Assembly: GCF_003032475.1 (NCBI RefSeq)
Contig: NZ_CP028369.1
Coordinates: 930,001-994,000, forward strand
From: Streptomyces sp. P3
GTDB taxonomy: Bacteria; Actinomycetota; Actinomycetes; Streptomycetales; Streptomycetaceae
Direction of reading: 5' to 3'
Length of the DNA: 64,000 nt
The notes below the pieces were generated by a model that did not search any database, was not told where the DNA came from, and saw only the letters and a list, made by a program, of their open reading frames with translations. Position 1 is the first letter of the stretch. Every line of letters starts with the position of its first letter. The position numbers were made by a program, and so were the translations under genes. Below, one piece after another: positions 1-64,000 of this stretch.

Positions 1-2257
1 CGATCGAGTCGAAGCGGGCCGCGATCGCGGCGGGCAGCAGCGGTACCAGGCAGGCCGCGCCGACACTCAGGGCCAGGAGGCCGCGCAGCGATCTACGGGC
101 GGCGTAAAGCGCGATCACCACGATTCCCGCCAGATAGGCCGCACGGCTCAGCGAGTACGCAACTCCCAGGACGAGCACGACGACCCCCGCGCCGATCGCC
201 AGCCGCGACAGGGGTGCCCGGACGGCCGGATAGCGCCTGAGCAGGACCGCGGCCGCCATGACGAACAGGGCGCCCACGGCGTTGTGGTTGGCCGTGTCCT
301 CCTGCGTGATGGCCAGAACGGCGGTGTCAGCAGGGGCGAGTCCCGACTTCGCGAAGACGGAGCCGATCTGAACGATGTCGATCAAGGCGACAATCACGCT
401 GCCGCAACAGAACACCACGAGCGCCCGGTCGAGAGGCCGTCCAGGTTCGGCGACCAGCGGCAGCAGCAGCAGTGGCGCGCACATCAGCAGCAGGTAGTGC
501 CATTTGTCGGCGCCCAGCAGATCGGTGTCGCCGATCATGACGCTGGCGGCCACCAGGTAGCCGACCGTGCCCACGGTGATCAGGACGCCGATGGGCTTCG
601 GCCGCGCGATCCCCCGACCGGCGATGACGCGACCCAGCAGGCAGACGAGCATGAGAGCGATCAGCACACTCGGGGTGATCAGCGAGTCGCCGATGTCGGA
701 CTGTGAGAGCGGGATGGCCGCCGCGAGTACACACAGACCCACCTCCGGGATCAGGGCCAGCACGATGACCACGAGCGGGGCGGCGGCGACGGCGCTGAGG
801 GCAGGGCTGTACGCCGTCGCGAGACAGCCGGCACCCGCCACGGTCAGGAGTACCGCCGCGACCATGAACCGACCACTGGCCAGGACGGGCCTCACCGGTC
901 TCGAGTACGCACCCCGCCGGCGATCGCCGATCGTCCTGACCCACAGGCCGGCGAGGGGGCGGGCCGGTGCGGCCGCCGTCTCGTCGCCGCCGTGCTCGGC
1001 CGAACGGCGCCGACGGGCGCGGACAGCCAGGCGCACGCCGTAGGCGAGCAGCACCGCGAGCACCAGGTTTCCCGCCGAGTCGGCCACTCCGGCACCGATC
1101 GCGGCATGGTGGGGGGTCAAGGCCACGAGCAGCGCGATGTTGACCATCGCACCGATCACCGTGGCCGTGACCACCGGCCGGAGCAGGCCGACGGCGGCCA
1201 GGTAGGGCTGGACCGAACGGGCCGCGCTGAACAGGACGAGGCCGGGCAGCATCGCCCAGAGCACCGGCACGGCACCGGCGTACGGCCGCCCGTAGACCAC
1301 TGGGATCAGGATGGGTGCAGTTACCGCCGCCGCGGCGGCAGCAGTGGCGGCGGCGATGAACACGGTGCGGGCGATCCTGGCAGCAGCCCGCGCATCGACG
1401 GAACCGGAAGTGACGGCGGGAAACATCACCAGCGCGACCGTCGTCGACAGCAGGAGCAGTCCCTCTGCCAGGGGCAGGGCCACCGCGTACACGGCCACGG
1501 CCGTCGCCCCGGCGAGCGTCTGGATCACCGGCACGTCCAGGCGCAGCATTCCGTAATGGATGAGGTTCGGGAGATAGGACCTGACGGCGAAGCTGCCGAA
1601 GGCACGGCCGGAGAGGGGTTCGCCATCGGCGTGGACGCGGGTGGTGGACGCGATCAGCAGCATCGCGGCGCAGAGCAGTTGGCCGGCCAGCACCGACAGG
1701 AAGCAGCTGATGGGGGTCAGCGATCCCGCGGCGAGCAGGCCGCAGACACCGACGAGGTAACCGGCCGCGGGGACGGTGCTGATCAGGTTGTACGTCGCGA
1801 CCCGGCCGCGACCGAGTTCAGCCATACCCAGCAGCGTGGTCAGCAAGCTCACCGGGCATATGGCCGCCACGAGCATCGCAAGCCGGTACGGCACGCCGAG
1901 CAGCACTGCCGGCCAGAAATGACCGAGCAGCAGCCACAGCCCCGCCAGCGCGGAACCCGAAGACATGGAGAACACCAGGCTCCACCGGACGATCTGCCGG
2001 AACGCGGTGTGCGAGGTCCCGGCGAACCGTGCGTTGGCGTTGTCCACACCAAGGACCGTGACGATGCTCAGCATGGAGGGGACCGAGATCATGACCGCGA
2101 ACGTGGCCCTGCCCCCCACCCCGAGAGCCCTCGCGGTGATGACGCCCGCCGCGAAGCTCATCACCGTGGCCAGCAATCGCGTGGCCAGCGTTCCCCCGAT
2201 CGCCGCCGGACTCACCCCCGGCAGCCGGGCCCGGAGACTTCTCGTGATCGACAGCAC
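1..2257 (-). CDS. Fused Wzx-type flippase / Wzy (O-antigen ligase-type) polymerase, 3' end outside window
   Basis: One minus-strand frame stays open from beyond position 2300 to the window edge; every triplet of this frame was checked for stops. From GTG 2257, about residues 1-405 form a polytopic protein of the MATE/polysaccharide-flippase type (early motif GGTLATRLLATVMSF, then many hydrophobic segments). An Arg-rich linker (about 406-462) leads without a stop into a second multi-spanning part with Wzy/O-antigen-ligase character (GVAYSLSRAAYLAGI near the edge). The product would flip undecaprenyl-linked repeat units and polymerise or ligate them; Wzx and Wzy are normally separate proteins. 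GTG 2257 is preferred because GGAGG lies 10 nt upstream. An in-frame ATG at 2380 lacks a Shine-Dalgarno and would translate the tetranucleotide repeat. Fusion is seen directly; the activities are inferred from topology and motifs. Confidence 0.8.
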   Translation of the reverse strand, partial: MLSITRSLRARLPGVSPAAIGGTLATRLLATVMSFAAGVITARALGVGGRATFAVMISVPSMLSIVTVLGVDNANARFAGTSHTAFRQIVRWSLVFSMSSGSALAGLWLLLGHFWPAVLLGVPYRLAMLVAAICPVSLLTTLLGMAELGRGRVATYNLISTVPAAGYLVGVCGLLAAGSLTPISCFLSVLAGQLLCAAMLLIASTTRVHADGEPLSGRAFGSFAVRSYLPNLIHYGMLRLDVPVIQTLAGATAVAVYAVALPLAEGLLLLSTTVALVMFPAVTSGSVDARAAARIARTVFIAAATAAAAAAVTAPILIPVVYGRPYAGAVPVLWAMLPGLVLFSAARSVQPYLAAVGLLRPVVTATVIGAMVNIALLVALTPHHAAIGAGVADSAGNLVLAVLLAYGVRLAVRARRRRSAEHGGDETAAAPARPLAGLWVRTIGDRRRGAYSRPVRPVLASGRFMVAAVLLTVAGAGCLATAYSPALSAVAAAPLVVIVLALIPEVGLCVLAAAIPLSQSDIGDSLITPSVLIALMLVCLLGRVIAGRGIARPKPIGVLITVGTVGYLVAASVMIGDTDLLGADKWHYLLLMCAPLLLLPLVAEPGRPLDRALVVFCCGSVIVALIDIVQIGSVFAKSGLAPADTAVLAITQEDTANHNAVGALFVMAAAVLLRRYPAVRAPLSRLAIGAGVVVLVLGVAYSLSRAAYLAGIVVIALYAARRSLRGLLALSVGAACLVPLLPAAIAARFDSI

Positions 2258-2326
2258 TGGGGAACGGCCTCCGGGGTCACGAGTCGGATCGGTGCTGCTG
2301 GGAGCGGCGGATGTTCTCGCCGACTC

Positions 2327-2366
<40 letters not shown>

Positions 2367-2380
2367 CAATGTAGCGGCAT

Positions 2381-3102
2381 CAATAGCTGAAAGTAGTGAT
2401 TCGTACACGTTGAGTAGTAGATTTCTGGTAGCCGGGTCGGCCGCCGCCACGGCCGGACGCCGGGGGAAGGCTCTTCCGGCGCGGACGACCGGGTAGGACA
2501 GGAGAACGCGGCTGTGACGATGCTCGGGCCTGCTGCCCGCTCCGACCACGGTGGCGATGGCAACTCCGGTCGCCGAGGGCCCGGCTGCTCGCGCGCTGCC
2601 TTTCAGCGGTCCGACGCCGGATACGCTGCCGGCCGGCGATCTGATCGCCACCGGGCACCGGCAGGCCACCACCCACGCTCCGGACCCGCCGACCGCGACG
2701 GTTGCGGAGCTCGCCGTCTGCCCCAAGGCCGCCCGGTTTCCGGTACACCCATCACTTGTCGGCACAGCCGGGCGGTCGGCGTCGACCTGTCAGGCGTCTC
2801 ACTGCGGGCGGCCGGTCTGCTGGCCGACCCGAGCATGACCGCCACGATGTCCCGTGCAGCACGCTGCGCGCCGAGGCGTGGCGGCCAGGACTCCGCGGGC
2901 CCGGAACGTCCTGCTGCCCGATCCCCGAGAGCCGCCGACGGCAGGGGCCGGGCCGCGGCCGACCGGACGAGCCGCCAACACCCATCGATGACGGTGAAAC
3001 CGCCGCCCCGATCACCGGCGCACTGGCGTCACGGCCCCACGACGAGCCCGTTGCCGAGCACGCCGTCGGGTGCGGCAGGGCGGCTTCGGCGGAGGTGAGG
3101 AC
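2381..3102. other. Intergenic region between divergent polysaccharide genes, no convincing gene
   Basis: About 720 bp. The first 50-60 bp (2381-2435) are AT-rich for this genome and probably hold the promoter of the minus-strand flippase-polymerase gene. The rest is GC-rich and open in several frames. The frame at 2551-2838 (GTG start, 95 codons) has GC-rich third positions like a gene but matches no family I recognise. A GTG at 2514 has a good AGGAGA upstream but opens into a frame of unlikely composition. A decayed gene is possible. Confidence 0.5.
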
Positions 3103-4410
3103 ATGAGGATCTGGATCTTCAACCACTACGCGGCGCCCCCGGACTGCGCCGCCGGCACCCGGCACTACGAACTGGGCCGAGTGCTCGCCGCGAAGGGGCA
3201 CGACGTCACCGTCTTCGCCAGCAGCTTCAGCCATTTCAGCAGACGCGAGGAACGGCTCGCGCCCGGCGAGAAGGCGGCCACCCGCGTGATCGACGGCGTC
3301 CGCTTCGTCTGGGTCCGCACGCCGCCCTACACCGGAAGCGGATACCGCCGTGTGCTGAACATGGCCCACTACGCGGCCCGAGTGCTCTCGGCGCAGCGTG
3401 GCCTGAACCGGCCGGATGTGATCGTCGGCTCATCAGTACACCTGCCCGCGGTGCTCGCCGCCTGGCTGGCGGCCCGCAGCCGCCGCGCCCGCTTCGTCTT
3501 CGAGGTGCGCGATCTGTGGCCGCAGACACTGATCGACATGGGCGCGCTGCGCGCGAACGGGCTGGCTGCCCGGCTGCTCCGGCTGGCCGAGTCCTTCTGC
3601 TGCCGACGGGCGTCCGCCGTGATCTGCCTCCTGCCCGGTGCCGCAGACTATCTGGAGGCCCGCGGGCTCCCGGCCGGCAAAATCCATTATGTGCCGAACG
3701 GGATCGCCGACTTCCCCCGGCCGATGGCACCGGGTGAGCCGGCCGACCCGCACGGTGCGGGCCCCCGGGACCGGGTCGCCGACCTGATCGAGCGGATCAG
3801 ACGGTTCCGCAAGGACGGTTGCCTCACCGCCGGCTACATCGGATCGCACGGGCCGGCCAACGGAGTGGCGACCATTGTCGCGGCCGCGGCGGAGCTGCGA
3901 GCGGCCGGCCATCCGCGGGTCGCCGTGGTGATGGTCGGCGACGGCCAGGAGAAGGCCGCGTGTGAACGGCTCGCGCACCGGCACGGCCTGCACGACGTGC
4001 TGTTCTGGCCGCCGGTGCCGAAGCAGGCCGTGCCGGCCGTGCTGGCCGAGCTGGATGTGACGTTGTTCTGCCTGCGTGACGTCGCGGTCTTCAAGTACGG
4101 CCTGAGCAGCAACAAGCTGTTCGACTACCTGGCGTCCGGCAAGCCGGTGCTGTTCGCGAGCAACGCACCGGGCGGCCCGGTGCGCGAGTCCGGCGGCGGC
4201 GTGTGCGTGCCCGCCGAGTCACCGGCGGACATGGCGGGCGCGCTGGCCGAGTTGGCCGCGATGAGCGAGACGGAACGGGAGCGGATGGGCGAGCGCGGAC
4301 GCCGCTGGGTCTACCGGCATCACGGCATGACCGCGCTGGCGGACGCGTTCCTCACCGCGGTCTCGGAACCGGCCAGGGGCGAAGGGCCTGTGACGGAGGC
4401 GCGGCTGTGA
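3103..4410 (+). CDS. Family 4 (GT-B) glycosyltransferase
   Basis: 435 residues, usual GT4 length. The N-terminus (RIWIFNHYAAPPD, then GTRHYELGRVLAAKGHDVTV) is the acceptor-binding Rossmann half found in WbuB/FnlA-type and other exopolysaccharide GT4 enzymes; FEVRDLWPQ is a common GT4 motif; the C-terminal half carries SNKLFDYLASGKPVLF, corresponding to the EX7E nucleotide-sugar region. It probably adds the second sugar to the undecaprenyl-linked primer on the cytoplasmic face. ATG 3103 is chosen over in-frame 3070 because GGAGGTGAGG precedes it. It overlaps the acetyltransferase gene by GTGA, so the two are translated together. Donor sugar cannot be read from the sequence. Confidence 0.88.
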   Translation: MRIWIFNHYAAPPDCAAGTRHYELGRVLAAKGHDVTVFASSFSHFSRREERLAPGEKAATRVIDGVRFVWVRTPPYTGSGYRRVLNMAHYAARVLSAQRGLNRPDVIVGSSVHLPAVLAAWLAARSRRARFVFEVRDLWPQTLIDMGALRANGLAARLLRLAESFCCRRASAVICLLPGAADYLEARGLPAGKIHYVPNGIADFPRPMAPGEPADPHGAGPRDRVADLIERIRRFRKDGCLTAGYIGSHGPANGVATIVAAAAELRAAGHPRVAVVMVGDGQEKAACERLAHRHGLHDVLFWPPVPKQAVPAVLAELDVTLFCLRDVAVFKYGLSSNKLFDYLASGKPVLFASNAPGGPVRESGGGVCVPAESPADMAGALAELAAMSETERERMGERGRRWVYRHHGMTALADAFLTAVSEPARGEGPVTEARL

Positions 4411-5024
4411 CGCTGCACATCGTGGGCGCGGGAGGCTTCGGCAGGGAGACGCTGGACGCGGTGCGGGCGGCAGTCGCGACGCCCGAGGTGGTTTTCGTGG
4501 ACGAGCACCCGGCATCCACCGCGCTGGACGGCTGTCCGGTGCTGCTGCCGGGACAGTTGGCCGCGTCTGACGGGCAGCGGGACGAGTTCGTGGTCGCGAT
4601 CGCCGACACCGACGCGCGCCGCAGGCTCACCCGGGAGTTGGAAGATCGCGGTTGGCGGGCGGCGACAGTGATCGACCCGCGTGCCATTGTCTCCCCCGGC
4701 GCCAGGATCGGGCGCGGCTGTGTCGTGCTCGGTCAGGCGTTCATCTCCACCGGCACCGTCCTCGGCGCACATGTCCAGGTCAACTATCAGGCGAGCATCG
4801 GTCACGACACGGTGCTCGAGGATTTCGTGACGATCCTGCCGGGGGCCAACATCGCCGGCAGCGTGACCATCGGCGCCGGGGCCACGGTCGGCAGTAACGC
4901 CGCCGTGCTGCAGGGCCGTCGGATCGGGCCGTCCGTCATGGTCGGCGCCGCGGCTCTGGTGACGCGTGATGTCGCCGCCGGTCAATTGGTCGTCGGCGTC
5001 CCCGCCAGGGCCCGGAAGCCCTGA
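4407..5024 (+). CDS. NeuD/PglD-type sugar O/N-acetyltransferase
   Basis: 205 residues. The N-terminal small Rossmann part begins HIVGAGGFGRET, the signature of the NeuD/PglD/EpsM family. From about residue 85 there are left-handed beta-helix hexapeptide repeats (IVSPGARIGRGC, GSVTIGAGATVGSNAAV) typical of acetyl-CoA-dependent trimeric acyltransferases. The conserved His of PglD-type enzymes fits SIGHDTVLED. With the aminotransferase and dehydratase nearby it most likely acetylates the 4-amino group of a UDP-4-amino-6-deoxy sugar. GTG 4407 overlaps the stop of the GT4 gene. An O-acetyltransferase role is the main alternative. Confidence 0.85.
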   Translation: MTLHIVGAGGFGRETLDAVRAAVATPEVVFVDEHPASTALDGCPVLLPGQLAASDGQRDEFVVAIADTDARRRLTRELEDRGWRAATVIDPRAIVSPGARIGRGCVVLGQAFISTGTVLGAHVQVNYQASIGHDTVLEDFVTILPGANIAGSVTIGAGATVGSNAAVLQGRRIGPSVMVGAAALVTRDVAAGQLVVGVPARARKP

Positions 5025-5261
5025 CCGTCCGGTTCGATCACGGGATCCCGAGCACCCGGCGTCGGCGCAGCTCTCACGCGGAAGTCCGCGTCCAGCGCGA
5101 GCAACTGGTGCGGGTCCGGCAGCACGGGCAGGCTGGGCACCGCCGTGCCGCCGGTCGGATCCGGATCGCCGGACGCGACCGGCGTACACCGGACAGCGCG
5201 GCCAGGACCTGGGCGCGGTTCCCGCTGCCCCCAAGTCGTTACGCACGCTCGTGATTCGCGG

Positions 5262-6425
5262 TCACCCGGCGCCAACCGGCATCGGCTGATCCGTGGCGTT
5301 CCGCCACGCGGTTGCCCGGCCGGCGACGGTGGTCACCGTGTCGGCGATCTCGGCCACCTCGGCCTCGGTCAGCCGGTGGTGCACCGGCAGCGAGAGCATC
5401 GCCTGGGCGACGGCCTCGGTCACCGGCAGTGCCGCCACGTCCCCGGGGCCGCGGTCCCGCCCGGCGAAGATCGGCTGCCGGTGTACCGGCGGGAAGTAGA
5501 TCCGTGCCTCGATGCCCTGGTCCAACAGGCCGGCGAGTACTTGCTCACGGATGCCGGGAAGCAGGCAGGTGTAGAGCATCCAACTTCCCCGGGCATCGGG
5601 TACCTGATACGGCGTCGTCAGGCCGGGCAGCCCGGCCAGCCGTCGGGTCAGTGATTGCGCGATCAGCTGTTTGCGCCCCAGGATGCCGTCCAGCTTGCGC
5701 AGCTGCACCCGGCCGATCGCGGCCTGCATCTCGGTCAGCCGCCAGTTGTACCCGAGGCTCTCATGCCGGTACAGCCCGGTCTGACCATGATTGCGGAGCA
5801 GCTTCAACCGCTCCGCGACACCCGGGTCGTTGGTCAGTACCATGCCGCCCTCACCGGTGGTGATGTTCTTGGTAGGGGTGAAGCTGAACATGGCCGACCT
5901 ACCGAAGGTGCCGACCGGTCTGCCGCGGTACTCGGCGCCGGCCGCCTGCGCGGCGTCCTCCAGCAACGGCACGCCGGCCGCACCGCATACCCGCGCCAGC
6001 CCGTCGAGGTCACCGGGCTGGCCGGCGTAGTGCACGGTCAGGACGGCACGCGTGGCCCGGGTGATCCGAGCCGCGACCGATACCGGGTCGAGGTTGAACG
6101 TCCGTGGGTCGACGTCGGCGAACACCGGGGTGGCCCCGACGTGGCACACCGATGTCGCGGTGGCGACGAAGGTCATCGACGGGACGATCACCTCGTCGCC
6201 GGGGCCGATGCCCTCGGCGAGCAACATCGCGTGCAGCGCGGCCGTGCCGGTGCAGAACGTCACGCCGAACCGCGCCTGATGCCGATCGGCGAACTCCTGC
6301 GCGAAGGCCTCGTTCTCCGCGCCGTTGGTGAGAACACCGCTGCGCAGGACCCTGCGAACCGCCTCCTCCTCCTCCTCACCGAGACCGGGACTGGCAAGCC
6401 GGATCCGGACGTTGCTGTCAGGCAC
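5262..6425 (-). CDS. DegT/DnrJ/EryC1-family PLP aminotransferase (PglE-like)
   Basis: 387 residues, full length. Fold type I PLP enzyme of the sugar-aminotransferase family: Lys186 in FTPTKNITTGEGG forms the Schiff base, EDAAQAAGA (around 156) holds the PLP-binding Asp, and FCTGTAALHAMLLA is the cofactor phosphate loop. The opening (RIRLASPGLGEEEEEAV) resembles PglE/PseC/ArnB enzymes that aminate UDP-4-keto-6-deoxy sugars. Its product would feed the acetyltransferase at 4407-5024. The start overlaps the sugar transferase stop by 8 bp, so it is the last gene of the minus-strand unit 9101 to 5262. The plus-strand acetyltransferase converges on it with a 237-bp gap. Confidence 0.9.
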   Translation of the reverse strand: MPDSNVRIRLASPGLGEEEEEAVRRVLRSGVLTNGAENEAFAQEFADRHQARFGVTFCTGTAALHAMLLAEGIGPGDEVIVPSMTFVATATSVCHVGATPVFADVDPRTFNLDPVSVAARITRATRAVLTVHYAGQPGDLDGLARVCGAAGVPLLEDAAQAAGAEYRGRPVGTFGRSAMFSFTPTKNITTGEGGMVLTNDPGVAERLKLLRNHGQTGLYRHESLGYNWRLTEMQAAIGRVQLRKLDGILGRKQLIAQSLTRRLAGLPGLTTPYQVPDARGSWMLYTCLLPGIREQVLAGLLDQGIEARIYFPPVHRQPIFAGRDRGPGDVAALPVTEAVAQAMLSLPVHHRLTEAEVAEIADTVTTVAGRATAWRNATDQPMPVGAG

Positions 6426-7146
6426 CTGAGAGCTGCCTTTCTGGTTTGCGAGCGATCGGATCGTTGTCGTGGCCGGCGGTGGCTCCGCGCCCGGCCAGGA
6501 CCGTCCAGACGGTGAGGAACAGGATGACCAGGTCGAGCCGGAAGCTCTGGCGAAGGACGTAACACAGGTCCCACTCGATGCGCTCCGGCCAGCTCAGCCG
6601 CTGTCGCCCGTGCACCTGCGCCAGGCCGGTCAGGCCCGGGGCGGCCAGCAGCCGCGCCTGCTGACGATCGGTGTACCGGCGTACCTGGTAGGGCAGTGTC
6701 GGCCGAGGTCCGACCAGGCTCATCTGTCCGCGCAGCACGTTGACCAGCTGCGGCAACTCGTCAAGGGACGTGCGGCGGAGCACCCGGCCGACCGCGGTCA
6801 CCCGCGCGGTGTCGGCGTCACCCGGACTCTCCGGGCCGGCCGGAGCATTCCGCATCGTGCGCAGCTTCAGCAGGACGAACAGGCGGCCGTCGCGGCCGAC
6901 CCGCTGCTGGCGGAACAGGACGGGTCTGCCATGCGCGAGCAGGTGCGCCAGCGCTGCGATCGCGCAGAGCAGCGCGGCCGGCACGATGATCAGGCTGACC
7001 ACGACCAGGTCCAGCAGCCGCTTGCCGCGGTACGACCTGCGGTGAGGCTCCCGGTTGTCGGCCCTGGTGCCTCCGGGCCTTGCGGTGTGCGCCTCCCGGA
7101 TCACCGAGTCTGCCGGGTGACGGTCCGGCAGAGGCGGGGCGGTCAT
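6418..7146 (-). CDS. Initiating undecaprenyl-phosphate phosphoglycosyl transferase (PglC/WcaJ type)
   Basis: 242 residues, the small monotopic PGT type rather than the long polytopic WbaP/CpsE type. Basic lead-in then one membrane segment (about 45-68), RPVLFRQQRVGRDG, KLRTM, the catalytic Asp-Glu dyad in SLDELPQLVNVLRG (129-130) and MSLVGPRPTLP. These are the conserved features of the bacterial sugar transferase family (PglC, WcaJ, PssY), which transfer sugar-1-phosphate from a UDP-sugar to undecaprenyl phosphate. A weakly hydrophobic tail lies at 215-235. Overlaps by 4 bp (ATGA) with the upstream dehydratase gene and 8 bp with the aminotransferase gene, consistent with one operon making and loading the same sugar. 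Confidence 0.92.
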   Translation of the reverse strand: MTAPPLPDRHPADSVIREAHTARPGGTRADNREPHRRSYRGKRLLDLVVVSLIIVPAALLCAIAALAHLLAHGRPVLFRQQRVGRDGRLFVLLKLRTMRNAPAGPESPGDADTARVTAVGRVLRRTSLDELPQLVNVLRGQMSLVGPRPTLPYQVRRYTDRQQARLLAAPGLTGLAQVHGRQRLSWPERIEWDLCYVLRQSFRLDLVILFLTVWTVLAGRGATAGHDNDPIARKPERQLSGA

Positions 7147-9101
7147 CTGCTGGCCTCCGCTTTTCCGGGCTGGCCGGGCAGCACGGGCTGGTCGGCCGGC
7201 TGCTCGGGGCCGGGCATGGCCGCGAGGTGCACCAGGGCGGCGCGTACCTCATCGGGATCGGTGGGGTGACCGATGCCGGTAACCTCAGCGGCATCGAGTA
7301 CCGGCACCGGCACCTGGCTGACCAGCGGATGCCTCGGTCGGTGGTCCGGCTCTCCCTCGCCCAGCAGGTCCTCGGTCAGCTTTTCGCCGGGACGCAGCCC
7401 GGTGAAGACGATCTCGACGCGCCGCGATGCCGCGGCGGCCATACGACGGGCGAGGTCGACGATGCGGACCTGCTCTCCCATGTCAAGGACGAGGACTTCA
7501 CCGCTCTCCCCGACGGCCACAGCCTGCAGCACCAGTTGGACGGCTTCGGTGGCTGTCATGAAGTAGCGGGCGACCTGCGGGTGAGTAACGGTGACCGGGC
7601 CGCCCGCGGCGATCTGCGCGGACAGTGAGCCGAGCAGCGAACCCCGGCTGCCCAGGACATTGCCGAACCTGACGGACACCCAGGTCCCGGGCATTTCACC
7701 GGCCATGTGCGCGGTGAGCCGCTCGGTGATCCGCTTGGAGGTGCCGAGGACGCTCACCGGGTCGGCCGCCTTGTCGGTGGAGACGTTCACGAACGACCGC
7801 ACGCCACAGGCCGCAGCCGCCTGGAGCACGTTCAGCGTGCCGGTCACGTTCGTCTTCAGCGCCTCGGCCGGATACCGCTCGAGCAGCGGCAGATGCTTCA
7901 CCGCCGCCGTGTGGAACACGATCTCGGGACGGGTCTGCGCAAAGACCTCGCGGACGCGGGAGGCATCTGTGATGTCGGCGAGCACAACCTCGTCGGAATC
8001 GAGCAGCGCACGGCCGTGCAGCGCGAGCTGGATCGCGTGCAGGGCTGATTCGTCCCGGTCGAGCAACACCAGCGACGCGGGACCCAACCGGTGCAGCTGG
8101 CGGCACAGCTCGGAACCGATCGAGCCACCGGCGCCGGTGACCAGGATGCGGCGTCCGGCGAATTGACCGGCAACCGACTCGATGTCCAGCCGGATCGGAT
8201 CGCGGCCCAGCAGCTGAGTGATCCGCGGGTCACGGACGTCGTCGATCCGCGCCGGTCCGGCGACCAGTTCCTCAACGCTCGGAATCACCTTGGTGATCAG
8301 GCCGGTCGACTCGGCCAGTGTGATCAGCTCGCTGATCACCTGGCCGTCCCGGCACCCGCCGGCGATCGCGATCACCATGACCGTCGCCCCGGTCTCCGCA
8401 GCGACCTCCGCGAGTCGGTCCCGCCCGCCGCGCACTCGGATACCGCAGATCCGCAGCCGGAGCTTGCCCGGGTCGTCATCCAGCAGGGCAACCGGTCGGT
8501 ACTGCGCGCCAGGCTGCCCGATCAGCCGCTGCACCAGTTGCGTTCCGGCATTGCCCGCACCGAACACGATCACCTTGACGGCGGTCGGCGCGGGCCGTCT
8601 CGGCCTGCGCCGGACGGTGGCGACTGCGGCCCTCGCTGTGATCATCGCAAGGACACCGGCCAGGGCGGTGAGGCCGGCCGGACCCGACTTGTCGCCCACC
8701 AGAGGGAGCCCCGCCCGGCAGATGCCCTCCAGGAGGAGACCGGTCAGCCCGGCGGAGACCAGCACCGCGCTCAACTCTGCGCCGGTCTCCGCCTGATAGC
8801 GCTGGGAGTAGAGCCCGCACACGGCCCCGGCCGTTAACGCTGCCGCCCATGTGACAGCACAGACGATCACCAGATCGCCAGGCCCGACGAGCAGACCGGC
8901 AGCGCTGCCGCTGGCCAGGCCGGCGATCGACAGACCGCAAGTCCAGGCGACCGCGTCTATAGCGGCTTGCACGACCGGCCGGCGAAGCCGGGCGGCGACG
9001 CCAGACCGACCACCCCGCCGAGCGTGGCCTTCCTGCGCGGTGTGGAACACCGCGGGATGAACCGCTGTCAGCTTGTCGTTGCCCGCGCATTCCCGACGCA
9101 A
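7143..9101 (-). CDS. Membrane-bound UDP-GlcNAc 4,6-dehydratase (PglF/FlaA1/CapD family)
   Basis: 652 residues. Order: N-terminal membrane domain (about 45-160, four segments); a CoA-binding-like Rossmann domain (VIVFGAGNAGTQLV, 178-190); a catalytic extended SDR domain starting ILVTGAGGSIGSELCRQL (319-336) with STDKAADPVSVLGTSK (441-456). In this family the classical SDR Tyr is replaced, usually by Met, and Asp/Glu/Lys of the TDK region act in catalysis; here the Tyr position is Leu within VLGTSK. It should convert UDP-GlcNAc to UDP-4-keto-6-deoxy-GlcNAc, the first step towards bacillosamine. First gene of the operon with the PGT and aminotransferase. A role in another 6-deoxy-amino sugar cannot be excluded. 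Confidence 0.9.
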   Translation of the reverse strand: MRRECAGNDKLTAVHPAVFHTAQEGHARRGGRSGVAARLRRPVVQAAIDAVAWTCGLSIAGLASGSAAGLLVGPGDLVIVCAVTWAAALTAGAVCGLYSQRYQAETGAELSAVLVSAGLTGLLLEGICRAGLPLVGDKSGPAGLTALAGVLAMITARAAVATVRRRPRRPAPTAVKVIVFGAGNAGTQLVQRLIGQPGAQYRPVALLDDDPGKLRLRICGIRVRGGRDRLAEVAAETGATVMVIAIAGGCRDGQVISELITLAESTGLITKVIPSVEELVAGPARIDDVRDPRITQLLGRDPIRLDIESVAGQFAGRRILVTGAGGSIGSELCRQLHRLGPASLVLLDRDESALHAIQLALHGRALLDSDEVVLADITDASRVREVFAQTRPEIVFHTAAVKHLPLLERYPAEALKTNVTGTLNVLQAAAACGVRSFVNVSTDKAADPVSVLGTSKRITERLTAHMAGEMPGTWVSVRFGNVLGSRGSLLGSLSAQIAAGGPVTVTHPQVARYFMTATEAVQLVLQAVAVGESGEVLVLDMGEQVRIVDLARRMAAAASRRVEIVFTGLRPGEKLTEDLLGEGEPDHRPRHPLVSQVPVPVLDAAEVTGIGHPTDPDEVRAALVHLAAMPGPEQPADQPVLPGQPGKAEASR

Positions 9102-9329
9102 GGTGAACCCCGATCATCCGGTCGCCGTTTACCGAAGACCTATTTCGGCACTCTGCCGACGGTATGTCCACGAACGCCGCCGCATCCTTCTGGGTAGATC
9201 AGAATATTTCTCGCGCTCTCGAGGGCTCGACTTTCTGTGGGGCAGTATTTTCGCCGCCCGGCCGAATGAATCCCGCTACACTCTTCCTGAGCGGGCGCGG
9301 GTCTCTTGAGGTTCACTCAAATGGCCCGA

Positions 9330-11150
9330 CTATTTCACGCACGGCTGGATGCGCACCTTGGTGGTCTGCGGCCGCGCCAACGGCTGCAAGGGCACCACGG
9401 GGGGACGGTCCGAAGCCTGTTCCAGCAGGCGAATGTCCACTTCCCGGGTCTGACCGGGCAGGAGTTCCAGCTGCGTACCGAATACCGGGTGACCGCGCTC
9501 CTCGGTCGACGACAACAGAAGTCGCCGCCCGTCCAGGGTCCCACCGGTAAACCGCGCGCCGGAACTGGCGTACAGCGAAAGCCAGATACTTGTGGACCCC
9601 GGGACGTGTGAGCGCCGGGGATCGTCGGAACGGAGAGCGACAAGGGCAGGCAGGCCCGCAGCGGGAGCGGCGTTTGTCAGCCTGATTCGCACCACGCTGG
9701 AACGGGTACCGCCCGCGCAAGGACCAAGCTCGTAGGTCAGCGACCGTCGCAGATGGTAGTCCATCTTGTTGCCCGCGGAATTGTTGACCACGAGATAGGC
9801 GAACGGCCCTGTTCTCTCGGGGACGTCGCCGGCCAGTCCGGCTTCTTCGAGTGCCGACTCGGTGGGGGCATCTCTGCTCCACACACGCAGTCGGCCGTCG
9901 GTGGCGTTCTGCCGCAGTGCGTGGAGGAGGGCCACCGAATCGTGGTGACGGTGCAGCAAGGCAGTAGCGACCGCCTGGGCGACCTGTACCAGGAAACGCT
10001 TTCGCTCGATGTTGCTGTACGACGCGTAAAGGGTACTCTCGGTGAGCTCTACGGTGTTCTCCGCCGTCAGGCGCTTTCCGTCCGGAAGTCGGACCGGCCC
10101 CGTGGCTTTGAGGACACGGGCGAGGCCCACGGGATCGGTCGCGATGGCTCCATCGAGACGTTGCCCCGTATGCCGCTGCCACAGACCCACCCAGATCTGC
10201 GCCGCATAGGGGAAATGAGCGGACAGATTGGAATTGGCCAGCCCCTGAGCACTCTCAGCAGCTCCGTACCGGCGGTCGAACGTCGGTCCGAAATTCGCCA
10301 CGGGGGTGGTGGTGCGCGGCAGCATGTCGTCCGACGCGAAGTCGTGCAAAGTGATTCGACCACGGTCGGCGGTCAGGATACCGAAAGTGCCTACGAGGCC
10401 ACCGGTGCCTCGGGCCTCGGCGTTGTTCTGGAAGGCGAGAAAGTAGTGGCGTGGCCCCGAGGCGCCCAGAAGAGGCATCAGCAGCCGCGTCGTCGCCTCC
10501 GCCTCCAAGACCGAGTCGGAAAGGCGCGCCACTCGGCCGGACAGCCGCTGCCGTGCCAAGTCGAGGCGACCGACCGCCGTCGAGCCGGGCAGGCCGTGCA
10601 AACCCGTCTCGATTCCGGTCAGCTGACGGTGCACCTTCCCCAGCAGGTTCGTGGCAGCCGCAAACCGACGGAGGTCGACACGGCCATGGTGCACCATCTG
10701 GCCGGACGCGAACATCTGATGCAGTCGCACAGCCTCCGGCAGCACCCCGGTGGCCATCTCGTCGGCGGCGACACTCAGCCCCCGGGCAGAACGGAGCGGT
10801 GGGCCCATCAGCGGGAGGTGCTCGGCCACGCTCCACACCGGCGTGCCGGCCGCGACCCGGGCGGCCGCCGTGTGCTTCCGGATGTCGTCCAGCTCCTCGG
10901 CTGAGGGCCGGCGATGACGGTCCATCTCCGCCTGCAGTCGGTCAGTGGCCACCTGAGCCGCCGCGAGACTGCTCTGGACCGTTCGAACCTCCCACACCAG
11001 GAAACCGGCCGACGCGGCGGAGAACAGACCGACGGCTCCAACGACCCAGAGGAAGGCTCGATGGCGGCGCCGTGACATCAGAGCCGCGAATGCCCGCGCA
11101 CTCTCCACAGCGGCGTTCCGGCTGCGCGCCGGGTCCTTCCCTGCCTTCAT
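9330..11150 (-). CDS. DUF4012 membrane-anchored exported protein
   Basis: 606 residues. A basic N-terminus precedes one membrane segment (FLWVVGAVGLFSAASAGFLVW, cut here to its core, about 34-54); the rest is predicted extracytoplasmic. A coiled-coil-like stretch (55-95) is followed by the DUF4012 region with LAFQNNAEARGTGGLVGTFG (about 237-256), a hallmark of the family. DUF4012 proteins recur in actinobacterial exopolysaccharide loci and are suggested to act in assembly or attachment; their biochemistry is not settled to my knowledge. Same strand as the dehydratase operon but separated by 228 bp, so probably its own transcript. ATG 11150. Confidence 0.8.
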   Translation of the reverse strand: MKAGKDPARSRNAAVESARAFAALMSRRRHRAFLWVVGAVGLFSAASAGFLVWEVRTVQSSLAAAQVATDRLQAEMDRHRRPSAEELDDIRKHTAAARVAAGTPVWSVAEHLPLMGPPLRSARGLSVAADEMATGVLPEAVRLHQMFASGQMVHHGRVDLRRFAAATNLLGKVHRQLTGIETGLHGLPGSTAVGRLDLARQRLSGRVARLSDSVLEAEATTRLLMPLLGASGPRHYFLAFQNNAEARGTGGLVGTFGILTADRGRITLHDFASDDMLPRTTTPVANFGPTFDRRYGAAESAQGLANSNLSAHFPYAAQIWVGLWQRHTGQRLDGAIATDPVGLARVLKATGPVRLPDGKRLTAENTVELTESTLYASYSNIERKRFLVQVAQAVATALLHRHHDSVALLHALRQNATDGRLRVWSRDAPTESALEEAGLAGDVPERTGPFAYLVVNNSAGNKMDYHLRRSLTYELGPCAGGTRSSVVRIRLTNAAPAAGLPALVALRSDDPRRSHVPGSTSIWLSLYASSGARFTGGTLDGRRLLLSSTEERGHPVFGTQLELLPGQTREVDIRLLEQASDRPPVVPLQPLARPQTTKVRIQPCVK

Positions 11151-11275
11151 TGCCTACCCATGAATCGAAGGGTCCACCGGAACCAAGCATTTCGATTGGA
11201 TCAGTAATGACCACCACTGAGACGCGCTGCAAACTTCACCGCGCCAGGTGGCGGGAAACTCGGTCCGAACGGCCT

Positions 11276-11299
11276 AATATTGCAGCCAATATTGCAGCT
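11276..11299. repeat. Two tandem AT-rich 12-bp units
   Basis: Two adjacent copies of AATATTGCAGCC/T. An AT-rich patch with internal AATATT palindromes is unusual at this GC content. It lies between the DUF4012 gene and wecB, where divergent promoters are expected, and may be an operator or promoter element. Confidence 0.7.
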
Positions 11300-11398
11300 G
11301 TGATGAGGGCAGGGGGACGGACATCCCCTTCAAGCCCTGGCGTTCGCTGCGGAGTGCTCCGCCCACACGCGGTAGGCGGCGTCCACGTCGACGCCGGA

Positions 11399-11481
11399 GC
11401 ATCAAAGACCCGCACGCGAAGCCTTTGATGCTCGGGCCTTTGATACTCGGGCCTCTGTTGCACGGTCCTCTGTTGCTCGGG
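11399..11481. repeat. Four 15-bp tandem units, the first overlapping a 9-bp inverted repeat
   Basis: Imperfect 15-bp units run from 11422 to 11481 (units 1-2 CCTTTGAT[G/A]CTCGGG, units 3-4 CCTCTGTTGC[A/T]CGG[T/G]). GCATCAAAG at 11399-11407 is the exact reverse complement of 11423-11431 in unit 1. In any frame the array reads as five-residue repeats, so it could be a repeat-protein remnant or a noncoding element. Confidence 0.8.
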
Positions 11482-11520
11482 CAGCCGTGCCCGGAGCGGT
11501 CCGTGCTCGTTGCTCAGCGC

Positions 11521-11787
11521 ATGAACCAAAGCGGGAAGGTGGCGTTTCCGCAGGTGCGGACCGCACCCAATGCGAAGGTCGACGCGTCGGCCGTGCTGAG
11601 CCCTGGTACCACCGAGTTGTCCGACGTCGTCCGGGCCGCAAAGGGAGCGCCACTCGGCGAGCGTCCGGGCGCGCTGCCGGATCAGGTCGGATTCTGGGAG
11701 CGCCCGCGTAACGGGATTCTCCGCGCAGAGAGAGACGACATCCTGACGGAGTTTTCAGCTCAATACCGAGAAAAGTCGAGCCCGTGA
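11521..11787 (+). CDS. Short ORF coupled to wecB, function unknown
   Basis: 88 residues from ATG 11521, ending in a TGA that overlaps the GTG of wecB (GTGA), the arrangement typical of coupled genes here. The product is hydrophilic (starts MNQSGKVAFPQV, ends SAQYREKSSP) with no motif I recognise. No Shine-Dalgarno precedes ATG 11521, and the frame extends upstream to 11425 through the 15-bp repeats, so it may be the 3' remnant of a longer gene truncated by rearrangement. Only the tight coupling argues for expression. Confidence 0.4.
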   Translation: MNQSGKVAFPQVRTAPNAKVDASAVLSPGTTELSDVVRAAKGAPLGERPGALPDQVGFWERPRNGILRAERDDILTEFSAQYREKSSP

Positions 11788-12884
11788 AGGTCATGAGCGT
11801 AGTGGGGGCGCGCCCCCAATTCGTCAAACTTGCCGCAGTCGCCGCGGCGTTCGGCAGCACGGAGCACGATCATACGATCGTCCACACCGGCCAGCACTAC
11901 GACGCCGATCTCTCCGACGTCTTCTTCACCGGCCTCTCCATCCCGAAGCCCCAAGTGCACTTGGGTGTGGGCTCAGGCACCCACGGAGTGCAGACCGGTG
12001 CCATCCTGGCGGCCCTCGATCCGGTCATCGCCGCCGCACACCCCGAATGGGTGCTGGTTTACGGAGACACCAACTCGACTCTTGCCGGCGCACTTTCCGC
12101 GGCCAAACAGCACATCCCCGTTGCCCACCTGGAAGCGGGCCTGCGCTCTTTCAACCGGCGGATGCCCGAGGAGCACAACCGCGTCCTCACCGACCACGCC
12201 GCCGACCTGCTCCTCGCGCCCACCGAGAAGGCGGTGCACCACTTGACGGCCGAGGGCCTGGCCGACCGTGCGGTCCTGACCGGGGACGTCATGGTCGATG
12301 TTTGCCTGCGCATCAGGGACAAGGTGCTGAGAGACAAAGCCACCGCCGCGCTTCCGGCCTTCCTCGAGGCCAGGGAGCCCTACCTCTTCGCCACATTGCA
12401 CCGGGCCGAGAACACGGATCGTCCCGATCGCCTGGCCGCTCTCGTGGACGCCCTGGCCAGTCTGCCGGTTCCCGTCGCCTTGGCCGCCCATCCCCGACTG
12501 CTCGCACGTGCCGAGGAGTTCGGCATCAAGCTCGACCAGGGCTCCCTCCATATCAGCCGCCCCCTTCCCTATGCCGAGCTGATCCCCACGGTGCTCGGCT
12601 CGCGCGGCGTGATCACTGACTCGGGAGGACTCCAGAAAGAGGCGTTCCTGCTGGAGCGCGTCTGCACGACACTCCGTACGGAGACGGAATGGCCTGAAAC
12701 GCTCCGGGACGGCTGGAACACACTCGCGCCGGATCCTGGTGAGCTGGGCTCCCCGGCATGGCCCGACACCGTCCTGCGCGCTGCGCCCAAGAGCTCACGC
12801 GGCATGCCGTACGGCGACGGCAAAGCAGCCCCCCGGGTGGTGCGGGCGCTGGAAGATCACGTGCGTGGATCCCAGGCGCGCTGA
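11784..12884 (+). CDS. wecB: UDP-N-acetylglucosamine 2-epimerase (non-hydrolysing)
   Basis: 366 residues, full length. GT-B-like fold enzyme interconverting UDP-GlcNAc and UDP-ManNAc in the cytoplasm. Family motifs: VVGARPQFVKLA at the N-terminus, VYGDTNSTLAGAL, HLEAGLRSF and RMPEEHNR (the two catalytic acidic residues), TLHRAEN (catalytic His) and SGGLQKEAFLL (UDP binding). No UDP-ManNAc dehydrogenase (wecC) is visible in the window, so ManNAc itself may be incorporated, or the partner lies elsewhere. GTG 11784 overlaps the preceding ORF; an internal ATG at 11793 is an alternative start. It closes the polysaccharide region before the IS110 remnant. Confidence 0.93.
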   Translation: MKVMSVVGARPQFVKLAAVAAAFGSTEHDHTIVHTGQHYDADLSDVFFTGLSIPKPQVHLGVGSGTHGVQTGAILAALDPVIAAAHPEWVLVYGDTNSTLAGALSAAKQHIPVAHLEAGLRSFNRRMPEEHNRVLTDHAADLLLAPTEKAVHHLTAEGLADRAVLTGDVMVDVCLRIRDKVLRDKATAALPAFLEAREPYLFATLHRAENTDRPDRLAALVDALASLPVPVALAAHPRLLARAEEFGIKLDQGSLHISRPLPYAELIPTVLGSRGVITDSGGLQKEAFLLERVCTTLRTETEWPETLRDGWNTLAPDPGELGSPAWPDTVLRAAPKSSRGMPYGDGKAAPRVVRALEDHVRGSQAR

Positions 12885-12907
12885 GCCGTCGACGACGGGG
12901 AATGAGA

Positions 12908-13633
12908 TCACCCTCGACCTGTGTCGCTGACGAAAGGCACCGCTCGGGAAAGTCCGACCCAGTGCAGATCCGTCTGCGAGCAGATCAAGACTCTGAAGAA
13001 GGAGACCGCCGAACCGACGCGGGCCAACGGGATCCTGAACTCGGCAGACTGCGTCGAACAGCCTCCGCGCGTCAGCCTCGGAATCGCAGCCGCCGCGGAG
13101 GCCGAAACGCCGCCCCGAGACTGCCCTTCTGATCGCAGGGCAGCATCCCACAAAGAGACCAGCAGGCCACGGATCTGGTTCATCGCCTGCGTGCGGGCCT
13201 TGACGGCGCTGCGGCGGGCGATCCGTAGAACCCGCACCGCCTCGACCACGCCGTCCCGGCTCTTGGGGACGCCGGTGGCGCGTCCGGACAGCACGGCCGT
13301 CGCAGCGGCGTAGGCGTCGATCGGGTCGGACTTGCCCTTCATCCGCCGCGTCTTGCGGTCGGGGCGGTCGACATCGATGACTGTGACGCCGGCGGCGGTC
13401 AGCACCCGGGCGAGTTCGGCGCCGTAGGCGCCGGTGCCCTCTACCCCGGCCGCGACGAGGCGGCCGTGTGAGCGCATCCAGTCCAGCAGGTCCCGGTAAC
13501 CCCGGACGGTGGCGGGGAACTCCCGGTCGGCCAGGTGCCGGCCGACCGTGTCGATCACGGCCGCGTGATGGGTCAGGCCGTGTGTGTCGACACCGCCGGT
13601 GATCTGCGGGCCGTCGTGCGTCATGCTGGGCAT
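12908..13633 (-). pseudogene. IS110-family transposase remnant (N-terminal DEDD domain only)
   Basis: From ATG 13633 the frame begins with the IS110 RuvC-like domain: GGVDTHGLTHHAAVID (first catalytic Asp), AGVEGTGAYGAEL (Glu), KTRRMKGKSDPIDAYAAA (DP-D motif) and VKARTQAMNQIRGLLV. After about 180 residues the similarity fails, and the C-terminal Transposase_20 domain with its catalytic Ser is missing. The adjacent minus-strand frame has a few plausible continuation residues around 12980-13080, suggesting a frameshift followed by deletion. Inactive. It sits directly downstream of wecB. Confidence 0.85.
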
Positions 13634-13863
13634 GTCCGTCCTTGTGGCGTGTCCGTTCCGAGGGCGGCACGCGCCGGTCGGGCGGGTGGACAAGACGGTG
13701 ACGGAGCTTGTGGACCAAGCTCCTACAAGGTCACAGACGCCCGTCCGGCCGCGTGCGTCGCGGCCCTGCCGACGAGCCGACAAACCCTAAACAGGACAGT
13801 CGATGACGTCAGTCAGTAGGCGAGTCAGGCTCATTAGCAGAACCACCAGTCACATCCTCACTG

Positions 13864-14118
13864 TCAGTAGTGGTAACGAGCCGCGAGGATGACGATCTCC
13901 TTGTCCGTCACCAGGTAGACGAGGCGGTGCTCATCGTCGGTCCGCCGCGACCAGGCCCCGGGCAAGTGATACTTCAGCGGCTCGGGCTTGCCGATCCCCG
14001 TGAAGGGGTCCCGCTTGACGTCCTCGATGAGCTTGTTGATCCGAGCAAGCATCTTGCGGTCGTTCTTGAGCCAGGACGTGTAGTCCTCCCAGCCCTGGTC
14101 CTCGAAGACAAGCCTCAC
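13864..14118 (-). CDS. yoeB: YoeB/Txe-family mRNA interferase toxin
   Basis: 84 residues, the usual length. RelE-superfamily fold: starts RLVFEDQGWEDYTSW, then INKLIEDVKRDPFTGIGKPE, the signature LKYHLPGAWSRRTDDEHRLV, and ends AARYHY; the C-terminal His/Tyr and the Glu/Arg residues are those used for ribosome-dependent mRNA cleavage. Overlaps the antitoxin gene by ATGA, the standard antitoxin-first order. Appears intact, so the module is probably functional. Confidence 0.95.
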   Translation of the reverse strand: MRLVFEDQGWEDYTSWLKNDRKMLARINKLIEDVKRDPFTGIGKPEPLKYHLPGAWSRRTDDEHRLVYLVTDKEIVILAARYHY

Positions 14119-14399
14119 GCAGCACCCTCACGTGCCGCATCCGGCGAGTCGGGGTCGATCAGCTCTCGCTCGGACACGTCGATGTGGGCCAGGGCGTTCT
14201 CGTACGCCTTGAGCAGTCGGCGAGCGTTCGCCGGAGAGCGCAGGAGGTACGAGCCTTCGCGCAGCGCTGCATAGTCCTCGGCCGAGACGAGCACGGCATT
14301 TCCGTGCTTGGAGACGATCTCGATGGCCTCGTGGTTGTCGTTGACCTTCTTGATCAGCGGAAAGAGAGCCTTGCGGGCTTCGCTCGCAGTTATGGACAT
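14115..14399 (-). CDS. yefM: YefM/Phd-family antitoxin
   Basis: 94 residues from ATG 14399. SITASEARKALFPLIKKVN is the classic YefM N-terminal DNA-binding part, followed by EIVSKHGNAVLVSAEDY and the toxin-wrapping C-terminus (LRSPANARRLLKAY). It neutralises YoeB and represses its own operon. AAGGGGCAGG precedes the ATG. The longer in-frame start at 14516 would read through the operator and is rejected. The inverted repeat at 14419-14440 lies just upstream. Confidence 0.95.
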   Translation of the reverse strand: MSITASEARKALFPLIKKVNDNHEAIEIVSKHGNAVLVSAEDYAALREGSYLLRSPANARRLLKAYENALAHIDVSERELIDPDSPDAAREGAA

Positions 14400-14418
14400 G
14401 ACCTGCCCCTTTCCGACG

Positions 14419-14440
14419 GTGGTACGGAATAACGTACCAC
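14419..14440. promoter_or_regulatory. YefM-type operator (inverted repeat)
   Basis: GTGGTACG and CGTACCAC form a perfect 8-bp inverted repeat with a 6-bp AT-rich spacer, 20 bp upstream of the antitoxin start. Autoregulatory YefM-YoeB complexes bind palindromes at their promoters; the AT-rich core may contain the -10 element. Confidence 0.7.
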
Positions 14441-14644
14441 TTTCACCGCTCACGGGCAGAGCAGACGCCTGGCGAAGGATCGGATCCCGGCACCGCCCCA
14501 GCACGCGAGACAGCAAGGGCCGACCCCCGGCGGGCCAACCCTCGCCACCTCGGCACTCGACGAAGCACCTAACGGAAAGCGACTATCCGATCACACATTG
14601 AGCGGGATTCCACGACAAGGCTCTGACCTGCAGAAATGCGGGCA

Positions 14645-14669
14645 CATCCCAGCACCATCCCAGCACGGG
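14645..14669 (+). repeat. 25-bp direct repeat, left copy
   Basis: A 25-bp sequence of two CATCCCAGCAC-like halves ending in GGG, identical to 20371-20395 in the same orientation. It lies in the 378-bp gap between yefM and the VapB-like gene; the rest of that gap shows no gene. Confidence 0.9.
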
Positions 14670-14764
14670 CGCCGCGACAAAGCACAAGAAGATCAAATGG
14701 CACCGAGACTACGCCGCCGGATGCGAGCCGCGCAGCGCTCCACCCGATGTAATAGTCCCTGTAC

Positions 14765-14778
14765 TAGACTGGCCCCCA
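14765..14778 (+). promoter_or_regulatory. Putative -10 box giving a leaderless transcript
   Basis: TAGACT ends seven bases before the A of ATG 14778, and no Shine-Dalgarno precedes that ATG (GGCCCCC). This spacing places the transcription start on the start codon. A -35 match is not evident. Confidence 0.5.
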
Positions 14779-15053
14779 TGAAGTCACCCCGCCCCGGAGG
14801 CACGGAGAACATCTCCGTCTCGATGCCCTCGGAACTCCTCGGCGCTCTGCGCACGCGCACCGGCAAGCGCGGCGTATCCGCCTACGTGACGGCGGCGGTC
14901 CGGCACCAGCTGGCGATGGACGGCCTCGCCGAGATCGTCGCCGCCTACGAAGCCGAGCACGAACCGCTGAGCGAGGCCGAGGTCCAGGCCGCGCAGCGCG
15001 AACTGTTCGGTGACGCACCGGCGCCCTACGCGTCCGGCGACAGCGCCGCATGA
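14778..15053 (+). CDS. Ribbon-helix-helix antitoxin of a VapBC-like pair
   Basis: 91 residues. The first part (GGTENISVSMPSELLGALRT) is a RHH/CopG-like strand-helix DNA-binding segment; the acidic C-terminal part (AEHEPLSEAEVQAAQREL) resembles toxin-binding tails. It overlaps the PIN toxin gene by ATGA. It should bind the toxin and repress its own promoter. Not a close match to a named VapB subfamily as far as I can tell. Confidence 0.85.
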   Translation: MKSPRPGGTENISVSMPSELLGALRTRTGKRGVSAYVTAAVRHQLAMDGLAEIVAAYEAEHEPLSEAEVQAAQRELFGDAPAPYASGDSAA

Positions 15054-15457
15054 AGGAACCCGCAGCCCGGTCTCTGGTGCTGGACTCCCAGGCGCTGTCA
15101 CTGCTCCTGCGCAATGACCGCCAGATGGTCACCCGGATCGAGGCATCCCGACGCGTGGGTGTGCCCGTCCTCGTGTCGGCGCTGACGGTGGTGGAGGCCG
15201 TCTACGGCAAGACGGATTCCGCCCGGCTGCACTGGGTACTCTCGCGTCTCCAAGTCCAGGACGTCACCCAGGCGGACAGCCTCACCGCGGTGCGGCTGCT
15301 GAGCGACGCCGGCGGCTTGCACGGTCACAAGTACGCCATCGACGCTCTCGTCGCCGCGATGGCGCTCCGCTCACCGGCACCCGTCCTGGTACTGACCTCG
15401 GACCGCGACGACTGGTCGAAGCTGTGCGGCGACCGCGTACAGATCAAGGACGTCTGA
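15050..15457 (+). CDS. PIN-domain ribonuclease toxin (VapC-like)
   Basis: 135 residues. PIN fold with acidic residues in the expected order: LVLDSQALSLLL (first Asp), TVVEAVYGK (Glu), KYAIDALVAAMAL (Asp) and LTSDRDDWSKLC (last Asp pair). These bind Mg2+ for RNA cleavage. ATGA overlap with the antitoxin and a hairpin 11 nt after the stop suggest a two-gene transcript. Appears intact. Confidence 0.9.
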   Translation: MKEPAARSLVLDSQALSLLLRNDRQMVTRIEASRRVGVPVLVSALTVVEAVYGKTDSARLHWVLSRLQVQDVTQADSLTAVRLLSDAGGLHGHKYAIDALVAAMALRSPAPVLVLTSDRDDWSKLCGDRVQIKDV

Positions 15458-15467
15458 GTTCGCGGTA

Positions 15468-15494
15468 CCGGGCAGGGCGCGCGGCCCCGCCCGG
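15468..15494 (+). terminator. Hairpin after the PIN toxin
   Basis: CCGGGC-A-GGGC pairs with GCCC-C-GCCCGG around a 5-nt loop, starting 11 nt after the stop at 15457. GC-rich stem with no U-tract, as is common in Streptomyces. Confidence 0.5.
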
Positions 15495-15915
15495 CACCGC
15501 GGGATGGTACCCGCTGGCGTCCGGCCGGATCCCTGGCGGGCGGGTGCTCCCGCACCCTGGTGGAGACTCTCAGGAGGGCGGCGGTGTCGGGGCCGGTCCG
15601 ATGGCGCCGTCTCCGCCGGTGCAGGAGCGGAGCGGTGCGCTGGGACGATGCGCCCAGCGGACGTGTGGCCGGCGGCGCGACCTCCGGACTCATGAGGAGG
15701 CACCAGGGTGCGGGAGCGGCTGTGGGGGCCGGGCAGTGTCAGTTGCTGCCGGCCGAGTCTGGCCGAGGAGCGACTCCTCGTGGATCGGGGCGCGTTCGAC
15801 CGTCGCCGTGTGCTGGGCGAGGGTCAGATCGCAGCGCGACCAGGAACCGATAGACCATGCTTCGGATCGGTGTCTGGCCCGGGGCAGTCCCGGACCAGGC
15901 GGTCCCGGGCTTGGG
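15495..15915. other. No recognisable gene
   Basis: 421 bp of GC-rich sequence between the toxin gene and trxA. Several frames are open by composition, but none has a plausible start with Shine-Dalgarno plus a recognisable product. A degenerate remnant is possible given the broken genes on either side. Confidence 0.5.
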
Positions 15916-16242
15916 TCAGCCCAGGTAGGGCGCCAGTTCGGCTTCCAGGGCGGGCTGGGGCAGGGCGCCGACCAGGGTCTTCACGGGCTTGCCGCCCTGG
16001 AAGACCTTCATCGTGGGGATCGAGGTGATCCCGTACTGGCGGGCGGTGACCGGGTTCTGGTCGACGTCGAGCTTGACGACCTTCAGGGTGTCCGCGTGGT
16101 CGGCCGCGAGCTTGTCGAGGATCGGAGAGACGGCGCGGCAGGGCGGGCACCAGGTCGCCCAGAAGTCGACCAGGACGGGCTTGTCGCTGAGGAGGACATC
16201 ATCGGCGAAGGAGGCGTCGGTGACGGTGCGTGCTGTGGACAT
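15916..16242 (-). CDS. trxA: Thioredoxin with a WCPPC active site
   Basis: 108 residues, full length. KPVLVDFWATWCPPCRAVSPIL carries the redox centre (about residues 30-33) and TSIPTMKVFQGGKPV includes the conserved cis-Pro. The active site reads WCPPC rather than the usual WCGPC; Pro in the dipeptide tends to change redox potential and partner choice. It follows a trxB pseudogene on the same strand; trxB-trxA is a common actinobacterial operon, so this looks like a second, partly decayed copy. The protein itself seems intact and would need reductase from elsewhere. Confidence 0.93.
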   Translation of the reverse strand: MSTARTVTDASFADDVLLSDKPVLVDFWATWCPPCRAVSPILDKLAADHADTLKVVKLDVDQNPVTARQYGITSIPTMKVFQGGKPVKTLVGALPQPALEAELAPYLG

Positions 16243-16282
16243 GGTTCTGTCCCTTTCTTGCTACGGCTCTTTGCTGGTGCGG

Positions 16283-16574
16283 TCAGGCGGCGGTGAGGCT
16301 GACGGCCGTGTCCGCGGTGGCGCGCTCCAGGAGCTCGCGGGGGAGGTTGGTCAGCTGCTCGGCGTCGAGGGCGGCGACCGTGCCGGAGGCAGCGGCGTGA
16401 CGGCCTGGCGGTAGGTGGGGTCGATGACGTCGCCGGCGAACACGCCGGGCAGGTTCGTACGGGAGCTGCGGCCGTCAACAAGGCGATCAGGAGCGGGTGC
16501 AGGTTTGCGCGCGCGGCGTAGAGGGCCGCGGTGTATCCGGCGGGGCCGGAGCCGATGACGATGAGCTGCCGCAC
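16283..16574 (-). pseudogene. trxB: Thioredoxin reductase remnant, central domains deleted
   Basis: From GTG 16574 the first 30 residues are the FAD-binding start of TrxB (RQLIVIGSGPAGYTAALYAA). The sequence then jumps, in another frame, to the C-terminal FAD motif (NLPGVFAGDVIDPTYRQAVT), and after a further frameshift to ASGTVAALDAEQL, ending at TGA 16283. About 200 central residues, including the NADPH domain and redox CxxC, are gone, and at least two frame changes exist. Not functional. Confidence 0.88.
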
Positions 16575-16676
16575 GACACGGTCCTTTCCGCTGTCGGTCC
16601 GCCCGGTCCGAGCGGGCCGTGGTGACACCCTCCGGCCACACTGCAGCGACCGGACTCGCACGGCGCGTGCGGGTGG

Positions 16677-17456
16677 TCAGTTGCGTCCGGCCATGACGCC
16701 GCCGTCGACGTCCCAGATGGCGCCGGTGACCCAGTCCGTCTGGTCAGAGAGCAGGAACAGCACGGTGGCGGCGATGTCGTCGGGGGTGCCGGTGCGGCCG
16801 AGGGGGTGGAAGGCGTTGAAGCCGTCGAGCGCGCTGTCCATCTCGGCCTTGGGGATGAACTCCTCGTAGATGGGGGTGCGTACGACCGCGGGGGCGACGG
16901 CGTTGGCGCGGATGCCGTGCGGGGCCAGTTCCATGGCCAGGTGCTGAGTGAGGGAGTGCAGACCGGCCTTGGCCATCGAGTAGGCCGAGGACAGTGTCGC
17001 GGCGACGGCCTGGTGGGCCCACATGGAGCCGACGTTGACGATGGAGCCCTTGGTACCGCGCTCGACCATGCCTGCGGCGACGGTCTGGGTGATGAGGAAG
17101 AAGGCGCGGTTGATGGCCTGGTAGCGGTCGTAGTCCTCGGGCGTGTGCTCGAGGAACGGCTTCGGAGCGAACACGCCGGCCGCGTTGACCAGCAGGCCGG
17201 CATCGGCGTGGTCACGGGCGAGCTCGGCGCGCAGGCGCTCGACGGCCGCGGGGTCGTTCAGGTCGGCGGCGAGACCGGTCGCGTGGGGGCTGGCCAGCTC
17301 GGCCACGGCCTTCGCGGCGCTGGAGTCGGAGCGGCCGGTGACGACGACGCTGCCGTCGGCGTCCAGGATCTGGCGGGCGATGGACAGGCCCATGCCGCTG
17401 GTGCCGCCGATGATGACGGCCTTCTTGCCGGTGAGGTCGATGGTGGTGCGGGACAT
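16677..17456 (-). CDS. Short-chain dehydrogenase/reductase
   Basis: 259 residues, classical SDR length. [16 protein letters not shown] is the TGxxxGxG-type NAD(P) motif (residues 15-30), NAAGVFAP the NAG motif, the catalytic Ser is in VNVGSMW, and YSMAKAG is the YxxxK motif. The C-terminus [11 protein letters not shown] is typical. Substrate unknown. It shares strand and closeness with the 93-residue protein at 17559-17840, so the two probably form a transcript under the nearby LysR regulator. Confidence 0.92.
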
Positions 17457-17558
17457 GCCGTACTCCTGATGAAAAGCGGTGTGGCAGAGAGAAGGGAGAG
17501 AGGTGACGGTCTGGGCCGGGGGCCGCCGCGTGGGGGTGCGGCGGCCCGCCCGGGGGCG

Positions 17559-17840
17559 TCAGACGGTGTCGTAGATCCGGACCTCGGGGTCGGCGGCCAG
17601 CAGCGGTGCCAGGCCGCCGACGACGTCCTGCCGGAACAGGTCGGTGTCGAGATAGGCGCGGGCCTCGCCGACGCTCGTGAAGCCGTGGAGCACCTGCACG
17701 TCCTCGTCGCGTACGAGGAGTTCCTTGGACCGGGCTCCCGGGATGGTGTCGAGGAACGGCTGCTTGTACTTCTCGTACACGCCGGCCGCGGCAACGCGGT
17801 TTTCCGCGGCCACCTTCAGGGTGATTTCCAGGTGGGCCAT
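17559..17840 (-). CDS. Small dimeric alpha/beta-barrel-like protein
   Basis: 93 residues from ATG 17840. AHLEITLKVAAENRVA, then SKELLVRDEDVQVLHGF and a helix with AYLDTDLF resemble the ferredoxin-like folds of the ABM/EthD/stress-responsive barrel group, though no catalytic motif is clear. It is 102 bp upstream of the SDR gene on the same strand. Upstream, 17841-17967 contains an AT-rich stretch likely to hold the promoter. Function not assigned. Confidence 0.7.
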   Translation of the reverse strand: MAHLEITLKVAAENRVAAAGVYEKYKQPFLDTIPGARSKELLVRDEDVQVLHGFTSVGEARAYLDTDLFRQDVVGGLAPLLAADPEVRIYDTV

Positions 17841-17967
17841 GACGCATCCTTTCCCGTCGAAATGCACTCGCGGGGATTTCCGCGGGCGATTCGAACGAGA
17901 TAAAGGTAAGTCGCAGTGAAGAGCTCCGGTAGAGGATCTTTTGTGATGCGGATATAACCAACTCGCA

Positions 17968-18927
17968 TTACTGGGGAGCAACGGCCGACGACGGGCCCGC
18001 GGCCTGGCCGTCGGGCTCCTCGCTGTCCTGCTGCGGGACGGGCAGCCGGCATCCGGCGGAGTCGGCGAGGAAGCCGACGAACTCCTCCAGGTCGGCGCCG
18101 AGCGGATTGGCGCGGTCCCAGACCGCCTCGTAGGACATCTCCACCGGAGCACCCCCACGCACGAGCGGACGGCAGCTGGCGTGGTCCGGCGTCACCTTGG
18201 ACTGCGGCAGCAGCGCGGCCCCGACCCCGAGGCGGGCCCATTCGTCCAGGACCCGGTAGCTGGCGGCCTCGCCGGGATAGGTGCGCAGCGGCAGGTCGTT
18301 GTCGCGGAACAGCTGGGTGGTGAAGGTGGTCAGGCCACAGGTGTCGGGAACCAGGATGAAGTCGGCGCCGGCGGCGTCGTTCAGCTCGACCGGATCCTCG
18401 GTGCCGGGGGCAACGGCCGGGTCGATCACGACGACCGGCTCGGTGAAGATGGTGCGGTGCCGGTAGGCGGGCATCGCCTCCACCTCGGGCACCAGGAGCA
18501 CATCAAGACGGCCGTCCTTCAGGGCGGTGCGCAGCAGGCCCAGGTCGGCCTCGCGCAGCACCAGGTCACGCGGGTGGGTCAGGGTGCGGGCGGCGCTGAA
18601 GGCGCAGGCCACCAGATCCGCGCCGATCAGCGGCGAGACGCCCGTACGGATCGCACCCTCGGCCGGACTGGTGAGCCGCCGCGCCTCGGTCGTGACCGAG
18701 TCCAGCGCGTCCAGGGCCCGGTCGATCATCGGCAGAATGCGGGCGCCGTGCGCGGTGGGCTTGACGCCGCGCGGTGAGCGGTCGAACAGCTTGACGCCGA
18801 GCTCCTCCTCCAGGCGCGCCACCCCGTTCGACAGCGCGGGTTGGGTGACGCCGTAGTCGCGTGCCGCGGCACTGAACGACTTGGTACGGGACACGGCCTG
18901 CGCGTACCGCAGCCCTTCGATGTTCAT
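17968..18927 (-). CDS. LysR-family transcriptional regulator
   Basis: 319 residues. N-terminal winged helix (LRYAQAVSRTKSFSAAARDY, then QPALSNGVARLEEELGVKLF) is canonical LysR, followed by a substrate-binding domain (TGVSPLIGADLV onward) and a Gln/Ala-rich tail. Same strand as, and upstream of, the small protein and SDR genes, and divergent from the truncated alcohol dehydrogenase at 19167. LysR regulators usually control the divergent neighbour, so its original target may be the now-broken dehydrogenase. Confidence 0.93.
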   Translation of the reverse strand: MNIEGLRYAQAVSRTKSFSAAARDYGVTQPALSNGVARLEEELGVKLFDRSPRGVKPTAHGARILPMIDRALDALDSVTTEARRLTSPAEGAIRTGVSPLIGADLVACAFSAARTLTHPRDLVLREADLGLLRTALKDGRLDVLLVPEVEAMPAYRHRTIFTEPVVVIDPAVAPGTEDPVELNDAAGADFILVPDTCGLTTFTTQLFRDNDLPLRTYPGEAASYRVLDEWARLGVGAALLPQSKVTPDHASCRPLVRGGAPVEMSYEAVWDRANPLGADLEEFVGFLADSAGCRLPVPQQDSEEPDGQAAGPSSAVAPQ

Positions 18928-19166
18928 CGGGAACCCCTCTCGGCTACAAGCTCAGGCTATAGCCGCATTCATGATCGTCGTCTACCGGATGCCGGGTGTA
19001 CGCCCTACGGTTGACAGAGCACGCTCCGCCGGGCAGGCGGGGTGGAAATCCGGTCTCTTTTCTCGTCCGGTCGTTTCACAGTACCGGGGAATTCCCTGAA
19101 TAGAATCCGCCCCGGATTTCCTAACCCACCTTTCCCGCCCCGGATTTCCCGTCAGGAGTGATGACC

Positions 19167-19922
19167 GTGTCCCAGAACAACAACCCCGCACACCGGGCCG
19201 CCCAGGTGACCGAATCCGGCGGACCGGTCCGTATCTCCGTCGTGCAGCCGCGCGAGCCGGGACCGGGCGAGGTGCGCCTGGATGTGAAGGCGTCCGGCAT
19301 CTGCGCGGCCGACGCCGGCATGGCCGCGAACCCGAAGCCCGCCTATGGCTTCCCGATCACCCCCGGCCACGAGGTCGCCGGAGTCGTCGCCGAGGTCGGC
19401 GAGGGCGTCGCGGGCTGGGAGGCCGGGCAGCGGGCCGGGGTCGGCTGGTTCGGCGGCTCCTGCGGACACTGCACGGCCTGCCGTTCGGGCGACCTGGTCC
19501 ACTGCGCCGAGCGGCGGATTCCCGGCCTGTCCTATGCGGGCGGCTGGGCCACCACCATCACCGTCCCGGCTGACGCGCTCATCCGTATCCCCGACGGGCT
19601 CTCGTACGAGGAGGCCGCGCCGCTCGGCTGCGCGGGCGTGACCACCTTCAACGCGCTGCGGCACAGCGGGGCCGAGCCCGGCGACCGGGTCGCCGTCCTC
19701 GGCATCGGCGGCCTGGGCCACTTCGCGCTGCAGTTCGCCGCGGCCATGGGCTTCGAGACGGTCGCCATCGGACGCGGCGAGGACAAGCGGCAGACCGCGC
19801 TCGACCTCGGCGCGCACCACTACCTCGACGGATCCGCCGAGGACGCCGGCAAGGCGCTGCGCGCCATGGGCGGCGCCCAGCTCATTCTGTCCACGGCCTC
19901 CAGCAGCTCAGAGGTGACTTGA
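19167..19922 (+). pseudogene. Zinc-dependent alcohol dehydrogenase, C-terminally truncated
   Basis: 251 codons against about 340 for the family. The catalytic half is complete: GICAADAG (zinc ligand Cys), PGHEVAGVVAEVGEGV (GHE motif), and the structural-zinc region GGSCGHCTACRSGDLVHC. The NAD-binding half begins (VAVLGIGGLGHFALQFAA) but stops at ILSTASSSSEVT*, about 90 residues early. The stop overlaps the ATG of a DinB remnant (TGATG), consistent with a deletion joining two genes. GTG 19167 has AGGAG 8 nt upstream; ATG 19161 is too close to it. Probably inactive. Confidence 0.85.
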
Positions 19923-20283
19923 TGTACGAGGTGACAGCCCTGCTGCGCGAGTACGACCGTGCCCGCGCCTACACCGACGAACTGTGGAGGACCTCAGCCC
20001 GGACGAGATCACCTGGCGCCCGCACGAGAACTCCAGCGCCATCGGCTGGCACCTCGGACACCAGGCCCACGTCGCCCACTTCATGGTCCGCAACCTCACC
20101 GCCGCCGAACCCAGCCCCGACCCGGAGCTGGACGGCCTCATGGACTCGGCCAACCCGGAGAAGTTCCGCGGCGCCCTGCCCACCGTCGACCGGCTCACCG
20201 CGTTCCGCGACACCGTCGCCGAACGCGTCCACGCCCGCATGAAGAGCGCCACGGCCCGAATCTGCACGGAGTCCCAATCGTGA
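19922..20283 (+). pseudogene. DinB-family protein remnant with frameshift and truncation
   Basis: ATG 19922 reads YEVTALLREYDRARAYTDEL, then shifts frame near 19985 into EDLSPDEITWRPHENSSAIGWHLGHQ with the DinB-type His ligand motif, then TVDRLTAFRDTVAERVHARM, and ends at TGA 20283. A full DinB_2 protein has about 160-180 residues; the third metal-ligand helix is missing. Overlaps the preceding stop. Not functional as written. Confidence 0.8.
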
Positions 20284-20370
20284 AGAAGGTGTGTGGACGG
20301 CTCCTCTCCCCGTCCGCTCCCAGCATCGGGCAGGCGCAGCACCCGAATCCCAGCACGGGCACTCCCATCC

Positions 20371-20395
20371 CATCCCAGCACCATCCCAGCACGGG
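20371..20395 (+). repeat. 25-bp direct repeat, right copy
   Basis: Identical in sequence and orientation to 14645-14669. A partial related unit (CCCAGCACGGGC) lies just before, at 20350-20361. The copy ends exactly where the A-run of the ychF terminator begins, marking the border between decayed accessory DNA and the conserved chromosome. Confidence 0.9.
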
Positions 20396-20432
20396 AAAAA
20401 ACCAAGGGCCCGACTCCGAAGAGCCGGACCCT
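20396..20432 (-). terminator. Rho-independent terminator of ychF
   Basis: On the minus strand a 12-bp stem (AGGGTCCGGCTC with GAGTCGGGCCCT, two G-U pairs) closed by a TTCG tetraloop is followed by TGGTTTTTT. A textbook intrinsic terminator 50 nt after the ychF stop. Confidence 0.85.
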
Positions 20433-20481
20433 ATCTGACCTGCATGTTTGCCAGATCAGCGACGTGGCGTTATGTCACCCG

Positions 20482-21570
<1,089 letters not shown>

Positions 21571-21766
21571 GTTGCGACTTCCCGTGGTGAGAGGGCCAAG
21601 GGGCCAGTCCCGGAGTGAGAGGGCCAGGGGCCAGAGAGCTGACCGGTCCACCAGTTTACGGCGTGCCCCGACTCCGCCCCGCTGGCCTGTCGAACGCTTG
21701 GCCAAGCTGCGCCGTACGGCGTGTCCGACACCCGATTCAGCACATAAACAGACCTATGTTGGTCCG

Positions 21767-22327
21767 ATGGAGCAACACAGGACACGGGCTCCGGACCGGG
21801 GCGCCCGACGGGACACCCCTCCCCTGCCGCCCCAGCCCGGCCCGGAGCGGAGCCGCCACGAGCCCCGCCCCGCCCGGGCCGGACGCGGGCCCGCGCCGCC
21901 GCCACCGCGGAGAATGCCGAACCCCCGGCTGACCGGTCTCGGCGCCGGGCTGTTCGGCTCGGCACTGATGTGCGTGCTCGGCTTGCTGGACCAGCTGCTG
22001 TTCGGGGCCTCGCTCACGGTGTACGGCGTGCTGTTCCTGCCGGTGTGCCTGCTGACCGCGCTCTGGGTGCGGGACGCCGAGCTGCTGTCCGCACCGGTGG
22101 TCGCGCCGATCGCCTTCTCCGCCGGGCTGCTGCCCGTGGCCGTGGGCGGCAACGGGATCGGGGCGCGTCTGATGGGCCTGGCCACGGCACTGGCCACCCA
22201 GGTCGGCTGGCTGTACGGCGGGACGCTGCTGGCGGCGCTGACCGTCCTGGCGCGCGGCCTGCGCCTGGCGGTGGCCCGCCGCAGGAACCAGGTCCGCCGC
22301 CCACCGGCCCGCCGGAACCCGTCGTAG
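21767..22327 (+). CDS. DUF6542-type membrane protein
   Basis: 186 residues from ATG 21767. A 55-residue Pro/Arg-rich cytoplasmic lead is followed by four predicted membrane segments (start LTGLGAGLFGSALMCVLGLL; later LLTALWV, APIAFSAGLLPVAVGG, TLLAALTVLA) and a basic tail. Resembles the Streptomyces DUF6542 proteins found beside ppgK/ychF. Function unknown. No clear Shine-Dalgarno. Confidence 0.75.
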   Translation: MEQHRTRAPDRGARRDTPPLPPQPGPERSRHEPRPARAGRGPAPPPPRRMPNPRLTGLGAGLFGSALMCVLGLLDQLLFGASLTVYGVLFLPVCLLTALWVRDAELLSAPVVAPIAFSAGLLPVAVGGNGIGARLMGLATALATQVGWLYGGTLLAALTVLARGLRLAVARRRNQVRRPPARRNPS

Positions 22328-22396
22328 CCGTGTCGCGGTTCCTGGCCATGACCGCCGTCGTGGACGCCACGGCCCCGACAGCCCCGGCGACCCCGC

Positions 22397-23143
22397 TCAG
22401 TCGCTCTTCGCCGCGTGCATCGCCGCGCCCACGATCCCCGCGTTGTTCTGCAGCTGGGCCGGGACGATCTCCGCCTTGACGCCTTCGATGAACGGCAGGA
22501 ACTTGTCGGCCTTGCGGCTGACGCCGCCGCCGATGATGAACAGCTCCGGCGAGAAGAGCATCTCGACATGGGCGAGGTACTTCTGGACGCGGTGCGCCCA
22601 GTGCTCCCACGTCAGCTCGTGGTCCTCCCTGGCCTTGCTGCTGGCACGCTTCTCGGCGTCGTGGCCGTGCAGCTCCAGATGGCCGAGCTCGGTGTTGGGG
22701 ACCAGCGTGCCGTCCACGAACAGGGCGCTGCCGATGCCCGTGCCGAACGTCAGCAAAATCACCGTGCCGCCACGGCCGCGCCCGGCGCCGAAGGACATCT
22801 CGGCGACGCCCGCCGCGTCCGCGTCGTTGACCACGGTGACCGGCAGGCCGCCCAGCCGCTCACTGAACAAGGCACGCGCGTCGGTGTCGATCCAGCCCTT
22901 GTCGACGTTGGCCGCGGTGCGGATCGTGGAGCCGCCGGTGACCACGCCCGGGAAGGTCAGCCCCACGGGCCCCGTCCACCCGAAGTGCTCCACGACCTGC
23001 TGCACGCCGTCGGCGACGCCGTCGGGCGTCGCCGGGTACGGGGTGAGCACTTTGAGCCGTTCCTGAGCCAGGTCGCCCTTGTCCAGGTCCACCGGGGCGC
23101 CCTTGATTCCGGAACCGCCGATGTCCACGCCGAAGATCTGCAT
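22397..23143 (-). CDS. ppgK: Polyphosphate glucokinase
   Basis: 248 residues, full length. ROK-family kinase: [17 protein letters not shown] (phosphate 1), [22 protein letters not shown] (catalytic Asp region), [17 protein letters not shown] (phosphate 2) and ELGHLELHG. Phosphorylates glucose with inorganic polyphosphate or ATP in the cytoplasm. The actinobacterial polyP-binding region [17 protein letters not shown] is present. Divergent from nothing upstream; ispH follows upstream on the same strand with a 29-bp gap. Confidence 0.96.
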
Positions 23144-23172
23144 GGCTCCACGTTACGACGCCCGACGGACCG

Positions 23173-24228
23173 TCATTCGGTCGAGGTACCCGCCGCACCG
23201 GACGCCGTACCCGAGGTCGTGCCGGACGTCGTGCCGCTCCCGCCGCGGTCGGCGGCCAGCGCCGCCGCCTCCTCGCGCAGGTCGCGACGGAGCTCCTTGG
23301 GCAGCGAGAAGGTGATGTGCTCCTCCGCGGCCTTGACGAGCTCGACGTCCCCGTAGCCGCGCTCGGTGAGCCAGGCCAGCACCTCCTCGACGAGGACCTC
23401 GGGGACGGAGGCGCCGGAGGTGACGCCCACCGTCGTCACGCCGTCCAGCCAGGCCTCGTCGATCTCGCTCGCGAAGTCCACCAGGTAGGCCTCGCGGGAA
23501 CCGGCGAGCTTGGCGACCTCGACCAGGCGCTTGGAGTTCGAGGAGTTGCGGGAGCCGACCACGATGACCAGTTCCGCCTCCGCGCCCATCTGCTTCACCG
23601 CGAGCTGACGGTTCTGCGTGGCGTAGCAGATGTCGTCGCTGGGCGGGGAGATGAGCTGCGGGAACTTCTCCTTCAGAGCGTCGACCGTCTCCATCGTCTC
23701 GTCGACGGAGAGGGTGGTCTGGGAGAGCCACACGATCTTCGACGGGTCGCGGACCTCGACCTTGGCGACGTCCGCGGGGCCGTCGACCAGCTGGATGTGG
23801 TCCGGGGCCTCGCCGGAGGTGCCGATGACCTCCTCGTGGCCCTCGTGCCCGATCAGGAGGATGTCGTAGTCCTCCTGGGCGAAGCGGACCGCTTCCTTGT
23901 GGACCTTGGTGACCAGCGGGCAGGTCGCGTCGATGGTGGCGAGGCGCCCGCGCGCGGCCTCCTCGTGGACGACCGGGGCGACACCGTGGGCGGAGAACAT
24001 GACGATGTTGCCCGGCGGCACCTCCTCCGTCCGCTCGACGAAGATCGCGCCCTTCTTCTCCAGGGTCTGCACCACGTACTTGTTGTGGACGATCTCGTGC
24101 CGGACGTAGACCGGGGCCCCGTACTGCTCCAGGGCCTTCTCCACGGCGATCACGGCACGGTCGACGCCCGCGCAGTAGCCCCGGGGGGCGGCGAGCAGGA
24201 CACGGCGGCGGCCAGGCGAAGCAGTCAT
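23173..24228 (-). CDS. ispH: 4-hydroxy-3-methylbut-2-enyl diphosphate reductase
   Basis: 351 residues. Last enzyme of the MEP pathway to IPP/DMAPP; the three [4Fe-4S] Cys lie in [23 protein letters not shown] and [12 protein letters not shown]. The Glu of the family is in [14 protein letters not shown] context. A low-complexity Ser/Gly/Thr tail (about 325-351) is typical of Streptomyces copies. ATG 24228 taken; an in-frame ATG at 24237 (MGHMTA) is equally possible since neither has a clear Shine-Dalgarno. Divergent from xseA. Confidence 0.96.
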
Positions 24229-24402
24229 GTGTCCCATCGTAAGGCCGTGTCCGGCGGCCGTCGGCGACGCGGGGCTGCCGTCCCCGCACCCCCCGGTCCG
24301 GTCCCGGACGGCCCTCGTCCGCGAGCTCCCCCGGAGGGGGAGCCGAGACCGGGCCGATCGGCCGCTCCCGCGTTGTCGGTGCCGGCCGATACTGTCGTCG
24401 GC

Positions 24403-25611
24403 ATGGCTGTGAACACGTCCGCGGACGCCCCGCTGCCCGTCGGTCAGGTGTCGCGGCTCATCGGAGGCTGGATCGACCGGCTCGGCGCGGTGTGGGTCGA
24501 GGGGCAGATCACCCAGTTGTCCCGGCGTCCGGGCGCCGGGGTCGTCTTCCTCACCCTGCGGGACCCCTCGCACGACATCTCCGTGGGCGTGACCTGCTAC
24601 CGCCAGGTCTTCGACGCGGTCGCGGACGTCGTGGGCGAGGGCGCGCGGGTCGTCGTCCACGCGAAGCCGGAGTGGTACGCGCCGCGCGGGCAGCTGTCGC
24701 TGCGGGCCGTGGAGATCAAGCCGGTCGGCGTCGGGGAGCTGCTGGCGCGGCTGGAGCAGTTGAAGAAGTCCCTGGCGGCGGAGGGGCTGTTCGACCCGGC
24801 TCGGAAGAAACCGCTGCCGTTCCTGCCGCAGCTGGTCGGCCTCGTGTGCGGCCGGGCCTCCGCCGCCGAGCGGGATGTCCTGGAGAACGCCCGGCACCGC
24901 TGGCCCGCGGTCCGTTTCGAGGTCCGCAACGTCGCCGTCCAGGGCGTGCACGCGGTGACGCAGGTCGTCCAGGCCGTGAAGGAGCTGGACGCGCTGGATG
25001 AGGTGGACGTGATCGTCGTCGCGCGGGGCGGCGGCAGCGTCGAGGACCTGCTGCCGTTCTCCGACGAGCAGTTGGTCCGGGCCGTCGCCGCCTGCCGCAC
25101 GCCCCTCGTCTCGGCGATCGGGCACGAGCCGGACAACCCGCTGCTGGACCATGTGGCCGACCTGCGTGCCTCGACGCCGACCGACGCCGCGAAGAAGGTG
25201 GTGCCGGACGTCGGCGAGGAGCTGGAGCGGGTGCGGATGCTGCGCGGGCGGGCGCGGCGCTGCGCGCAGGCGTATCTGGAGCGGGAGGAGCGCGGGCTGG
25301 CCCACGCGCTGGCACGGCCCGCGATACAGGATCCGCACCGGATGATCGACGAGCGGGCCGATCTCGTGGCCTCGCTCGCCGACCGCGCCCGGCGCACGCT
25401 CGGCCACCTCCTCGACCGCGCGGACTCCGAGTTGGGTCACACGCACGCACGCGTGGTGGCTCTCTCGCCGGCCGCGACGCTGAAGCGGGGGTACGCGGTG
25501 CTGCAGAAGGCCGATGGGCACGTGGTGCGGGCCCCGGGCGAGGCGGCGGCGGGCGAGTCGTTGCGCGCGAGGGTGGCCGGGGGCGAGTTCACCGTTCGAG
25601 TCGACGAGTAG
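24403..25611 (+). CDS. xseA: Exodeoxyribonuclease VII large subunit
   Basis: 402 residues. N-terminal OB-fold ([20 protein letters not shown]), then the nuclease domain with [21 protein letters not shown] and [20 protein letters not shown], the invariant exoVII motifs; a long helical region (270-380) and a C-terminal strand that docks XseB. Degrades single-stranded DNA. ATG 24403 begins the conserved N-terminus; the open frame extends far upstream over ispH but that is a shadow. xseB follows after 12 bp. Confidence 0.96.
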
Positions 25612-25623
25612 GAACACAGGGAC

Positions 25624-25848
25624 ATGAAGAGCACGACGGACGAGGCGCTCGGGTACGAGCAGGCCCGCGACGAGCTGATCGAGGTCGTACGGCGTCTGGA
25701 GGCGGGGGGCACGACGCTGGAGGAGTCCCTCGCCCTCTGGGAGCGTGGGGAGGAGCTGGCCAAGGTGTGCCGGCGCTGGCTGGAAGGCGCCCGGGAGCGG
25801 CTGGACGCGGCGCTCGCCGAGGAGGAGGGGACCTCGGAGGAGCAGTGA
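25624..25848 (+). CDS. xseB: Exodeoxyribonuclease VII small subunit
   Basis: 74 residues. The two-helix XseB fold with [20 protein letters not shown] and [20 protein letters not shown], all conserved. Forms the exoVII complex with XseA; transcribed with it. ATG 25624 is 12 bp after xseA. Confidence 0.96.
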
Positions 25849-26077
25849 GCCGGGCCGCAGCCCGGTACCGGCCGCAGATCGGTCCCGACCGCAGCTCGGT
25901 CCCGGCCGGGGACGGCCGACTCCTGGGACGGGGTGCCGGCGACCCCTGCGACGGAGGGGAGGGCGACCCCGGCGCCAGGTGCGGGCCGCCGCACGCCAGG
26001 GTGCGGGCGACCCCCGGGTCGCGGGGGTGGCTGTACGGGTGATGTGAAGCGGATCACCCCGCCCCCATCTTTGTTGA
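25849..26077. other. Repeat-rich noncoding region after xseB
   Basis: Degenerate CCGCAGnTCGGTCCC-like units (25868-25925) and C-rich runs; no gene seen. The last part precedes the nitroreductase promoter. Confidence 0.5.
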
Positions 26078-26088
26078 AAGTTGAACTT
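26078..26088. promoter_or_regulatory. Palindromic operator upstream of the nitroreductase
   Basis: AAGTTGAACTT is a perfect palindrome about a central G, within TTGTTGAAAGTTGAACTTAC, which also holds two GTTGAA half-sites. AT-rich for the region and 84 bp before the start codon. The form suits a MarR- or HxlR-type repressor; the regulator is not encoded next to it. Confidence 0.5.
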
Positions 26089-26171
26089 ACCTCCCGTACT
26101 GTCGGTGCCGTCAGCCGATCCGGACCACGGTCCGGTACCGGATCAGGACGCCATCAGAAGGAAGCCCCCGC

Positions 26172-26762
26172 ATGTCTCTCGTTCTTGACGCCGCCGCCCA
26201 GGACCTGCTGTTCCGCGAGGCTCGCACCGCGAACACCTTCACCGACGAGCCGGTGACCGACGAGCAGGTCCAGGCGATCTACGACCTCGTCAAGTACGGC
26301 CCGACGGCGTTCAACCAGACCCCGCTGCGCGTCACCCTGGTCCGCTCCCCCGAGGCCCGCGAGCGCCTGGTGCGGCACATGGCCGAGGGCAACCAGGCCA
26401 AGACCTCCACCGCCCCGCTGGTCGCGATCCTCTCCGCGGACAACGAGTTCCACGAGGAGCTGCCCACCCTGTTCCCGGCCTTCCCGCAGGCCAAGGAGCT
26501 CTTCTTCAGCGAGCGCCCGGCCCGCGAGGGCGCCGCCGCCCTGAACGCCGCCCTCCAGGCCGCGTACTTCATCATCGGCGTCCGCGCCGCCGGCCTCGCC
26601 GCCGGCCCGATGACCGGCGTGGACCTCGAGGGCGTCCGCAAGGAGTTCCTCGACGACGACCACACCCCGCTGATGGTCGTCAACATCGGCAAGCCGGGCG
26701 AGGGCGCCTGGTACCCGCGCTCTCCGCGCCTGGCCTACGACGAGGTCGTCACCACCGTCTGA
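26172..26762 (+). CDS. Nitroreductase-family protein (RutE/malonic semialdehyde reductase-like)
   Basis: 196 residues. NADH/NADPH-dependent FMN enzyme of the HadB/RutE subgroup: RTANTFTDEPVTDEQVQAIY at the N-terminus, KYGPTAFNQTPLRVTLV (FMN binding) and GLAAGPMTGVDLEGV. RutE reduces malonic semialdehyde in pyrimidine degradation, but no other rut gene is nearby, so the substrate is open. Preceded by the AAGTTGAACTT palindrome and followed by a bidirectional terminator. ATG 26172 with AGAAGGAAG upstream. Confidence 0.88.
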   Translation: MSLVLDAAAQDLLFREARTANTFTDEPVTDEQVQAIYDLVKYGPTAFNQTPLRVTLVRSPEARERLVRHMAEGNQAKTSTAPLVAILSADNEFHEELPTLFPAFPQAKELFFSERPAREGAAALNAALQAAYFIIGVRAAGLAAGPMTGVDLEGVRKEFLDDDHTPLMVVNIGKPGEGAWYPRSPRLAYDEVVTTV

Positions 26763-26775
26763 GACCGCTGACCCA

Positions 26776-26812
26776 CGAGGAGGCCCCCGGCAGTGCGCCG
26801 GGGGCCTCCTCG
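26776..26812. terminator. Bidirectional terminator hairpin
   Basis: Perfect 16-bp stem (CGAGGAGGCCCCCGGC and its complement) with a 5-nt loop between convergent genes ending at 26762 and 26827. Confidence 0.85.
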
Positions 26813-26826
26813 TACGTCCGGGGCGC

Positions 26827-27351
26827 TCACGCCAGCTTCAGCGCGCCGGCCATCGTCGAGAGCGGGCCGAAGCCGGCCGTGCCCGCGACCACCGTGGTGG
26901 AGCCGCCGGCGTCCTTCAGCACGAGCGCGTCGTAGCGGCCACCGGTGTAGCGGATCCAGGTGCGCCCGCCGATCTGCTCGGTGACCTTGGTCTCGGTCGC
27001 CCCCTGGCTGGCTTCCTCGATGAACTGCGAGCGCCGCTGGGTGGACTGCTCGATGGTCACGTACTCCCCCTCGGGGGTGTGGAAACCGAGGTGCCACGCG
27101 TCGAATTCGTCGCCCCGGAAACGCACCGAGGTGGCCTTCCAGCTGCTCGGCAGGCCCTCGGGCGCGGCCACCGGGTACGACGCCGCGCGGCGCGCCGTGA
27201 GGAGTTCGACGCGGTAGTCGACCCGCTTGACGTCGGGAGCGCGGTCGTCGTGAGGGATGAAGAGATAGATCACCCACGCCGCGATCATGATGAGCCCCAG
27301 GGAGAGGATCATGTCCCGGGCCGTCTTCTGCCTGCCGTTCGAACCTGCCAC
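26827..27351 (-). CDS. DUF4245 membrane-anchored protein
   Basis: 174 residues from GTG 27351. One N-terminal membrane segment ([19 protein letters not shown], about 13-31) then an extracytoplasmic DUF4245 domain with [20 protein letters not shown] and [16 protein letters not shown]. Widespread in actinobacteria next to glpX; function unknown. GGGG precedes the GTG; the longer frame to 27444 enters the glpX promoter region. Confidence 0.85.
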
Positions 27352-27481
27352 GCCCCTATCGTCGCAGGTGCCCGATGCGCTCATCCGTGGGGTCCCCTGC
27401 TCATTTTGTCGGACTGACGATAGAGTCGGAGATCGAACCCTCATCCGGCCGTCGTCGTATCAGTCAGAAAGGTGCGCTCCG

Positions 27482-28516
27482 ATGACCGAGCATCATCACT
27501 TGCCGTCCGAACTCGATGTCCCCTCCGAGGCCCCGGACCGCAACCTCGCCCTGGAGCTCGTCCGGGTGACCGAAGCGGCCGCGATGGCCGCCGGCCGCTG
27601 GGTGGGACGCGGGGACAAGAACGGCGCCGACGGCGCCGCGGTACGCGCGATGCGGACCCTCGTCTCCACCGTGTCGATGAACGGCGTGGTCGTCATCGGC
27701 GAGGGCGAGAAGGACGAAGCCCCGATGCTCTTCAACGGCGAGCGCGTCGGCGACCAGACCGGCCCCGAGGTCGACATCGCCGTCGACCCCATCGACGGCA
27801 CCACGCTGACCGCGAAGGGGATGCCGAACGCGATCGCCGTCCTCGCGGCCACCGAGCGCGGCGCGATGTTCGACCCGTCCGCCGTGTTCTACATGGACAA
27901 GCTGGTCACCGGCCCCGAGGCCGCCGAGTTCGTCGACATCAACGCGCCCGTCGACGTCAACATCCGCCGGGTGGCGAAGGCCAAGCGGGCCACGCCGGAG
28001 GACGTCACCGTCGTCATCCTGGACCGGCCGCGGCACGCGGGCATCATCGAGGAGATCCGGGCGACCGGGGCGCGCATCAAGCTGATCTCCGACGGCGACG
28101 TGGCCGGCTCGATCCTGGCGCTGCGCGAGGGCACCGGCGTCGACCTGCTGCTCGGCATCGGCGGCACCCCCGAGGGCATCATCTCGGCATGCGCCGTGAA
28201 GTGCCTGGGGGGCGTCATCCAGGGCAAGCTCTGGCCCAAGGACGACGAGGAGCGGCAGCGGGCGATCGACGCCGGGCACGACCTCGACCGGGTGCTGACC
28301 ACCGAGGATCTGGTGACCGGCGAGAACGTGTTCTTCGTCGCCACCGGCATCACCGACGGTGAACTGCTGCGGGGCGTCCGGTACCGGTCGGAGACCGCGA
28401 CCACCGACTCGATCGTGATGCGGTCGAAGTCCGGGACGGTCCGGCGGATCGACTCCGAGCACCGGCTGAGCAAGCTGCGGGCCTACAGCGCGGTCGACTT
28501 CGACCGGGCCAAGTAG
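27482..28516 (+). CDS. glpX: Class II fructose-1,6-bisphosphatase
   Basis: 344 residues, full length. [14 protein letters not shown] (metal-binding Glu), [17 protein letters not shown] (DPxDGT motif of the Li-sensitive phosphatase fold) and [11 protein letters not shown] are the GlpX hallmarks. Gluconeogenic, cytoplasmic; the main FBPase of actinobacteria. GAAAGGTGCGCTCCG precedes ATG 27482. Ends in a strong hairpin. Confidence 0.96.
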
Positions 28517-28551
28517 GCCGCCGGCCCGACAGGGCCGGAAAGCAGCCGAGG

Positions 28552-28581
28552 AGGGCGCCCCCGGTGCGGAGGGGGCGCCCT
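28552..28581. terminator. Bidirectional terminator hairpin
   Basis: 11-bp perfect stem (AGGGCGCCCCC / GGGGGCGCCCT) with an 8-nt loop, between glpX and the convergent WhiB gene. Confidence 0.8.
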
Positions 28582-28585
28582 TCGT

Positions 28586-28963
28586 TCATCCCGCCTGGGC
28601 TATGCGGTCCGCGGCGCGCACCGTCTTCTGCAGTTCCACGTCGCGGCGGCGCCGCCGGGCGAGGACCACCCGGCGCTCGGCGGCGGTCAGACCGCCCCAG
28701 ACACCGTAGGGCTCGGGCTGCAGCAGCGCGTGCTCGCGGCACTCGACCATGACGGGACAGCGTGCGCACACCCGCTTCGCCGCTTCCTCCCGGGAGAGCC
28801 GGGCGGCCGTGGGCTCCTTGGAGGGGGCGAAGAACAGACCCGCCTCGTCGCGCCGGCACACCGCGTCGGTGTGCCAGGGGTCGTCCTGGTCCCTGTCGCG
28901 CCCTGGCACCCGCCGGGCCGGGACGGCGGCGACCTGCAGGGGCGAATGCGGCGGTTGCAGCAC
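28586..28963 (-). CDS. WhiB-family [4Fe-4S] transcription factor (WblI-like)
   Basis: 125 residues from GTG 28963, which has AGGAGA 6 nt upstream. Four cluster Cys: one in AVCRRDEAGLFF, then CARCPVMVEC with the CxxCxxxxxC spacing; followed by the family signature YGVWGGLTAAERR and a basic C-terminus (LARRRRRDVELQ). WhiB proteins act with sigma factors in development and redox response. Position beside glpX matches what I recall as wblI in S. coelicolor, hence the suggestion; the paralogue is not certain. Confidence 0.93.
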   Translation of the reverse strand: MLQPPHSPLQVAAVPARRVPGRDRDQDDPWHTDAVCRRDEAGLFFAPSKEPTAARLSREEAAKRVCARCPVMVECREHALLQPEPYGVWGGLTAAERRVVLARRRRRDVELQKTVRAADRIAQAG

Positions 28964-29089
28964 GGGTCTTCTCCTGACGACGGCTTCGCGAGCGAGAGAC
29001 GATGCAGCAGGCCTACCCGCTGTGCGCGTGCCTATGCACTGAGTTCCCAACCGTCGCCGCCGGGGGACACGCGCGCCGTCGGACGACCG

Positions 29090-29776
29090 TCACCGGTCCA
29101 GATGCCTGCGCAGACTCCGGTCCACCTTGTCCTGGACCCGATCGAGAATGTCCGCCACGAGCTTGCCCCGCTTCGGCCGTCCCTCGATGTTGCCCAGCAC
29201 CGCCCAACCGTCGACGTACACCACCGGGGCGTCGGACTGCGGGGAGTCGAGCGCGTCCACCTCGAAGTTGCCGAGGACCGCGCCGCCGGTGCCGCGCAGC
29301 GAGACGTTCTCCGGGACGCGGACCTCCACGTTGCCGAAGACCGAGAACGCCTTGATCACCACCTGCTGGTACTCGAAGAGCGCCTCGGTGAGGTCGATCT
29401 CGACGGTGCCGAAGACCGCGTACGCGTGGATGCGGCGGCCGGCGCGCCAGCGGCCCCGGCGGACGGCGCTGCTGAAGACCGCGACCACGTTGTCGTCGGG
29501 GTCGGCGGGGATCGCGCCCGCCGCGGGCCGGCCGGGAACGGAGGCGGGTGCGGCGCGCCGCTCGTGCGCCGCGGGCAGGTCCCGGACGAACGCCTGCAGC
29601 TCGCCGACCGTCTTGGCGGCCAGCACGCCCTCGACCCGTTCGGCGTGCTCGTCGGCGGTCAGCCGGCCCTCCGCGAGGGCCTCGCGGAGCATGTCGGCGA
29701 TACGGTCCCGGTCGGCGTCCGAGGCGCGCAGCTCGGCGGCCGGCGTGGGTGCGGCGGTCTGCTTCTGAAGGTCCAC
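29090..29776 (-). CDS. DUF1707 / LiaF-like C-terminal domain protein
   Basis: 228 residues from GTG 29776. DUF1707 domain at about 15-68 (ELRASDADRDRIADMLREAL and RLTADEHAERVEGVLAA), a Pro/Ala linker, then a beta-helix-like LiaF/cell-wall-active-antibiotic-response domain (YAVFGTVEIDLTEALF, FSVFGNVEVRVPEN, GAVLGNFEVDA). No signal peptide or membrane segment. Function unknown; possibly envelope-stress related. Divergent from the class I fumarase gene. Confidence 0.88.
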   Translation of the reverse strand: MDLQKQTAAPTPAAELRASDADRDRIADMLREALAEGRLTADEHAERVEGVLAAKTVGELQAFVRDLPAAHERRAAPASVPGRPAAGAIPADPDDNVVAVFSSAVRRGRWRAGRRIHAYAVFGTVEIDLTEALFEYQQVVIKAFSVFGNVEVRVPENVSLRGTGGAVLGNFEVDALDSPQSDAPVVYVDGWAVLGNIEGRPKRGKLVADILDRVQDKVDRSLRRHLDR

Positions 29777-29943
29777 GACAGCAGCGTACCGACACACGAT
29801 AGATCGCGATAGCCCCGGCCGCCGCCGGGCCGCGGCGACCACTGAGCCCTACCTCACAGGCTCGCCGCCGGGGGCAGGTCCTACGCTGGTGGGCGCCCGC
29901 CGATGGAGGCGGGCGCCGTCCGTCGAGTGAGGAATGGGCACCG

Positions 29944-31611
<1,668 letters not shown>

Positions 31612-31728
31612 CGTCGCGGGCGTACCGGCGCACGGGCGCACCGGTACGCCCCCGCTCGTCCCCCTGCGCGGTGGCCCGAACGGCCGCGCGCCAGGAACAA
31701 GCGGGGCGCCCCGCACGCTGTACGGGTC

Positions 31729-33114
31729 ATGAGCGACTACCGCATCGAGCACGACTCCATGGGCGAGGTCCGGGTGCCCGCCGAGGCCAAGTGGCGGGCG
31801 CAGACCCAGCGTGCCGTCGAGAACTTCCCCGTCTCCGGGCAGCGCCTCGAGCGGGCGCACATCGAGGCGCTCGCCCGGATCAAGGGGGCGGCGGCGAAGG
31901 TCAACGCCGGGCTCGGGGTGCTCGACGGGGAAATCGCCGAGGCGATCCAGGAGGCGGCCCGCGAGGTGGCCGAGGGGAAGTGGGACGAGCACTTCCCCGT
32001 GGACGTGTTCCAGACGGGGTCCGGCACATCGTCCAACATGAACGCCAACGAGGTGCTCGCCACCCTGGCCGGCGAACGGCTGGGCCGCGAGGTGCACCCC
32101 AACGACCACGTCAATGCCTCGCAGTCCTCCAACGACGTCTTCCCGTCCTCGATCCACATCGCCGCCACCGCCGCCGTCACACGTGATCTGATCCCCGCCC
32201 TGGAGCACCTGGCCGACGCCCTGGGCCGCAAGGCGGAGGAGTTCGCCGACGTCGTGAAGTCGGGACGGACCCACCTCATGGACGCCACGCCCGTCACCCT
32301 CGGCCAGGAGTTCGGCGGTTACGCCGCCCAGGTGCGATACGGCGTCGAGCGGCTCACCGCCTCCCTGCCCCGGCTCGCCGAGCTCCCGCTGGGCGGCACG
32401 GCCGTCGGCACCGGCATCAACACGCCGCCCGGTTTCTCCGCCGCCGTCATCGAGGAGGTCGCCCGGAGCACCGGGCTGCCGCTGACCGAGGCGCGCGACC
32501 ACTTCGAGGCCCAGGGCGCGCGGGACGGGATCGTCGAGACCAGCGGGCAGCTGCGGACCGTCGCGGTGGGCCTCACGAAGATCGCCAACGATCTGCGGTG
32601 GATGGCCTCCGGGCCGCGTACCGGACTGGCCGAGATCAGCCTCCCCGACCTCCAGCCCGGATCCTCGATCATGCCCGGCAAGGTCAACCCGGTGATCCCG
32701 GAGGCCGTCCTGATGGTCGCCGCGCAGGTCGTCGGCAACGACGCGACGGTGGCCACGGCGGGCGCGGCGGGCAACTTCGAGCTGAACGTCATGCTGCCGG
32801 TGATCGCGAAGAACGTGCTGGAGTCGGTCCGGCTGCTCGCCAACGTGTCGCGGCTGCTCGCCGACCGCACCGTCGACGGGATCGTCGCCCACCGCGAACG
32901 CGCCCGCGAGTACGCCGAGTCCTCGCCCTCCGTCGTCACCCCGCTGAACAAGTACATCGGGTACGAGGAGGCCGCGAAGGTGGCCAAGAAGGCGCTCGCG
33001 GAGCGCAGGACGATCCGCGAGACGGTCCTCGCGGGCGGATACGTGGAACGCGGGGACCTGACGGTCCAGCAGCTCGACGAGGCCCTGGATGTCCTGCGGA
33101 TGACGCGCCCGTGA
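31729..33114 (+). CDS. fumC: Class II fumarate hydratase
   Basis: 461 residues, full length. [47 protein letters not shown] (catalytic His) and the superfamily signature [15 protein letters not shown] (catalytic Ser loop). Cluster-independent, stable to oxidants. No Shine-Dalgarno-rich leader; ATG 31729. Same direction as the class I gene, likely separate or readthrough transcription. Confidence 0.96.
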
Positions 33115-33187
33115 CCTTTCACGCCCCGGCGTGAGAACCGTGTCACGCGCCGCAGCGTCATATGGCCATGGCACCTAATATCTCTGC

Positions 33188-33880
33188 ATGGCAGAAGGTG
33201 AAGCGGTGAGACGCGTGGGATCGGGCGATGCGACGGCCTTCTGGGCGCCCGGGGACCGGATCCTGTGGCGCTACCGGGAGAACGGCGGCGCGGGCTTCCA
33301 CATCGCCCGCCCGGTCACCGTGGTGCGCGACGACGCGCAGGTGCTGGCGGTCTGGCTCGCGCCGGGCACCGAGTGCGTCAAGCCGGTGCTCGCGGACGGC
33401 ACACCGCCGCACCGGGAGCCGCTGCGCACCCGCTACACCAAACCGCGCACGGTGCAGCGCGACCGCTGGTTCGGCACCGGTGTGCTGAAGCTGGCCCGGC
33501 CGGGCGAGCCCTGGTCGGTGTGGCTCTTCTGGGAGCCGGGCTGGCAGTTCAAGAACTGGTACGTCAACCTGGAGGAGCCGCTTGTCCGTTGGGACGGCGG
33601 AGTGGACTCCGAGGACCACTTTCTGGACATCTGCGTCTACCCCGATCACAGTTGGGGCTGGCGCGACGAGGACGAGTTCGCGCAGGCCCAGCAGGACGGA
33701 CTGATGGACCGGACGGTCGCCGAACAGGTGCTGCTGGCGGGCCGCGGGGCGCTGGAAACGATCCGCGCCTGGGGGCCGCCGTTCGACGAGGGCTGGCAGC
33801 ACTGGCGCCCGGATCCGTCCTGGGCCGTACCGTTGCTGCCGGAGGACTGGGACCGTACGCCCGCGCACATGTCCACATGA
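33188..33880 (+). CDS. DUF402/FomD-like phosphohydrolase
   Basis: 230 residues. N-terminal beta-barrel (FWAPGDRILWRYRENGG) and the DUF402 core with GWQFKNWYVNLEEP and EDHFLDICVYPDHSWGWRDEDEF, whose Asp/Glu residues bind Mg2+ or Mn2+ in FomD and the related Ntdp nucleoside diphosphatases. Probably hydrolyses a nucleoside diphosphate or nucleotidyl-phosphonate. ATG 33188. Confidence 0.88.
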   Translation: MAEGEAVRRVGSGDATAFWAPGDRILWRYRENGGAGFHIARPVTVVRDDAQVLAVWLAPGTECVKPVLADGTPPHREPLRTRYTKPRTVQRDRWFGTGVLKLARPGEPWSVWLFWEPGWQFKNWYVNLEEPLVRWDGGVDSEDHFLDICVYPDHSWGWRDEDEFAQAQQDGLMDRTVAEQVLLAGRGALETIRAWGPPFDEGWQHWRPDPSWAVPLLPEDWDRTPAHMST

Positions 33881-33885
33881 GACCC

Positions 33886-33916
33886 TTGATGCGCCCCCGG
33901 GCAACAAACGTAGGAT
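33886..33916 (+). promoter_or_regulatory. Possible promoter for the SpoIIE-phosphatase gene
   Basis: TTGATG at 33886 and TAGGAT at 33911 separated by 19 bp, overlapping the end of the DUF402 gene. Resembles a principal-sigma promoter with a slightly long spacer. Confidence 0.35.
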
Positions 33917-33996
33917 CGTCCTCCGCAAGGCACGCTGGCAGTAACTCCCGGAGCAGTCGCCGGGTCTGACCGAACGTCACCGAGGGGCGGCAGGAC

Positions 33997-34200
33997 GTGA
34001 GCGAGGGGTACGAGGGCAACACCGGCCGCACGCTCCGCGTCGGCCACCCGGGCCGCGAGCGGTCCACCGATGACACAGGAACAACCTCTGACCACGCGGG
34101 AATTCCGTTCCGGGGGCACGTATTCCGGGTATCGGGTTTCCTGCGGGACCAACTGCGCGCGCGGCGCGCAGCCCCGGACGGACGGATTCGACACGCGTGA
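33997..34200 (+). CDS. Possible 67-residue ORF coupled to the phosphatase gene
   Basis: GTG 33997 to TGA 34200, whose stop overlaps the GTG of the SpoIIE gene (GTGA). Arg/Gly-rich and hydrophilic with no motif. GAGGGGCGG lies upstream at 14-15 nt, too far for a strong site. The overlap is the only positive sign; it may be leader sequence by chance. Confidence 0.25.
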   Translation: MSEGYEGNTGRTLRVGHPGRERSTDDTGTTSDHAGIPFRGHVFRVSGFLRDQLRARRAAPDGRIRHA

Positions 34201-36308
34201 CGGAGCAGCCCACCTCCTACGAACGCCCCCAGGGCGTCGACCCCACGGACCCCCGTGGGGCACTCCTGCATACTCCGGCCCCCGCGCCGGGCCCGTCCGC
34301 CTTACCGCCCGACGCCTCGGGTACGACGACGTGCGGCAAGGGCGGAAAGGGCGACATGGGCGGCCAGGGAGCCACGGGTAAGGACGCGGCCGACGCGGAG
34401 GCGGGTGCGGGCGCCGAGCACTCCCAGCCCTCGGCGACCGCGGAGTCCGACACGCACCGGCCGCGCCCGGCGCCCGAGTCGATTCCGGCCCAGCCGGGCG
34501 GTGACGGGCACCAGGAGCGCGGTCCCGGCGGGCAGGAGCGGCGCGCCGGCGTCGGGGTGACGCCCGGCCGGCCCACGCCCATGCGGCGGGAGGGCGACCG
34601 GCTGCGGTTCGTGGGCGCCGCCACCCGGCGGATCGCCCGCGGTCTGGACCTGGACGAGATCGTGATGGGGCTGTGCCGGGCCACCGTGCCGACCTTCTCC
34701 GACGCGATCCTCGTCTATCTGCGCGATCCGCTGCCGGTCGGCGACGAGCGGCCCGTGGCGGACCGCATCATGCTGCGGCTGCGCCGCACCGACCGGATCC
34801 CGGAGGAGCGGGACACCGAGACCGGTTTCGCGGCGCTGGCCCTGCCGCTCCCGGAGCCGGCGGAGCTGACCGCGGAGCTGTCGGCCTCGGTCGGCGACAT
34901 GTGCGAGGTGCGGCCCGGCGGGGCGCTCGCGGAGGTGCTGCGCGGGGTGCGTCCGGTGTTCGCCGACCATCCGGCCGCACGCGCCGCGCTGCCCGAACTC
35001 CTGGGCACGGACAGCACCTTGGCGGTGCCGGGCGGTCAGCGGGCCATCCTGGCCCCGCTGCGGGGCCGTCGCCGGGTGATCGGCGCCGCGGTGTTCCTGC
35101 GCCGTCCGGAGCGCATCCCGTTCGAGAACGACGACCTGCTGGTGGCCGCCCAGCTCGCCACCCACAGCGCCCTGGGCATCGACAAGGCGGTGCTGTACGA
35201 CCGTGAGGCGTACATCGCCGACGAACTGCAGCGCACGATGCTGCCGGAGACCCTGCCGCGTCCCACGGGCGTGCGGCTGGCCTCCCGGTACCTTCCGGCG
35301 GCGGAGACCGCGCGGGTCGGCGGCGACTGGTACGACGCCATCCCGCTGCCCGGCAGCCGGGTGGCGCTGGTGGTGGGCGACGTCATGGGGCACTCCATGA
35401 CGTCGGCGGCCATCATGGGTCAGCTGCGCACCACGGCGCAGACGCTCGCCGGTCTCGACCTGCCGCCGCAGGAGGTTCTGCACCACCTCGACGAGCAGGC
35501 CCAGCGGCTGGGCACCGACCGTATGGCGACCTGCCTGTACGCCGTCTACGACCCGGTCGCGCACCGCATCACCATCGCCAACGCCGGCCATCCGCCGCCC
35601 ATCCTGCTGCATCTGGGCGGCCGGGCGGAGGTGCTGCGGGTTCCGCCGGGCGCGCCGATCGGCGTCGGCGGGGTCGACTTCGAGGCGGTGGAGCTGGACG
35701 CGCCGGCCGGGGCGACGCTGCTGCTGTACACCGACGGCCTGGTGGAGTCCCGGCTGCGGGACGTGGCGACGGGCATAGAGCAGCTGCGGGAGAAACTCGC
35801 GGCCACCGCGCAGCTCACCGGCCCCGACCATCCGCCGCCGCTGGAGGCGCTGTGCGACGAGGTGCTCGACATGCTCGGCCCGGGCGACCGGGACGACGAC
35901 ATCGCGCTGCTCGCCGCCCGCTTCGACGGGATCGCGCCGAGCGACGTGGGGTACTGGCTGCTGGAACCGGAGGACGCGGCGCCGGGCCGGGCCCGTCGGC
36001 TGGCCCGGCGGGCGCTGTGCCGGTGGGGTCTGGAGGACATGTCCGACTCGGTGGAGCTGCTGGTCAGCGAGGTCGTCACCAATGCGGTGCGGTATGCCTC
36101 GCGGCCGGTGACGCTGCGGCTGCTGCGCACCGACGTGCTGCGCTGCGAGGTCGGGGACGACGTGCCGCAGTTGCCCAGGCTGCGGCAGGCCCGGGCGACA
36201 GACGAGGGTGGTCGTGGTCTCTACCTGGTCAACCGGCTTGCCCGGCGCTGGGGTGCGACGCGGCTGAGCACCGGCAAGGTGGTCTGGTTCGAGCTGAACC
36301 GGGGGTAG
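34197..36308 (+). CDS. SpoIIE-type PP2C phosphatase with GAF and HATPase domains
   Basis: 703 residues. Disordered Pro/Gly-rich N-terminus (1-130); GAF-like sensor (about 140-340, RIARGLDLDEIVMGLCRATV); SpoIIE phosphatase (about 345-565: LPAAETARVGGDWYDAIPLP with a metal Asp, VGDVMGHSMTSAAIMGQLR, GDRDDDIALLAAR); anti-sigma-like HATPase (about 580-700: VSEVVTNAVRYASRPVTL, DEGGRGLYLVNRLA). This architecture dephosphorylates anti-anti-sigma factors and can phosphorylate partners, as in the many Streptomyces sigB-type systems. Partners are not encoded next to it. GTG 34197. Confidence 0.92.
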   Translation: MTEQPTSYERPQGVDPTDPRGALLHTPAPAPGPSALPPDASGTTTCGKGGKGDMGGQGATGKDAADAEAGAGAEHSQPSATAESDTHRPRPAPESIPAQPGGDGHQERGPGGQERRAGVGVTPGRPTPMRREGDRLRFVGAATRRIARGLDLDEIVMGLCRATVPTFSDAILVYLRDPLPVGDERPVADRIMLRLRRTDRIPEERDTETGFAALALPLPEPAELTAELSASVGDMCEVRPGGALAEVLRGVRPVFADHPAARAALPELLGTDSTLAVPGGQRAILAPLRGRRRVIGAAVFLRRPERIPFENDDLLVAAQLATHSALGIDKAVLYDREAYIADELQRTMLPETLPRPTGVRLASRYLPAAETARVGGDWYDAIPLPGSRVALVVGDVMGHSMTSAAIMGQLRTTAQTLAGLDLPPQEVLHHLDEQAQRLGTDRMATCLYAVYDPVAHRITIANAGHPPPILLHLGGRAEVLRVPPGAPIGVGGVDFEAVELDAPAGATLLLYTDGLVESRLRDVATGIEQLREKLAATAQLTGPDHPPPLEALCDEVLDMLGPGDRDDDIALLAARFDGIAPSDVGYWLLEPEDAAPGRARRLARRALCRWGLEDMSDSVELLVSEVVTNAVRYASRPVTLRLLRTDVLRCEVGDDVPQLPRLRQARATDEGGRGLYLVNRLARRWGATRLSTGKVVWFELNRG

Positions 36309-36358
36309 GCGGCACAGGGCCTCCCGCCCACGGAAGGTCCGCCGAAGTGTGACGCAGA

Positions 36359-36390
36359 GAGGGGCGCCCGGAGATCTCCGGGCGCCCCTC
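36359..36390. terminator. 32-bp perfect palindrome, bidirectional terminator
   Basis: GAGGGGCGCCCGGAGA followed directly by its reverse complement, in the gap between convergent genes ending at 36308 and 36414. Confidence 0.85.
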
Positions 36391-36413
36391 CGCGCTGTTC
36401 CCGTGCGCCTGCG

Positions 36414-38843
36414 CTACTGGCCCACGAGCGGGTTCGCGGGATCACCCGGTCCGGTGGGCGGTTGGTCCGGGCTCGGTTCCGTGGAGTTGCCGCCCGTCGG
36501 CGACGTGCTCGGCTTCGGCGACGAGGACGGCGACGAGGACGGCGACGTGCTCGGCTTCGGCGACGAGGACGGCGACGAGGACGGCTTGGGCGACGAGGAC
36601 GGCGACGAACTCGGCTTCGGCGACGAGGACGGCGACGGTGGCGCCGTGCGGACCGCCGCGCCCTGGTCGGTGTCCAGGTCGAACTTGCTGACCTCGGTCG
36701 AGACGCCGAAGGTGTACGTCGCCCAGATCTGCGCCGGGAAGGTACCGCCGTTGATCCGGCCCGCGGTGCCGGTCAGGCCCGTCGTCGCACCGGTCAGCGG
36801 CACCTGCGCGTGGGTCTTGGCATCCTCGCCGAACAGGCCGACGGAGGTCACCAGGTCGGGGGTGTAGCCGGTGAACCAGGCGGACTTGTTGTTGTCGGAG
36901 GTTCCCGTCTTGCCGGCCACCTTCTGGCCCTTGCGCAACGGGTTGTCACGCACGGACTTCCTGGCGGTGCCGTCGTCGACCACGCCGGTGAGGACCGAGG
37001 TGACGGAGTCGGCGGCCTCCCTGTCGATCACCTGGCCGCCGATGGCCTTGGCGAGCTTGAACGACGGGTGGGCGCTGTTCTGCGCCGACTTGATGATCGT
37101 CGGGGTGACCTTCTTGCCGTGGTTGTCGAGGGTGGCGTAGACGCCGGCCATCTGCAGGGGGCTCGCGCTCATGGTGCCCAGGGTCTGGGCCGGCACGGCC
37201 TTCAGGCCCTTGGTGTCCATGCCGAGGTTGCCGGCGACCTTCAGCACCTCGGGCATGCCGACGTCGACGCCCATCTGCGCGAAGACGGAGTTGATCGACT
37301 GGTTCAGCGCCGTCTGGACGGTGACGTCGCCGTAGTCCTGGTCGTCCTCGTTCTCCGGCGCGAAGCCGATGTCGCTGCCGACGACGGGGCGCTTGCTGGT
37401 GCCGTCGTAGATGGTGTCGGCCGTGATCTGCTCGCCCTTCTGGGTCTTGGCGTTCTCGTCGAAGGCCGCGGCGAGGATCACGGGCTTGAAGGTGGAGGCG
37501 GGCTGGTAGTCGGTGCGGGTGGCGTTGTTGACGAAGTGGTCGGTGTAGCCCACGCCGCCGTACATCGCCTCGACCGCGCCCGTCTTCGGGTTCACGGACA
37601 CCGCGCCGGCCTGGACGTTGCCGTCGACCTTGCGCTTCTTCTTGTCGAGCTTGCTGGTGAGCTGTTCCTTGACCGTCTCTTCGAGCTTCTTCTGCTTGCC
37701 CTTGTCGATGTTCAGCTCGATGTTCCAGCCGCCCTTGCGCACCAGGGCGTTGGCCGACTCGAGATCGTCGGCGGCGCCCTGGGCGACGAGCTGGCGGGCC
37801 AGTTCGGCGTTGGCCGCGTCGACCAGGTAGCCGACCTGACCCTCCTTGCCGGGGGCGGGCTTCGGGTCCAGGGGGACCGGGAACTTCATGGCGTCGCGTT
37901 CCGACTTCTTCAGCCAGTCCTGCTCGACCATGTTGTCCAGGACGTAGTTCCAGCGGGCCGTGACCAGGCGTTTGCCCGTGGGGGAGGCGGCGGCCCAGTC
38001 GTACTGGCTGGGCGCCTGCAGCAGCGCGGCGAGGTAGGCGCCCTGCGCGACGGACAGCTTGTCGGCGTCGACGCGGTAGTAGGCCTGGGCGGCGGCCTGG
38101 ATGCCGTACGCGCCGCGGCCGTAGTAACTGGTGTTGATGTAGCCGGCCAGGATGTAGTCCTTGGACTCCTCCCGGTCCAGCTTGAGGGAGATGACCAGTT
38201 CCTTCAGCTTGCGCGTGACGGTCTGTTCCTGGCTCAGGTAGTAGTTCTTGACGTACTGCTGGGTGATCGTCGAACCGCCCTGCGCGCCCTTGCCCATGAG
38301 GGTGTTGAGGATGCCTCGGGTGGTGCCCTTGAAGTCGACGCCGGCGTCGGTGTAGAAGGTCTTGTTCTCGGCGGCGACGAAGGTGTGCTGGACGGCCTTG
38401 GGCACCGAGGCGAGGTCGACGTTCTCCCGGTTGACCGTGCCGTCGCGGGCGAGGATGGCGCCGCCGCCGTACTTGTAGACGTTGCTCTGCAGGTCGGCGT
38501 CGGGATTGCCCTTGGGGATCGGCGTGCTCATGTACAGCCAGACGAAGGCGCCGATCACGGCGACGGCGAGGCCGAGGAACGTGCCCAGTATCTTCTTCCA
38601 GGTGAAGATCCGGCGTATGAGGCTCTTGTCCTTCTTGCCGGCCTTCCCCGCCTTCCCCCTGCCGCCCTTGGCGCTCTTCTTCGCGCCTCTGCGGGCGGCC
38701 GCGCGACCGCCGGTCGCGGCGCCGGTCCCGCCGGTGGTCCCGGGTGCGGGGGGCGCCACCGACTCCGTCTCCGTCGAGCGGTTCCTGGGCGCCGCGCGGC
38801 GGCCACCGCGCTGTCGCGCTCGTCTCTCTTCCGCTCGTCCCAT
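36414..38843 (-). CDS. Class A penicillin-binding protein (bifunctional)
   Basis: 809 residues. Basic Ala/Lys-rich cytoplasmic N-terminus (1-80), one membrane segment (KILGTFLGLAVAVIGAFVWL, about 84-103), GT51 transglycosylase (about 130-320: AAENKTFYTDAGVDFKGT with catalytic Glu, GGSTITQQYVKN), transpeptidase (about 400-720: STFK in DYQPASTFKPVI, SIN in ALNQSINSVFAQ, KTG in VAGKTGTSDNN). The tail is a Ser-Pro-Lys repeat (SPSSSPKPS units, about 735-785) encoded by GC-rich tandem repeats, probably a wall-spanning linker. Polymerises and cross-links peptidoglycan outside the membrane. Confidence 0.95.
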   Translation of the reverse strand: MGRAEERRARQRGGRRAAPRNRSTETESVAPPAPGTTGGTGAATGGRAAARRGAKKSAKGGRGKAGKAGKKDKSLIRRIFTWKKILGTFLGLAVAVIGAFVWLYMSTPIPKGNPDADLQSNVYKYGGGAILARDGTVNRENVDLASVPKAVQHTFVAAENKTFYTDAGVDFKGTTRGILNTLMGKGAQGGSTITQQYVKNYYLSQEQTVTRKLKELVISLKLDREESKDYILAGYINTSYYGRGAYGIQAAAQAYYRVDADKLSVAQGAYLAALLQAPSQYDWAAASPTGKRLVTARWNYVLDNMVEQDWLKKSERDAMKFPVPLDPKPAPGKEGQVGYLVDAANAELARQLVAQGAADDLESANALVRKGGWNIELNIDKGKQKKLEETVKEQLTSKLDKKKRKVDGNVQAGAVSVNPKTGAVEAMYGGVGYTDHFVNNATRTDYQPASTFKPVILAAAFDENAKTQKGEQITADTIYDGTSKRPVVGSDIGFAPENEDDQDYGDVTVQTALNQSINSVFAQMGVDVGMPEVLKVAGNLGMDTKGLKAVPAQTLGTMSASPLQMAGVYATLDNHGKKVTPTIIKSAQNSAHPSFKLAKAIGGQVIDREAADSVTSVLTGVVDDGTARKSVRDNPLRKGQKVAGKTGTSDNNKSAWFTGYTPDLVTSVGLFGEDAKTHAQVPLTGATTGLTGTAGRINGGTFPAQIWATYTFGVSTEVSKFDLDTDQGAAVRTAPPSPSSSPKPSSSPSSSPKPSSSPSSSPKPSTSPSSSPSSSPKPSTSPTGGNSTEPSPDQPPTGPGDPANPLVGQ

Positions 38844-39055
38844 GAGTCCGCTCGCTCCGCTTCCTACTCGGCAGTCACACCAGTGCCCGGGGCAGGGCCA
38901 GGTCAGCTCAGAAAGCTAACACCGCTCTCCATGACGACGCGCTCCCGATCCGACCTTCGCAGGGCGTGAGAATGCGCACCCCGCACGGCGGAACCGGTAG
39001 AGCCTCCCCACCGATTCGACGTTCGAGAGGGGCTCAGGGTTGCCATCCCGAGGTA

Positions 39056-39069
39056 AAGTGATATCACTT
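39056..39069. promoter_or_regulatory. Perfect 14-bp palindrome upstream of the SPFH-RHH operon
   Basis: AAGTGATATCACTT, 53 bp before the start codon, followed by TAGACAGT, which could be the -10 region. A repressor overlapping the promoter is likely; the RHH protein at 40081-40380 is a candidate binder. Confidence 0.75.
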
Positions 39070-39121
39070 AGCTAGACAGTCGATCACTGAATCAGCTGCT
39101 GACGAGAGACGGGGGACCACC

Positions 39122-40084
39122 ATGTCCGCACACGACCCTTCGGCCACCGCCGAGCACACCCACGCCGCCGACACCGCCGACGCGCCCGAGATGCCCGCCC
39201 CGCGCGTGCACGAGTTCCCCGCGCACAGCGTGGGCGGCGGGGCCGCGCTGCTGCTCGGCCTGCTCGGCCTGCTGGCCGGCGGCGGGACGATCGCCGCGGG
39301 CGCCGTGGCGACCGCGGCCGCCCTCAAGGGCGCGCTGATCGCCCTCGGCATCATCGTCGCGGTGGCCGCGTTCCTCGCCATGTGCGGGCTGAACACGGTG
39401 GCGCCGGGCGAGGCCCGCGTGGTGCAGCTCTTCGGCCGCTACCGCGGCACCATCCGCGAGGACGGACTGCGCTGGGTGAACCCGTTCACCTCGCGCGAGA
39501 AGATCTCCACCCGGGTCCGCAATCACGAGACGGCCGTGCTCAAGGTCAACGACGCCTACGGCAACCCGATCGAACTCGCCGCGGTCGTGGTGTGGAACGT
39601 GAAGGACACCGCGCAGGCCTCCTTCGAGGTGGACGACTTCCTGGAGTTCGTCTCCACCCAGACCGAGGCGGCCGTGCGGCACATCGCCATCGAGTACCCC
39701 TACGACTCGCACGACGAGGACGGGCTCTCGCTGCGCGGCAACGCCGAGGAGATCACCGAGAAGCTGGCCGTGGAGCTCCACGCGCGCGTGGAGGCGGCCG
39801 GTGTGCGGATCATAGAGTCCCGCTTCACCCACCTCGCCTACGCTCCCGAGATCGCCTCGGCCATGCTCCAGCGCCAGCAGGCGGGCGCGGTGGTCGCGGC
39901 CCGGCGGGAGATCGTCGACGGGGCGGTGGGGATGGTCGAGGCCGCGCTCGGCCGGATCGCCGAGCAGGGCATCGTGGAACTGGACGAGGAGCGGAAGGCG
40001 GCGATGGTGTCCAACCTGATGGTGGTGCTGTGCGGGGACCGCGCGCCCCAGCCGGTGCTGAACACCGGAACCCTCTACCAGTGA
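39122..40084 (+). CDS. SPFH/band-7 (stomatin-like) membrane protein
   Basis: 320 residues. Cytoplasmic N-terminus, two adjacent hydrophobic segments (about 40-90: [18 protein letters not shown], and [19 protein letters not shown]), then the SPFH domain from [19 protein letters not shown] to about 230 and an Ala/Glu-rich helical C-terminus ([20 protein letters not shown]). Such proteins oligomerise and organise membrane domains. Overlaps the RHH gene by GTGA. Found as a pair with a small DNA-binding protein in many actinobacteria. Confidence 0.92.
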
Positions 40085-40380
40085 CCACCCCCTCCGGGGG
40101 GCCTGCCCCTCAGGGCCGGCCGCAGCGCAAGCAGGTGCTGCTGCGGCTGGACCCCGCGGTGTACGAGGCGCTGGCCCGGTGGGCCGGGGAGGACCTGCGG
40201 TCCGCCAACGCCCAGATCGAGTTCCTGCTGCGGCGGGCGCTGCGGGAGGCGGGGCGCCTGCCCGGCGACACCGGCCCCATGCCCCGCCGCGGCCGGCCCC
40301 CCGGCGGACGCCCACCCGGAGGAAGCCCGTCCGGAGGAGGTCCGGCGGGCGGGGCCCCGCCCGGGCCGCCGACGGCCTGA
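40081..40380 (+). CDS. Arc-type ribbon-helix-helix DNA-binding protein
   Basis: 99 residues from GTG 40081, overlapping the SPFH stop. QRKQVLLRLDPAVYEALARW and SANAQIEFLLRRALREAG form the RHH strand and helices (about 14-58); the rest is a Pro/Gly-rich disordered tail. Probably represses the operon through the palindrome at 39056-39069 (inference). Confidence 0.85.
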   Translation: MTTPSGGPAPQGRPQRKQVLLRLDPAVYEALARWAGEDLRSANAQIEFLLRRALREAGRLPGDTGPMPRRGRPPGGRPPGGSPSGGGPAGGAPPGPPTA

Positions 40381-40485
40381 GTCCATCGCCCCGGACACCC
40401 GAGAGTCCGTACGGCTGTTGCAGAACGGTGACAACCGTCTCCCGCCTGCGTACCCCCACCCCACGCTGCCACCTGCGCACTCTGC

Positions 40486-40518
40486 GTATACACGCCGGGT
40501 ATACACCGCATGTACAGT
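40486..40518 (+). promoter_or_regulatory. PadR operator/promoter with leaderless start
   Basis: Two GTATACAC copies (40486-40493 and 40499-40506, 13-bp period) are followed by TACAGT at 40513-40518, which ends 7 nt before the A of the padR ATG. No Shine-Dalgarno is present, so a leaderless transcript with its promoter covered by PadR is likely. Confidence 0.6.
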
Positions 40519-40525
40519 CGTTGGC

Positions 40526-41050
40526 ATGTCCATCGGTCACACCCTTCTGGGACTCCTGGAGTCCGGCCCCCGCCACGGTTACGACCTGAAGCGGGCCTTC
40601 GACGAGAAGTTCGGTCATGACCGGCCGCTGCACTACGGCCAGGTCTATTCGACGATGTCGCGGCTGCTGAAGAACGGCCTGGTCGAGGTCGACGGCATCG
40701 AGGCCGGCGGCGGCCCCGAGCGCAAGCGGTACGCGATCACCGACGCCGGGATCACCGACGTCGAGCGGTGGCTCGCCACGCCCGAGAAGCCCGAACCGTA
40801 CCTGCAGTCCACGCTCTACACGAAGATCGTCCTCGCGCTGCTCACCGGCCGCGACGCCGCCGACATCCTCGACGAGCAGCGTGCGGAGCACCTGCGCAGC
40901 ATGCGCATCCTGACCGACCGCAAGCGCAGGGGCGATCTGGCCGACCAGCTGATCTGCGACCACGCCCTGTTCCACCTCGAGGCCGATCTGCGCTGGCTGG
41001 AACTGACCGCCGCGCGCCTCGACAGACTGAAGGCCACGGTGACCGCATGA
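40526..41050 (+). CDS. PadR-family transcriptional regulator
   Basis: 174 residues. Winged helix GHTLLGLLESGPRHGYDLKR with HYGQVYSTMSRLLKNGLVEV and GPERKRYAITDAG, then the C-terminal dimerisation helices (ERWLATPEKPEPYLQSTLYT) of PadR subfamily 2. Overlaps the ABC ATPase gene by ATGA, so it is the first gene of its exporter operon and likely its ligand-responsive repressor. Confidence 0.94.
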   Translation: MSIGHTLLGLLESGPRHGYDLKRAFDEKFGHDRPLHYGQVYSTMSRLLKNGLVEVDGIEAGGGPERKRYAITDAGITDVERWLATPEKPEPYLQSTLYTKIVLALLTGRDAADILDEQRAEHLRSMRILTDRKRRGDLADQLICDHALFHLEADLRWLELTAARLDRLKATVTA

Positions 41051-41736
41051 ACGCCCCCGGGGGATCCCTGCTCGTCGCCGAGAGCCTGCGCAAGGCCTAC
41101 GGCCCGACGATGGCGCTGGACGGCGCCGAGTTCTCCATCCACCCCGGCGAGGTCGTCGCGGTGATGGGCCCGTCCGGCTCCGGGAAGTCGACCCTGCTGC
41201 ACTGCCTCGCCGGCATCGTGACGCCCGACTCCGGGTCGATCATGTACGACGGCCATGACCTCGCCACGATGAACGACGCGCAGCGCAGCCGGCTGCGGCG
41301 CTCGGAGTTCGGGTTCGTGTTCCAGTTCGGCCAGCTCGTGCCCGAGCTGACCTGCGTGGAGAACGTGGCGCTGCCGCTGCGGCTGAACGGCACCCCGCGC
41401 AAGCAGGCCGAGCGCACCGCGTTGAGCTGGATGGAACGGCTGGAGGTCGACGACCTCGGCAGGAAGCGGCCCGGGGAGGTCTCCGGCGGACAGGGGCAGC
41501 GGGTCGCCGTGGCGCGCTCGCTCGTCACCAGCCCCCGCATGGTGTTCGCCGACGAGCCGACCGGCGCGCTGGACTCGCTCAACGGCGAGCGCGTGATGGA
41601 GCTGCTCACCGAGGCCGCCCGGACGGCCAACGCGGCCGTCGTCCTGGTCACGCACGAGGCCCGGGTCGCAGCCTACTCGGACCGCGAGATCGTCGTCCGG
41701 GACGGTAGGTCGCGGGACATGGAGCGGGTCGTATGA
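41047..41736 (+). CDS. ABC transporter ATPase (MacB/LolD type)
   Basis: 229 residues. Walker A GPSGSGKST, Q-loop region FVFQFGQLVPELT, signature VSGGQGQRVAVARSL, Walker B MVFADEPTGALD and the H-loop VTHEARV. Typical of ATPases pairing with FtsX-like permeases. Overlaps padR by ATGA and the permease gene by ATGA, giving a tight three-gene operon. Confidence 0.96.
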   Translation: MNAPGGSLLVAESLRKAYGPTMALDGAEFSIHPGEVVAVMGPSGSGKSTLLHCLAGIVTPDSGSIMYDGHDLATMNDAQRSRLRRSEFGFVFQFGQLVPELTCVENVALPLRLNGTPRKQAERTALSWMERLEVDDLGRKRPGEVSGGQGQRVAVARSLVTSPRMVFADEPTGALDSLNGERVMELLTEAARTANAAVVLVTHEARVAAYSDREIVVRDGRSRDMERVV

Positions 41737-44078
41737 GTCTGCGTCAGTGGGCCAGGGATCTGGGCCTGGGGGTCCGGTTCGCCTTCTCGGGCGGACGGGA
41801 GGGATGGATCCGGGCCGTTCTGACGGCCGTGGGCGTCGGACTCGGCGTCGCCGTGCTGCTGCTGACGACGGCGGTGCCGAACGTGCTCTCGGTGCGGCAC
41901 GACCGCGAAGAGGCCCGACTGGACTGGTCGTTCGTCGACCCGCCGCCGCCCAAGGCCGACGACACCCTGCTCATCGCGCAGGTCGACACGACGTTCCGCG
42001 ACAAGGACGTCCGCGGCCGGATGGTGGAGCCGGAGGGGCCGCGCGCGCCGCTGCCTCCCGGCGTGAGCCGGTTCCCGGCCAAGGGCGACATGGTGGTCTC
42101 GCCCGCCCTGAAGAAGCTGCTCGCCGCCGACGGCTCGGCGCTGCTGCGGGAACGGCTGCCGTACCGCGTCGTCGGGACCATCGGCGAGAGCGGGCTGATC
42201 GGTTCACAGGAACTCGCCTACTACTCGGGGGCCTCCGGACTCGCCACGCGCGTCGACGGCTACGGGGCGACCCGGCTGAAGAAGTTCGGGAACCCGCAGC
42301 CGACCAGCGAGAAGACCGACCCGGTGCTGCTCCTGCTGATCCTCGTGGTCATCGTGGTGCTGCTGATGCCCGTCGCCGTGTTCATCGCCGCCGCCGTGCG
42401 GTTCGGCGGCGAGCGGCGCGACCGCCGGCTCGCCGCGCTCAGGCTGATCGGCTCGGACGGCGGGATGACCCGGCGCATCGCGGCGGGCGAGGCCATGGCG
42501 GGTTCGCTGCTCGGCCTGGTCCTCGGCACGGTCTTCTTCCTGATCGGCCGCCAGCTGGCCGGCACCGTCGAGGTGATGCACGTCAGCGTGTGGCCCAGCT
42601 ACCTCGATCCCTCCCCCGCGCTGGCCGCGCTGGTGGCACTGGCCGTGCCCTCGGCCGCGGTGCTGGTCACCCTGCTCGCGCTGCGCGGCGTGGTCATCGA
42701 ACCGCTAGGCGTGGTCCGGTCGGCGAAGCCGTCGCGGCGCCGGCTGTGGTGGCGGCTGCTGCTGCCGGTGGCCGGCCTCGCGATGCTCTACCCCATGATC
42801 GGGCAGGGCAGCGGCAACGGCGAGTTCAACCAGTACCAGGTCACCGGCGGCGTCCTGCTGCTCCTGATCGGGGTCACCGCCCTGCTGCCGTGGCTCGTCG
42901 AGAAGGTCGTCGCCCGGCTCGGCGCTGGCGGTGTCGCCTGGCAACTGGCCGTAAGGCGACTGCAGTTGAGCAGCGGTACGGCGGCCCGCATGGTCAACGG
43001 CATCGCGGTGGCGGTGGCCGGGGCCATCGCCCTGCAGATGCTGTTCGCCGGGGTCGAGAGCAACTACACGGAGTCCACGGGCAAGGACGTGCATCTCGCC
43101 CAGATGCAGGTGACCGTGCCGCGCGGGCCGTCGCTGGCGAAGAGCAGGCAGGCGTTCGCCGACACCACGGGCGTGCGCAAGGTCATCGCCCTGGGGGAGG
43201 AGTACCTGGGCGACAGGTCCTGGCAGTCGAAGGACGGCCCGGACCTCTCCACCGAGCTGACCGTCGGCGACTGCACGGCCCTGCGCGAGGTGGCGAAGCT
43301 GCCGTCGTGCAAGGACGGCGACCTGTTCGTCCTCAACGGCAGCGACTACTCCACCGACGGACCGAAGCTGAACGTGCCCGGCAAGAAGCTGTACATGGAG
43401 ACGGGCGGCTCCTTCCCCGGGAGGACGACGGAGACCGTCTGGACGGTGCCCGCGGGCGTGCGGGAGGCGCAGTCGATCAAGGACATGACCGGTCAGCGGC
43501 GCGGCGGCTTCCTGATGACGCCCGGCGCGGTGCCCGAAGAGGCCGCGACGGTGCTCCGCGGTCAGCTGTACCTGTCGCTCGACGAGTCGGTGCCGGACGC
43601 CTACGACCACGCACGCAACACGGCGGCGCGGCTGGACTCGCTGTCCCAGCCGATGAACTGGTCGGCCACCCGGCAGGACACGAAGTTCTCCTCCATCCGC
43701 ACCGGCCTGTCCCTCGGGTCCGCGTGTGTGCTGCTGCTGATCGGGGCGAGTCTGCTGGTCTCGCAGCTGGAGCAGTTGCGCGAGCGCAAGAAGCTGCTGT
43801 CGGCCCTGGTCGCCTTCGGCACCCGGCGGCGCACGCTGAGTCTGTCGGTGCTGTGGCAGACGGCCGTCCCGATCGCGCTGGGACTGCTGCTGGCCCTGAC
43901 CGTGGGTCTCACGCTCGGCACGATCCTGCTGAAGATGACGGGCACCACGGTCCGCGTCGACTGGAGCAGCGTGCTGGCGATGGCCGGCTTCGGCGCGGCG
44001 ATCGTCCTGATGGTGACGCTGCTGAGCCTGCCGCCGCTGCTGCGGCTGATGCGGCCGGACGGCCTGCGCACGGAATGA
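41733..44078 (+). CDS. FtsX-family ABC transporter permease
   Basis: 781 residues. One N-terminal membrane segment (AVLTAVGVGLGVAVLLLTTA), an extracytoplasmic domain, then repeated FtsX cores (LLILVVIVVLLMPVAVFIAA; later LLIGASLLVSQLEQLRERKK and LPPLLRLMRPDGLRTE). Two FtsX domains in one chain, as in actinobacterial antimicrobial-peptide or lipid exporters. With the upstream ATPase probably a drug- or peptide-responsive efflux unit controlled by PadR. Substrate unknown. Confidence 0.92.
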   Translation: MSLRQWARDLGLGVRFAFSGGREGWIRAVLTAVGVGLGVAVLLLTTAVPNVLSVRHDREEARLDWSFVDPPPPKADDTLLIAQVDTTFRDKDVRGRMVEPEGPRAPLPPGVSRFPAKGDMVVSPALKKLLAADGSALLRERLPYRVVGTIGESGLIGSQELAYYSGASGLATRVDGYGATRLKKFGNPQPTSEKTDPVLLLLILVVIVVLLMPVAVFIAAAVRFGGERRDRRLAALRLIGSDGGMTRRIAAGEAMAGSLLGLVLGTVFFLIGRQLAGTVEVMHVSVWPSYLDPSPALAALVALAVPSAAVLVTLLALRGVVIEPLGVVRSAKPSRRRLWWRLLLPVAGLAMLYPMIGQGSGNGEFNQYQVTGGVLLLLIGVTALLPWLVEKVVARLGAGGVAWQLAVRRLQLSSGTAARMVNGIAVAVAGAIALQMLFAGVESNYTESTGKDVHLAQMQVTVPRGPSLAKSRQAFADTTGVRKVIALGEEYLGDRSWQSKDGPDLSTELTVGDCTALREVAKLPSCKDGDLFVLNGSDYSTDGPKLNVPGKKLYMETGGSFPGRTTETVWTVPAGVREAQSIKDMTGQRRGGFLMTPGAVPEEAATVLRGQLYLSLDESVPDAYDHARNTAARLDSLSQPMNWSATRQDTKFSSIRTGLSLGSACVLLLIGASLLVSQLEQLRERKKLLSALVAFGTRRRTLSLSVLWQTAVPIALGLLLALTVGLTLGTILLKMTGTTVRVDWSSVLAMAGFGAAIVLMVTLLSLPPLLRLMRPDGLRTE

Positions 44079-44104
44079 CGTGCCACCCGCGCACGGTATG
44101 ACCC

Positions 44105-44154
44105 GTGAACGCGGACGGTCCCTCCCCGCCCGGGGAGGGACCGTCCGCGTTCAC
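44105..44154. terminator. 23-bp perfect hairpin, bidirectional terminator
   Basis: Arms 44105-44127 and 44132-44154 are exact reverse complements around GCCC, between the convergent permease and roadblock genes. Among the strongest hairpins in the window. Confidence 0.85.
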
Positions 44155-44170
44155 GGCGGGTACGCCGCGT

Positions 44171-44599
44171 TCACAGCTGGTACTCCCGCACCACCCTTCG
44201 CACCTGCGCGAACAGCATGCCGACGTTCACGGACTTACGGCAGACGACCACCGCGACGACGTCCTGCTGCTCGGTCATCCTGACGAACAGGTGCGTGAGG
44301 TTCTCACTGTTGACGAGGATCTCCTGGAAGAAGTGGTTCTCGCTCTGGGCCCCGCGACGCTCCTTGAAGACGTCCTCGATCATCACGACCGTGCGGCCCT
44401 GGAACAGGTCGAGCGTCGCTCCCGCCAGCAGGTCCAGGACCTCGGGCGGGTGGTTGTCGACGGTCTCGTAGGACAGCAGCATGCCGGTGGACATGTCGAC
44501 GACGCCGGAGGCGACGCAGTCGGGGGCATCCGTACGCAGTGACTTGACCAGACCCATCACCTGGTCGGAGAAACCTGGGGTCATACGCTTCGTCGCCAT
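44171..44599 (-). CDS. Roadblock/LC7-like protein
   Basis: 142 residues from ATG 44599. PDCVASGVVDMSTGMLLSYE, LDLLAGATLDLFQ and TEQQDVVAVVVCRKSVNVGM match the alpha/beta fold of MglB/roadblock proteins. Four bp after the second roadblock gene, so co-transcribed with it. Such proteins are GTPase-activating partners, but no MglA-like GTPase is in the window. Confidence 0.75.
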   Translation of the reverse strand: MATKRMTPGFSDQVMGLVKSLRTDAPDCVASGVVDMSTGMLLSYETVDNHPPEVLDLLAGATLDLFQGRTVVMIEDVFKERRGAQSENHFFQEILVNSENLTHLFVRMTEQQDVVAVVVCRKSVNVGMLFAQVRRVVREYQL

Positions 44600-44603
44600 C
44601 CCT

Positions 44604-45029
44604 TCAGACTCCTTCGGCGGTCTTCACGGTCGTCCCGTCCGCCGCGGTCAGCGCGGTGGTCCGGTCGGTGAGGATCAGGTCGATCCGGCGCAGGGCCGGC
44701 TGGGTCGCCCGGTGCAGGCGCTCCACGTCCATGCCCTCGTCGCCGAGGACGACCATCAGCGCGGTGTCGCCGACCGCGTAGAACGCGGCGCAGCCGTGGC
44801 TGCCGTAGGCCACCGTGCGGTGCAGGGCGCCACGGGCGGTCGCCTCGGCGGTGCGTCGGGCGAGGCCGAGGCCGGCCGCGGCGAGGGCTGCCAGACCCTC
44901 GGGGTCGATCGAGTCGGCCGTGTCGGCGGCGATGAGCAGTCCGTCGGCCGCCGCCACCGCCGTGTCGGTGATCCCGGTCACCTGCTCGCGCAGGCCGCGC
45001 ATCTCCCGCGCGAGGGCTTTGTGGTCCAT
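44604..45029 (-). CDS. Roadblock/LC7 domain protein
   Basis: 141 residues from ATG 45029. REMRGLREQVTGITDTAVAA, DGLLIAADTADSIDPEGLAA, TVAYGSHGCAAFYAVGDTAL and TQPALRRIDLILTDRT are the typical roadblock strands and helices. Resembles the small roadblock proteins of Streptomyces conservons, but the ATPase-like, DUF742 and GTPase members are absent here. Confidence 0.85.
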   Translation of the reverse strand: MDHKALAREMRGLREQVTGITDTAVAAADGLLIAADTADSIDPEGLAALAAAGLGLARRTAEATARGALHRTVAYGSHGCAAFYAVGDTALMVVLGDEGMDVERLHRATQPALRRIDLILTDRTTALTAADGTTVKTAEGV

Positions 45030-45133
45030 GAGTGCAACTCCCCTGATTCTGATGGCATGTGACCGTCTGTTCTCTGTGGGGGGTTTCCGCGTGCCGTGGG
45101 TTCCCGCGTGTCCGTGGGGGTTCTGGCGGGTCG

Positions 45134-46024
45134 TCATTTCGCCGTCGGGTTGCGCAGGCGGAAGAACTCCTTCCAGCCGGGGCCGTTCCGTTCCGGTGTG
45201 AGGGCCTCGTGGATGCCGCTCGCTCCGGGCCTGCGGCGGGGCAGGGCGGCCGCCTCCGGGGCCGGCGGCGGCTGTGGCAGGGGCGGCGCCGGCTCGCGGG
45301 GGCGCACCCCGTGTCCGTCGGGCGGCAGCCGGACGGGGATCGGGTGGGGCGACTCCACGCACTCCAAGAGCCCCTCGCCCAGCATCCGGGCCACCTCGAC
45401 GGTGACGGTGTACACCCCGCGGCCGGTGCGGAAGGCGAGGTCGCGGGCGGTGCGCCGGCCGTCCGCGTGGGCGAGCAGCTCTCGCTGCAGGGCGCCGAGG
45501 CGAGCGGCGGCCAGGGAGAGCGGCGCGGGCACGGGACGCTCCCGGTCCGGGCGCACGGGGCACGGCATCGCCAGCAGCGCGGCCAGCTTGCGGGAGGCGA
45601 CCTGGAGCAGCCGGGTGGGCGGTTCGCCGACGGCGACCGAGGCCGGTAACGGGCCCGTCGCCGGACCGCGTTCGCAGTCGTCGACGCTGCCCGCGACGAC
45701 CGCGAACGCGGCGTCCTGGAGGGCCATCGCGCACACCACCCGCAGTTGGGCGGCGCCCGAGTAGCCGTGGGCGATCAGGCCGGCGGCCGGCCAGCGCGCG
45801 CCGCCCGACTCGCGCACCAGCGCGGTCCACTCCTCGCCGCCGATCCGGCCGGAGCGCAGCAGCAGCGCCTCGGGGGCGGGCGCGCCCGGCGACTCGACGG
45901 CGACGACCAGGCCGCCGTCCAGATGGAAGACGCCGCCGGGCGAGCCGGTCACGCACAGTTCCCCGGTGAAGCCCTCCCGGCCGCACGCGGCGAGGTCGCG
46001 TGCCAGCAGCTCGTATCCCGACAT
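45134..46024 (-). CDS. DUF4388 (PATAN)-like protein with winged-helix region
   Basis: 296 residues from ATG 46024. The N-terminus (GFTGELCVTGSPGGVFHLDGG, cut to 20: FTGELCVTGSPGGVFHLDGG) is a DUF4388/PATAN-type domain; around 170-230 is a winged-helix-like part (LLAHADGRRTARDLAFRTGR); the tail is Pro-rich and ends EFFRLRNPTAK. DUF4388 and roadblock domains often occur together in signalling. First gene of the operon with the two roadblock genes. ATG 46060 is an alternative start, but neither has a good Shine-Dalgarno. Confidence 0.65.
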   Translation of the reverse strand: MSGYELLARDLAACGREGFTGELCVTGSPGGVFHLDGGLVVAVESPGAPAPEALLLRSGRIGGEEWTALVRESGGARWPAAGLIAHGYSGAAQLRVVCAMALQDAAFAVVAGSVDDCERGPATGPLPASVAVGEPPTRLLQVASRKLAALLAMPCPVRPDRERPVPAPLSLAAARLGALQRELLAHADGRRTARDLAFRTGRGVYTVTVEVARMLGEGLLECVESPHPIPVRLPPDGHGVRPREPAPPLPQPPPAPEAAALPRRRPGASGIHEALTPERNGPGWKEFFRLRNPTAK

Positions 46025-46095
46025 CAGCCCGACATCACTCCCCTGCGACCTCTCGCACATACGCCTGACGCGTAACGCTGAGGAGGGAAGGTGTA

Positions 46096-47247
46096 TCAGT
46101 CGGGACGCCCGGTCCAGCGGGGGATTTGCGACCTGCCCCCAGCTGACGGAAGTTGTTCCGCGGATGGACTCAAATCTTCTTGTTCGACGCTCATTTGACC
46201 GATCGGCAGACCCTGGTCGTCGCCGCCGAGCACGCGGACCGGGAGCGGTCGCAGCGCCCTGCGCAGCGCGCCCGCCAGCTCCTCGTACTCCGCCCCGCGC
46301 GCCGCGCCGGTGCGCATCGCGAGGGCGATCCGGCGGGCGGGCGCGGGGGCGGCGAAGGAGCCGGTGAGCAGCCGGGGGCTGCGGCTGGTCTCGACGGTGA
46401 CGGCGGTGCGCGGCAGCAGCGTGCAGCCCAGGCCGCCGGCGACCAGCTGAACGAGGGTGGACAGGCCGGCGGCCGTGGTGGTCACCGGTGCGTCGCCGCG
46501 GCCCGCCTCCCGGCAGATGTCGAGGGCCTGGTCGCGCAGGCAGTGGCCCTCGTCCAGGAGCAGCAGGTTGAGCTCCCTGAGCGCCTCGCGCGCGATGCCC
46601 TGTCGTCCGCCGAGCTCATGGCCGAGCGGCGTGACGAGCACGAAGTCCTCGTCGAACAGGGGCAGTTCGCGCACCCCGGGGACGCCGAGGGGGACGGCCA
46701 GCAGCAGGAGTTCCAGACGGCCGGTGCGCAGGCCGTCCAGGAGGCCGGCGGTCTGCTCCTCGTGGACCTGGAGGTCGAGGTGCGGATAGCGCTCGTGGAC
46801 CAGGTGCAGGACGGTCGGCAGCAGGTAGGGCGCGACGGTCGGGATGACTCCGAGGCGCAGCGTCCCGGTGAAGGGGGCCCGTACCGCCTCGGCCTCCTCC
46901 ATCAGCGCCTCCATCTCTTCCAGCACCGCCCTGGCCCGGACGACCAGCCGCTCGCCGGCCGGCGAGAGCAGGACCTTGCGCGTCGTACGCTCCAGGAGGG
47001 TCACCCCGAGGGACGTCTCCAGGGCCGAGACGGCGCCGGACAGCGCGGGCTGGCTCATGCCGATAGCGGCGGCCGCGTCCCGGAAGTGCAGGTGCTCCGC
47101 GACGGCCACGAAGGCCCGCAGCTGGGCCGGGCTGGGCGGCCTCCGCACGGCGTGCACGCCCCGGCCGGCCCCCGCCCGGCCGGCTGCCGATCGACCTGTC
47201 GCCGCCGCTCCGACCGGCGCTGCGCCGCCCCGGATTCCGCCGCTCAC
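46096..47247 (-). CDS. oxyR: OxyR-type LysR regulator
   Basis: 383 residues from GTG 47247 (GGAG 8 nt upstream); GTG 47262 and 47277 are alternatives and the true start is uncertain. LysR winged helix: PSPAQLRAFVAVAEHLHFRD and QPALSGAVSALETSLGVTLL. The C-terminal sensor carries the two redox Cys regions (DEGHCLRDQALDICREAGRG, with the OxyR Cys pair spaced as in family members). Divergent from ahpC, the classical arrangement of OxyR and its target in actinobacteria; it would be activated by peroxide through disulfide formation. Confidence 0.92.
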   Translation of the reverse strand: MSGGIRGGAAPVGAAATGRSAAGRAGAGRGVHAVRRPPSPAQLRAFVAVAEHLHFRDAAAAIGMSQPALSGAVSALETSLGVTLLERTTRKVLLSPAGERLVVRARAVLEEMEALMEEAEAVRAPFTGTLRLGVIPTVAPYLLPTVLHLVHERYPHLDLQVHEEQTAGLLDGLRTGRLELLLLAVPLGVPGVRELPLFDEDFVLVTPLGHELGGRQGIAREALRELNLLLLDEGHCLRDQALDICREAGRGDAPVTTTAAGLSTLVQLVAGGLGCTLLPRTAVTVETSRSPRLLTGSFAAPAPARRIALAMRTGAARGAEYEELAGALRRALRPLPVRVLGGDDQGLPIGQMSVEQEDLSPSAEQLPSAGGRSQIPRWTGRPD

Positions 47248-47278
47248 TCCCTTGGCTCCCACATCACCCTCGGTCACT

Positions 47279-47304
47279 GATAGCCATATCCGATCAACCC
47301 TATC
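47279..47304. promoter_or_regulatory. Candidate OxyR site between oxyR and ahpC
   Basis: GATAG and CTATC form an inverted repeat with a 16-bp AT-rich spacer in the divergent promoter region. OxyR sites are built from ATAG/CTAT half-sites, here imperfect in the middle. Confidence 0.45.
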
Positions 47305-47410
47305 GAGTGTAGCCATTTCCTGAATCAATGCACCCTGTGCCACGATCGAGGCCGTCCAACCCACGGGGAGTGTCCGCAATCCGGACACCCCTTCGCTGCA
47401 AGGAGAGCGC

Positions 47411-47965
47411 GTGCTCACTGTCGGTGACAAGTTCCCCGAGTTCGAACTGACCGCCTGCGTCTCACTGGAGAAGGGTTCGGAGTTCGAGCAGATCCACCAC
47501 AAGACCTACGAGGGCAAGTGGCTCGTGGTCTTCGCGTGGCCCAAGGACTTCACCTTCGTCTGCCCGACCGAGATCGCCGCGTTCGGCAAGCTGAACGACG
47601 ACTTCGCCGACCGTGACGCGCAGATCCTCGGCTTCTCCGGCGACTCCGAGTTCGTCCACCACGCCTGGCGCAAGGACCACCCGGACCTGACCGACCTGCC
47701 GTTCCCGATGATGGCCGACTCGCGGCACGAGCTGATGCGCGACCTCGGCATCGAGGGCGAGGACGGCTTCGCCCAGCGCGCCGTGTTCGTCGTGGACCCG
47801 AACCGGGAGATCCAGTTCACGATGGTCACCGCGGGCTCCGTGGGCCGTAACCCCAAGGAGGTCCTGCGGGTCCTGGACGCCCTGCAGACCGACGAGCTGT
47901 GCCCCTGCAACTGGACCAGGGGCGAGAGCACCCTCGACCCGGTCGAGTTGCTGGCCGGGAAGTGA
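47411..47965 (+). CDS. ahpC: Alkyl hydroperoxide reductase AhpC (2-Cys peroxiredoxin)
   Basis: 184 residues. FAWPKDFTFVCPTEIAAFGK with the peroxidatic Cys and LQTDELCPCNWTRGES with the resolving Cys. Reduces organic peroxides; in actinobacteria recycled by AhpD rather than AhpF. GTG 47411 preceded by AAGGAGAGC. Overlap-free, 6-bp gap to ahpD, one operon regulated by OxyR. Confidence 0.97.
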   Translation: MLTVGDKFPEFELTACVSLEKGSEFEQIHHKTYEGKWLVVFAWPKDFTFVCPTEIAAFGKLNDDFADRDAQILGFSGDSEFVHHAWRKDHPDLTDLPFPMMADSRHELMRDLGIEGEDGFAQRAVFVVDPNREIQFTMVTAGSVGRNPKEVLRVLDALQTDELCPCNWTRGESTLDPVELLAGK

Positions 47966-47971
47966 GCTGAG

Positions 47972-48508
47972 ATGTCCCTCGACGCCCTGAAGTCCGCGAT
48001 ACCGGACTACGCCAAGGACCTGAAGCTCAACCTGGGCTCGGTCATCGGCAACTCCGGCCTCCCCGCACAGCAGTTGTGGGGCACGGTCCTGGCGACCGCG
48101 ATCGCCTCCCGCTCCCCGATCGTGCTGCGCGAGCTCGCGCCGGAGTCGAAGGCGAACCTGTCGCCGCAGGCCTACACCGCGGCCCGGTCGGCCGCGGCCG
48201 TCATGGCGATGAACAACGTGTTCTACCGCACCCGCCACCTGCTGTCGGACCACGAGTACGGCAACCTGCGGGCCGGCCTGCGGATGAACGTCATCGGCAA
48301 CCCCGGCGTCGACAAGGTCGACTTCGAACTGTGGTCGTTCGCCGTCTCCGCGATCAACGGCTGCGGGATGTGCCTCGACTCCCACGAGCAGGTGCTGCGC
48401 AAGGCGGGCGTCGAGCGGGAGGTCGTCCAGGAGGCCTTCAAGATCGCCTCGGTGATCCAGGCGGTCGGCGTGACGCTGGACGCGGAAGCGGTCCTCGCGG
48501 ACGTCTGA
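47972..48508 (+). CDS. ahpD: Alkylhydroperoxidase AhpD
   Basis: 178 residues. [20 protein letters not shown] contains the active CxxC plus His, as in M. tuberculosis AhpD, and [18 protein letters not shown] is the usual N-terminus. Acts as the disulfide reductase partner of AhpC through lipoamide systems. GAGCTGAG upstream, 6 bp after ahpC. Confidence 0.97.
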
Positions 48509-48541
48509 GCCGCGCGGCCGGCCGTACCCCCGGCCGCATCG

Positions 48542-48586
48542 CAACGGGGCAGGGCCCGTCGGTCACCGACGGGCCCTGCCCCGTTG
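48542..48586. terminator. 22-bp perfect hairpin, bidirectional terminator
   Basis: Arms of 22 bp with a single central base, between convergent ahpD and the AI-2E-type permease gene. Confidence 0.85.
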
Positions 48587-48596
48587 ACCGCCCCAC

Positions 48597-49967
48597 CTAG
48601 GGCGACGACTGTCCTGGCGGGGTGACCCGGCCCTCGTCGGTCCCCGGTTCCGGCTCCCGTGTCGGCCGCGCGGCCGAGACGGGAGCCACGCCCGAGGCCG
48701 TCGCTCCTCTCGGCCGGGGAGCGTGCCGCAGAGCCGGTTCCCTGGAGTAGGCGTGCAGATAGCCCACCACCGTGTTCGTGACGGCCACCAGGGGCACGGC
48801 CACGATCGCGCCGCCGATTCCCGCGATCATGCCGCCCGCCGCGACGGACAGGACCACCGCCAGCGGGTGGACGCGCACCGCGCGGCCGAGGATGAACGGC
48901 TGGAGGATGTGCCCCTCGATCTGCTGGACCGCCAGCACCACGGCCAGGGTCATCACCGCCGTGAACACGCCCTGGGTGACCAGCGCGACCACGACCGCCA
49001 GCGCGCCGGACGCGACCGCGCCGACGAGCGGGATGAACGAGAACAGGAAGATGAAGACGGCGAGCGGGACGGCCATCGGCACGTTGAGGAAGTAGATGCC
49101 CAGGCCGATGAAGATGGCGTCGATCAACGCGACGATCACCGTGCCGCGCACATACGCCGTGAGCGTCGCCCAGGCCCGCGGACCGGCGCCCGCCACGCCC
49201 GGCCGGGCCGCCGCCGGGACCAGCTTGAGGGTCCACTCCCAGATGCGCTTGCCGTCGTAGAGCAGGAAGAGCGTCGAGAAGAACGCCAGCAGGATGCCGG
49301 TCAGCGCCTCCACCACGACGGTCACACCCTCCAGGCCCGCCGAGGTGATCGAGTCCGTGTTGTCGCCGATCGCGTCCCGCAGGTTCTTCGCGATGCCGTT
49401 GATCTGCTTGTCGGTGACGTGGAAGGGGCTGTTGAGCAGCCAGCGGCGCAGATCGTCGATGCCGTCCTGGACCTGGTCGGAGAGGTTGTCGATGTTCGCC
49501 ATGACCTGCCAGGTCACGAACCAGCCCATCAGGCCGATGACGACGAACCCGAGGATCGCCGTCAGCGCGGTGGCCGCGCCCTGAGGCACCCCTGCCCGCT
49601 TCAGCCGGGCCACGGTGGGCTGCAGCAGCGCCGTGAGGAGCAGCGAGACCACGAAGGCCATCACGACCAGCTGGATCGCGGTGATGACCTTCATCAGCAC
49701 CCAGACGGTCCCCGCGAGCACCAGCAGGCGCCAGCCGGCCTCGGCGGCCACCCGGACCCCCCACGGCACGGCCTGTGCGGGATCGGGGCGCGGGGCGGGC
49801 TCGAGCGGCTCCGGGTACTCCTCGGGGGACGGCGCCAGGTCGGGCGACGTCACCTCCCGCTCGGCCGCGCCCTCCCGTTCGACCTCGGCGCGTCGTTCGT
49901 CGAGCCGCTCGCTCATCTCGCTGAGGCCGGCGCCGAGCCGGCCGAGCCACCGTGGCACTCTCGACAT
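48597..49967 (-). CDS. AI-2E transporter family permease (PerM-like)
   Basis: 456 residues from ATG 49967 with GGAAGAGGACGG upstream. Family features: RLLVLAGTVWVLMKVITAIQ, a soluble middle part, LAFFSTLFLLYDGKRIWEW, YVRGTVIVALIDAIFIGLGI, PLAVFIFLFSFIPLVGAV and VQQIEGHILQPFILGRAVR. Eight or so membrane segments. These permeases are annotated as AI-2 or Na+/H+ exporters but function varies. Acidic/Pro-rich N-terminus. Confidence 0.92.
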   Translation of the reverse strand: MSRVPRWLGRLGAGLSEMSERLDERRAEVEREGAAEREVTSPDLAPSPEEYPEPLEPAPRPDPAQAVPWGVRVAAEAGWRLLVLAGTVWVLMKVITAIQLVVMAFVVSLLLTALLQPTVARLKRAGVPQGAATALTAILGFVVIGLMGWFVTWQVMANIDNLSDQVQDGIDDLRRWLLNSPFHVTDKQINGIAKNLRDAIGDNTDSITSAGLEGVTVVVEALTGILLAFFSTLFLLYDGKRIWEWTLKLVPAAARPGVAGAGPRAWATLTAYVRGTVIVALIDAIFIGLGIYFLNVPMAVPLAVFIFLFSFIPLVGAVASGALAVVVALVTQGVFTAVMTLAVVLAVQQIEGHILQPFILGRAVRVHPLAVVLSVAAGGMIAGIGGAIVAVPLVAVTNTVVGYLHAYSREPALRHAPRPRGATASGVAPVSAARPTREPEPGTDEGRVTPPGQSSP

Positions 49968-50043
49968 GATCCGTCCTCTTCCCCCGTCTCTCCCCACCAC
50001 TCCCCCTGGAGTCGTCGGTCCCGTTGTACGACCGTACAGGGCG

Positions 50044-50077
50044 ACAGCCCCTCCCCCGGTGCACGGGGAGGGGCTGT
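50044..50077. terminator. Hairpin downstream of the first SLT gene
   Basis: 13-bp arms (ACAGCCCCTCCCC and complement) with an 8-nt loop, 135 bp after the SLT stop on the minus strand. Confidence 0.6.
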
Positions 50078-50211
50078 GCGGGACCGGGCTCGGCCGGATC
50101 GTCACACCGGACCGAACGGGCCGTCAGTACGTCCGGGACCGGCCGTCGGTACGGGAGGGACCTGCCCCCGCCGCCGGAGGGAGCGGCCCTCGGCACGGGC
50201 GGAGCAGGCGG

Positions 50212-50940
50212 TCAGTACGAACCGTTGGCCTGCCAGAAGGCCCAGGCGTCGCAGGGGCTGCCGTAGCGCTCGTTCATGTAGTTCAGGCCCCACTTGATCT
50301 GGGTGGCCGGGTTGGTCCGCCAGTCGGCGCCCGCGGACGACATCTTCGACCCGGGATAGGCCTGGACGAGGCCGTACGCGCCCGAAGAGGGGTTGGTTGC
50401 CCGGTAGTTCCACGTGGACTCGTGGTTCACGATGTTGCTGAAGCACTGGAACTGTCCGCCGGGCACCATCTGCTGGGCGATGGCCTTGACCTCGGCGACG
50501 GTGTACGAGGCCTGCTGCGGAAAGTCGTCGGCGCTACCGGTGGCACCGGCCGACGCGCTCTGGGTCCGTGCGGCCGCGCGGTCCTTGGCCTCCTGTGCGG
50601 CCTTCGCCCGGTTCTCGGCCTTCTCGGCGGCTTCCTCGGCGGCCTTCTGCTTGGCCACCGCGTCCTTGGCGGCCTGCTTGCGGGCCGTCTCCTCCGCCGC
50701 CTTGCGCGCGGTGGTGTCCGCCGCGATGGCCTGGACACTCGCCTGGTGCGTCATCGAGTCGGTCTGCACCTGGGCGAGCTGTCCGGCCGGTAAATCGGCG
50801 AGCAGCGTGGAGTCGCCCACCGCCTGGGCGTCGTCGGCGGGCTGCGCGACGCTGCCCTGGGCGACCCCTACGACGGCTCCGACGGTGGTGACTGCGGTCG
50901 CCGACGCCACGGCGAAACCCCTGACCGATATCCGGCTCAC
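50212..50940 (-). CDS. Secreted SLT/lysozyme-like muralytic protein A
   Basis: 242 residues from GTG 50940. Short Arg-rich leader and hydrophobic segment (RISVRGFAVASATAVTTVGA) then Ala at the cleavage region (SVAQPADD), giving a secreted protein. A Lys/Ala/Glu coiled-coil-like stretch (75-120) leads to the SLT-like domain (FSNIVNHESTWNYRATNPSS with the catalytic Glu, GLVQAYPGSKMSSAGADW, QIKWGLNYMNERYGSPCDAW). Closely related in sequence to the next gene, a tandem duplication. Probably acts on peptidoglycan in spores or septa. Confidence 0.9.
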   Translation of the reverse strand: MSRISVRGFAVASATAVTTVGAVVGVAQGSVAQPADDAQAVGDSTLLADLPAGQLAQVQTDSMTHQASVQAIAADTTARKAAEETARKQAAKDAVAKQKAAEEAAEKAENRAKAAQEAKDRAAARTQSASAGATGSADDFPQQASYTVAEVKAIAQQMVPGGQFQCFSNIVNHESTWNYRATNPSSGAYGLVQAYPGSKMSSAGADWRTNPATQIKWGLNYMNERYGSPCDAWAFWQANGSY

Positions 50941-50984
50941 ACGAATTCCTTCTGCAGTGTCATCGGGTGAAGGGACGACGAACG

Positions 50985-51009
50985 GCCGAGGGCCGCGCGG
51001 GCCCTCGGC
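50985..51009. terminator. Hairpin between the two SLT genes
   Basis: GCCGAGGGCC with GGCCCTCGGC around GCGCG (10-bp perfect stem), between the SLT genes, allowing independent expression. Confidence 0.7.
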
Positions 51010-51079
51010 TGAGTCGTTCGGTACCGGTCGCCGGCCCAGGTCGTGTCCGCGAAGCGGCGTCGGCTGCCCACAGGGCTGC

Positions 51080-51754
51080 CTAGTACCAGTGGTTGGCCTG
51101 CCAGAACGACCACGCCTCACAGGGACTGCCGTACCGGCTGTCCATGTAGTTGAGGCCCCACTTGATCTGGGTGGCCGGGTTGCTCTGCCAGTCGGAGCCG
51201 GCGGACGCGTACTTGCCGGCGGGCAGCGCCTGGAAGAGGCCGTAGGCGCCGGAGGAGGCGTTGACCGCGTGGTAGTTCCAGCTGGACTCGTGGTCCACGA
51301 TGTTGCTGAAGCACTGGAACTGGCCGCTCGGCACCATCTGCGCCGCCATGGCCTGGATCTGCGCGATGCTGTACGAGCCCTGGATCGGGAAGTCGCCCGC
51401 GCTGCGGCTGGCCTTGGCCTTGGCCTCCGCGCGGTCCTTGGCGGCCTTCTCGGCGGCCTTCTTCTTCGCGACAGCCGTCTCGGCCGCGGCCTTGCGAGCA
51501 GCTTCCTCGGCATCCTTCTTCGCGCCCTCGTCAGCGGCGATGGCCTGGTAACTGGCCTGCTGCGTGAGGGACGCCGTCTGCACCTGGGCCTGCTGGCCCA
51601 CGGGAATGTCGGCGAGGAGCGTCGCGTCGCTTGCCGTCGCATCTGCGTCGTTGGCCTGCGCGACGCTGCCCGAGGCAACGCCGACGACGCTTCCGACAGC
51701 GGTGACCGCCGTGGCCGAGGCCACTGCGAGTCCCCGGACCGAGATCCGGCTCAC
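51080..51754 (-). CDS. Secreted SLT/lysozyme-like muralytic protein B
   Basis: 224 residues from GTG 51754. Same plan as the neighbour: signal region RISVRGLAVASATAVTAVGS, helical Lys/Ala-rich middle (EEAARKAAAETAVAKKKAAE), SLT-like end (FSNIVDHESSWNYHAVNASS, GLFQALPAGKYASAGSDW, QIKWGLNYMDSRYGSPCEAW). It carries its own upstream region of over 400 bp, whereas the duplicate at 50212 has only about 140 bp. Likely cell-wall hydrolase used during growth resumption or differentiation. Confidence 0.9.
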   Translation of the reverse strand: MSRISVRGLAVASATAVTAVGSVVGVASGSVAQANDADATASDATLLADIPVGQQAQVQTASLTQQASYQAIAADEGAKKDAEEAARKAAAETAVAKKKAAEKAAKDRAEAKAKASRSAGDFPIQGSYSIAQIQAMAAQMVPSGQFQCFSNIVDHESSWNYHAVNASSGAYGLFQALPAGKYASAGSDWQSNPATQIKWGLNYMDSRYGSPCEAWSFWQANHWY

Positions 51755-52175
51755 ACGGTTTTCCTTCCAGCGTCGCCCGCTTCGGTGACCCTGGCGGACG
51801 CAATCGTGCCCTTGTCGCTGGTCTCCGAACTGCGGGGTCACAGGAGACACGGGCCCGGTGGGCAACTCCCGGTGCGGGAGCGCCGCGTGGTGCACGGGCG
51901 GCATACGACGGTCGGTATGGAGTTGACGGTGATGCTCAAGCGGTGCCGTACTGCTGGGGGCACAGGTGTGTCGCATGCGGGGCCTGACAGGACTGAGACT
52001 TTGCCGTAACCAGACCGCGTGAGGCAATTCCGGGTTACGTGTGAAAGCTCACACCCTTCGGGACCCAGGGGATTTCTCGAAACCCCCACATACGCCGGCG
52101 CCGCCCGGCTAGGCTCACTGCCTTTGCCGGACGGCGCCGACCACCCTCTCACCCCGATATCCCGGGGCAGCTCTT
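51755..52175 (-). promoter_or_regulatory. Long leader/promoter region of the SLT B gene
   Basis: 421 bp with no gene. It contains a perfect inverted repeat at 52039-52054 (GTGTGA/TCACAC around 4 bp) and AT-rich stretches further upstream. Cell-wall-hydrolase genes of Streptomyces can carry c-di-AMP riboswitches; I looked for that consensus here and did not find it convincingly, so the element is left unassigned. Confidence 0.45.
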
Positions 52176-53501
52176 TCAGATCTGGCCGTCCTCCAGCATT
52201 TCGGTCACCAGCGCAGCGATCTGGGACCTTTCGGACCGGTTCAGCGTGACGTGGGCGAAGAGCGGGTGCCCCTTCAGTTTCTCGACGACGGCGACCACAC
52301 CGTCGTAACGGCCGACTCGCAGATTGTCCCTTTGCGCCACATCGTGGGTCAGAACGACCCGGGAATTCGCGCCGATCCGGGACAGAACCGTGAGCAGTAC
52401 GTTCCGTTCGAGCGACTGCGCCTCGTCGACGATCACGAAGGCGTCGTGGAGGGAACGTCCCCGGATGTGGGTCAGGGGCAGGACCTCCAGCATCCCGCGT
52501 GCGGTGACCTCCTCGATGACGTCGCGGCTGGTGACCGCGGACAGCGTGTCGAAGACCGCCTGCGCCCAGGGGCCCATCTTGTCGGCCTCGGACCCGGGCA
52601 GATAGCCCAGCTCCTGTCCGCCCACCGCGTACAGCGGCCGGAAGACCATCACCTTCTGGTGCTGACGGCGCTCCAGGACCGCCTCGAGGCCCGCGCAGAG
52701 CGCGAGCGCGGACTTGCCGGTGCCGGCCCGGCCGCCCATGGACAGGATCCCGACGTCCGGGTCGAGCAGCAGATCGAGCGCGATGCGCTGTTCGGCGCTG
52801 CGGCCCTTGATGCCGAAGGCCTCGCGGTCGCCGCGCACGAGGCGGACGTCGCCGTCGGCGGTGACCCGGCCCAGCGCCTTGCCCCGCTCCGACTGGATGG
52901 TCAGACCGGTGTGCACGGGCAGACCCGCGACCTCGGGCACGTGGATGTGCCCCACCTCGAAGAGGATGTCCACCTGCTCCCCGGACAGGGTCAGTTCGGA
53001 CATTCCGGTCCAACCGGAGGACCCCGTGATGGCGAGTTCGGCGCGGTACTCCTCGGCGAGGAGACCGACCGAGGACGCCTTGATCCTGAGCGGCAGGTCC
53101 TTCGACACGACGGTGACGTCGAATCCCTCGGCCTGCAGGTTGCGGGCGACCGCGAGGATGCGGGAGTCGTTGTCCCCCAGGCGGTAGCCGGTCGGCAGCA
53201 CACTGGGGTCCGAGTGGTTGAGCTCGACACGGACGGTGCCGCCGAGTTCCCCGATCGGGATGGGGGCGTCGAGGCGACCGAACTTCACCCGGTAGTCGTC
53301 CAGCAGGCGCAGCGCCTGCCGGGCGAAGTAGCCGAGTTCCGGATGGTGCCGCTTGGCCTCCAGCTCCGTGACCACGACGATGGGGAGCACGACTTCGTGC
53401 TCGTCGAAACGGGTCAGGGCGTTCGGGTCGGCCAGCAGGACGCTGGTGTCGAGAACATAGGTGCGCCGGTCTGGCATACGGCGCTTTGTGCTGGTCACCA
53501 C
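52176..53501 (-). CDS. PhoH2 (PIN domain + PhoH ATPase)
   Basis: 441 residues. N-terminal PIN domain ([20 protein letters not shown] with the catalytic Asp, [32 protein letters not shown]) and C-terminal PhoH helicase-like ATPase ([20 protein letters not shown]alker [21 protein letters not shown]alker B). PhoH2 proteins are RNA-degrading helicase-nucleases. Start taken at GTG 53501; an internal ATG lies at 53477 and no Shine-Dalgarno separates them. Confidence 0.95.
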
Positions 53502-53730
53502 GGAAGGACGTACCCCCTCGGATGAGGTCGGGGAGCGACGGAGCGGAGCTGGACCGGTCGTCGGCCGCTGTGCACGGGCCGAGAACCGGCCCCCCGCTGC
53601 TTCTTCCGTGCCGTGACCGCACGGTCGGGCTGGTGCAAAGGGCCTCCCGGGCGGACGGCCCCGTGCCGTCCGCTGAGATCCGACACCCGTGGTTCGGGTG
53701 TCGACCTGCTTGGCTTATGCCCTCGAAAAC

Positions 53731-53760
53731 GCGCCGTCATGCCACGGCATATGACGGCGC
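53731..53760 (-). terminator. Terminator of the isoprenyl transferase gene
   Basis: GCGCCGTCAT pairs with ATGACGGCGC; on the minus strand it is followed by GTTTTCG. It lies 77 bp beyond the stop at 53838. Confidence 0.6.
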
Positions 53761-53837
53761 GCCGGTGAACTCCTCGTTACTTCCGCCCCGGAAAGGGGTA
53801 GATGAGCGGCCCCTGAGGGGCGCACGCGTCCTGCGGT

Positions 53838-54611
53838 TCAGCCGCCGTAGCGACGGTGGCGGGCCGCGTAGTCGCGCAGGGCGCGCAGGAAGTCCACCTT
53901 GCGGAAGGCCGGCCAGAAGACCTCGCAGAAGTAGTACTCCGCATGGGCCGTCTGCCACAGCATGAATCCGGACAGCCGCTGCTCGCCGCTGGTGCGGATC
54001 ACGAGGTCGGGGTCGGGCTGGGCGCCGGTGTAGAGGTGGCGGCTGATCAGGTCCACGCTGACGGAGTCGGCGAGTTCCTCCATCGAGGTGCCCCGGTCCG
54101 CCGCGTCCACGATCATCGAGCGCACGGCGTCGGCGATCTCCTGGCGGCCGCCGTAGCCGATGGCGACGTTGACCAGTATCCCGTCGACGTGGGCGGTGGA
54201 GTCCTCGGCCTCCTTCAGTGCGGTCTGCACATGGGAGGGGAGGATGTCGGGTGTGCCGACGTGGTGGACACGCCAGCGGCCGTCGGCGGCGAGTGTGCGC
54301 ACGACGTCCTCGATGATGCCGAGGAGCGGGACGAGTTCTTCCTGGGGGCGGTCGAGGTTGTCCGTCGACAGCAGCCAGAGGGTGACGACTTCGACGTCCG
54401 TCTCGGTGCACCAGCCGAGGAACTCCTCGATCTTGTCCGCACCGGCCCGGTGGCCGTGCTCGGTCGTGGAACCGGAGGCCTTCGCCCAGCGTCGGTTGCC
54501 GTCCATGATGACGCCGATGTGCTTGGGCACCTGAGCGTGGTCCAGGTGGCCTTCCACCCGGCGTGCGTACAGCCTGACCAGAAGGCCGCGCAGCTTGTCG
54601 CGCAGGTTCAC
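53838..54611 (-). CDS. uppS: Isoprenyl transferase (undecaprenyl diphosphate synthase type)
   Basis: 257 residues from GTG 54611 with GGAGGGG upstream. KHIGVIMDGNRRWAKASGST carries the catalytic Asp; DVEVVTLWLLSTDNLDRPQE, RTSGEQRLSGFMLWQTAHAE and YYFCEVFWPAFRKVDF complete the cis-prenyltransferase motifs. Makes the C55 lipid carrier used by the polysaccharide genes at the start of the window, although they are not linked transcriptionally. Streptomyces usually has more than one such enzyme, so the chain length is not certain. Confidence 0.94.
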   Translation of the reverse strand: MNLRDKLRGLLVRLYARRVEGHLDHAQVPKHIGVIMDGNRRWAKASGSTTEHGHRAGADKIEEFLGWCTETDVEVVTLWLLSTDNLDRPQEELVPLLGIIEDVVRTLAADGRWRVHHVGTPDILPSHVQTALKEAEDSTAHVDGILVNVAIGYGGRQEIADAVRSMIVDAADRGTSMEELADSVSVDLISRHLYTGAQPDPDLVIRTSGEQRLSGFMLWQTAHAEYYFCEVFWPAFRKVDFLRALRDYAARHRRYGG

Positions 54612-54679
54612 GTGATTGTCAGCCCCTCCGAACGGTGCGGTCCCCGCGGGGCGCAGCCTACCCCTGTGCGGACTTGGGC

Positions 54680-54722
54680 AAAAAAACGGGCCGGTCCGTG
54701 GGGGGGGAGACGGACCGGCCCG
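54680..54722 (-). terminator. Rho-independent terminator before uppS
   Basis: Perfect 12-bp stem (CGGGCCGGTCCG / CGGACCGGCCCG) with a 12-nt loop; on the minus strand the stem is followed by TTTTTT. It insulates uppS from upstream minus-strand transcription. Confidence 0.8.
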
Positions 54723-54958
54723 AGGGGGGGTTTCCACCATAACCCTTCGTGAGTGCTGCTGCGCGCATCGGCGCACCACAACTACTCTCCGCAGTCGTGC
54801 GGCGACGCGGTGGTGACCGTTTCCGCCGTCGATCATGGGCGACTCATGGCCGGAATGGAGCGGATTCCCAGGGAAATTCGGCCGTTCACCGATGGAAGTC
54901 GGGGTTCCGGGGCGGATTCAACACGTCCGGACATCCGCCCACACATCCCCCCGACGGG

Positions 54959-55045
54959 TTAACCCCGAGGCGAACCCCATCTTGACGCGGGCGTCACCGC
55001 GCAGCCCCCTCCGCTGCGCGGTGACGTCCACGCAGCTTTGCTCAC
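54959..55045 (-). CDS. Possible 28-residue peptide
   Basis: GTG 55045 to TAA 54959, with GGAGG 8 nt before the start. The product is basic and Ser/Gly-rich (begins SKAAWTSPRSGGG). The 14-bp hairpin at 54992-55026 lies inside it, so the reading may be a leader peptide over an attenuator-like stem, or chance. The rest of 54612-55359 shows no gene. Confidence 0.3.
   Translation of the reverse strand: MSKAAWTSPRSGGGCAVTPASRWGSPRG
54992..55026. terminator. 14-bp hairpin downstream of the methyltransferase
   Basis: CGTCACCGCGCAGC and its exact complement around a 7-nt loop, roughly 330 bp after the methyltransferase stop. No U-tract on either strand. Confidence 0.5.
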
Positions 55046-55359
55046 GCGAATTGCCTCCGCTAGAACTTACGCGAGGGCGACGACGGACCGGAACCGATCG
55101 CGATAACGATGTGGAAACTCCGTGAAGGCCATGGCCGGGCCCGAACGCCCCGCAACGACGATTCCCGGCCGACGCGACCACGCGCGTGCCGACGGCCGGG
55201 TGGCGGGCCTGCGGGCCCGCGGGTCTGCGGGCCCGGCGGCGGGCCCACGAGCGGGTGACGGCGGCGGGGCCATGGGCGAGGGCGACGACGGCGGGGCCAC
55301 GGGCGAGTGGCAGCAGCGAGCCCGCACCCGAGTCGTGGGCCTGCGCCCGGATGACGGGC

Positions 55360-56328
55360 CTACGGTCGGCGGGCCTCGACGAGGTGGCGGGTGCTGTGCG
55401 CCACGAAGGAGCCGTCGGCCACGATCTGCTCGTGCAGTTCGCGGAGCCGGGGCCGGTAGGCCGCCACCGTGAAGCCCGGGACCATCCACACGACCTTGCG
55501 CAGGAAGTGCACGACGGCCGCGATGTCGTGGAACTCGACGCGCAGCCGTTCCGCCCGCACGTCGACGATCTCCAGGCCCGCCGCCTCCGCGTCGGCACGC
55601 TCACGGTCGGGGTGGCGGTTGCTGCTCACGGCCTCCGGCTGCGGCCCGAGGAAGTACTCGACGAGCTCGAAGACGCTGCGGGGGCCCACGTGTTGGGCGA
55701 AGTAGGTCCCGCCGGGCCGCAGCACGCGGACGATCTCGTGCCAGGCGGGCCGCACCGGGTGCCTGCTGCTGACGAGGTCGAAGGCGGCGTCCGCGAAGGG
55801 CAGCGGGGCGTCCTCCGGGCACGCGACGACCGCGATACCGCGCGGCCTCAGCAGCGCTGTGGCCTTGGCGGCGTTCGCCGGCCACCCCTCGGTCGCGACG
55901 GTGAGGACGGGGGCGTCGGGCGCGGCCCGCTCCAGAGCGAAGTCCAGCACCTCCCCGCCCCCCGTCTGCACGTCGAGCGCGGCGTGCGCGCCCGCCAGCC
56001 GCCCGGCCAGCGACAGCGCGTACCCCCAGGAGGGCCGCGCCTCGGTCGCCCGCCCCTCGAACCAGGAGAAGTCCCAGCCCTCGGTGGGGACGGCGGCCCC
56101 CTCGGCCACCAAATCCTCGAAGGCGGTATCGCCGTCCGGGCCGTCGCGCTTGTCGTCCTTCATGAAGGGATCGTCGCAGAGAGCCGGGTCGAGCGCCGGT
56201 GAGTTTCCCGCGCGGCCCGGACGCCCACCCGGCCACTCATCTCCCTCGTCTCCCCCTTCGCCTTCGTCTCCCCCTTCTCCTTCGTCTCCCCCTTCTCCTT
56301 CGTCTCCCCCTTCTCCTTCCTTTCCCAT
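55360..56328 (-). CDS. Class I SAM-dependent methyltransferase
   Basis: 322 residues from ATG 56328 with GAGGCAGAT upstream. The N-terminus is an acidic repeat (EGEGGD units, about residues 3-31) coded by an 18-bp minisatellite; the methyltransferase follows, with LDVQTGGGEVLDFAL (motif I), GWPANAAKATALLRPRG and LPFADAAFDLVSSRHPVRPA (motif II). An alternative start at ATG 56163 would remove the acidic tail but has no Shine-Dalgarno. Substrate unknown. The DUF192 gene precedes it on the same strand. Confidence 0.85.
   Translation of the reverse strand: MGKEGEGGDEGEGGDEGEGGDEGEGGDEGDEWPGGRPGRAGNSPALDPALCDDPFMKDDKRDGPDGDTAFEDLVAEGAAVPTEGWDFSWFEGRATEARPSWGYALSLAGRLAGAHAALDVQTGGGEVLDFALERAAPDAPVLTVATEGWPANAAKATALLRPRGIAVVACPEDAPLPFADAAFDLVSSRHPVRPAWHEIVRVLRPGGTYFAQHVGPRSVFELVEYFLGPQPEAVSSNRHPDRERADAEAAGLEIVDVRAERLRVEFHDIAAVVHFLRKVVWMVPGFTVAAYRPRLRELHEQIVADGSFVAHSTRHLVEARRP
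56246..56317. repeat. Four 18-bp minisatellite units
   Basis: TCGTCTCCCCCTTCTCCT repeated four times (first unit with one change). Translated in the minus strand it gives repeating acidic residues at the methyltransferase N-terminus. 18 bp keeps the frame, so length variation would add or remove six residues without frameshift. Confidence 0.9.
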
Positions 56329-56335
56329 ATCTGCC

Positions 56336-56725
56336 TCATCCGTCGGCGGCCCGCCTGGTTTCGTCCACCTCGACCGTGACCCGCGCGCCCGCCTGGACGC
56401 CCCACCCCGCCATGGCCCCGGCCGCCGCCTCCAGCACGTGCCGGGCGCGCAGCCGCGGCAGGCCCAGGCGGCCGGGGCGCATGGTGCGGACGGCGAGGAC
56501 GGTGAGGTCGCCGGTCAGGTAGGCCACGTCGATGGGGATGCGCATGCGGAACGTGTGGATGCCGGAGGCCGGGGAGAGCAGCAGCGCGCCGTCGACGGCG
56601 TCCCGCCCCAGCAGGCCCCTGGTGCGCGCCCGGTAGGAGGCGGCGACCTCCAGCGGGACGACCGCGGCGGCCCCGCCGCCCCCGTGCACCGTCAACCGGC
56701 CCCGCCCGTCGTGCCAGCGCCTCAT
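56336..56725 (-). CDS. DUF192 protein
   Basis: 129 residues from ATG 56725. The DUF192 core is GLLGRDAVDGALLLSPASGI and HTFRMRIPIDVAYLTGDLTV, with GRLGLPRLRARHVLEAAAGA after it. DUF192 proteins are small, mostly exported or metal-related domains of unknown function. Seven bp separate it from the methyltransferase gene, so the two are co-transcribed. Confidence 0.8.
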   Translation of the reverse strand: MRRWHDGRGRLTVHGGGGAAAVVPLEVAASYRARTRGLLGRDAVDGALLLSPASGIHTFRMRIPIDVAYLTGDLTVLAVRTMRPGRLGLPRLRARHVLEAAAGAMAGWGVQAGARVTVEVDETRRAADG

Positions 56726-56802
56726 GTCCCACCTTTCGCGTCCCCCAGGGCCTACCCTTCCGACCGTCCGCCGAGTCCGTCCGTGGTCCAGCGAGGTGCG
56801 TG

Positions 56803-57411
56803 ATGCGCAAGATCGTCCTGATGATGTCGGTGTCCCTCGACGGGTACATCGAAGGCCCCGGCCACGACATCTCCTGGCATCGCGTCGACGAGGAACTCCA
56901 CCGGCACATGAACGACGTCGTCCGCGGGCTGGGCGGCCTGCTCTCCGGGCGGATCACCCACGAGCTCATGGCCGGCTTCTGGCCCACCTTCGACTCCGGC
57001 CCCGACGTCGATCCCGACGGGGCCATGGCCGAGTTCGCCGGCATCTGGCGGGAGATCCCGAAGTACGTGTACTCCCGGACCCTGCAGCACGCCGACTGGA
57101 ACACGGTGATCGTGCGGGAGGTCGTGCCCGACGAGGTCCGCGCCCTCTCCCGGCAGCCGGGCGGGGACCTGGGGCTCGGCGGGGCCGACCTCGCCGCGGC
57201 CTTCCTGGACCACGACCTCGTCGACGAGATCCGCCTGTATGTGCACCCCGTGCTCATCGGACGCGGCAAACCCCTGTTCCCCCACCGCGACGCCCTGACG
57301 CCCCTCACCCTGGTCGAGTCCCACACGTTCGGCAACGGAGTCGTCCTGCTGCACTACCAGCGGGCAAGTGAAGAGGGCGAGCAGACGGACGGGGAAACAC
57401 CGCCCGCATGA
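56803..57411 (+). CDS. RibD C-terminal-like reductase (dihydrofolate reductase fold)
   Basis: 202 residues from ATG 56803 (a GTG lies 3 bp earlier). IVLMMSVSLDGYIEGPGHDI, GLGGLLSGRITHELMAGFWP, GADLAAAFLDHDLVDEIRLY and VHPVLIGRGKPLFPH are the RibD-C/DHFR-like NADPH-binding motifs. Reduces a pteridine-type or similar substrate. Convergent with the small-protein genes. Confidence 0.88.
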   Translation: MRKIVLMMSVSLDGYIEGPGHDISWHRVDEELHRHMNDVVRGLGGLLSGRITHELMAGFWPTFDSGPDVDPDGAMAEFAGIWREIPKYVYSRTLQHADWNTVIVREVVPDEVRALSRQPGGDLGLGGADLAAAFLDHDLVDEIRLYVHPVLIGRGKPLFPHRDALTPLTLVESHTFGNGVVLLHYQRASEEGEQTDGETPPA

Positions 57412-57443
57412 CGCCGAACGCTGCTTTCCACTCCCGGCCGTGA

Positions 57444-57471
57444 CGGCCCGTCGGCGCGCTCCGACGGGCCG
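57444..57471. terminator. Terminator hairpin
   Basis: CGGCCCGTCGG / CCGACGGGCCG, an 11-bp stem with a 6-nt loop in the short gap between convergent genes. Confidence 0.75.
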
Positions 57472-57481
57472 CCGCGCTCAC

Positions 57482-57703
57482 TCAGGCTTTGCCGCTCGGC
57501 GGGTGGGTGTACGCAAGAGGGACGGAAAGGACGTCGGGCTCCGGCGGGTAGTGCGCGGCGCACGTCCGGCACGCGTAGACCACGAAACCGGGCCCCGAGT
57601 TCTGGTGGACGATTCCGACCACGACCGGCGTATCGGTGGTCACCTCGCAGCGCACGCACATCCGCACCGGCGGGCGGGGAGTCCAGTCCCCCGCCCCGAT
57701 CAC
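57482..57703 (-). CDS. Small zinc-ribbon-like Streptomyces protein
   Basis: 73 residues from ATG 57703. Two CxxC pairs: RMCVRCEVTTDT and YACRTCAAHYPPE, an arrangement for one zinc. Overlaps the next gene by ATGA. Typical of small proteins next to GntR regulators in Streptomyces; function unknown. Confidence 0.75.
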   Translation of the reverse strand: MIGAGDWTPRPPVRMCVRCEVTTDTPVVVGIVHQNSGPGFVVYACRTCAAHYPPEPDVLSVPLAYTHPPSGKA

Positions 57704-58062
57704 GCGGCCCGCTCGGTGCCGATGACGTGCTGGTCGAGGTCGATTCCGAAGTCCGCCGCCAGGACCAGCGCGGCACGACGCCGCGACTGGCGCGCCTGCT
57801 CGCGCTCCAGGCCCGCACGAGCCCGCTGCGCCGCAAGCAGGTACGGGCGGACGGGAACGGTGGCGGCGCCGTCAAGGGGCTCGGCCAGCCCGTACGGCGA
57901 CCTGGGCACCGGAAGCCGAGCGGCTGCCGGGCAGCAGGGCCGCGCCGCGATGCGGGCGGGGTCGGCAACGGGCGGGCGCGCGCCTGCTCGACGCCGGCCG
58001 GTACCGGGCGCGCACACGCCCAGGATCCAGCGCAACAGCGCGTGGATAATGCTCACTGTCAT
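57700..58062 (-). CDS. Small Streptomyces-specific protein
   Basis: 120 residues from GTG 58062. The C-terminal part has a helical Arg/Glu-rich stretch (AQRARAGLEREQARQSRRRA) and ends with FGIDLDQHVIGTERAA. Overlaps the zinc-ribbon gene, and the pair diverges from the GntR gene, suggesting it is under its control. No family recognised. Confidence 0.65.
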   Translation of the reverse strand: MTVSIIHALLRWILGVCAPGTGRRRAGARPPVADPARIAARPCCPAAARLPVPRSPYGLAEPLDGAATVPVRPYLLAAQRARAGLEREQARQSRRRAALVLAADFGIDLDQHVIGTERAA

Positions 58063-58148
58063 CAGCTCCTCAGAGGCTGGTGGCCATGCCCCCGGACCGG
58101 TCGCACGGTCGCGGGGGTCTTCGTGTATCGCCAGGCTAGCGCAACCTG

Positions 58149-58171
58149 GTCATGCCCTGCCATGGCATGAC
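58149..58171. promoter_or_regulatory. Candidate GntR operator
   Basis: GTCATGCC and GGCATGAC form a perfect 8-bp inverted repeat with a 7-bp spacer, between the divergent small-protein pair and the GntR gene. Confidence 0.6.
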
Positions 58172-58212
58172 ACGAAAGAGCTTCGCCTTCCGTGGCCATT
58201 TACGGTCAATCC

Positions 58213-58533
58213 ATGGTGGACATCCCGGAGGGCTACGGCCCGGACGACGAACTGGATTCGGAAGCGGCGGACCCGCTGTATCTGCAACTCGCTGCCGTGC
58301 TGATCTCCCGGATCGAGAGCGGCACATATCCGCTGGGCCGCGCCGTGCCCGGCGTCGACCGGCTGATGCAGGAGTTCGGCATCGCCAGGGGCACAGCGCG
58401 CAAGACGCTGGTCCTGCTGGCCGAACTGCGGTACGTGCGAACGGTTGTCGGCAAGGGGTCGTTCGTCATCGAACGCGAACCCGGGGAACCGCCCGCCCCT
58501 CGCACGCAGGAGAAGGACCAGCCTGACGACTGA
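58213..58533 (+). CDS. GntR-family regulator (short form)
   Basis: 106 residues from ATG 58213. Winged-helix domain only: PLYLQLAAVLISRIESGTYP, LGRAVPGVDRLMQEFGIARG, TARKTLVLLAELRYVRTVVG. The usual C-terminal effector domain is absent and replaced by a short acidic/Pro tail, as in the small GntR proteins that regulate a neighbouring pair in Streptomyces. GTG 58192 is an upstream alternative start. Confidence 0.9.
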   Translation: MVDIPEGYGPDDELDSEAADPLYLQLAAVLISRIESGTYPLGRAVPGVDRLMQEFGIARGTARKTLVLLAELRYVRTVVGKGSFVIEREPGEPPAPRTQEKDQPDD

Positions 58534-58598
58534 CGGCCGAGGACCGTACGTCGCCGCAAGAGTGACGCCACCCTGCACCGAGCAAGGGCTTCTGCCGG

Positions 58599-59231
58599 TC
58601 AGTTCGCCGTGCGGGGGAACGTGACCTCCACTCGGCGGTTCTTCTTGCGGCCGGCCTCGGTCGAGTTGTCGGAGATCGGGTACTGCTCGCCGTAGCCGCG
58701 CACTTCGAAGGTGATCTTCGGGTCGTTCAACTCGCCTGCGAGTTCCGCCTGGACGGCGTCCGCCCGCTGCTTCGACAGGACGTCGCCGTGTGCGGAGGAA
58801 CCCAGGTTGTCGGTGAACCCGAAGACGCGCACCAGAGTGGTGTTCTGCTTCTTGATCTCGGCGGCGATCGTGGTGATGCGTGCCTTCGCCTCCGCACCGA
58901 GCTTCGCGCTGTCCTTGCCGAAGAGGACTTCCGCCTGGAGCGCGAACGTCACGTCGGCGTTGGTGTCCTCCCGGCGTTCGTCACCCGTCTCGTCCTCGAC
59001 GACCTGCTTGATGTCGAGCACCTTGGGCTCGGCGAGCGTGCCGCCCTCGGGGAGTTTGAGATCGGGGTCGTTGCGGTCGACCTCCACGGGGGCGGACGCG
59101 GTGGGTTCGGTGCCCGGGGGGACGCTGGGGGTGTCGGCCTGTGCGGGAGCGGGGGCGACGAGCACGGCGGCGACAGCGAGGACGGCGAGGGTGAGACGGG
59201 ACGGGAGGGGGCGGGTGCCGGTGCGGGGCAT
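58599..59231 (-). CDS. Secreted OmpA-like domain protein (tad locus)
   Basis: 210 residues from ATG 59231 (GTG 59243 overlaps the next stop and is possible). N-terminal signal region (RLTLAVLAVAAVLVAPAPAQ) with an Ala-x-Ala cleavage site, a Pro/Thr spacer, then the OmpA-like peptidoglycan-binding domain (VRVFGFTDNLGSSAHGDVLS, RADAVQAELAGELNDPKITF, VRGYGEQYPISDNSTEAGRK). Typical of Streptomyces tad clusters. Four-bp arrangement with the lipoprotein gene. Confidence 0.9.
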   Translation of the reverse strand: MPRTGTRPLPSRLTLAVLAVAAVLVAPAPAQADTPSVPPGTEPTASAPVEVDRNDPDLKLPEGGTLAEPKVLDIKQVVEDETGDERREDTNADVTFALQAEVLFGKDSAKLGAEAKARITTIAAEIKKQNTTLVRVFGFTDNLGSSAHGDVLSKQRADAVQAELAGELNDPKITFEVRGYGEQYPISDNSTEAGRKKNRRVEVTFPRTAN

Positions 59232-59239
59232 GGGGGGCC

Positions 59240-59818
59240 TCACCCGGAGATGGTGATGGAGGCCGAGGCGAACGTCGGCAGCTGGAACATGACGTCGGCG
59301 GTTCCCTCGGGGGGCGCGGGGAACTGCATGAAGACGGAGAGGCTGTCCCCGGCCCTGATCGTCGAGAATCCGGAGGTCGTCAAGGGCCGCCCGTCCGTGT
59401 CACGAAGGACGTAATACCGTTTCTTGCCCTTGGGGTCGACGAGAGTGGCTCCGCCGAGCGACCGGCCGTTGCGGATGATCTCGGTTTCGTTGCCGCTCAG
59501 CGCGGACGGGATCACGACGCTCTTCGCGCCGTCGTTCTTCAACGAGCCGTTCAGAGTGACGAATCCGCCGGAATCCCGCTCGGCGGAAGTGATGTCGAGG
59601 AGCAGTCCGTTCGATCCCTTCATCTCCGCCAGAGGCGTCTCCGCCTTCCCTTCCTGGGCACTCGGCTTGGAGTCACCCGCGCGGGAGGGCGACGAGGAAC
59701 TCTCGGGCCGCTTGTCGTCGCCGCCACCGCCGCAACCAGCGGCTCCGAGTGCGAGACCGGCCGCCACGGTCACCGCGACCATCCCCTTGCCGGCCTTCGT
59801 CGTGAACCGCATGCCCAT
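59240..59818 (-). CDS. Lipoprotein of the tad locus
   Basis: 192 residues from ATG 59818. Lipobox LGAAGC at the end of a signal peptide (KGMVAVTVAAGLALGAAGCG), then a Gly/Ser/Lys-rich linker and a beta-rich domain (VTLNGSLKNDGAKSVVIPSA) of the type common in Streptomyces tad clusters. AGGAAGC precedes the ATG. Function unknown. Confidence 0.85.
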   Translation of the reverse strand: MGMRFTTKAGKGMVAVTVAAGLALGAAGCGGGGDDKRPESSSSPSRAGDSKPSAQEGKAETPLAEMKGSNGLLLDITSAERDSGGFVTLNGSLKNDGAKSVVIPSALSGNETEIIRNGRSLGGATLVDPKGKKRYYVLRDTDGRPLTTSGFSTIRAGDSLSVFMQFPAPPEGTADVMFQLPTFASASITISG

Positions 59819-59852
59819 GTCTGTGCTTCCTTCGTCGCTCGGCGTTCGCTTG

Positions 59853-60449
59853 TCAGTCGACCAGATGGACACGGAAGAGGTCCTGAGCTTTCGGCAGGTC
59901 CGCGGGGTGATCCGGATCCGGCGTCCAGTTCCCGTCGTCGCAGCTGAGTGGTGGCAGCACGTCGTCCTCCGCGTCCTCGCCGGGCAGTTCGAAGGTGCAG
60001 AGGGGATCGATCTCGGCGGACGCGGTGGCCTTGGACCGCACGTTCTCCGTACCGGGCACGATGGAGTCTCCGACGGTCTTGTCGGTCCGCACGCCGACGG
60101 TGAACCTCAGTCCGTCCTGCTGACAGCTGCTCACGCCGGCATCGTTCTGGGCCGCCAGGTCGTAGGCCCGCCAGCACGAAGGGGTGAGCCCTGCGGCGAT
60201 GCCGTGGAAGATGTCCGACCACTTCGTCGGATCCTTGAGGTTCAGGAGCCACAGTTCGGCAAGTTGGTCCCTGGTGTCCTGGGCAGCCGCGAGCGCCGCC
60301 GCGTCGGCCGCCGTCTGCGCACCGTTGCGGTTCGCCGCGGCCTGGCCGACCGCGAGGTAGGCGAACGCGAGAAAGAGCAGGCCCGCCACCACCGTGATGT
60401 AGATGGGGAAAGCCTGCCCTGCGTCACCGCGCCTGCGCGGCGGCCTCAA
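59853..60449 (-). CDS. TadE/TadG-like pilus protein
   Basis: 198 residues. TTG 60449 overlaps the Flp stop (TTGA), giving coupling; a hydrophobic segment (FPIYITVVAGLLFLAFAYLA, about 11-30) follows RGDAGQA, typical of the TadE/pilus prepilin region, and the rest (AANRNGAQTAADAAALAAAQ) is the TadG-like secreted part. Probably a minor pilin or assembly factor. Confidence 0.85.
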   Translation of the reverse strand: MRPPRRRGDAGQAFPIYITVVAGLLFLAFAYLAVGQAAANRNGAQTAADAAALAAAQDTRDQLAELWLLNLKDPTKWSDIFHGIAAGLTPSCWRAYDLAAQNDAGVSSCQQDGLRFTVGVRTDKTVGDSIVPGTENVRSKATASAEIDPLCTFELPGEDAEDDVLPPLSCDDGNWTPDPDHPADLPKAQDLFRVHLVD

Positions 60450-60643
60450 CCGCCGGTGACCTCGGCGATCTTCGCGGTGATCGCGTCGTAAATGGACTGG
60501 CCGATGTCCGTGCCCGTGATCGCCAGGACGATCGCCACGACCACGGCGATGATGCCCAGGTACTCCACCGCGGTCTGGCCGCTGTCGTTGCGGCGCGCTC
60601 GGGACTGGACACGGGCGACGACCGTGTTGATCCACTGGGTCAT
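60446..60643 (-). CDS. flp: Flp-type pilin
   Basis: 65 residues from ATG 60643 with GGAGGGG upstream. A hydrophilic leader, then SGQTAVEYLGIIAVVVAIVL with the Glu of the prepilin cleavage region; the processing site is expected before the hydrophobic stretch. Major structural subunit of the tad pilus. Coupled to the TadE/G-like gene. Confidence 0.9.
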   Translation of the reverse strand: MTQWINTVVARVQSRARRNDSGQTAVEYLGIIAVVVAIVLAITGTDIGQSIYDAITAKIAEVTGG

Positions 60644-60806
60644 GCTGTTCCCCTCCGGGTGTCGCGTGACCGGCTCGCTGGGTGCCGGTGCCGCTGTCGG
60701 CACCCTGAGCGTAGGCCTCGACGCCCGTTCCGGTAGAGGGCCTGCGGGCCCAATCCCGGGCCCAATTCCGGACCGCACGGCCGTTTTGTCGCGCCCTCGT
60801 CACACG

Positions 60807-61667
60807 TCACCCCACCCCTCGGTGTGCGGCGCCGGGGGCCGTGCCCAGCCACGTGGCGGTGGCTTCGGAGCGGCTGGCGCTGTGGAGCTTCGCGAAGATG
60901 CGGTTGATGTGGTTCTTGACCGTCTTCTCGCTGATGAAACAAGTGGCGGCGATCTGCTGGTTGTTCATGCCCGATGCGATGAGGTCCATGATCTCCGCCT
61001 CCCTCGCGCTGAGCCGGCTTCTCGTGCCGGGTTGCTGTTCCCGCTCCCGCTCCCGGATCGACTGTCCCACAAGTGGTTGCATCTGCGAAAGCGGATTCGT
61101 TGAAGTGTCAGAAAATGGGGGTGGTGAGTCCGTTTCACCGTGTGCAGTCGCATCGGGGTAGAGGTGTGCCATCACCACCGTCGCCGCCGTCGGAGTGAGG
61201 TGGGCGCGGCCCCGGGTGATGTCCCGTACCGCCGACGCCAGTTCCTCCGCGGTGAACTCGCCGTGGACCAGGTATCCGCCGGCTCCACCCCGCAGGGCCG
61301 CCTGGACGACCTCGGCCTCGTGGCTGTACGTCAGCATCACGACCCGCGTGATCCGCGCCAGGTACGGAAGGGCCGTGAGGCCGTCGACGCCGGGCATACG
61401 GACGTCCAGGAGGACGACGTCGGGGCGGTGCCGCACCGCGGCCTCGTAGGCATCACGGCCGTCCGCCGCCTCCGCGACGACCGTGATGCCCTCCCGGCCG
61501 GAGAGGAGAGCGGTCAGGCCCGCGCGGACCACGGGGTTGTCATCGGCCACGACGACGCGCACGGGGGCGGGACGGGAAGCAGGCGGGAAGAGCGGCTGCA
61601 CCCGGGCGGGGGGTGCGGGTGGGTCCGGCATGGCGTGGCTTTCCTTCGGATGCGGGAGGTCGTTCAC
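60807..61667 (-). CDS. NarL-family response regulator
   Basis: 286 residues. Receiver domain with VVVADDNPVVRAGLTALLSG and the phospho-Asp in VVLLDVRMPGVDGLTALPYL; a long Pro/Thr/Asp spacer; LuxR-type HTH LSAREAEIMDLIASGMNNQQ and SEKTVKNHINRIFAKLHSAS. Start at GTG 61667 overlaps the kinase stop (GTGA); ATG 61631 with GAAGGAAAG upstream is also possible. Pairs with the upstream histidine kinase. Confidence 0.93.
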   Translation of the reverse strand: MNDLPHPKESHAMPDPPAPPARVQPLFPPASRPAPVRVVVADDNPVVRAGLTALLSGREGITVVAEAADGRDAYEAAVRHRPDVVLLDVRMPGVDGLTALPYLARITRVVMLTYSHEAEVVQAALRGGAGGYLVHGEFTAEELASAVRDITRGRAHLTPTAATVVMAHLYPDATAHGETDSPPPFSDTSTNPLSQMQPLVGQSIREREREQQPGTRSRLSAREAEIMDLIASGMNNQQIAATCFISEKTVKNHINRIFAKLHSASRSEATATWLGTAPGAAHRGVG

Positions 61668-62912
61668 GGGCGGGACGCCGTCAGGGGGAGTTCCAGGCGG
61701 ACTTCGGTGCCCTCGGGGTGGGCGCCGCGGCCGATCTGGATGCGGGCGCCGATGACGGCGGCCCGCTCCACCATGCCGACCAGACCGAAGTGACCGGACC
61801 GGCGCAGTTCTTCGAGTGTGGTGCCGTCGGGCAGACCGCGGCCGTCGTCGTAGACGCTGATGCGCAGGCGGTCGCCGTGGACGCCCGCGTGGACGGCGAC
61901 GCGGGTCGGGTCGGCATGGCGGCGCACGTTGTCCATGGCCTCCGAGGTGATCGTGAGGAGGTGACGGGCCACGGCGGGCGGCACGGGAAGCGTCGTCCGG
62001 TCACCGGTGGCGTGGTAGCTGGCCGCCAGGCCCGTACGGGCGGCGAAGTCCCGGGTGCGGGCGGCCAGTTCGGGCAGGACGTCAATTCCCCGAGCGGAGC
62101 CCTCCGGTTCCTCGCGGCGCAGGTCGGTGAGGAGTTCGCGGGACTCCGCGGCGGCCTGACGTGAGGCGCGCGCGATCAGTTCGGCGTGCCGGCGCACCTG
62201 GGCGGGGTCCGTGTCGGGCGAGCCCGCGGAGCGGGCCAGGGCATCCGCGGCGAGCGCCACGCCGTGCAGCGTCTTGGCCACCGAGTCGTGCATCTCCCGG
62301 GCCAGCCGCGCACGTTCCTCGGCGACCGCCTCGGTGACGGCGAGGCGTGCCTTGACCTCGGTCAGGGCGAGCGTCGCCGCGCCGAAGCGGAGCATCAGCC
62401 CGCGCAGGGTGGAGCCCATCGCCCCCGTGATGACGCAGAGGCCGGGCAGCAGCAGCCGTTCCGCCACGCTCACGTCCGGCCCGTGCCGCAGCGCCGCGTG
62501 GACGATCAGCAGGATCAGCGACTGGAGAGAGGCGAAGCAGGCGGCGCCCCGCCAGCCGTAGACGATGCCTGCCAGCAGGGGGGTGCAGACGCTGACGTAG
62601 GCGAGCGTCGTGCCGGGGCCCGCGGAGACCAGCAACAGAGCCCCGAGGAGGGTGTCCGCGACGAGCAGTGAGGGGTGCTTCAGCAGGAGGGGGCCGAAGC
62701 GTTCCCAGTCGCGGAAGAGGACGTACGAGCCCATGAAGGTGACGACGACCGCCGCCCCCACCAGTCGGACGCCCATTCCCGGGGCCGCGTTGAGAAGGGC
62801 TGCCGGGGCCGCGACGGCGATCATGGCCAGCCGGAAGCCGAAGACCTGCCGGGACATCGCCTGCAACGCGTTGACCTGGATCGGGATGGGAGTGGGCGGA
62901 TCCGTCGGCGGC

Positions 62913-62920
<8 letters not shown>
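61664..62920 (-). CDS. NarL-type sensor histidine kinase
   Basis: 418 residues from GTG 62920 (AGGAGG close upstream). Several membrane segments (about 25-190), then HisKA_3 with LAREMHDSVAKTLHGVALAA (phospho-His) and HATPase motifs SEAMDNVRRHADPTRVA and YDDGRGLPDGTT. The frame stays open to GTG 63127, adding a low-complexity Ala/Thr/Met stretch coded partly by 9-bp repeats; that start lacks a Shine-Dalgarno. Coupled to the response regulator, forming the two-component system next to the tad genes. Confidence 0.9.
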
Positions 62921-63131
<211 letters not shown>

Positions 63132-63134
63132 CCG

Positions 63135-63998
63135 CTAGTCGCCCGTGAGGGGGCTGAAGTCCGTGCCGGAGCCGAGGAGCAGGCCCGCGCCGAGCAGAAG
63201 CATCGTCGCCGGGACCATGAACGTGGTGATCATCAATGTGGCCCTCGGGACCGCCCGGGCGGCCTTGCGACGGGCGTTCTGGGCGTCGGTGCGGCGCATG
63301 TCCTTGGCGATCGACACGAGCGTGTCCACGATCGGCGCTCCGAGCTCCTCGCCCTGCTGGAGCGCGGTGACGAACATGGCCACCTGCTCGGAGTCGTTGC
63401 GTCGGCGCAGTTCGGCGAAGGCCTGCCGCCGGCTCACCCCGAGGTCCATCTGCCGCAGGGTGATGCGGATCTCGTCCGCCCAGGGCCCTTCGTACTTCGA
63501 CGCGACGCGGTCGAGGGCCTGCCGGAAGCCCAGCCCGGCGCTCACCACGACGGCGAGGACGTCCAGGAAGTCGGGCAGCGTCCGTTCGATCACGTCCTTG
63601 CGGATACGGATCGCCGCCCAGATGCCGACCTCGGTCCAGAACGCGGCGAACGCGAAGAGCAGCAGGGCCACGACGATCCTGCCCTGCAGCAGGAAGATGA
63701 GCCCGCCGAAGCCGCCGAGAGCGCCGTACACCGCGCGGCGCGCCGCGTAGCGGTCGATGGTCAGACCGCCCGGGTTGCCCGCCAGGTCGATCTTGCGGCG
63801 GTACCTGGCGACCTGCTTGGGGCCCATCAGGCGCAGTACGGCGGGCGCGTACCGCATGCCGAGCCGGTCCACGACGGAGTCGACCGCGCCGGTGCGGGTC
63901 GCGCCGACCTCCAGGGCCAGGGCCAGGTCCGGCGGAAGCTTGGCATCCGCCCGGTACATGCGGATGCCGGCGAAGGCTCCCCAGACGGCGAGGCCCAT
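63135..63998 (-). CDS. tadC: Type II secretion/pilus assembly protein TadC, possibly 5' partial
   Basis: 287 residues from ATG 63998, which is 2 bp from the window edge, so the real start may lie outside. T2SSF fold: hydrophobic segments, LPDFLDVLAVVVSAGLGFRQ and LRRRNDSEQVAMFVTALQQG, and IVDTLVSIAKDMRRTDAQNA with the family's conserved helices; C-terminal membrane segments end GLLLGSGTDFSPLTGD. Inner-membrane platform of the tad pilus. Confidence 0.9.
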   Translation of the reverse strand: MGLAVWGAFAGIRMYRADAKLPPDLALALEVGATRTGAVDSVVDRLGMRYAPAVLRLMGPKQVARYRRKIDLAGNPGGLTIDRYAARRAVYGALGGFGGLIFLLQGRIVVALLLFAFAAFWTEVGIWAAIRIRKDVIERTLPDFLDVLAVVVSAGLGFRQALDRVASKYEGPWADEIRITLRQMDLGVSRRQAFAELRRRNDSEQVAMFVTALQQGEELGAPIVDTLVSIAKDMRRTDAQNARRKAARAVPRATLMITTFMVPATMLLLGAGLLLGSGTDFSPLTGD

Positions 63999-64000
63999 GA

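Follow-up and report, generated by a model that had tools for sequence, protein, structure and literature searches.

A conserved gene predicted to join a Wzx-type flippase and a Wzy-type polymerase in a Streptomyces polysaccharide cluster

Gene content of the locus

We analysed a stretch of 64,000 nucleotides from Streptomyces sp. P3 (hereafter the window), corresponding to bases 930001-994000 of a one-contig 9.85 Mb genome. A minus-strand frame free of stop codons extends from position 2563 to the left edge of the window, and thus includes the stretch from 2377 to 1 that a preliminary description had given as open. Extending the sequence leftwards, as that description had advised, closed the frame (locus L004; window coordinates are L004 coordinates minus 12000). 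It occupies L004:11534-14563 on the minus strand, or 1009 codons counted from the first possible TTG; read from the GTG at 2257 it gives a product of 907 aa, and the gene ends 466 bases left of the window. The features of this gene and of its surroundings are as follows.

1..2257, minus strand: gene of the predicted flippase-polymerase fusion, 907 codons, of which the window holds 1-752 and part of 753 (whole gene L004:11534-14257; frame analysis and leftward extension)
1..871, minus strand: predicted WaaL/Wzy-type GT-C domain, residues 463-907, continuing left of the window (sequence and fold)
872..1042, minus strand: Arg-rich variable linker, residues 406-462, its first part lying where WzxE has its essential C-terminal Arg tail (alignment, model confidence)
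1013..2206, minus strand: predicted Wzx/MOP flippase domain, residues 18-415 (sequence and fold)
2268..2273, minus strand: Shine-Dalgarno sequence CGGAGG, kept in 6/6 fetched relatives
2327..2366, minus strand: TGCC repeated 10 times without mismatch in the 5' leader
3070..4410, plus strand: GT4-type glycosyltransferase, GT4a (cluster annotation)
4404..5024, plus strand: PglD-like acetyltransferase (cluster annotation)
5262..6425, minus strand: DegT/DnrJ/EryC1-type sugar aminotransferase (cluster annotation)
6418..7146, minus strand: initiating phosphoglycosyl transferase, PGT (Bac_transf; cluster annotation)
7143..9101, minus strand: PglF/CapD-like nucleotide-sugar 4,6-dehydratase (Polysacc_synt_2; cluster annotation)
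11784..12884, plus strand: UDP-GlcNAc 2-epimerase family protein, with a relative within 4/6 fetched loci (L007, where it is cut, L009, L010 and L011)
L004:9343-10350, beyond the left edge of the window: glucuronyl C5-epimerase (PF06662); 6/6 fetched relatives have it near the fusion

The GTG at 2257, which the preliminary description had chosen, is most likely the true start, because the Shine-Dalgarno sequence ahead of it is conserved and because this codon and the first residues align with those of relatives; on the same two grounds the longer TTG-started frame was rejected as the real start. A database entry for the same gene (P0002, 852 aa, contained in P0001) starts at residue 56. At the other end, the stop codon shares bases with the ATG start of the glycosyltransferase gene that follows (ATGA), which suggests translational coupling of the two genes. 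Relatives of equal length and layout in independent assemblies, dN/dS values of 0.24-0.47 in both halves (against five relatives) and a codon-position GC that is coding-like in every 60-codon window, linker included and the last few codons excepted, all argue that the frame is a gene and not a chance opening.

A genome-wide search for five consecutive TGCC copies matched this leader array alone; the reversed control pattern matched twice. Three close relatives (L006-L008) carry TGCCTTCATGCC or TGCCTGCATGCC at this site, unexpanded, within a conserved leader. Phase variation by frame shift was rejected because the array lies upstream of the Shine-Dalgarno sequence; the array could tune expression of the polysaccharide.

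The surrounding polysaccharide gene cluster

Besides the genes listed above, the cluster contains a Wzz/Wzc-type protein and, GT4a included, three GT4 glycosyltransferases in all. The parts of a Wzx/Wzy-dependent cluster are therefore present (initiating PGT, glycosyltransferases, flippase, polymerase and Wzz/Wzc), with a single frame in place of the separate Wzx and Wzy proteins usual for such clusters. No other match to Wzy_C or PF13440 was found within 1 Mb of the gene, the sister flippase family PF01943 being outside this search; the three other Wzy_C matches of the genome are more than 2 Mb away, and the two other PF13440 matches more than 1 Mb away.

All six fetched loci keep PglF, PGT, DegT, GT4a, the fusion, GT4b, the C5-epimerase and at least part of GT4c, while within the fetched stretches PglD is found in 5/6 and the Wzz/Wzc gene in 2/6. 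Together with a UDP-glucose dehydrogenase in L009, this conserved content points to a uronic-acid exopolysaccharide, assembled by a Wzx/Wzy-type pathway, as the most likely product. An amino sugar of the PglF/DegT/PglD type is probably the first residue of its repeat unit, which probably also includes a C5-epimerised uronic acid; the C5-epimerase near the fusion makes an actinomycete iduronate polymer possible. A DUF4012 protein (9330-11150) lies at the cluster edge and an IS110-type transposase (12911-13783) beside the cluster. An imperfect CGGCT array of about 27 copies (L004:3567-3701) is located between two ABC transporter genes and reaches the start of the second.

The predicted flippase half and the linker

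The flipping of lipid-linked sugar units and the polymerisation of these units are normally carried out by separate proteins. Hydropathy analysis of the present protein gives 12 segments in each half. Of the separate Pfam searches proposed in the preliminary description, that with the C-terminal half recovered Wzy_C, whereas hmmscan found no flippase family in the N-terminal half at E <= 10; a genome-wide family search did match the N-terminal half to PF13440 above the cut-off. A profile of this half and seven solo proteins matches WzxE only (E 5.6e-4), and the predicted structure has a MOP fold of about 12 helices, so that the assignment of the first half to Wzx-type flippases is upheld by both sequence and predicted fold. 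Three residues, R150, R239 and E265, are invariant in 77/77 rows of alignment A1, which joins the window protein to 76 of the 97 hits of the protein search described below; compared by eye in a sequence alignment, they do not map one-to-one onto all of the WzxE lumen residues R44, R143, R239 and D262. The likeness to WzxE and other Wzx flippases of the MOP superfamily covers the fold, the length of the half, the 12 segments and an Arg-rich stretch past the last helix, but WzxE ends after its Arg tail whereas the tail of the Streptomyces protein runs on into a second enzyme.

This Arg-rich linker was correctly placed by the preliminary description at about residues 406-462, a stretch of 57 residues that includes 13 Arg and overlaps the region of lowest AlphaFold2 confidence (428-490). 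Its length ranges from 22 to 69 residues (median 40) in 77 members, and it evolves faster than the two halves (dN 0.20-1.05 against 0.05-0.27, five relatives). The alignment with WzxE stops at chain residue 414, opposite the linker start, and at least three Arg/Lys are found within 20 residues past position 402 in 67/77 members; from this position and composition, the linker start is probably the flippase's own Arg tail, prolonged into the next enzyme. According to PMC11706664, WzxE needs its Arg-rich C-terminal tail (R413-415), which lies near the cytoplasmic entrance of its lumen.

The probable polymerase half

The C-terminal half has a Wzy_C domain (PF04932) and a predicted WaaL-like fold. 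Its closest solved structure is WaaL and, by sequence, also an oligosaccharyltransferase (9rmk). R764 and H816 are invariant in 77/77 rows and align with R265 and H313 of the WaaL chain, which we take to be active-site residues of that enzyme; the corresponding His motif, H816-N-x9-G-xx-G, is encoded outside the window, to its left. The Wzy_C match, the fold and the invariant Arg and His agree with the earlier view of the second half as a Wzy/O-antigen-ligase-type domain. A catalytic His and a substrate-guiding Arg have been proposed for WaaL (PMC12800693). The fold (a GT-C fold common with SEDS proteins), Wzy_C and the invariant Arg and His are thus shared with the WaaL ligase and with Wzy polymerases, from which the Streptomyces protein differs by the flippase at its N terminus.

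This half most likely polymerises rather than ligates, because the cluster contains a Wzz/Wzc-type co-polymerase, a kind of protein that goes with polymers. It could instead be a ligase or an O-oligosaccharyltransferase, in which case a finished glycan would be flipped and then attached to a protein or cell-wall acceptor, as might be read from the solved structures closest to it (WaaL and 9rmk) and from a weak NCBIfam match to the O-linking oligosaccharyltransferase TfpM (16.2 bits against a cut-off of 600). We consider this unlikely: the remoteness of the other three Wzy_C matches leaves no other polymerase at hand in the cluster, and, a Wzy structure being absent among the rows compared, even a polymerase would match WaaL best.

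Conservation and spread of the fusion

A protein search with the full product, in which 8000 candidates were scored, gave 97 hits that include the gene of the window itself (P0002). The same fusion, which the preliminary description had suggested looking for in related Streptomyces, recurs as a single conserved polypeptide: 95 of the 96 other entries are at least 783 aa long and carry PF04932. The exception, P0097 (536 aa), whose match to the window protein ends after residue 334, looks like a broken copy and was left out of further use. By the names in the match table, the hits include Streptomyces, Kitasatospora, Streptacidiphilus and, at 36% identity, Micromonospora; five have precomputed Pfam matches to both a flippase family and Wzy_C, and 32/97, counted by eye, bear a two-part automatic name ('O-antigen/teichoic acid export membrane protein/O-antigen ligase', for example). 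Between the two halves, pairwise distances correlate (r = 0.89, 2926 pairs). When genomes were searched directly with this one protein, the family turned up in only one of 150 sampled Streptomyces (the window's own) and, among 246 members of the class, in the window's own genome plus one 30% match to the flippase half alone. The flippase-polymerase fusion is therefore a rare and patchily distributed trait.

The full-length search excludes proteins shorter than 0.55 times the query, hence two half-length searches were made for unfused close kin (8000 best candidates scored each), and these include a few stand-alone halves. The N-terminal half gave seven hits, three of which reach at least 50% identity (P0099, whose name says partial, P0100 and P0101), and the C-terminal half gave 17, several from contigs under 3 kb and one being the long protein P0089. 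The existence of such relatives of each half means that fusion is not strictly required. In a FastTree analysis whose outgroup did not root cleanly, the placed solo halves (three N-terminal, five C-terminal) fall among or beside fused members, so that later splits or broken contigs seem likelier than an ancestral unfused form.

Solo halves would also be consistent with a fusion of the gene only, the linker being cut after translation and two ordinary proteins working as usual, and the linker is indeed the least conserved part (22-69 residues in 77 members), with very low model confidence in places. Yet no conserved motif is visible in the linker in a 16-row alignment, and the double-length form dominates the family; we regard cleavage as quite improbable. 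An error of assembly or annotation, by which an indel would have merged two neighbouring genes, can be dismissed. Unfused Wzy and Wzx genes do lie side by side in Actinomycetes (e.g. in L073), but the gene lies in a one-contig genome, its linker is coding-like, and the fusion recurs with the same layout in independent assemblies down to 36% identity. The fusion is real and conserved, and looks functional, its function being predicted from sequence.

A possible second fusion

In a Wzy_C survey of 148 class members, 119 of which had a match, the matches listed included 21 frames of at least 790 aa besides the window's own; 19 were examined, though for L033, L039 and L052 the loci used span just 3.4-3.5 kb and may truncate the frame. 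Two of the 19, L063 (21 hydrophobic segments) and L064 (22), are double-length polytopic proteins.

L063:3991-6789 and L064:3754-6714, both minus strand: distant protein of double length that carries Wzy_C and perhaps a flippase half (two genomes of another family)

These two proteins are 62% identical to each other and 24-26% identical, over nearly their full length (composition correction off), to members of the window family, and partial matches to Wzz/Wzc and GT4b proteins lie beside both genes. The N-terminal half of L063 matches PF01943 below the cut-off (8.8e-5; 22.5 bits against 28.2) and that of L064 matched no flippase family in the family search; the nearest PDB sequence to the former is a SemiSWEET (E 0.0011), and comparing profiles of the pair's N-terminal half and of the window family gave a weak match (probability 12%). 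The flippase identity of this half is thus weakly supported. When 33 solo flippases and 33 solo Wzy proteins were included, the trees of the two halves each recovered the window family as a single group (support 99 and 88), and the L063/L064 pair fell outside it in both (modest support, long branches). A second, independent origin of the fusion therefore seems likely, though tentatively so because of the long branches.

In L073 (3444-6523), directly after an unfused Wzy gene comes a stretch with 29% identity to the N-terminal half of the fusion, in an order reversed relative to it; by the genome search count, this match contains one TAG.

A proposed single-chain flippase and polymerase

We favour, with a probability of roughly 0.8, the reading of this protein as a single-chain Wzx flippase and Wzy-type polymerase belonging to a Wzx/Wzy exopolysaccharide cluster, its activities, topology and coupling being predicted. 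It would be a single membrane protein of 907 residues and roughly 24 helices. Residues 1-415 would act as the Wzx flippase, bringing the undecaprenyl-pyrophosphate-linked repeat unit to the outer membrane face, and would be followed by the cytoplasmic Arg-rich tail or linker. Residues 463-907 would form a Wzy-type GT-C polymerase (WaaL/SEDS fold) transferring the growing chain to the newly flipped unit at the outer face, with the separate Wzz/Wzc-type protein as co-polymerase. With 12 hydropathy segments per half, all four ends and the linker would be cytoplasmic and both working faces rightly placed. It is reasonable to suppose that the fusion tethers flipping to polymerisation, as it would keep each polymerase beside a supply of flipped units and fix a 1:1 ratio. 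With a pTM of 0.66, the predicted model does not show the halves to pack together. Also counting against this reading are the miss of the flippase half by hmmscan, the stand-alone relatives of each half, the imperfect correspondence of the WzxE lumen residues to invariant positions, and the presence of the Wzz/Wzc gene in just 2/6 relatives within the fetched stretches.

A bolder and rather doubtful proposal is a single-chain hand-over machine, in which the essential Arg tail would have become a tether and flipped units would pass straight to the active site, such units having arisen at least twice in Actinomycetes.

Comparison with known systems

The wps-1, wps-2 and wps-3 clusters of Actinoplanes missouriensis, as described in PMC13390465, are likewise actinomycete Wzx/Wzy exopolysaccharide clusters with Wzz and glycosyltransferase genes (and DegT in two of them), but Wzx and Wzy are separate genes in all three, whereas one gene is predicted to encode both in the Streptomyces cluster. 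A Wzx-Wzy-Wzz complex has been proposed from complementation work (quoted in PMC10030265); there too the flippase and polymerase are thought to act side by side, linked by protein contact rather than covalently as in Streptomyces. No Wzx-Wzy fusion was described in the titles and abstract openings of open-licence papers among the matches listed. The preliminary description's 'undescribed arrangement' thus stands for the open-licence literature searched, among those matches, but not for the databases, which hold many such fusions, 32/97 entries having two-part names.

As a natural and conserved fusion, the protein offers independent evidence that flippase and polymerase belong together. Wzy proteins are hard to overexpress and purify (PMC12004945); the fusion is a ready-made object of fixed stoichiometry for structure determination and for in vitro flipping-plus-polymerisation assays. 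Its conserved cluster points to an actinomycete uronic-acid polysaccharide with a C5-epimerase. If covalent units have indeed arisen at least twice, contact between Wzx and Wzy would be functionally favoured in unfused systems too.
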